This document shows positions 1 through 21,600 of a stretch of DNA of 21,600 nucleotides, in pieces (the first letter of the stretch is position 1; each line of letters begins with the position of its first letter). The notes under the pieces were generated by a model. The model ran no database searches. It saw only the letters and a program-made list of their open reading frames with translations, and was not told the DNA's origin. The position numbers and the translations under genes were made by a program. This DNA is from a virus. The stretch is taken from positions 1-21,600 of IMG/VR virus record IMGVR_UViG_3300017741_000068. One strand, 5' to 3'.

Positions 1-768
1 AAAGGTATTCAGTCTGGTTCAGTTAAAGGAATAGACCCAGCGGCCGCTAACAAAGCGAAACTCATACAAAAGTATCCAAGACTTAAAGCGTTGTTCACAG
101 GCGCTGGTTCAAAGATACTAAAAGCAATTCCTATACTTGGAAGTTTACTTACTGTGGGTGCTGGTGCAAGTATATTGTTATCAGATGCATCAAAAGAAGA
201 AAAGACCAAAGAACTAGGTGCGTTACTCTTTGGAACACTAGGTGCATCTGGTCTTGCAATACTAGGTGGTATTGGTGGTACATTCTTTGGAGGCCCTCTG
301 GGAACTCTTCTTGGTAGTCTTTCTGGTGCAGTTGGTGGTTATTTTGCTGGTGATTTTATTGGTAGACAACTTGCTGGTTTTCTTCTTGGTGACGAAGTTA
401 CAAGTGTTCCGAAAGTGCCTGCACCAACAGGTATGTCGCCTGGTGCTATGGGTGGAAGTGGATTACCACCTCAATCTGTTGTCACTCCACAACAACTTGA
501 AACTAACCCCTTTGCAGCTTACGCTCTTGAGGGTCAACAGATGGGTCAGTCTGCTGTTGCAACTGCAAACGCAAATAGAACAGAGGCTGTTACAGCGTCT
601 GCATTAAATAAAGTGGATCAAGGATTTAGAAATGCTCCTCAAGGCCCAGCAGTTGTTCAAAATAATGGTGGTAACACTTATTCCAATCAAGTAAAAACAA
701 TAAACAGAACCTCCATCAAACATGAAGATCCTGTTTATGATATGATTGGAAAATCACTTGCAATGTAA
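1..768 (+). CDS. C-terminal part of a glycine-zipper, probable virion/tail protein (5' end outside window)
   Basis: The frame is open from base 1 to the TAA at 766-768, so this is the last 255 codons of a longer gene. A TTG at 91 is only an internal codon and has no ribosome site. Codons about 84-122 form a hydrophobic Gly-rich stretch with repeated GxxxG spacing (GGIGGTFFGGPLGTLLG), followed by a Pro/Gly/Gln/Asn-rich linker and a charged end (VYDMIGKSLAM). Such glycine zippers occur in phage tape-measure, tail and membrane-active virion proteins, and this is the only plus-strand gene, so it probably belongs to a late structural block to the left. That role is inference; I recognise no catalytic motif. 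It converges on the tRNA gene with one base between them. Confidence 0.6.
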   Translation, partial: KGIQSGSVKGIDPAAANKAKLIQKYPRLKALFTGAGSKILKAIPILGSLLTVGAGASILLSDASKEEKTKELGALLFGTLGASGLAILGGIGGTFFGGPLGTLLGSLSGAVGGYFAGDFIGRQLAGFLLGDEVTSVPKVPAPTGMSPGAMGGSGLPPQSVVTPQQLETNPFAAYALEGQQMGQSAVATANANRTEAVTASALNKVDQGFRNAPQGPAVVQNNGGNTYSNQVKTINRTSIKHEDPVYDMIGKSLAM

Positions 769-769
769 G

Positions 770-845
770 TGGTGCTGGTTGAGGGACTCGAACTCTCGAC
801 CTGTTGATTACAAATCAACTGCTCTACCAACTGAGCTAAACCAGC
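770..845 (-). tRNA. tRNA-Thr (anticodon TGT) with encoded CCA
   Basis: The minus strand folds as a full cloverleaf. The acceptor is GCTGGTT/AACCAGC, the D-stem GCTC/GAGC with loop AGTTGGTA, and the anticodon stem GTTGA/TCAAC with loop TTTGTAA, giving anticodon TGT. The T-stem is GAGAG/CCCTC with loop TTCGAGT and has one A-C mismatch. The discriminator A is followed by an encoded CCA (772-770). It reads ACA threonine codons. It starts 9 nt after the gp32 stop, so it is probably processed from the gp32 transcript. Its 3' end lies 1 nt from the stop of the opposing gene, leaving no room for a terminator. Confidence 0.95.
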
Positions 846-854
846 ATTATTCCA

Positions 855-1739
855 TTATCCGTTTGCGAGTTTTGAGAAATAATCCATAGTGTCATCCTCT
901 TCTTCTTTTGAAGTAACAGGTGACTCTACTGGTTTAGTATCAACAACTGGTTTTGCAATTGGTTCGTCTTCAATCTCCTCAGACACGTTACCGACTTTGG
1001 TTGTACCAGAGATGACTTGATGAAAACGTGTGGACAATTCATCATAAGATTTGAAGTTAGTTGGTGCAGTATACTCTGCAAGAGAGTATTGACTTTTCCA
1101 GATAGACTCAATCTTAGACTCATCATCTGAGATTGCAGATTTAGAAGAAAACTCTGATTTATCATAGTTCCAGAAACCATCTACCTTTCGGATTTTTAGT
1201 TTGAAGTCTGCACCTTCCCAAAAATCAAATGGATTGATAGGCGATTCATCTTCAAACGCTGGTTGCATCGCTTCCATCATTTTGTCAAATATCTTTTTAC
1301 CATATCTGAACAACATGACTTTACCTTCGTTCTCTGGGTGCTTTGGATCACTCACCACAAGAATATTAGAAAAGTATTGTAGTTTTCTTTTCTGTTTCCT
1401 TGCAAGTTCTTTATCAGACTCCACACCAGAGTTCCACAACTTTGAGTTGTATTCTGACACAGGGTCTTTCTGACTAATTGTTGTAAGAGAGTTTTCGATA
1501 TACCATTGACCTGTTGGGCCTTGAAATGCATGATTCCAAACTTTCGCCCAAGGCAGTTCTTCACCCTCTGGTGATGGTAAGAAACGAATGACTGCGTAAC
1601 CATTACCAGACTGATCCAGTTCTGGTTTCCATAGTCTTTCATCAACGTATGATTTTTTCTCTTGAGGAGCGGAGTCCTCTTTTACTGCGTTAAGCAGTTT
1701 ATCTAGAGAATTGCTTCTCCTTAGTGTATCTAACGACAT
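855..1739 (-). CDS. 32: Single-stranded DNA-binding protein gp32 (T4-like)
   Basis: 294 aa, close to the usual gp32 length. This protein coats ssDNA at the replication fork and organises recombination and repair. The N-terminus (DTLRRSNSLDKLL) matches the basic self-association region. The core has the OB-fold with the conserved GNGYAVIRFLPSPEGEELPW run and FWEGADFKLKIRKVDG. The C-terminus (about 255-294) is the acidic tail (SKEEEDDTMDYFSKL) that recruits partner proteins. There is no cysteine in the whole protein, so the T4 zinc site (His-Cys3) is absent; its place holds ENSLTTISQKDPVSEYNSK. AAGGAG lies 6 nt before the ATG. The ATG is 10 nt inside the end of the upstream gene. Confidence 0.95.
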   Translation of the reverse strand: MSLDTLRRSNSLDKLLNAVKEDSAPQEKKSYVDERLWKPELDQSGNGYAVIRFLPSPEGEELPWAKVWNHAFQGPTGQWYIENSLTTISQKDPVSEYNSKLWNSGVESDKELARKQKRKLQYFSNILVVSDPKHPENEGKVMLFRYGKKIFDKMMEAMQPAFEDESPINPFDFWEGADFKLKIRKVDGFWNYDKSEFSSKSAISDDESKIESIWKSQYSLAEYTAPTNFKSYDELSTRFHQVISGTTKVGNVSEEIEDEPIAKPVVDTKPVESPVTSKEEEDDTMDYFSKLANG

Positions 1740-2437
1740 ATGTTTCTCCTTATGTTTTCGTATGTATCGTATGTTAAATTATTCATATCAAATTTCATAG
1801 AGTTCTCATGGGGTTCTACCCAGATAAATTCTGTATTACAAAACTCTTGCATTACAGTTTTCATCTCGTTAGTCCAATCAGACCTATGACAAAATCTATG
1901 AGGGTCAGAGTCCATCTTCTGTCCTCTTTGAAATTCCTCATAGACATTATTTAGTGGGTTTTCAGAAAGGTCAAATCCCATTAAATAAATCTTAGATGCA
2001 CCATGCCGACACGCAAGGTGTATTGCTGTAGTTCCAGAACTCCATTCTCTTGGAATGTCTATGTCCCTTATCCTATCATCTTCATCAACCCAAGTGATGT
2101 ACAATCCTTTATTTGGTTCGTCTTGTTTTCCATTGATTACACAGTGTTGTCTATTCCCTCTTTTATTTTCAACAATACTAGTGTACTCGTACATATGTCT
2201 TATCGTATCGTGAAAATACTGTGGCAGTTTAGTCCAATCTGCGAACCAACATTTATTCTCATGTGCATAACCAGACTCATATATCAAGTGTTGCACATGA
2301 TAGTCTACGGCTACTAGATTGTCAACCTTTACATCATTAAAGATTCTGTTACAACCCCATGTAACAACATCATCAAGTATTTCATTCACATTCCATTTCA
2401 GGCGTGACTTTCCGTTTCCGTAGACTATCGTTCTCAT
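1730..2437 (-). CDS. Rossmann-like protein resembling DUF115/GT42-type enzymes, function unknown
   Basis: 235 aa. The N-terminus (MRTIVYGNGKSRLKW) looks like a nucleotide-binding first strand and loop, followed by WGCNRIF and DNLVAVDYH. Near residue 135-155, SSGTTAIHLACRHGASKIYLMGFDL is a second Rossmann-like strand-helix-strand (positions given; key residues S, G, T, G, D). The pattern GNGxS...GCN...VAVD...G..A...A...G...IYLxGxD is what I associate with DUF115/MptE-like proteins and the fold of GT42 sialyltransferases. The resemblance is by eye and does not establish a reaction. It abuts the 63-aa gene upstream and overlaps gp32 by 10 nt, so it sits in the replication operon. Confidence 0.7.
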   Translation of the reverse strand: MRTIVYGNGKSRLKWNVNEILDDVVTWGCNRIFNDVKVDNLVAVDYHVQHLIYESGYAHENKCWFADWTKLPQYFHDTIRHMYEYTSIVENKRGNRQHCVINGKQDEPNKGLYITWVDEDDRIRDIDIPREWSSGTTAIHLACRHGASKIYLMGFDLSENPLNNVYEEFQRGQKMDSDPHRFCHRSDWTNEMKTVMQEFCNTEFIWVEPHENSMKFDMNNLTYDTYENIRRNICR

Positions 2438-2629
2438 TTACTGTTGTTTATGTTTTGGTGTATACCTTCTTGGTGAATACCCTTTGGGCCAAGATGGTTG
2501 ACGAGATGCAAGTTTCTTACATCTTTCTGCAAGTTCGTCATTCTTCTTTTGCAGTTCTGCACAGTCATATTGCAACCCCTTGATTTCGTTTCTGAGTTGT
2601 TCTATAACTAATTTATCGGGCATTTCCAT
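2438..2629 (-). CDS. Small coiled-coil protein, unknown function
   Basis: 63 aa. Residues 6-42 form a heptad-rich helix (LVIEQLRNEIKGL, LQKKNDELAERCKKL). The tail is basic and Pro-rich (PKGYSPRRYTPKHKQQ). The start is supported by GGAG 7 nt upstream, inside the last codons of gp59. The stop touches the ATG of the next gene. A similar short coiled-coil protein lies at 7723-7908. I do not recognise the family; a scaffold or adaptor role is only a guess. Confidence 0.7.
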   Translation of the reverse strand: MEMPDKLVIEQLRNEIKGLQYDCAELQKKNDELAERCKKLASRQPSWPKGYSPRRYTPKHKQQ

Positions 2630-2633
2630 ACCA

Positions 2634-3224
2634 CTACTCCATTGTTGTTAAATTTATAACTACCATCTTACACGAATCAATCTCATATGTCAAGAACTTT
2701 TTGTAATTTTCTATAAGTTTTTTTACATCAGGCCACATGATATCATCATTCATTTTCTTATCCCATTTAGAACTGTAGTCAAAGATACCATCTAGTATCA
2801 CCATTGTTTCAAGTGATACTCTTTTACCAAGATATTCTTTGAGAAGTTTAGGGTGAGAATTGTCTGGAACATTCAATACGTCTAGACTTTTATCTTCAAA
2901 TAGTTTAGTTGCTTCATTCTTGAATAGTGTTTCTAATCTTGACATTCTATCCATCCAATCAAAATAGTTCTGGTCATTGAAGTTACCTATGTAACCTTTA
3001 GTTTCAACTAAGAAGTTTGCAAGTAGATAATCCTCAACACTTTCTATAAGAGATGAGTTATACTTTCTACCCAACATCACAAACCATACTCTATCTTTTC
3101 TTTTCCAGAACGACTCTCTTGATACCTTTGTCTTACCATTGAACTTTACAAAATCATAGTCACCTTTACTAAAGTGAGCCTTCATCGCACAGTAAGTCAA
3201 ATAGATATCTATTGATTGTGACAT
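2634..3224 (-). CDS. 59: gp59, loader of the replicative helicase
   Basis: 196 aa; T4 gp59 is 217 aa. gp59 binds fork DNA and gp32 and loads the gp41 hexamer. The N-terminal pattern (YLTYCAMKAHF..GDYDFVKFNGKTKVS, Lys/Arg-rich, then FWKRKDRVWFVMLGRKY) follows T4 gp59 (YKLYLMIKQHMNGKYDVIKYN, then KRRDKYFF). The C-terminal half keeps KRVSLETMVILDGIFDY..KWDKKMNDDIMWPDVKKLIENYKKFL (positions 133-176; key residues S, E, L, D, W). It lies in the order 33 - 41-aa ORF - 59 - ... - 32, next to its partner gp32. The start abuts the TAG of the 41-aa ORF; GAGGG lies about 14 nt upstream, so coupling is likely. Confidence 0.9.
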   Translation of the reverse strand: MSQSIDIYLTYCAMKAHFSKGDYDFVKFNGKTKVSRESFWKRKDRVWFVMLGRKYNSSLIESVEDYLLANFLVETKGYIGNFNDQNYFDWMDRMSRLETLFKNEATKLFEDKSLDVLNVPDNSHPKLLKEYLGKRVSLETMVILDGIFDYSSKWDKKMNDDIMWPDVKKLIENYKKFLTYEIDSCKMVVINLTTME

Positions 3225-3350
3225 CTAGTCAGTAAATCCCTCACCCTTAACAAAGTGATGCAACCTATGTGTAAAGATAGTCCACACTAAACTAACTAAT
3301 GTGTCTGTCTTGTACACTCCTGCTGGACAAGTGTGTATCCACTCTTTCAT
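3225..3350 (-). CDS. 41-aa ORF between gp33 and gp59, unknown function
   Basis: The frame reads MKEWIHTCPAGVYKTD and ends HRLHHFVKGEGFTD. The ATG overlaps the gp33 stop (ATGA at 3350-3347) and its TAG abuts the gp59 start, so it fills the gap between two well-recognised genes exactly. Coding capacity is supported by this tight packing rather than by any motif. It is a small, slightly basic and aromatic protein. No Shine-Dalgarno is visible; translation would depend on coupling to gp33. Confidence 0.65.
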   Translation of the reverse strand: MKEWIHTCPAGVYKTDTLVSLVWTIFTHRLHHFVKGEGFTD

Positions 3351-3559
3351 ATTGGTAACTTTGCTTGATTGGGTAGATAGTTCAAATCTCTTGCATTTGC
3401 TTCTATCTTATCTTTTAGACTTTTTGATATGAGTCTTGTAACTGACTCTGGTTCTACTTGTTTTGTTTTACAGTATTCTAGAACAGCGTCCATATGTGAT
3501 AGGTTTTTGTCTTGGGCCATCTTTTCAATCTCAAGTGAGAACGTCTTTGTGTTTTGCAT
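3347..3559 (-). CDS. 33: gp33-like late-transcription coactivator
   Basis: 70 aa from the chosen ATG (3559). T4 gp33 bridges RNA polymerase (beta flap) to the sliding clamp gp45 and works with the late sigma gp55. The sequence FSLEIEKMAQDKNLSHMDAV, then LEYCKTKQVEP, KSLKDKIEANARDLNYL, follows the gp33 pattern (IEKMVEEFGMSYLEATTAFLEEN, KIQSEAIDENLL). It is shorter than T4 gp33 (112 aa) and ends NQAKLPI rather than the T4 tail. The open frame extends to an ATG at 3607, but GGAG lies 5 nt before 3559 and the extra 16 residues cross a hairpin (3579-3602), so the internal start is preferred. Its leader resembles that of phoH. Confidence 0.8.
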   Translation of the reverse strand: MQNTKTFSLEIEKMAQDKNLSHMDAVLEYCKTKQVEPESVTRLISKSLKDKIEANARDLNYLPNQAKLPI

Positions 3560-3578
3560 AATAACTCCATTTATAAGA

Positions 3579-3602
3579 TGTGGGGTTAACCATGACCCCA
3601 CA
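3579..3602 (-). promoter_or_regulatory. Hairpin in the leader of gene 33
   Basis: A 7-bp perfect stem TGTGGGG/CCCCACA with a 10-nt loop ends 19 nt before the gene 33 ATG. The bases after it (CTTATAAATGGAGTTATT) resemble those after the phoH hairpin (ATAAAATGGGATTATC). It could protect or terminate RNA or mark a processing site between the tmRNA and gene 33. No U-run follows it, so it is not a standard intrinsic terminator for the minus strand. Confidence 0.55.
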
Positions 3603-3839
3603 CGCACTTATTAAGTAGTGACCCTTAATGATCTTACCGATTTTTTTCAACCGAACCTATTCACATAGGCATCATTAATTTGTGTCGGTAGGACTTGGGT
3701 ACACCTACAACTGAGAAACCAAGATACCATTCTTGTTATATTCCCAGAACCTAGTTCCAATCGGTAGATTGATGTGACACAGCGTGTTTCCACTACCATG
3801 CCTGAGTACCACCTCTAACTAGTCAAGTTCACAACTCTT
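3603..3839 (-). other. Unexplained structured non-coding stretch after the tmRNA
   Basis: About 230 nt without an open frame lie between the tmRNA coding piece and the gene 33 leader. On the minus strand it holds several short perfect hairpins: CAATC-TACC-GATTG (3771-3758), CCTAT-GTGA-ATAGG with a GNRA-like loop (3669-3656), CAAGA/TCTTG, and GTTGTAGG/CCTACCGAC (3711-3683) whose loop carries ACCCAAGT. That loop is part of an 11-nt element (3700-3690) complementary to the tmRNA T-arm region. I find no tRNA, RNase P or group I intron signatures. It may be a tail of the tmRNA precursor or a separate small RNA. Confidence 0.5.
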
Positions 3840-3943
3840 GGTGAGAAGTTCTTCCTTGCACGACACTATTTTCGCCCGTCAGCGAAACTCTGAAACTGTG
3901 ATGATGTTTCTGTTTCCAAGTACACCATCAAAACTCAGTACAA

Positions 3944-3988
3944 TTAGGCAGCTAGTGCGAAATCTACAGGTGCAAAATCATCATTTGC
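3944..3988 (-). other. tmRNA tag reading frame (ANDDFAPVDFALAA)
   Basis: From the resume codon GCA (3988) the frame gives Ala-Asn-Asp-Asp-Phe-Ala-Pro-Val-Asp-Phe-Ala-Leu-Ala-Ala and stops at TAA (3946-3944). The A-rich stretch TTAAAAAAACTAAAC just upstream is the usual setting of a resume codon. The ALAA end is the ClpXP-type degron, and the AND..FA..FA.AA pattern resembles the Caulobacter tag rather than cyanobacterial tags. This is the strongest single evidence that the RNA is a working tmRNA. Confidence 0.93.
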
Positions 3989-4070
3989 GTTTAGTTTTTT
4001 TAACCGATACGAGGTAAGCCGATAGTTCTCCACTTTTCTATTTAACGTCAGTCGATCCTATTTCACCCCC

Positions 4071-4120
4071 ATTATAAACACTCTCAAGCAGTGATTCAAT
4101 ATCTCATCTAAGAGTGTTTA
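4071..4120 (-). other. Intervening segment of the permuted tmRNA, closed by a perfect stem
   Basis: This 50-nt linker joins the CCA end of the acceptor piece to the 5' end of the coding piece. Its ends form a perfect stem, ATAAACACTCT with AGAGTGTTTAT (4121-4111 with 4084-4074, 11 bp), so the acceptor helix and this stem could stack in the precursor. In permuted tmRNAs this segment is removed by tRNA-type processing (RNase P on the coding side, 3' trimming on the other). The phage presumably relies on host enzymes for that. Confidence 0.85.
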
Positions 4121-4183
4121 TGGTGGAGGTGTTGGGTATTGCACCCAAGTCCTGTCCATCTTTCAATCTGTTTCAACAAACTA

Positions 4184-4219
4184 TACTCTATTTATACCAT
4201 GATTCTTTTCGTTTGTCAA
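4184..4219 (-). promoter_or_regulatory. Promoter of the tmRNA: sigma-70 type with overlapping late-type -10
   Basis: TTGACA (4219-4214), a 17-bp spacer and TATAAA (4196-4191) form a near-consensus sigma-70 promoter. The -10 continues to TATAAATA (4196-4189), the T4-type late promoter that is read by gp55/gp33 without a -35. Start is expected near 4184. The TTGACA shares bases with the stop codon of the Fe-S carrier gene. Two modes of transcription are therefore possible; which is used is inference. Confidence 0.75.
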
Positions 4220-4527
4220 GTCTTAATTGAGAAACTTGTTCCACACCCACATGAAGAATGTGCGTTAGGGTTCTTAACTGTTAAGTAAGAACCACCAAAT
4301 TCTTTTATGTAGTCCACAGTGCAACCAAGTAGAAACATCTCGGCCGTAGTATCTAACACTAACACATCATCTATGAGTGTTCCTTTGTCAGTAGTGTCTG
4401 TGGTTTCCCATTTGTATTCGAAACCAGCACAACCACCACCCTTGACAGACAATCTTGCATAGGTATCCTCTGACTTGGATACCATGTCTGTTAGATATTC
4501 TCTTGCATTTTCTGTTAGTGTTATCAT
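4216..4527 (-). CDS. A-type Fe-S cluster carrier (HesB/IscA/ErpA family)
   Basis: 103 aa, full length for the family. These proteins hold a [2Fe-2S] or [4Fe-4S] cluster and deliver it to apo-enzymes in the cytoplasm. The three cluster cysteines are present: C33 in VKGGGCAGFEYKW, and C93 and C95 in NAHSSCGCGTSFSI. The window encodes a likely client, the QueG-like double-cluster protein. The start overlaps the stop of the upstream gene (ATGA at 4527-4524) with AAGGG just before it. HesB-like genes are known in ocean myoviruses of cyanobacteria and SAR11. Its stop codon overlaps the -35 of the tmRNA promoter, and no terminator lies between them. Confidence 0.95.
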   Translation of the reverse strand: MITLTENAREYLTDMVSKSEDTYARLSVKGGGCAGFEYKWETTDTTDKGTLIDDVLVLDTTAEMFLLGCTVDYIKEFGGSYLTVKNPNAHSSCGCGTSFSIKT

Positions 4528-4787
4528 GACCCTTTATTTATAATGTTACCATCTAAAATCTCTTGCACTAAATCACCTTTGACACAAAATGCCTTCTCTG
4601 GTTTGAGTCTACCATCAAAGTTCTTAAATGCAGCCCACATATATTTGTCTGGGTTTGCATTAAGTCTATCTAGACATTGTTGTTGTGTTTCATTCTCTTG
4701 GTGGAATATAAACAAATCAGTACCAAACTCTGGTGTTGTAGTCGCCATAGTCACGATTATAAAGTATTTACTAAGTGTTACTCCCAT
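4524..4787 (-). CDS. Small conserved-looking phage protein, unknown function
   Basis: 87 aa from the ATG at 4787, which has GGGGAG 4 nt upstream and overlaps the end of the exonuclease by 17 nt. An internal ATG (4748, MATTTPEFGTDLFIFHQ) would give 74 aa but has no ribosome site. Visible features are an aromatic-rich centre (DLFIFHQENETQQQCLDRL, then KYMWAAFKNFDG) and a tail KAFCVKGDLVQEIL. I recognise no domain. It is packed between the exonuclease and the Fe-S carrier with overlaps on both sides. Confidence 0.75.
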   Translation of the reverse strand: MGVTLSKYFIIVTMATTTPEFGTDLFIFHQENETQQQCLDRLNANPDKYMWAAFKNFDGRLKPEKAFCVKGDLVQEILDGNIINKGS

Positions 4788-5439
4788 TGAACTCCCCTAT
4801 AACTTCTTCTAACATCGGAAGATAATTATGTTTAGTTTTAACAAACTCCTGTACTGAACCATCCTCAGTAACAACTAGAATAACAATCTGTTCAATTGGT
4901 TTTCCAGTTCGTTCTTCAAACATCTCTGCGTATGCAGACGCTTGTATATAATAGTTTTCATTCCACTCATCACTTCTCTCTTTAGAAGAAGTCTTGAAAT
5001 CAATGATGGAAAGTTCCCCATTGTATTCTGCAATACAATCTACTCGTCCAGCGACTTTGTACTTATCTGAATACAACCCACACTCTTGAGCATGAATATT
5101 GTCAACATTGTCCAAAGTTTCTTTTGCGAGTTGTTTGAAGAGACAGTAGGGGAGAAATTTCTTTTTGTGTTTTTCTTCGTCAAAGTCATTGTTTAAATAG
5201 TCCTCACACATATGATGAACAGCAGTTCCACGATTTGCGGCTGTTCTTGCAACATAGTTTGCAACATCATCACCAACTCGTTTACGCCATTCAAATAATC
5301 CTTTTTTATTCCTTACAGATAAAACTGTAGTAATAGACGGATACAGTTCACCCTCTGGAGTTTTATAGAATCTTTTCTTATCTATGGTTTGAGTTTTTAG
5401 ATCTTCAAGTTCAATCGGTACATGACAAAATGTTTTCAT
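4771..5439 (-). CDS. PD-(D/E)XK exonuclease (RecB/MGME1-like)
   Basis: 222 aa. The core motifs of this nuclease fold appear in order: RGTAVHHMCEDYL (residues 70-82, motif with H75/H76 and E79), AGRVDCIAEYNGELSIIDFKT (130-150) with D134, D147 and K149 as the D...DxK metal site, and YYIQASAYAEMF (163-174) with the usual Q. Homologous phage proteins are annotated as exonucleases and act on ssDNA or DNA ends in replication or host-DNA recycling. It starts 1 nt after the endolysin stop and overlaps the next gene. No ATPase domain is attached, so it is a stand-alone nuclease. Confidence 0.85.
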   Translation of the reverse strand: MKTFCHVPIELEDLKTQTIDKKRFYKTPEGELYPSITTVLSVRNKKGLFEWRKRVGDDVANYVARTAANRGTAVHHMCEDYLNNDFDEEKHKKKFLPYCLFKQLAKETLDNVDNIHAQECGLYSDKYKVAGRVDCIAEYNGELSIIDFKTSSKERSDEWNENYYIQASAYAEMFEERTGKPIEQIVILVVTEDGSVQEFVKTKHNYLPMLEEVIGEFNGSNT

Positions 5440-5440
5440 A

Positions 5441-5962
5441 TTAAATCATCTTCTTCGCAGATGCAGTAGTTTCTTTGTTTCTGCGAGTCCAACCCTTTCC
5501 AAATGTTTTAAAGTGTTTCAGTTTTTTGTAGTATGCAAGTCGGTCTTTTTGATACTTTTCAATCGCACCTTTGTGACCTTCTTGTTTTACAAATGTATCT
5601 ACTGCTCGTAGAGTTGCAGGCCCTATCGCACCATCTGCTGTCGCACCTACCATTTTTTGTAGATACTTTGCAGCTCTTCCTGTCCCAGCATTCACTCCAA
5701 AATCGAAAACGCAAAGGTCAAGACCAGATGGTAGTTGGTCGCCTTTTACACGATCCCAATAGTTCTTCTTATAGATAGGTGCAACATCAGATACTTTGAG
5801 TTCTCTCATTGCATCTAAACTTACATCTCTACCAACCCACTCTTCGTATACTCTCTTAGTTACGCCTAAGTTAGTAGCGCCGCCTGGATCTTCTGGGTGA
5901 TTCACATATCCACCTTCGTGATGTAATATCATTTCTAAACATTCTTGGTAATTTTTTTCCAT
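5441..5962 (-). CDS. Endolysin: GH108 N-acetylmuramidase with peptidoglycan-binding C-terminus
   Basis: 173 aa, typical of the family. It cleaves the glycan strand of peptidoglycan for host lysis. The N-terminal motif MILHHEGGYVNHPEDPGGAT carries the catalytic Glu (E16) in HEGGY, followed by NLGVTKRVYEEW. The middle has the GH108 pattern IYKKNYWDRVKGDQLPSGLD and FDFGVNAGTGRAAKYLQ. The C-terminal third (VGATADGAIGPATLRAV, then YQKDRLAYYKKL) is the associated binding domain. No signal peptide or signal-anchor is visible, so export would need a holin, which I do not see here. AGAGG lies 8 nt before the ATG. AATAAATA (5998-5991) upstream resembles a late promoter. Confidence 0.93.
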   Translation of the reverse strand: MEKNYQECLEMILHHEGGYVNHPEDPGGATNLGVTKRVYEEWVGRDVSLDAMRELKVSDVAPIYKKNYWDRVKGDQLPSGLDLCVFDFGVNAGTGRAAKYLQKMVGATADGAIGPATLRAVDTFVKQEGHKGAIEKYQKDRLAYYKKLKHFKTFGKGWTRRNKETTASAKKMI

Positions 5963-5993
5963 TAGATTTCCTCTCTAAAATTATACATTATAT

Positions 5994-6695
5994 TTATTCT
6001 ACTCCGATACCCAACTTAGTTTTCTGTATCAGATAGTTTCTAACAAAACCAGAACGCACTATATCACCTATGTTAAACTCTGTGCATTTAAATTCTTCCA
6101 TCTCCTCAAGTATTCTAAGAAAATTATGTAAACCATTTTTCTCATTCATCTTGGATAAATCTGTTTGCATAAAATCACCACAGAACATTATCTTGGAGTC
6201 TTGCCCTACTCTGGTCACTATAGTATCAAGTTCATGGAAGTTTAAGTTCTGACATTCATCTACTATGATGATTGAATTGTCAAATGTCAAACCTCTGAGA
6301 AATGATGTTGATAGAAAATAGAAACTACCTTGTTTTTTCAATCTATCGTACAACATAGAGAATGCTTGTTCATTCGCTTGTTTGAACATAAACTTCACCA
6401 TATTCTGATAAGGCACTTGGTAGAGTGCAGCTTTATCTTCTTCATCGCCAGGAAGAAAACCTATCTCTCTAGTTGGTATAAGTGAACGAACTAATACCAC
6501 CTTATCATACTTGGTATCATCTCGTAATACCTCTGATAGTGCGAGATAAAGTGATACGAAAGTTTTTCCTGTACCAGCACAACCAAATAAAAATTGATGT
6601 TTACCCTGTCCATAAGAGTCAAACACTAATTTCTGATTGTCTGTGATTGGTTCTATTTTTACTAAGTCTGTATTTGTAATATCTTTCTTTGCCAT
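5994..6695 (-). CDS. phoH: PhoH-like P-loop ATPase
   Basis: 233 aa. PhoH proteins are P-loop NTPases widespread in marine phages; their role in infection is unsettled (RNA metabolism or phosphate stress have been proposed). Walker A is GCAGTGKT (38-45) and Walker B is SIIIVDECQN (141-150, D146 E147). The family motifs LVRSLIPTREIGFLPGD (68-84) and FCGDFMQTD also fit PhoH. It lacks any N-terminal PIN domain, so it is the short form. Its 100-nt leader holds two perfect inverted repeats, and the sequence just before the ATG resembles the gene 33 leader. No strong Shine-Dalgarno is visible (TGGGATTATC). Confidence 0.95.
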   Translation of the reverse strand: MAKKDITNTDLVKIEPITDNQKLVFDSYGQGKHQFLFGCAGTGKTFVSLYLALSEVLRDDTKYDKVVLVRSLIPTREIGFLPGDEEDKAALYQVPYQNMVKFMFKQANEQAFSMLYDRLKKQGSFYFLSTSFLRGLTFDNSIIIVDECQNLNFHELDTIVTRVGQDSKIMFCGDFMQTDLSKMNEKNGLHNFLRILEEMEEFKCTEFNIGDIVRSGFVRNYLIQKTKLGIGVE

Positions 6696-6714
6696 GATAA
6701 TCCCATTTTATTGT

Positions 6715-6743
6715 GGGGGAAATCGACCCAACTGATTTCCCCC
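6715..6743 (-). repeat. Perfect 10-bp inverted repeat, phoH-proximal hairpin
   Basis: GGGGGAAATC and GATTTCCCCC pair perfectly around a 9-nt loop. The hairpin ends 19 nt before the phoH ATG. No U-run follows, so it is more likely an RNA-stability, processing or translation element than a terminator. Confidence 0.75.
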
Positions 6744-6781
6744 TGTGTAAACTCTCCATGAATTTAATTGAAGTTTACACA
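6744..6781 (-). repeat. Perfect 10-bp inverted repeat, phoH-distal hairpin
   Basis: TGTGTAAACT and AGTTTACACA pair perfectly around an 18-nt loop. It directly abuts the second hairpin (6715-6743), so the phoH leader is two back-to-back hairpins. AATAAATA (6793-6786), one mismatch from the late promoter TATAAATA, lies just upstream; a start about 7 nt on would put this hairpin at the RNA 5' end. Confidence 0.75.
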
Positions 6782-6799
6782 GTAGTATTTATTATCTAT

Positions 6800-7141
6800 C
6801 TATAGTTTAACCTTACTCATATTTTGTCCACCACTCTTACGAACTAAACCATGTTTTTTTCCTACTTCTTGCACTTTCTTTTGTGCAGAAGTTTGACCAC
6901 TACCAAATCTATCTGCGAGTGGACTATTAGGGTGAGCTTCTGCAACACGACTAAAAACCTCTTTCATACCACCATCCATTCTACCATCACCTTGTTTAAC
7001 AATATGGTCACCCACTAATGCTGGTGCAGTTATGACTTGTTCAAGATCTTCATTCTTTAATATTTCTTGCAGTTCAGACCATGTACAAAACACATCTTCT
7101 TCTGTATCTATTTGTTTATTTCTTATTGTATATGTTGGCAT
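6800..7141 (-). CDS. Conserved phage protein with FmdB-like start
   Basis: 113 aa. The start MPTYTIRNKQIDTEED resembles the first strand of FmdB-type zinc ribbons (MPTYxYxC..C) but no cysteine pairs follow. The middle is GDHIVKQGDGRMDGGMKEVF and the end EAHPNSPLADRFGSG then a basic tail. I associate this shape with a conserved, uncharacterised myovirus protein often near phoH, from memory only. It is followed by the 100-nt double-hairpin gap before phoH. The gene upstream ends 1 nt before this ATG. Confidence 0.75.
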   Translation of the reverse strand: MPTYTIRNKQIDTEEDVFCTWSELQEILKNEDLEQVITAPALVGDHIVKQGDGRMDGGMKEVFSRVAEAHPNSPLADRFGSGQTSAQKKVQEVGKKHGLVRKSGGQNMSKVKL

Positions 7142-7142
7142 T

Positions 7143-7739
7143 TTACATCACATTATAGTTTATTATACACCGATTACCATTAGTCGGTTGTTCGGCTGTA
7201 TGCCAGTACCAACCATCAAATAAGACTACTCTACCTTTTTTTGGTGTCACTTTCTTTTTGATAATTCGTTTGTCGTGTTCTGGTACTGACTTCTGGTTAC
7301 TGTAGTGGTTCTCATATATTATCGTATCTCCGTCTGCATCTATAACATAGTACAGAACTACCAAGTGTGGTGTTATACGATTATCTACATGAAGTTCATC
7401 TAGTATGTGTCTATCTTTTAGATTTAGCGGGAACTGTAGAAAGGTTCGACCTTGAGAGAATACACTAAACATATTATCAGTTCTCTTACACGCTTCCTCT
7501 ATCATAGGTTTTATGAACTCATGGAAGTTACTATTCTGTCCATCTCTATTTACAATACTATGACTCACCGCTGGTCTACCTGTTACAGTAGTTTTTTCTC
7601 CTAGTAGTGGTGGTGCGACCTCTGGTATAAAATACCAACTAAACCCACTATCACGACCTACTAGAATATTTTCAATTTCATCTTGATATTTCTTATCAAT
7701 GATATCATCGAATACCCAAATTTTATTTTGATAGTCCAT
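7143..7739 (-). CDS. 2-oxoglutarate/Fe(II)-dependent oxygenase (no. 1)
   Basis: 198 aa. The double-stranded beta-helix signature is visible: iron ligands in DELHVDNRITPHLVVLYYV (H and D of the HxD), the distal His in GWYWHTAEQPTNGNRCIINYNV, and the Arg 11 residues later that would bind the 2OG carboxylate. Between them, RGKVVLFDGWYWH-type sequence (GRVVLFDGW) is the usual strand before the distal His. Such enzymes hydroxylate proteins, nucleic acids or small molecules; the substrate cannot be told from sequence. It is the last of four oxygenases in the 10425-7143 cluster and overlaps the upstream coiled-coil gene by 17 nt. Confidence 0.88.
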   Translation of the reverse strand: MDYQNKIWVFDDIIDKKYQDEIENILVGRDSGFSWYFIPEVAPPLLGEKTTVTGRPAVSHSIVNRDGQNSNFHEFIKPMIEEACKRTDNMFSVFSQGRTFLQFPLNLKDRHILDELHVDNRITPHLVVLYYVIDADGDTIIYENHYSNQKSVPEHDKRIIKKKVTPKKGRVVLFDGWYWHTAEQPTNGNRCIINYNVM

Positions 7740-7908
7740 CTATCCTTTTCCTTAATCCATAGTTTTCCTCTGCAAGTTCTTTGATACGCATTTGTAAACC
7801 ATGAATATGTTTTTGCATCTCATACATTTCTCTTCTGATTATGGAATCAGTCGTTGTTATTCCTTCTCCAAGATGACTCGTAAAGTCGAGCTCTAATTGT
7901 TTCTCCAT
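7723..7908 (-). CDS. Small coiled-coil protein, unknown function
   Basis: 61 aa from the ATG at 7908, chosen because AAAGGAG lies 6 nt upstream. The frame stays open to 7977, but that extension crosses a consensus promoter (7970-7942) and is probably not translated. Residues 23-60 form a long amphipathic helix with heptad leucines (MYEMQKHIHGLQMRIKEL, then ENYGLRKRIDGL). It resembles the coiled-coil protein at 2438-2629 in size and shape. It has its own promoter inside the oxygenase cluster. Confidence 0.75.
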   Translation of the reverse strand: MEKQLELDFTSHLGEGITTTDSIIRREMYEMQKHIHGLQMRIKELAEENYGLRKRIDGLSK

Positions 7909-7941
7909 TTCTTTCTCCTTTCTAAATTTCCACAATATCCA

Positions 7942-7970
7942 ATTATAATATCTTTCTGGTTCTTTGTCAA
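7942..7970 (-). promoter_or_regulatory. Sigma-70-type promoter for the 61-aa coiled-coil gene
   Basis: TTGACA (7970-7965), 17 bp, TATAAT (7947-7942): both hexamers are exact consensus. Start is expected near 7935, with a leader of about 27 nt to the AAAGGAG-preceded ATG at 7908. It lies just after the stop of the upstream oxygenase (7974). Confidence 0.85.
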
Positions 7971-7973
7971 GAC

Positions 7974-8678
7974 TCATCTTATGTGAATCTGATCTTTATC
8001 TTCATAGTTACCAAATGTTCCTGTGACAAAATAATTTGTTCCCAGAATTATTCTAGGTGAATCATCTTCATTTGGTAATGCTGTGTGTTCACACCAGCCT
8101 GGGAAGATAACCATATCACCAGTTTTTACTTGCAAGTTAATTGTTCTTGAGTTGAAGATATTCTGTTGCAGAACTTTATAGGATAAATTATACCCCTCTT
8201 GTATTCTACTGATAGGCATCCTTATCTGCAAATCACCACTATTCGCTTGTACATAGTATACACAACTGAATACACAGTTTGGGTGTATGTGTGGGTGGTG
8301 TGCATCACCTTTGTGATTTATTGCTGTCCAACTTTGTGTTAGGTAAAATTGATTTTGTATTTGTAAATGTTTTGTTACATACTCATTGAACACAGTAAGT
8401 ATATGTGTCTTTACTCTGAGTAGTCTTTCATTATCTAATATGTCTGCACTTTTAGATATCGCATTACCTTGTTTAGATACAGCTTGTCTGAAGTCACCAT
8501 CAACCACTGCACTCATCTCGTCATCATTTAGTAAAAGGTCTGTCGATGTTTTATAAACAGGTAATGCATGAAAAGGTATCAACTCTGCTGAAACCTCTGT
8601 ACTTACGTTACGTTCTAACTCTTTTCCGATCTCTCTATGTAATTGTCGTTGTACTTCTTCTGGTAAACTCTCTGTCAT
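7974..8678 (-). CDS. 2-oxoglutarate/Fe(II)-dependent oxygenase (no. 2, TIGR02466-like)
   Basis: 234 aa. The N-terminal third is charged and helical (EVQRQLHREIGKELERN). The catalytic part has AHHPHIHPNCVFSCVYYVQA, where the HxH cluster supplies iron ligands, and DMVIFPGWCEHTALPNEDDSPRIILGTNYF with the distal His and a following Arg. This layout matches the TIGR02466 / PF13759 class of putative oxygenases common in marine T4-like phages. Its substrate is unknown. Its start overlaps the stop of the upstream oxygenase (ATGA), so the two are probably made together. Confidence 0.85.
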   Translation of the reverse strand: MTESLPEEVQRQLHREIGKELERNVSTEVSAELIPFHALPVYKTSTDLLLNDDEMSAVVDGDFRQAVSKQGNAISKSADILDNERLLRVKTHILTVFNEYVTKHLQIQNQFYLTQSWTAINHKGDAHHPHIHPNCVFSCVYYVQANSGDLQIRMPISRIQEGYNLSYKVLQQNIFNSRTINLQVKTGDMVIFPGWCEHTALPNEDDSPRIILGTNYFVTGTFGNYEDKDQIHIR

Positions 8679-9241
8679 GCTGGTACTCCTAACACTTCTC
8701 TTCCATCAAATTTATTATTATACCTACCATTTTTTCTGTTGTAGTGGAGAAAAACCTGTGCATGATAGTTTCCTTCAAATGGTTCTCTCCAATGTTCTAA
8801 TTCACAACCCTTGTATATAACCATGTCACCTCTTTCTGTTTCTATAGATATCTCATTACCATCTCTGTCTTTGAACCATATAGGCCATGCGTAATGTGAG
8901 TCATAACCAATACACAATGTCAAAGATATCTCACAACTTTCTCTGTCTATATGTCTTTTTAGTTCAGACCCTTTCTTATATAGTCTGTAGTAAGAATACT
9001 GTGGAACTAACTGCTCACCTGTTATCTCTTGTAGTTGGTCAAGTTTTCCCATCAGTAGTGTATCAAATATCAAATCTCCGTACATACTAAAATCACCCAT
9101 ACTCTGTGGGTCACTAAAAGTTCCATGCCTATTATCTCTAGTTACTGATAATCTTTTATGTGCAAGTAAGATATATCCATATAATAATGTAGAGAGATCT
9201 TCACTAATAAAGTTTTCTACCTTTATCCAATCCTTATTCAT
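8675..9241 (-). CDS. 2-oxoglutarate/Fe(II)-dependent oxygenase (no. 3, prolyl-hydroxylase-like)
   Basis: 188 aa from the ATG at 9241; a TTG at 9250 would add three residues. The iron site is LKRHIDRESCEISLTLCIGY (HxD) with the distal His in GCELEHWREPFEGNYH. The residue 9-11 places after the distal His, where an Arg or Lys usually binds 2OG, falls in YHAQVFLHY, so the 2OG anchor is not standard; the nearby Arg two after the His may substitute. The strand ERGDMVIYKG precedes the distal His as expected. No strong ribosome site is visible. The gene starts 15 nt after the upstream stop. Confidence 0.8.
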   Translation of the reverse strand: MNKDWIKVENFISEDLSTLLYGYILLAHKRLSVTRDNRHGTFSDPQSMGDFSMYGDLIFDTLLMGKLDQLQEITGEQLVPQYSYYRLYKKGSELKRHIDRESCEISLTLCIGYDSHYAWPIWFKDRDGNEISIETERGDMVIYKGCELEHWREPFEGNYHAQVFLHYNRKNGRYNNKFDGREVLGVPA

Positions 9242-9256
9242 TGTAATCAAATTCTT

Positions 9257-9799
9257 TCATGCGGCCCAGAACCAATATGGGATTTGTCTTCTTGTCCACT
9301 TTGCAAATCTTTTTTTCTCAATTATATAGTAGGTTCTATAAGCATCTATTGAGTCTGGTTTTTTACAATGGTCAGGCATTGCTTGGGGCATCGTGGTCAA
9401 ACCACCCTCTTTAATTTTAGTTGGTGGTGATACAAGTAAATCTCTGAGTAAAGAGTCAGTAGAATGAACTTTACCATATCTAAACGTATACTCATCACAT
9501 AGTTTTTCAAATAGATTATATAACCAAATATAATTTGCAACACTCTCTCTCGCCCATATTGCACTTGGGTGATTGATATGTGATGCTTTGTAGATAGTGT
9601 TTTCTATATTCTCATTTGGGTGTTTCCATCTTCGTATTCTACGTCCTATCTTAGTTCTACCTTCATACTCATCACCATCTAATATTCTGTGTGCAGTAGA
9701 CATAAGTTGTGCATATTCGATTATCATCTTGACAACGTGTTTATCACAGTGCATCTTTGCAGATACATCTGGGTCTTCATGTAAATAAAATATATTCAT
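9257..9799 (-). CDS. Conserved phage protein, unknown function
   Basis: 180 aa. Conserved-looking blocks are HEDPDVSAKMHCDKHVVKMI, then HINHPSAIWARESVANYIWL, LCDEYTFRYGKVH, TMPQAMPDHCKKPDSIDAYR and a C-terminal KWTRRQIPYWF. The His/Cys/Asp-rich start and the repeated Trp and Tyr suggest a real enzyme or nucleic-acid binding fold. I recall similar proteins in cyanophages and other marine viruses under hypothetical labels; I know no function. It overlaps the upstream oxygenase stop by one base and sits inside the oxygenase cluster, so a linked job is possible. Confidence 0.75.
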   Translation of the reverse strand: MNIFYLHEDPDVSAKMHCDKHVVKMIIEYAQLMSTAHRILDGDEYEGRTKIGRRIRRWKHPNENIENTIYKASHINHPSAIWARESVANYIWLYNLFEKLCDEYTFRYGKVHSTDSLLRDLLVSPPTKIKEGGLTTMPQAMPDHCKKPDSIDAYRTYYIIEKKRFAKWTRRQIPYWFWAA

Positions 9800-10425
9800 C
9801 AGTTATAATTTATACCCCACGCTAAGTTTATTCTTTGTTGATTAGATTTATTCTCTTCTACTTCATGTGGCATCCAACCAGGCCATAGAACTAACATACC
9901 ATCTTGTGGTACTATCACAGAGTTCCTAACGAAAGGCGCTTTCTGATTACAAGTCATGAGTGTATTCGCTGGATTTAGAAATACTAGATTTCCTGTTCCC
10001 TCTGATTGAACATAGTAAATCGCAGCCCATATATCTTCAACATGAGTATGCAATATATTCTTAGAACCTATATCATTTATATTAGTCCAAATACCAAAAT
10101 CTCTATTTGTGCATGATGTCACTTGTGATTTAAAAACTGGATCTGTTTCAAAGTAAACTTTGTTTGCTTGGTCAGATAATTCTTTTACTGCATCATACAA
10201 CCAATCCATTTTATATTTTGCAGTAGATCTCCAACAACCTTTGTTTCCACCACCCATGACTTCTATATTGTTTTCTTTTGCATGGAATATTTGTTTTTTC
10301 AAATCTTCTCTTTGTTCAATTGTTCCCACACTTGATTTTATAAAAACATCTGCACGACATAGTGGTAACATATCAATGTTGTTATCTTGTTTCATATTCT
10401 GTTCTATCTCTGGTAAGTCGTTCAT
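9799..10425 (-). CDS. 2-oxoglutarate/Fe(II)-dependent oxygenase (no. 4, TIGR02466-like)
   Basis: 208 aa from the ATG at 10425, which overlaps the upstream stop as TAATG and has GGGAG 5 nt before it; an ATG at 10437 is less likely. The catalytic region is NILHTHVEDIWAAIYYVQSE (iron ligands) and VLWPGWMPHEVEENKSNQQR, with the distal His and an Arg 11 residues on, followed by INLAWGINYN. This is the standard ending of TIGR02466-type proteins. The N-terminal half contains CWRSTAKYKMDWLYDAVKEL, a substrate-side helix region. Substrate unknown. Confidence 0.85.
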   Translation of the reverse strand: MNDLPEIEQNMKQDNNIDMLPLCRADVFIKSSVGTIEQREDLKKQIFHAKENNIEVMGGGNKGCWRSTAKYKMDWLYDAVKELSDQANKVYFETDPVFKSQVTSCTNRDFGIWTNINDIGSKNILHTHVEDIWAAIYYVQSEGTGNLVFLNPANTLMTCNQKAPFVRNSVIVPQDGMLVLWPGWMPHEVEENKSNQQRINLAWGINYN

Positions 10426-10853
10426 TACTTCTCCCATCTATAAAATATATGTGACTCTATTCGAGTCGTTCTTGTTTTTGTTTTCGCCCACGCTGGTCTT
10501 ACATAAGTTGCATGGTAGTGTGTTGCACCCTCTGTAACATCAAGTGCTATTCTACCAGATAAAACTATTCTTGCATAATCTTGTGCTTTAAACCATTCTT
10601 TACTATCTCTTCTTGGTTCATCGCTTTTACCATCGCAGAACCAGCTGAACTGGCACTTATGACGAACAGGAACATCACTACCTTTATACTTTGGGCCTTG
10701 TTTTACAACTCCACATACTGTGTTAGGATAACGACTATCTGCAACACGATTCATAACTACTTGTGCAGTTGCAACTTGACCTATCATAGATTGATTTTTT
10801 GCTTCATGGTAGGTGTTAAGTGCAAGACACATTAGTGCAGTTTCAATTAACAT
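10425..10853 (-). CDS. SleB-type cell wall hydrolase
   Basis: 142 aa. It matches the SleB/CwlJ hydrolase domain (PF07486), a peptidoglycan lytic transglycosylase or amidase-type fold. Visible motifs are ALNTYHEAKNQS with the probable catalytic Glu (E17), QVATAQVVMNRVADSRYPNT, CQFSWFCDGK, and DVTEGATHYHATYVRPAW then SHIFYRW at the C-terminus. The short hydrophobic start (MLIETALMCLAL) is not a clear signal peptide. The phage thus has two wall-degrading enzymes in this window (see 5441-5962). GAGGAG lies 7 nt before the ATG, and the gene overlaps the metallopeptidase by 11 nt. Confidence 0.9.
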   Translation of the reverse strand: MLIETALMCLALNTYHEAKNQSMIGQVATAQVVMNRVADSRYPNTVCGVVKQGPKYKGSDVPVRHKCQFSWFCDGKSDEPRRDSKEWFKAQDYARIVLSGRIALDVTEGATHYHATYVRPAWAKTKTRTTRIESHIFYRWEK

Positions 10854-11229
10854 TATTGTACTCCTCTAATAGTTTCTTTTCTAATTTAAATGCCTCGATT
10901 TCGTAAGGTCTATCTTCGTATGCAACCTTATCACTACTTATTGCGAATATGTCACCACCAAACTCTTTCTTGATATGTTGCTTGATATGAACAAACTCAT
11001 GAAAGATTGTAGTAAGTAAATCTTGTTCTGATAATTCTTTGTTGACTCTGATGATGTATGACCTATCGTCTGCATCGTAACAATCTCCGTCTGCGAGTAA
11101 CCCCTTTACAGACTCAATTTCAATCTCATCAATCTTATGTCTAGGTATCAAATATGACTTTGCAAACCAAAGAGCATCCTCAATGGTTCGTTGTCTTTTT
11201 TTGTTGGTATTTCTAAATTCTATAAACAT
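10843..11229 (-). CDS. Small HEXXH zinc metallopeptidase-like protein
   Basis: 128 aa. TTIFHEFVHIKQH (74-85) carries the HEFVH zinc and catalytic motif (H77, E78, H81), and about 30 residues later RPYEIEAF provides a Glu (E110 or E112) as likely third ligand, a gluzincin arrangement seen in SprT/ImmA-like domains. The region before it (DDRSYIIRVNKEL) fits the preceding beta strand. It could cut a host or phage protein; the target is unknown. It has its own consensus promoter and an AGAGAGAGAT leader before the ATG, and overlaps the SleB gene downstream. Confidence 0.8.
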   Translation of the reverse strand: MFIEFRNTNKKRQRTIEDALWFAKSYLIPRHKIDEIEIESVKGLLADGDCYDADDRSYIIRVNKELSEQDLLTTIFHEFVHIKQHIKKEFGGDIFAISSDKVAYEDRPYEIEAFKLEKKLLEEYNNVN

Positions 11230-11250
11230 ATCTCTCTCTATTATGTTTAT

Positions 11251-11279
11251 ATTATATACTGATTCGTTTTAATTGTCAA
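11251..11279 (-). promoter_or_regulatory. Sigma-70-type promoter for the metallopeptidase-SleB unit
   Basis: TTGACA (11279-11274), 17 bp, TATAAT (11256-11251), both exact consensus. The -35 lies within the last codons (VDN) of the upstream 63-aa gene. The leader contains AGAGAGAGAT just before the ATG at 11229. Confidence 0.85.
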
Positions 11280-11460
11280 CTACTTTATCCATACGAGTGA
11301 TATTTTTTATAGGTAATTTATCTTCACCAAATATCTCTTGTAGGATTTTAAATTCTTTGATTGTATTTTCTGCAGCCTGTGCTTCACTGTCACCCTCTGC
11401 AATCAGAAAGGTGTCCTCACCATCCACATTCTTATAAAATAATTTTGTTTTATGTTTCAT
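11269..11460 (-). CDS. Small protein, unknown function
   Basis: 63 aa, MKHKTKLFYKNVDGEDTFLI then a helix EAQAAENTIKEFKILQEIFG and a short end. The start looks like a two-strand sheet followed by a helix, a fold common in small phage modulators, but I recognise no family. AGAGAGAGAAT precedes the ATG. The leader holds a 14-bp hairpin whose loop could pair with this GA tract (11472-11528). It has no clear promoter of its own and probably follows the 11535-11906 gene. Confidence 0.6.
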   Translation of the reverse strand: MKHKTKLFYKNVDGEDTFLIAEGDSEAQAAENTIKEFKILQEIFGEDKLPIKNITRMDKVVDN

Positions 11461-11471
11461 ATTCTCTCTCT

Positions 11472-11528
11472 ACGACCTATATGACTTTTGAGTTTTGCGA
11501 GTTGAGAGAGGTACGTCATATAGGTCGT
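11472..11528 (-). promoter_or_regulatory. Leader hairpin with a perfect 14-bp stem next to the ribosome site
   Basis: ACGACCTATATGAC (11528-11515) pairs perfectly with GTCATATAGGTCGT (11485-11472) around a 29-nt loop. The loop carries CTCTCTC (11510-11504), complementary to the GAGAGAG (11470-11464) that immediately follows the stem and serves as the ribosome site of the 63-aa gene. Either the loop can compete for the ribosome site, or the hairpin simply positions it. The stem is too regular to be chance in a 74-nt gap. Confidence 0.7.
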
Positions 11529-11534
11529 GTTCCT

Positions 11535-11906
11535 TTAGGACAGGTATACAGGCCCTGTCCAATGTATTTCGTAATTACCATCTAACACATTACCTCTAGG
11601 TGCGTTAGTCGCTGGTTTGTTCCAACCAGCAGGTTTTAGGATATCTCCCTTTTTAAATTTTGGTGTGTCTTCTTTTACAACAAACCCCCAGCATGAACCA
11701 CCAGGCGTACCACCATTACCACACATAATTTTTACATACTTTGAACCAGACTTAACAACAAATCCATCGTTAAACTGACCTATCATTTTCTTTGCAACAT
11801 CTGAGTTGACATCACTACCATACCTTTTAACGTAATCTGCTTTTGCAGAATTAAGTAGGTTGTCAATTCCAACTTCTAATGTTGTCGCACTTTGTTCTAC
11901 TATCAT
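11535..11906 (-). CDS. Protein of unknown function with GxGG core
   Basis: 123 aa. The N-terminus is helical (VGIDNLLNSAKADYVKRYG, then DVAKKMIGQF). The centre is strand-rich: FVVKSGSKYVKIMCGNGGTP followed by GGSCWGFVVKEDTPKFKKGD and a Pro/Asn-rich part, ending EIHWTGPVYLS. I recognise no family. It has a consensus promoter and an AGAGAGAGAATTTATT leader. The last codons form a 7-bp hairpin (GGACAGG/CCTGTCC) with the stop codon immediately after it. Confidence 0.7.
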   Translation of the reverse strand: MIVEQSATTLEVGIDNLLNSAKADYVKRYGSDVNSDVAKKMIGQFNDGFVVKSGSKYVKIMCGNGGTPGGSCWGFVVKEDTPKFKKGDILKPAGWNKPATNAPRGNVLDGNYEIHWTGPVYLS

Positions 11907-11941
11907 AATAAATTCTCTCTCTTGTTATTAACTATACTACC

Positions 11942-11970
11942 AATATACACTGATTCGTTTCATTTGTCAA
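11942..11970 (-). promoter_or_regulatory. Sigma-70-type promoter for the 123-aa gene
   Basis: TTGACA (11970-11965), 17 bp, TATATT (11947-11942). The TTGACA overlaps the last codons of the upstream gene. CACTTGACAAA and the following ACGAATCAGT also occur in the metallopeptidase promoter, and GTATAGTTAATAA after the -10 recurs in the 17-18 kb promoters. Confidence 0.75.
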
Positions 11971-12313
11971 GTGTTATTTTTTCTATTTCATCTTCGCTCA
12001 TGACACCATTCTTTATAGTTATTTTTCTGTCACCAGATATCTCTGGTATCAAACTACACTCTTCTAAGTTTACATATATAGGTCTGCCTGTATCATTATA
12101 TACTTCTGTTTCTTCTAGTATATCTAAATCATAGTGAATTATTCTATCTTGTGGTTGTAAACAATAGATATCAACTCTACCCTCACTTATAAACGCAGAA
12201 CCAAACCTTTCTATACATATCGCTTTCTCACCATCACCATAATACATACTTACATTTGGAAAGTTCGATGGTTCATAATTTAAACTTCGTAGGTGGTCTA
12301 GTCTTTCTTTCAT
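11960..12313 (-). CDS. Small protein, unknown function
   Basis: 117 aa, acidic. Strand-rich stretches include NVSMYYGDGEKAICIERFG, RVDIYCLQPQDRIIHYDL and GRPIYVNLEECSLIP, ending with a helix DEIEKITLDK. No family recognised. It starts 4 nt after the stop of the upstream oxygenase, with only a weak ribosome site (AAGATT), so it probably depends on coupling. Confidence 0.65.
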   Translation of the reverse strand: MKERLDHLRSLNYEPSNFPNVSMYYGDGEKAICIERFGSAFISEGRVDIYCLQPQDRIIHYDLDILEETEVYNDTGRPIYVNLEECSLIPEISGDRKITIKNGVMSEDEIEKITLDK

Positions 12314-12317
12314 AATC

Positions 12318-12797
12318 TTATCTAAAATTTATATTTACGTTCACTCTTATGTTTGCATCTGATTGTATGACACTACAATGTTTCATACTACCATCAAATA
12401 TTACCATTTGATTTTCCACAGACTCAACTTTAGTTCCATCTTCAAATAATGTGTGACCATTATTTGAGTTTACAGAATACAAACCTACCATATGAGGCTC
12501 TGTACTATCAATGTGAAAGTTACCTTTATTGTTTTCATTTCTTTTTGGATAACAATTTACTTTTGCCCTCAACAGGTAATTAAACTTTAATCTACCAAGT
12601 AAAGGTATCAATATATTTTGGAAGTGTGAGCTATAGTGTTCAGTCTTTCCATCGTGTAATATGTGAGAGAAAAAGTAGTTGTTATCTCCATCTATAGTAT
12701 TTGGTAGATAATAATAATCGAAACTACTGCCGAACAAAAAATTCTTTATACTATCTTGTATACTTTTATCTTCTATGAAGTTCGGTATCACTTCCAT
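12318..12797 (-). CDS. 2-oxoglutarate/Fe(II)-dependent oxygenase (no. 5)
   Basis: 159 aa, the shortest of the set. The iron site is GNFHIDSTEPHMVGLYSVNS (HxD at H93/D95 approximately), and the distal part is NQMVIFDGSMKHCSVIQSDA with the His, followed by NIRVNVNINF with the 2OG-binding Arg. GHTLFEDGTKVE gives the strand between them, as in oxygenase 1 (DTIIYEN). It resembles oxygenase 1 (7143-7739) more than the TIGR02466 types. The ATG overlaps the upstream stop as TAATG. Confidence 0.82.
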   Translation of the reverse strand: MEVIPNFIEDKSIQDSIKNFLFGSSFDYYYLPNTIDGDNNYFFSHILHDGKTEHYSSHFQNILIPLLGRLKFNYLLRAKVNCYPKRNENNKGNFHIDSTEPHMVGLYSVNSNNGHTLFEDGTKVESVENQMVIFDGSMKHCSVIQSDANIRVNVNINFR

Positions 12798-13012
12798 TAT
12801 TTTATTTTAGACTCAAGGATATCAATTCTACTCGACAAGTTATTGATAGATTTATTCAAGTCATTATTTGTCGGTGGGTTATAGGTCTGTTGATATAACT
12901 GTTTTACTTTCTTGTCAAGTGTAACCATCATTCTAAATATGGTGTTGTTAGATATATCTTTTCCATCGTTGATACTCTCTACCAACTGTTCTATTTCTTT
13001 ATCGTCCATCAT
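12797..13012 (-). CDS. Small helical protein, unknown function
   Basis: 71 aa, mainly helical: MMDDKEIEQLVESINDGKD, a turn, MVTLDKKVKQLYQQ, an Asn/Pro linker and a C-terminal coiled coil (NKSINNLSSRIDILESKIK). It overlaps the genes on both sides (ATGATG with the upstream TGA; TAATG with the downstream ATG). No family recognised. Confidence 0.65.
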   Translation of the reverse strand: MMDDKEIEQLVESINDGKDISNNTIFRMMVTLDKKVKQLYQQTYNPPTNNDLNKSINNLSSRIDILESKIK

Positions 13013-13458
13013 TTCATTAACATAAATTCATCATTCCAGTTAAACGCTTCACACACCACGTTTGTAGATAACCCTTTGTATATCTGGTGCAACTTTTTGT
13101 CTTTAGTTTGTACTAAAAGTGCAGCTTCTGTTTCATGTAAACCCTCTAACAACTGAACAAACATCTGTTCTTTTTTCCATGCTGGTGTTTTACCATCTCC
13201 ACCTTTTATGAAATGAAATAGTTGTCTAGACTCAGTTGCAAGTGTGGTATGTTCAGTTCCTATCGGTGCTTCATTCTTTCTATAGGGAACATCACCCTCT
13301 GGAAGAACCCATGCGATATTTGGGTCAAAAGATGCTTTCAATACAGACCTAAGTGCTGGTGTATTGTTATCTCTAAGTATCTTGACTTTTTGGTCTTTTG
13401 TTTTTGCCTTGTGTACTCTGTCAAGGACTTCTGAAAATAATAATGTACTTCCTGCCAT
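13009..13458 (-). CDS. DUF6433-like conserved phage protein
   Basis: 149 aa from the ATG at 13458, which has GGAG 9 nt upstream; a TTG at 13473 would add five residues. The order FSEVLDRVHKAKTKDQKVKIL, TPALRSVLKASFDPNIAWVL, PEGDVPYRKNEAPIGTEHT, ESRQLFHFIKGGDGK, QLLEGLHETEAALL and VCEAFNWNDEFM is the pattern I associate with DUF6433, a family common in T4-like marine phages with no known function. It follows the RNase H gene by 1 nt, so a role in DNA metabolism is plausible but unproven. Confidence 0.8.
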   Translation of the reverse strand: MAGSTLLFSEVLDRVHKAKTKDQKVKILRDNNTPALRSVLKASFDPNIAWVLPEGDVPYRKNEAPIGTEHTTLATESRQLFHFIKGGDGKTPAWKKEQMFVQLLEGLHETEAALLVQTKDKKLHQIYKGLSTNVVCEAFNWNDEFMLMK

Positions 13459-13459
13459 T

Positions 13460-14302
13460 TTAAAATTCTCCAATGTTTTCAGTTAACTCTCTGAGTTTAT
13501 TTTTCATAAAATAATTTAGGAGTTTACTACGATCACCATGTGGTGCGTTATTGTATTCTAATCTTATTTGATTTTTGAGTTCCTCTGGTGTTTGTGTTAA
13601 ATCAATCAGAGTTAAGTTTCTTTGAAAGTTTCGTTTCACCTCATCATTCCAATCACTTCCACCACCTACCAGCCAAGATTGTATCTTCTTTCTAGTCAAT
13701 GGTCTTTGTCTTAATCCATCTGTAAAAGTATTGTCTGGTGATAGTACATTCGGTACACCATCACTAGTATCACCTTTTAAGATATGTTCTTTTAAATATA
13801 TAGTAGGGTCAAATCCATTGACTTGTTTTTTTGTGATAGGACTCCACTGTGTAACATTTGAATATTTCTGTAACTGAATAAAATCTTTATCTCCAGAGAT
13901 TATCATAATCTTTTCATCTCTGTTTTCTTCACACAAAGATCCTATGATGTCATCTGCTTCTGCACCGAACACCTCAAGATATTTGTAGGGAAAGTTTTCT
14001 TTGATTTCTTTTCTTATCTTGTTAAGAGTTGTAAAGATATCATCCCAATCTAGGTTTGACTCTTCTCGACCCTTTCTACGACTGGCTTTATACTCTGGGA
14101 AATAATCTCTTCTCCATGAGTGTTTTGAGTCCCAAGTAAGAACTACTTCACCATATTCGTTACGATGTTCTGTTCTGTACATACGAATAGAGTTGAGTAT
14201 CATGTGTCTTACCATACTCTCGTCTACAGTTTTACTTTTATTCATTTTCAAGTTCATCATCAGATTTGCAACTGCAATCTGGTTCATATCAATTATTATC
14301 AT
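13460..14302 (-). CDS. rnh: RNase H / 5'-3' exonuclease (T4 Rnh-like, FEN family)
   Basis: 280 aa (T4 enzyme about 305). It removes RNA primers from lagging-strand fragments. The metal-binding acidic residues appear in order: D5 (MIIIDMNQ), D58 (VVLTWDSKHSWRRDYFPEYK), E115/D117/D118 (VFGAEADDIIGSL), D138/D140 (MIISGDKDFIQL) and D178/D181 (KGDTSDGVPN). KASRRKGREE fits the bridge region. The last third (KLLNYFMKNKLREL) corresponds to the C-terminal domain that contacts gp32 in T4. The ATG overlaps the oxygenase stop (ATGA). Confidence 0.93.
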   Translation of the reverse strand: MIIIDMNQIAVANLMMNLKMNKSKTVDESMVRHMILNSIRMYRTEHRNEYGEVVLTWDSKHSWRRDYFPEYKASRRKGREESNLDWDDIFTTLNKIRKEIKENFPYKYLEVFGAEADDIIGSLCEENRDEKIMIISGDKDFIQLQKYSNVTQWSPITKKQVNGFDPTIYLKEHILKGDTSDGVPNVLSPDNTFTDGLRQRPLTRKKIQSWLVGGGSDWNDEVKRNFQRNLTLIDLTQTPEELKNQIRLEYNNAPHGDRSKLLNYFMKNKLRELTENIGEF

Positions 14303-14985
14303 TTTTTATTAGTATAGTAAGCGTTAAAGCTCATACTCCTCCGTTCTCCATCCACATCAAAAGGATAAACTGAATGTTTTAACCAAGATGGAAACATGAG
14401 TAGTTTACCAACCTCTGGTCTAAACGTCAAAGTGTCACTTCGTAAATCTTGTTTATCACCTTGCATGAACTGTATTGCACCACCAACAGGATAATGGTCT
14501 TCACTCTCTTTCTCAAAGAACTCGTCCATACCTTTTGGTAGTTTTAAATATATTACTGCTGATAGATGTCCACTGTGTTGATGCCATGGATTGTATTCAC
14601 CTTTGTATTGACTTACTATCCATGATTGACTTATGTTTATATTCTCTTCAGTTGGGTGTAAGTTACCTTGTGTTGGGTGATGTAATATCATGTTATCAAC
14701 GTATGCACAACTTTTGTTAATCATGTGTTTTAGATATCCGATACACGAACCTTTGAGAATATTCTTACAGTAATCTCCATCCTCTTTATTTACTATGGGT
14801 ATCTGAACTTCTTTGTGAACTTTACCTACAAGATGGTTAGACCAATCCCATTGTGCAGATTTTTTATCATCACTTAAAACTTCATCACCTATCTTATTTA
14901 CTAGGTCTATAAATCTTTTTGGTACTTCCATTTCCATTATAGTAGGACTAAATGGTGTGTGGAACTTCGCTTCACTCTTCTTCAT
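14299..14985 (-). CDS. 2-oxoglutarate/Fe(II)-dependent oxygenase (no. 6, TIGR02466-like)
   Basis: 228 aa from the ATG at 14985 with GGAGG 9 nt upstream. The C-terminal catalytic part is NPWHQHSGHLSAVIYLKLPK, where WHxH supplies iron ligands, and KLLMFPSWLKHSVYPFDVDG with the distal His, then ERRSMSFNAYY with the Arg for 2OG. It is the clearest TIGR02466 member. An insert of about 40 residues (EFFEKESEDHYPVGGAIQFM) lies between the two halves. It sits directly before RNase H and apart from the main oxygenase cluster. Confidence 0.87.
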   Translation of the reverse strand: MKKSEAKFHTPFSPTIMEMEVPKRFIDLVNKIGDEVLSDDKKSAQWDWSNHLVGKVHKEVQIPIVNKEDGDYCKNILKGSCIGYLKHMINKSCAYVDNMILHHPTQGNLHPTEENINISQSWIVSQYKGEYNPWHQHSGHLSAVIYLKLPKGMDEFFEKESEDHYPVGGAIQFMQGDKQDLRSDTLTFRPEVGKLLMFPSWLKHSVYPFDVDGERRSMSFNAYYTNKK

Positions 14986-15376
14986 CAAAATCTTCCTCCA
15001 AATATTCTACAAGTTCTGCAACTATGTCAGCTCTAAACTTTGTGTATATGTCACCCTCAGTTTTACTTTTCATTGGTAGTATTATATGGTTTACTAAATC
15101 AGATAGTGGGTGGTCATATCCTAACTCTCTAAACAAAAGTGCCTTTAGAGTTTCATTCATAAACCCAACGTGTCTATAAAAATTCTTTGATCCTATATCA
15201 ATATCATTTTCTTTCAAGATTTGTATTAATGATACCATCGCCTTTTCAGATATCCCATCAATTGCATCCATCTCTTCTTGAATAACTTGATCTCTAGTCT
15301 TACCATCTTTGGGTGCTCTTTTAGAATCCCAAGGCCCTATGATCACATTACTCCATTGTTTTTTATCATCTACCAT
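14972..15376 (-). CDS. Acidic protein, unknown function
   Basis: 134 aa. The start has WSNVIIGPWDSKRAPKDGKT; the middle is helical (VIQEEMDAIDGISEKAMVSL, then IGSKNFYRHVGFMNETLKAL), and the C-terminus is strongly acidic (LVEYLEEDFDEEE). Similar acidic proteins occur in cyanophages without assigned function, by my recollection. The acidic tail could imitate DNA or bind a polymerase, but nothing shows this. GAGG lies 6 nt before the ATG, and the gene abuts the QueG-like stop. Confidence 0.7.
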   Translation of the reverse strand: MVDDKKQWSNVIIGPWDSKRAPKDGKTRDQVIQEEMDAIDGISEKAMVSLIQILKENDIDIGSKNFYRHVGFMNETLKALLFRELGYDHPLSDLVNHIILPMKSKTEGDIYTKFRADIVAELVEYLEEDFDEEE

Positions 15377-16333
15377 TTAAACCTCTTTATACTTATCATA
15401 CTTAATTTTACCCTTTACACGCTCATAGGGAAACTTACCATTCCACTTTGAACATCGTGGTTGACTTGTACATTCTCTACAAAAGGGAACATTTACTGCT
15501 TCACCATCTTTTCTAATTACTTGACCATCAAAGGTATATCCATTTTTATCCCACGGCATATCATTACCAAAAGGTAAATGTTCATTTAAGTCATCTGCAT
15601 TATGAATTTTATCCAAAGTTTCTTGTGGTATTTCTGGATAAACATTCTTACCCCAAAAGTCTTTGATTGATGGAATGTCTTTGTTATCTGATTTTCCAAA
15701 TGCTATCATATTATCACAATCTGAAGAGTTCAACCAATTGACTTTTTCCTTATTACGAATTGCACCAACAGGACACTTAACCATACAATCATCACAACCT
15801 ATACAACGATTCCACATTTTAGTATTGTGTCTTCTAGATGTTGGTATATCTACAATTGTGTTGTTGATACCTATCGCAGTGAAGTGAACATCAAACCCAA
15901 ACCTATAATCGTATATTAAACTATTACGAGCTCTTACACCTAACCCTGCTCTTAATGCGGCCTCCTTGAAATTTGTATACACAGGAAACCAAGACTCATA
16001 TGGAGAGTTATTCATAATCTCACAAGCACTATTGTAATGAGTGTAATCCCAATTGTGACTACCATTTGATAATATCAGACAATTAGTCAAACCACCAAAA
16101 TGAATACTGTTAGTGAAATTAGAACCAAACGGATGTAATTGATATTTGATAGGCATAAGAGAAACTTCTAAGAGTTGTTCTTTTGTTATAACACCAACGT
16201 GCCAAACTTTTGTATCAAAAAAACTTTCTAAATATTTGAAAGATATCTCCTCTTCATTTTGACCAAGACTAGAGTAGTCATAGTTTGCAGTATGTCCACC
16301 AGCATATTCTACTACTACCTTACTGTTCTCCAC
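15377..16333 (-). CDS. QueG-like protein with two [4Fe-4S] sites (epoxyqueuosine reductase / reductive dehalogenase relative)
   Basis: 318 aa, GTG start (16333). QueG reduces epoxyqueuosine to queuosine in tRNA using cobalamin and two [4Fe-4S] clusters. Visible signatures are FKEAALRAGLGVRARNSLIY (123-141), which matches the QueG AARAGLGWIGKN core, and a ferredoxin motif NRCIGCDDCMVKCPVGAI with C177, C180, C183, C187. Four more cysteines (C206 in SSDCDNMIAFG; C285, C288, C294 in CRECTSQPRC) fit the second cluster, with C206 in the place of the lone Cys of QueG. The N-terminal half is divergent and the cobalamin-binding loops cannot be confirmed by eye. Reaction and substrate are open. Confidence 0.8.
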   Translation of the reverse strand: MENSKVVVEYAGGHTANYDYSSLGQNEEEISFKYLESFFDTKVWHVGVITKEQLLEVSLMPIKYQLHPFGSNFTNSIHFGGLTNCLILSNGSHNWDYTHYNSACEIMNNSPYESWFPVYTNFKEAALRAGLGVRARNSLIYDYRFGFDVHFTAIGINNTIVDIPTSRRHNTKMWNRCIGCDDCMVKCPVGAIRNKEKVNWLNSSDCDNMIAFGKSDNKDIPSIKDFWGKNVYPEIPQETLDKIHNADDLNEHLPFGNDMPWDKNGYTFDGQVIRKDGEAVNVPFCRECTSQPRCSKWNGKFPYERVKGKIKYDKYKEV

Positions 16334-16686
16334 TTAACACTCTTTTCTTGGTATTCGCCATATGCATTGTCTATCCAATCACCATGTTTTAGATAGTGTT
16401 GCATATGTCTTATGTAACCCTCTATACTATGAAACTTTGATTTCGCACCTTTTACATCTCGTCTGACCTCACCTCTCAGTGAACTCAATTGTTCCTTGTT
16501 ACTCTTTATCCAATGTCTAACATTTTTCAAAGATAGAAAATGGTCATCTGGTCTTGCAAGAACCTCTGGACAAATGTTTTGATGTTGTGCAGGCCCCTTT
16601 GCTTCTCTCGCCTTTGCAAGACGTTCTATCGCAGATGCCTTCTGTTCTGGAGTCATTGGTTTACGTCTACGTTTAATTTTCACCAT
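16315..16686 (-). CDS. Conserved phage protein, unknown function
   Basis: 123 aa from the ATG at 16686 (MVKIKRRRKP), preceded by AGAGG; the frame continues to 16704 but without a site. The N-terminus is very basic, then helices (PEQKASAIERLAKAREAKG), followed by EVLARPDDHFLSLKNVRHWI, a linker SLRGEVRRDVKGAKSKFHSI and GDWIDNAYGEYQEKSVKWRT at the end. I recall the same pattern (PDDHxLSxKxVxxWI...GDWxDxxYGEYQE) in cyanophage proteins of unknown function. The basic start suggests nucleic-acid contact. Confidence 0.75.
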   Translation of the reverse strand: MVKIKRRRKPMTPEQKASAIERLAKAREAKGPAQHQNICPEVLARPDDHFLSLKNVRHWIKSNKEQLSSLRGEVRRDVKGAKSKFHSIEGYIRHMQHYLKHGDWIDNAYGEYQEKSVKWRTVR

Positions 16687-16700
16687 AATATTTATACCTC

Positions 16701-16811
16701 TCAAGTTAGTGAATAAAAATACACTCCCAGACCTATAGACCAGGCTGTTAGTGTCATAAAAATAAATAGTCTAATATAAAGACCTATTAAAAATTCTGCA
16801 AGTCTAATCAT
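16701..16811 (-). CDS. 36-aa membrane micropeptide
   Basis: The frame starts MIRLAEFLIGLYIRLFIFM and ends TLTAWSIGLGVYFYSLT. It is almost entirely hydrophobic with two Arg near the start, so one long transmembrane helix is expected, with a positive end inside. The ATG overlaps the stop of the upstream gene (ATGATTAG), and the TGA lies 14 nt before the next ATG. Size and position fit a small phage membrane protein; a holin-type role cannot be shown. Confidence 0.5.
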   Translation of the reverse strand: MIRLAEFLIGLYIRLFIFMTLTAWSIGLGVYFYSLT

Positions 16812-17091
16812 TGATATATGTCTTTCTTACCATTTCTAAAGTATCTTTCACTATACTTGGATATGTACCCATATAAGTGCCAGACTTTAGATTGTCAGTA
16901 TTTATCAATTTTTTATGTTGATGTTTTATCTTCTTCCAATTCTTTAACATTAGTTTTGAAACTTTATCAAAAGTACTATCACTTGCAATTGGTTTATCTT
17001 CTTCATAATATGCATAACTCATTATCAAATATAAAGGAACTGACATACTTATATTGTCCTTTATCTTTGCATTTATTATACTATCAATCAT
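16804..17091 (-). CDS. Protein resembling the Ia start of NAD-dependent ligases, function unknown
   Basis: 95 aa. SMSVPLYLIMSYAYYEEDKP then IASDSTFDKVSKLMLKNWKK recalls the YY..D.P.ISD..YD pattern at the front of NAD-dependent DNA ligases (subdomain Ia, which binds NMN). There is no adenylation (KxDG) or OB domain here, so it is not a ligase by itself. It may be a stand-alone relative of that subdomain. The C-terminus is SGTYMGTYPSIVKDTLEM. It overlaps the genes on both sides. Confidence 0.65.
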   Translation of the reverse strand: MIDSIINAKIKDNISMSVPLYLIMSYAYYEEDKPIASDSTFDKVSKLMLKNWKKIKHQHKKLINTDNLKSGTYMGTYPSIVKDTLEMVRKTYIND

Positions 17092-17230
17092 CTATTTCAT
17101 TCATTAGTGTGCTCTCTACATAGCAGATTGCTGTTGCAGTATCGGTGAAACCCTTATCGGTTAGTATGGTATACAAATCTTCTAGTGCGATTTGTATTTC
17201 ATCTTTTGTCATTCCAGATTCTATTTGCAT
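17084..17230 (-). CDS. 48-aa protein, unknown function
   Basis: The frame reads MQIESGMTKDEIQIALEDL, then YTILTDKGFTDTATAICYVE and ends STLMNEIDD. It is a short helical, acidic protein. The ATG overlaps the upstream stop as TAATG (17232-17228), and its TGA overlaps the next ATG, so it exactly fills the space between two genes. No family recognised. Confidence 0.7.
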   Translation of the reverse strand: MQIESGMTKDEIQIALEDLYTILTDKGFTDTATAICYVESTLMNEIDD

Positions 17231-17625
17231 TACGCAGCCACCTTTACATGAGGATTAGTTCTTGTTTGGACATAAGGTTTATTCCATTTTCCAATGTTAA
17301 TATCAACATAGTATGCAGTATCAAAATAGTCAACCATTGCATCTGATTTGTCATACCATTTGTTACCTTTCATCGCCTTTACAAGGTCTTTAAGAAAATT
17401 TCTTTTAGTTCCAGAATACCAAGTGTCTATGTGATAAGTATTAACTTGAACGTAACCATCACCATGACTAAAGTTATCACTGAAATCTAGAACACCAGAT
17501 TGAATATTAACAACTAATGAACTGTAATGGTTTATTGCAATAGTACCTTTCATACCATAGTTTTTAAGAACTGCCTTGATCGCAGGAGCAAGGTCTTTTT
17601 TGTCTTGTTGTGAAATATATGCCAT
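17230..17625 (-). CDS. Protein of unknown function, promoter-driven
   Basis: 131 aa. The start SQQDKKDLAPAIKAVLKNYG is a helix, then KGTIAINHYSSLVVNIQSG is a strand pair, with aromatic-rich strands QVNTYHIDTWYSG and DTAYYVDINIGKWNKPYV. The layout (helix, I-x-H-Y-S-x-x-x-x-N-I strand, aromatic C-terminus) reminds me of large-polyvalent-protein associated domains such as LPD29, weakly. It has its own sigma-70 promoter and an AGAGAGAGAAAAAC leader. It overlaps the 48-aa gene by one codon position. Confidence 0.7.
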   Translation of the reverse strand: MAYISQQDKKDLAPAIKAVLKNYGMKGTIAINHYSSLVVNIQSGVLDFSDNFSHGDGYVQVNTYHIDTWYSGTKRNFLKDLVKAMKGNKWYDKSDAMVDYFDTAYYVDINIGKWNKPYVQTRTNPHVKVAA

Positions 17626-17670
17626 GTTTTTCTCTCTCTCTATATTATTAACGAATCACTCTATACTATT

Positions 17671-17698
17671 ATAATACCACATTGACAGAATATGTCAA
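17671..17698 (-). promoter_or_regulatory. Sigma-70-type promoter for the 131-aa gene
   Basis: TTGACA (17698-17693), 16 bp, TATTAT (17676-17671) inside GTATTATAATAGTATAG. A shifted -10 (TATAAT, 17673-17668) would give 19 bp. The stretch TATTATAATAGT is identical in the next two promoters upstream. Confidence 0.8.
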
Positions 17699-17706
17699 GT
17701 CTTTTC

Positions 17707-17910
17707 TTAATAAGATTCTAACTCAACTGTTTCAATCGACACTAATTGGTCAGCAGTGTGACCAGCTTTCTCGTATTCTGCAATCGCATTTGACTCTGAC
17801 TCTTTTGCAGTGTCACCAGAATTACCAGCAAAACTTGAACTGACTAAAAACTTATCACCATCAGTAGTGGTGTGGAAGTGTTGAATTGATGTTGCGAAAA
17901 ATGTATTCAT
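17707..17910 (-). CDS. Small protein, unknown function
   Basis: 67 aa, MNTFFATSIQHFHTTTDGDK, then FLVSSSFAGNSGDTAKESES and NAIAEYEKAGHTADQLVSIE. A strand-helix-strand pattern like the 63-aa protein at 11269-11460 (both have a short strand, EAQA/ESNA-type helix and an ending strand), but no family is recognised. It is a single-gene unit with promoter upstream and another promoter just after its stop. Its leader, GAGAGAATCAGAT, is nearly the same as that of the sigma region 4 gene. Confidence 0.65.
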   Translation of the reverse strand: MNTFFATSIQHFHTTTDGDKFLVSSSFAGNSGDTAKESESNAIAEYEKAGHTADQLVSIETVELESY

Positions 17911-17944
17911 ATCTGATTCTCTCTTTTTTATTAACTACACTATT

Positions 17945-17972
17945 ATAATACACGAATTATTTTATTTGTCAA
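17945..17972 (-). promoter_or_regulatory. Sigma-70-type promoter for the 67-aa gene
   Basis: TTGACA (17972-17967), 16 bp, TATTAT (17950-17945). ACACTTGACA before and TATTATAATAGTGTAG after are shared with the promoter at 18350-18377; downstream TTAATAAAAAA and GAATCAGATATG are also shared. Confidence 0.82.
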
Positions 17973-17977
17973 GTGTT

Positions 17978-18316
17978 TTATGCAACTTCTTTTAAGATTT
18001 CACTTCTTGAAGGATGTTTCATCTTTCTCAGAGCCTTCGCTTCAATCTGTGTTATTCTAGTTCTCGTTACACTAAAGATTTGACCTACTTCTTCTAAAGT
18101 TTTATTGTTGAAAAATCTCTCTCTTATCACTCTCTCCTCTCTAGGAGTCAATGTTGACAATACTTGAGTGATTGCATTTTTTATTTCAAAATCTAAAACT
18201 TCAGGCATCTCGTAAGTATCTTCTATTGTTTCAAATGACTCAAAAGGTTCTTTCTTGTACTTTGCAAAGAACTTCACTCTAGTCATGTGTCTATTTTTAA
18301 AAATGGCAGGGGTCAT
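17978..18316 (-). CDS. Sigma-70 region 4-only protein
   Basis: 112 aa. Residues 50-108 match region 4 of bacterial housekeeping sigma: [19 protein letters not shown], then the helix-turn-helix [20 protein letters not shown], followed by [16 protein letters not shown]. Region 4 contacts the beta flap of RNA polymerase and the -35 element. Regions 1-3 are absent; the first 45 residues ([20 protein letters not shown]) are unrelated. Aligned to E. coli sigma-70, R584 is kept (R85) and Q589 is kept (Q90), but E585 is T86 and R588 is T89, so -35 reading is likely altered. It may redirect host polymerase, replace host region 4 or pair with a region 4-less late sigma. An inner ATG (M11) is possible. 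It has its own promoter. Confidence 0.88.
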
Positions 18317-18349
18317 ATCTGATTCTCTTTTTTTATTAACTACACTATT

Positions 18350-18377
18350 ATAATACAGTAATTATATTATATGTCAA
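18350..18377 (-). promoter_or_regulatory. Sigma-70-type promoter for the sigma region 4 gene
   Basis: TTGACA (18377-18372), 16 bp, TATTAT (18355-18350) within TATTATAATAGTGTAG. The leader TTAATAAAAAAAGAGAATCAGAT leads to the ATG at 18316. Confidence 0.82.
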
Positions 18378-18576
18378 GTGTTTTTTTAAAAAGATATACA
18401 AATATTAAAAAAAGAAGTACAATCTGTACAACTATGAGTTCACCTAGTATGTACCTATCTTGACTTACAAACTCACCAAAAGTTGTAACTATAAAGATAC
18501 TAAGAAAATAAGATATTATTGGACTTGCTAGAATTAAGTTATAATTCTCCACCACAGTGTGGACAAACTTGTGCAT
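18367..18576 (-). CDS. Small two-helix membrane protein
   Basis: 69 aa from the ATG at 18576 (75 aa if started at 18594). Two hydrophobic helices are clear: LILASPIISYFLSIFIVTTF and LGELIVVQIVLLFLIFVYLF, joined by GEFVSQDRY, ending KKTLDI. The gene starts inside the end of the zinc-knuckle gene (overlap of 38 nt or more), so the start is uncertain; a GTG further in is also possible. The two-helix layout and size would fit a class II holin, but no motif decides this. Confidence 0.6.
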   Translation of the reverse strand: MHKFVHTVVENYNLILASPIISYFLSIFIVTTFGEFVSQDRYILGELIVVQIVLLFLIFVYLFKKTLDI

Positions 18577-18745
18577 TTTCTTTTTTGACTTCATTTATTG
18601 TTTTCTGTAATTTCTTCGCATCTTTGACCAATGTTTTCATTACATCCTTTCTACGTTCAGATTTCGCACGCTGTAGTTCAATTTTGAGGGTGTTTTTGAG
18701 TTTTTCTAATCTTTGTTCAAAGACAGGAATAAAACCAGTAATCAT
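18539..18745 (-). CDS. Small coiled-coil protein with C-terminal CxxC knuckle
   Basis: 68 aa. A long charged helix (FEQRLEKLKNTLKIELQRAK, then DAKKLQKTINEVKKEN) is followed by VCPHCGGEL, half of a zinc ribbon. Two copies could share a zinc ion in a dimer. The ATG overlaps the stop of the nuclease gene (ATGA), so it is probably made with it. No family recognised. Confidence 0.7.
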   Translation of the reverse strand: MITGFIPVFEQRLEKLKNTLKIELQRAKSERRKDVMKTLVKDAKKLQKTINEVKKENAQVCPHCGGEL

Positions 18746-19080
18746 TTTTCGTCCTTGTGTAACCCTACAAAATAATCTGCATCTACTAATACTAGAGGTT
18801 TTTGATTGTTTCTTTTAATAAAAACTATAGGTTCATAATCCCCAGAGTTTGACTCTGCTTGTTCGTATGATTTCCAAACATTCAATGCTTCTTGGTTCTT
18901 ACACTCTATTGAGTATGGAAACTTTTCTCTTGCAGCTCTTGCCATAATCAAATCCTCACCACCAGCACCCATAGACCTCGACTCGATATCCTCTGGGTGA
19001 ATACCAAGTGACTCTACAAGTTTGTCACGAACCCATTGTTGAAATCTACGACCCTTAGCCTTTGCACTTTGGGTTTTCAT
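18742..19080 (-). CDS. Holliday-junction-resolvase-like PD-(D/E)XK nuclease
   Basis: 112 aa. Visible motifs are KGRRFQQWVRDKLVESLG (a basic helix at the front as in Hjc-type enzymes), RSMGAGGEDLIMA with D43, FPYSIECKNQEALNVWKSY with E59 and K61 as the ExK, and later PIVFIKRNNQKPLVLVDADY. This D...ExK arrangement fits archaeal-type Holliday resolvases or VRR-NUC-like nucleases. It could process branched DNA in packaging or recombination. Neighbours are zinc-binding small proteins. It overlaps the upstream Cys-rich gene as ATGA. Confidence 0.75.
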   Translation of the reverse strand: MKTQSAKAKGRRFQQWVRDKLVESLGIHPEDIESRSMGAGGEDLIMARAAREKFPYSIECKNQEALNVWKSYEQAESNSGDYEPIVFIKRNNQKPLVLVDADYFVGLHKDEK

Positions 19081-19256
19081 ATACTCTCGTCAGAATATCT
19101 ATTTTCATTTTCTGCAACACAAGCATCACAACGACAGTTATCACATATTTTTATGGTCTTACCCTCACCATAATTTTCACTCATAAAACCCTCTGCAACA
19201 CCATATAATGGTACACTACAATGCGAATCACGACCACAGTTTTGACAATTACTCAT
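19077..19256 (-). CDS. Cys-rich 59-aa protein, probable zinc binder
   Basis: The frame starts MSNCQNCGRDSHCSVPLYG and has a second cysteine group KICDNCRCDACVAENE. Seven cysteines in two clusters (CxxC near the start; CxxCxCxxC) fit one or two zinc sites. The ATG lies inside the stop of the upstream 51-aa gene (ATGAGTAA) and the stop overlaps the nuclease ATG. GAGGAG occurs about 12 nt before the ATG. No family recognised. Confidence 0.75.
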   Translation of the reverse strand: MSNCQNCGRDSHCSVPLYGVAEGFMSENYGEGKTIKICDNCRCDACVAENENRYSDESI

Positions 19257-19404
19257 CTTCGTACTCCTCTAAGATATCTTCGTTTTCCTCAGTTAAATCA
19301 TCACCACAAAAAGGACAATGCATAATCTTATATAGTCGTTTGTCCATATTATGTGTTATACGAAACTCAGCATCACACGACTCACAGTACACTAACTTTT
19401 TCAT
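19249..19404 (-). CDS. 51-aa zinc-ribbon protein
   Basis: The frame is MKKLVYCESCDAEFRITHNM, KRLYKIMHCPFCGDD and an acidic end (EENEDILEEYEDE). The CxxC...CPFCG pair is a complete zinc ribbon of about 26 residues between knuckles. The ATG overlaps the nrdJ stop as TAATG. Small zinc ribbons with acidic tails often act on transcription or DNA enzymes; nothing here decides which. Confidence 0.78.
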   Translation of the reverse strand: MKKLVYCESCDAEFRITHNMDKRLYKIMHCPFCGDDLTEENEDILEEYEDE

Positions 19405-21317
19405 TAAATTTCACAACCACCAGCGACACAAGCAAGTTCTTGTGACCCTATGGTCATATCTCTGTTTTCGTATTCACCAAGTTTATTCCAATCTACATTT
19501 GTCGGCATTGACTTGAGTAACTCCTCATACTGCACTTCATCACAATCTTGATAAGGTGCTTGTTTGTATGTATGTTCACTAAATGGTAAGAACGATACAC
19601 CAGACATATAATCAAAATGTTCGTAGACCCATGCACCAACTTCTAACCACTCATGTTCCTTTACTGAGATGGTTACAGATGGTTTATGTTCACACCAGTG
19701 TTTCTGGTAGACTAACCACAACTCAAGTTGTTCTATTGCAGTCATGTCAGTTCTGAATACTGCACCCTTGTCTACTTTCATTGGGAATGAGAACACAGCA
19801 GTATGACTTGGATTCATTACATCATCTTCTACTGGAAACCCAGCGTCTGTCATCATCTTTGTTAGTGGGTCTTTCTTATCACCACGAACAGTTCTAATGT
19901 AAAAAGGATTATGTCTTGCATGGATACCAGAAGCCGCATCTACCAACTGTGACACAGTTCCAGATGGTTTGACACAAGTGATTGATACTGATTGATTGAT
20001 ACCTAGTTTCTTCGCCCACTTCTTATTTGTTTCTACTGCGACTTCTCTGAGTTCTATAAGAAGTTGTTCTAGGTCACCATCTTTACCATTTGTAAATTTA
20101 CAATCCATGATACCTGTGAGTGACACACCAAGTAATCTCTCCTCTTCACAGTTCTTTTTCCATGCACTTGAAACATACTTGAAGTTTGTAAGTGTTGATT
20201 GAAAAGTTCCTATAATGGTTGCAAGTTCTACTTTCTTGAGTAATGTTTCTCTAGTGTCAGTTGGTCTTACCACACACTCTGATAGATTACAGAACTCTCT
20301 ATCTCTGAGTATGATTTCTGAACATGGATTTGTTCCAAACTCATGACCCTCGATTTGTCTACGTCCAGTTTTCTCTGCCATCTTATTTGCAGATGCACGA
20401 TTGAAGATACCACGTTCTCCAGACTTGGACTCGTAAAGTGATTTCCACTCATCCATGAATATACCCATGTCTGGTTTTTCTGTATAACACGCAGAGTTAT
20501 TTGCAAGTGCTCTCTGTCCGTTATCGTTCCACCATTGACCAGACTTTGCATGACGCATTCTGTCATCTGATAAATTAGATAATGATATCAATGCACTTCT
20601 TCTTACACCACCAACCACAACAATCTGTGCAATCTTACACACAATGTCATGACACTCTATTGATGATAGTTTTCTACCACTTGAGTTTTGAAATGTGGTA
20701 ACACAGAACTCAAATAAACTTTCTAGTGGATCTGGCCCAGATGCACGACCACCAAATGTTTTGAGTGGAGCGCCTGCTTCTCTGACTTTTGATAAATCCC
20801 ATCTTGGTATCTGTCCAATGTATAACATACCTAGTAATTCTTTGAACGCCTTTGCCCAACCTAGTTTACTATCTGCAACAGTAATCATAGTATCTGAATG
20901 AAAGAACTCCTCTGCGACTACTGGTAGTTTTGCAGTGAATTGTCTTTCTACTGAGAACCCAACACCAGTTCCGTTCATCAATACATAAAGTATTTCATCA
21001 AAGGCTGCAACTCTGTCTACTGCAACATAGGAACAATTATACCCAGCAATGTTTTCTCTCTTCAATGCTTCACCAGCAGTCATCAAACATCTCATAGAGG
21101 GCATGACCTTTTGTTCTAGTATCGCACTTTCTAACTCTTCTTTTGTTTCACTGTCCAATTTATAATTGCACATCTCTTGTAAATGTTCTTCAAAAAAATT
21201 AAAATATCTCTCTATAGTTTCACCCCAATTTTCTCTACGACCTTCATCTTCTATCCATCGTGAGTATCTTGACAGGTGTATAAATTGTTGGTATTGTGTT
21301 GGTAATTGATTAGACAT
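19404..21317 (-). CDS. nrdJ: Class II (B12-dependent) ribonucleotide reductase
   Basis: 637 aa. It converts ribonucleotides to deoxyribonucleotides using adenosylcobalamin, feeding phage DNA synthesis without oxygen or a diiron partner. The monomeric RTPR-type pattern fits: C95 (GYNCSYVAV) and C343 (EFCNLSE) as the redox pair, and FGTNPCSEIIL (328-337) with N330, the thiyl C332 and E334. The C332-C343 spacing of 11 equals that of L. leichmannii RTPR. The C-terminus ACVAGGCEI has the CxxxxC that passes electrons from thioredoxin. It is about 100 residues shorter than RTPR. The ATG overlaps the primase stop by 8 nt and has GGAG 8 nt upstream. Cobalamin must come from the host or the medium. Confidence 0.95.
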   Translation of the reverse strand: MSNQLPTQYQQFIHLSRYSRWIEDEGRRENWGETIERYFNFFEEHLQEMCNYKLDSETKEELESAILEQKVMPSMRCLMTAGEALKRENIAGYNCSYVAVDRVAAFDEILYVLMNGTGVGFSVERQFTAKLPVVAEEFFHSDTMITVADSKLGWAKAFKELLGMLYIGQIPRWDLSKVREAGAPLKTFGGRASGPDPLESLFEFCVTTFQNSSGRKLSSIECHDIVCKIAQIVVVGGVRRSALISLSNLSDDRMRHAKSGQWWNDNGQRALANNSACYTEKPDMGIFMDEWKSLYESKSGERGIFNRASANKMAEKTGRRQIEGHEFGTNPCSEIILRDREFCNLSECVVRPTDTRETLLKKVELATIIGTFQSTLTNFKYVSSAWKKNCEEERLLGVSLTGIMDCKFTNGKDGDLEQLLIELREVAVETNKKWAKKLGINQSVSITCVKPSGTVSQLVDAASGIHARHNPFYIRTVRGDKKDPLTKMMTDAGFPVEDDVMNPSHTAVFSFPMKVDKGAVFRTDMTAIEQLELWLVYQKHWCEHKPSVTISVKEHEWLEVGAWVYEHFDYMSGVSFLPFSEHTYKQAPYQDCDEVQYEELLKSMPTNVDWNKLGEYENRDMTIGSQELACVAGGCEI

Positions 21318-21600
21318 CTACTCTTCTCCATGTTGCGAACTTCATCTTAGCCATGTTGCCTTGATAAGTGTTATTTTTAATTATTGTTTGTATCTGGTCT
21401 TTAGTTTTACCAGACAGTATCATATCGTTTATATCTTTTTCTTGTACGTCATCAGGCCATAGAACTACACTGTAACACTTATCTATTATCTGTTTCACTT
21501 GTATCAATATTTGTTTGTTTCTTCTTTCATTATCAAATACTATAGTCGTGTTCTCTTTCGGTATATCCTTTGAAAAGTTAGTCGAACCAGCAACTGCGAT
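21310..21600 (-). CDS. 61: DNA primase gp61, C-terminal part (5' end outside window)
   Basis: The frame is open from the window edge to TAA (21312-21310), 96 residues. The TTG at 21507 is an internal codon. IAVAGSTNFSKDIP, TTIVFDNERRNKQILIQVKQ, VVLWPDDVQEKDINDMILSG and YQGNMAKMKFATWRRVDV match the Toprim-type C-terminal half of T4 gp61, including the DNE and KDIND acidic residues that bind metal. Primase makes RNA primers with the gp41 helicase. The neighbouring nrdJ is coupled by overlap. Confidence 0.88.
   Translation of the reverse strand: MAVAGSTNFSKDIPKENTTIVFDNERRNKQILIQVKQIIDKCYSVVLWPDDVQEKDINDMILSGKTKDQIQTIIKNNTYQGNMAKMKFATWRRVDV

Follow-up and report, generated by a model that had tools for sequence, protein, structure and literature searches.

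Two-piece tmRNAs are already known from T4-like marine phages. Buchholz et al. 2022 (PMC9004378) obtained 53 two-piece calls from 18,146 phage genomes, 50 of the 53 being aquatic, and proposed an alphaproteobacterial origin for the phage two-piece tmRNA; among their related contigs, ARAGORN detected a tmRNA in just 17 of 47. In phage Melnitz the two-piece tmRNA is followed by a glutamine riboswitch and then by the late-transcription coactivator (PMC9004378). SsrA is annotated in phages Mosig and Melnitz, and the copy of phage HTVC008M is unannotated. The copy analysed here lies in a 21.6-kb virus record (the window, meaning the whole stretch of DNA) and is not new in kind: where an earlier note on this DNA had mentioned one-piece tmRNAs alone as known in phages, two-piece ones of T4-like marine phages are published (PMC9004378) and annotated.

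Rfam covariance models and ARAGORN identify positions 4223-3899 of the window, on the minus strand, as a circularly permuted (two-piece) tmRNA gene. The RF04321 tmRNA_permuted model matched over its full length at 4181-3944 with 110.7 bits (gathering score 47). RF01849 alpha_tmRNA, the search that the earlier note had proposed, likewise matched at full length, at 4223-3899 with 100.8 bits (gathering score 50). With E values of 3e-21 and 8e-27 from the two covariance models, this is not a chance match. ARAGORN reported a tmRNA* (permuted) at 3853-4213 with the tag ANDDFAPVDFALAA. The features of the locus are as follows.

4771..5439, minus strand: PD-(D/E)XK exonuclease, the upstream syntenic marker (phrog_298, 3.4e-71)
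4216..4527, minus strand: HesB/IscA-like Fe-S protein (PF01521, 3.5e-10)
4121..4223, minus strand: acceptor (tRNA-like 3') piece; 5' end at 4223 by RF01849 and at 4213 by ARAGORN
4148-4132, minus strand: T-arm TTGGG-TGCAATA-CCCAA, in the acceptor piece
4131-4125, minus strand: acceptor 3' strand CACCTCC, in the acceptor piece
4124-4121, minus strand: ACCA end of the acceptor piece
4120-4071, minus strand: intervening sequence (linker) of 50 nt with an 11-bp terminal stem and without an ORF
3899..4070, minus strand: coding piece with acceptor 5' strand, tag region and 3' end (to 3944 by RF04321, to 3899 by RF01849)
4070-4064, minus strand: acceptor 5' strand GGGGGTG, in the coding piece
3988-3944, minus strand: tag reading frame of 14 residues, ANDDFAPVDFALAA plus stop, resume codon GCA
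3678..3887, minus strand: manA RNA (RF01745), candidate riboswitch (67 bits, E 2.4e-15, gathering score 55.2)
3347..3559, minus strand: gp33-like late-transcription coactivator, ATG at 3559 with GGAG upstream (PF16805 1e-17, phrog_254 6.5e-19)

The gene has the alpha-type order, with the acceptor piece encoded first and the coding piece second, and the CCA end is present. GGGGGTG and CACCTCC form seven of seven acceptor pairs, the third being G-U, which is the alanine identity pair. The tag frame has the alanine resume codon and the hydrophobic end that an alpha-type permuted tmRNA requires, and folding predicts a linker stem of -13.8 kcal/mol (z -3.8). The two-piece architecture and anatomy read in the earlier note, from T-arm, ACCA and 50-nt linker with its 11-bp stem to the GGGGGTG strand, the 7-bp stem with G-U and the 14-residue tag, agree with the sequence and the models, which add the minus strand that the note had not given. 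Its interval of 3840-4219 needs a small correction, because it overruns the tmRNA: the alpha model stops at 3899, and a distinct element, a manA RNA, occupies 3888-3677.

Read along the minus strand, the locus consists of the PD-(D/E)XK exonuclease, an 87-aa protein, the IscA-like protein, the tmRNA, about 10 nt of spacer, the manA RNA, 118 nt and gp33, the first gene downstream of the two RNAs. This is the Melnitz-type arrangement, in which the genes for a PD-(D/E)XK nuclease and gp33 flank the tmRNA on the same strand. The stop codon of the IscA-like gene abuts the tmRNA 5' end, leaving no room for an intergenic promoter, and promoter and terminator scans around the tmRNA locus gave signals no higher than in shuffles. 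A strong hairpin (GUGUGGGG...CCCCACAU) lies at 3575-3605, between the manA RNA and the gp33 start and near the ribosome-binding site.

The phage is T4-like, as had been suggested, since it encodes T4-type gp32, gp33, gp59, PhoH and RNase H-like proteins. Its B12-dependent class II ribonucleotide reductase is nearest to those of Puniceispirillum phage HMO-2011 and roseophages, at 65% and below, and this proximity to SAR116 and roseobacter phages makes it possible that the phage infects an alphaproteobacterium other than SAR11. SmpB was not found among the window proteins checked, so the tmRNA would rely on host SmpB. Several 2OG-Fe(II) oxygenase-like genes are clustered at 7143-14988 of the window (7143, 7974, 9799 and 14299); the gene at 12318 shares phrog_274 with that at 7143, and the gene at 8675 matches a different PHROG. 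A 4Fe-4S domain protein at 15377-16333 appears epoxyqueuosine reductase-like by eye.

What sets the window copy apart is that the riboswitch position is taken by a manA RNA. These RNAs were described in 2010 from marine metagenomes and T4-like cyanophages, with no ligand known and without mention of tmRNA (PMC2864571). Our own model, built from six manA RNAs, scored 230.7 bits at 3888-3677, the window belonging to the training set. With this model, a manA RNA was found directly after the tmRNA in 18 contigs (the window and 17 others), spaced about 9-11 nt past the alpha-model end where that end is known. A glutamine riboswitch occupies the place directly after the tmRNA in two of 80 scanned loci, the window, with its manA RNA, not being one of them. 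Elsewhere, manA RNAs precede other phage genes, for example rubrerythrin. Besides the window copy, manA RNAs are located at 5575-5791 of contig L051 and 5974-6181 of contig L003.

Pattern and protein scans of IMG/VR, with the phage records added, located 178 permuted tmRNA loci. gp33 is also present in 160 of these, and the two are on the same strand in every case listed. More than half of the phage tmRNAs escaped strict regular expressions; relaxed patterns were therefore used, with ten ARAGORN calls remaining unparsed. To keep tmRNA patterns from biasing the count, we retained only loci found via gp33 or the exonuclease. ARAGORN called a permuted tmRNA in 74 of the 99 distinct exonuclease-gp33 intervals, and Rfam models found one in 20 of 20 examined among the 25 that ARAGORN missed, the weakest at 49.9 bits against a gathering score of 47. 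A permuted tmRNA is thus present in at least 94 of 99 intervals from related IMG/VR contigs, a fraction that holds for this phage group only, the loci having been selected for their kinship with the window. Far from being an oddity, a ribosome-rescue RNA belongs almost invariably to a large group of ocean phages, and a common detection tool misses many of its genes. A passive relic of a host ssrA, acquired for example at an integration site, is scarcely conceivable here. Bacterial ssrA genes are indeed common integration sites (PMC11915505) and Buchholz et al. raised exchange with a prophage (PMC9004378), but the gene is intact in at least 94 of 99 distinct loci, its stems covary, its tag is constrained and its synteny in T4-like phages is fixed, all of which speaks against a relic.

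Selection on the gene can be followed in the 71 unique tmRNA genes of the neighbour-protein set. All seven acceptor pairs are standard in 70 of 71, and the G-U third pair and discriminator A occur in every gene. T-stem pairs 1 and 2 each show four pair types with no mismatch. Tags end in LAA (65 genes) or MAA (6), and the last two tag codons always encode Ala with all four bases at the third position; ARAGORN filters favour paired stems, not this spread of pair types or third bases. Given its presence in at least 94 of 99 intervals, its covarying stems and tags whose amino acids are kept at (L/M)AA, the window tmRNA is very probably functional. Two points count against this. The RF01849 scores of phage tmRNAs (about 55-147 bits, versus 213-244 for nearly all SAR11 genes) indicate that some structural regions have drifted, and the 17 of 47 contigs in PMC9004378 are a low share, although one obtained with ARAGORN, which overlooked 20 of 20 genes recovered here with Rfam.

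We consider with considerable confidence that the two-piece tmRNA of the window is functional and occupies a locus conserved among marine T4-like phages; its probable use, as the earlier note proposed, is ribosome rescue in the course of infection. From known tmRNA biology, the following steps can be envisaged. The tmRNA would be co-transcribed as a single precursor in an operon running into gp33, from which RNase P and 3'-processing enzymes would release the acceptor and coding pieces. The linker would be removed in maturation, leaving the pieces held together by the 7-bp acceptor stem, whose G-U third pair should permit charging by alanyl-tRNA synthetase. Charged tmRNA, with host SmpB and EF-Tu, would then enter stalled ribosomes, add ANDDFAPVDFALAA and release them, while the LAA end would direct tagged products to host proteases. 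In this way the phage could maintain high rescue capacity during its takeover of the cell. Once the tmRNA 3' end is freed, the manA RNA would form the 5' leader of gp33 mRNA, where it probably tunes gp33 separately.

The source of the gene was addressed with trees of two modules (95 phage, 14 SAR11, 21 clade-relative, 15 other alphaproteobacterial and 4 mosaic sequences). In the tree of the tRNA-like and 5' part, a branch with SH-aLRT 98 separates 95 of 95 phages from SAR11 and other Alphaproteobacteria. This placement points to an old phage lineage and not to recent capture from the present host. Of the earlier note's proposal of capture from an alphaproteobacterial host, a recent event is thus not supported, and the SAR11 ssrA phylogeny it had suggested sets the phages apart from SAR11; an ancient alphaproteobacterial origin of the phage tmRNA is likely. 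The SAR11 label itself depends on a 16S V4 sequence that matched two genomes of 1.2-1.3 Mb at 99-100%, and is a strong lead. A search for the SAM-V riboswitch as a SAR11 marker found nothing, controls included. In the tree of the tag and 3' half (108 columns only), phages are scattered, the four mosaics lie among 13 phages (96%) and the window adjoins some cellular alphaproteobacterial sequences. Two earlier trees, with all phages on one side at high support, omitted the bacterial genes with 14-residue tags and are superseded by the module trees.

The mosaics are chromosomal ssrA genes of four alphaproteobacterial species (loci L299/L508, L510, L512 and L515), which came from BLAST, from a tag pattern and from scanning the order that includes one of the species. 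Their acceptor piece and 5' coding part are 92-97% identical to relatives bearing the tag ANDNDLALAA. Their tag, ANDNVASQD[FHY]ALAA, and 3' half share about 91% identity with phage tmRNAs and at most 70% with any other sampled bacterial ssrA. The resume codon follows the same division, being GCC in 21 of 21 cellular relatives, and GCA in four of four mosaics and in 114 of 143 phages. Since four similar cellular modules nest within diverse phage modules, the sequences favour movement of the tag and 3' half from phage to alphaproteobacterial ssrA; conceivably, the donor was instead an unsampled cellular lineage. The mosaic gene sits between thyA and an SspB-like gene (named by eye), SspB being a tag adaptor.

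Each of the four mosaic genomes has a single RF01849 match, so the phage-type module resides in the only ssrA gene of the chromosome, which counts for a functional tmRNA. It also bears on whether the phage RNA acts as an inhibitor or competitor, engaging the SmpB and ribosomes of the host so as to block or redirect its trans-translation. A precedent is a tmRNA consisting of little beyond the tRNA-like domain, as in mycobacteriophage DS6A, which strongly inhibits tmRNA (PMC4131195). We nevertheless judge it very unlikely for the window tmRNA, whose tag frame is complete and constrained in its amino acids; a decoy would have no use for a tag, and phage-type tag modules take the place of cellular ones in the four chromosomes.

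Movement in the opposite direction, from cell to phage, is suggested by SAR11 tags. In seven unique phage genes the tag is ANESYALAA or ANESYAMAA and the resume codon GCT; SAR11 genomes carry the tag ANESYALAA, and GCT is the resume codon in 29 of 31 SAR11 genes. One contig (L036) is nearly identical to HTVC008M (L004) through the coding piece, with different first tag codons and a tag start equal to the SAR11 ANESYA. These tags can be weighed against the idea of retagging, in which a phage tag unlike the host tag would change what happens to stalled products, shielding them from certain proteases or delivering them to certain ones. Phage tags are diverse (92 distinct in 145 genes) and mostly unlike SAR11 tags, as retagging would predict, but their protease-facing end is nearly always LAA or MAA, the same as in hosts, and the exact SAR11 tag in some phages points to host matching and not to escape, so that we consider retagging unlikely.

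In many relatives, the linker itself carries a gene. A microprotein of 34-48 aa, mostly 38-44, is encoded in 56 distinct linkers, between CCA and GGGG (carriers L135, L144, L170, L208, L127, L520-L599 and others). It has one hydrophobic stretch (consensus MKNPLVREVSKWMFKAYILWSICADITLLAGIIYLVFF) and is a candidate membrane protein. Differences at codon positions 3, 1 and 2 number 2946, 2150 and 1326, and the median dN/dS is 0.16 over 61 mutually non-independent pairs, a pattern of purifying selection. A scan of IMG/VR gave 308 relatives; among the best 80 of these, 68 have both tmRNA flanks by a strict pattern and 12 have one flank by pattern. The microprotein linkers start with AAAGGAGAUUA and finish with UAGUCUUUUUUUGAU, and 66 of 68 form a stem of 11-13 bp in which the first ribosome-binding site would be buried. 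Some of these linkers share a second, overlapping frame upstream that carries a DEEP-like motif. The window linker lacks an ORF, and its near relatives L208 and L127 have the microprotein ORF. Neither 50,697 phage records nor PHROGs contained a match to the microprotein. Other linker ORFs occur in L222 and L128 (linker 499 nt), L175, L190 and L002; they encode a 120-aa two-helix protein and a 34-aa peptide that has IPKYLSG in common with the Melnitz linker, and proteins of 73 and 68 aa.

tmRNA linkers holding a tRNA gene or a repeat have one report each (PMC11915505), and no protein gene in a tmRNA linker was reported in the literature searched. Taken together, we consider it reasonably likely that the two-piece tmRNA locus of marine T4-like phages serves for both exchange and nesting. 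Tag modules would have recombined in both directions between phages and cells, a phage tag and 3' half replacing those of the chromosomal ssrA in an alphaproteobacterial clade and the SAR11 tag ANESYALAA entering phage tmRNAs. Many of these phages, the window excepted, would have a membrane microprotein gene between the tmRNA pieces with the first ribosome-binding site buried in the joining stem, so that tmRNA maturation would compete with microprotein synthesis on a single transcript. Both the module crossing and the nested microprotein look new, as neither was found in the literature searched. If the module crossing is real, the degradation tag with which a bacterial lineage runs its quality control was altered by phages; if the nested microprotein is real, the discarded part of a tmRNA gene can house a protein gene, and a membrane protein is tied to RNA processing during infection.

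The closest described relative of the window locus is that of Methylophilales phage Melnitz (MZ577097), which also has a two-piece permuted tmRNA with PD-(D/E)XK upstream and gp33 and gp59 downstream. Its ssrA is 77% identical to that of the window across aligned pieces and encodes a similar tag, ANDNYVPVDYALAA. Unlike the window with its manA RNA, Melnitz has a glutamine riboswitch after the tmRNA (RF01739 at 6402-6450 of L002), and its linker is longer. Pelagibacter phages Mosig and HTVC008M share the permuted tmRNA between exonuclease and gp33, but their tags are short (GEDNFALAA and ANFNEYALAA, against 14 residues in the window) and no manA RNA directly follows the tmRNA, the manA RNA of Mosig preceding rubrerythrin. 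One-piece mycobacteriophage tmRNAs have the standard gene order. Those of Bxz1 and others are also phage-encoded, but are one-piece and belong to another phage lineage (PMC4131195). With the alpha_tmRNA (RF01849) of SAR11 and other Alphaproteobacteria, the window tmRNA has in common the permuted order and the G-U third acceptor pair, and phage and cellular forms alike have an alanine tag start and an LAA-type end. The phage forms are much more diverged, their linker is usually longer than the 6-12 nt of SAR11, and their resume codon is mostly GCA where SAR11 uses GCT.
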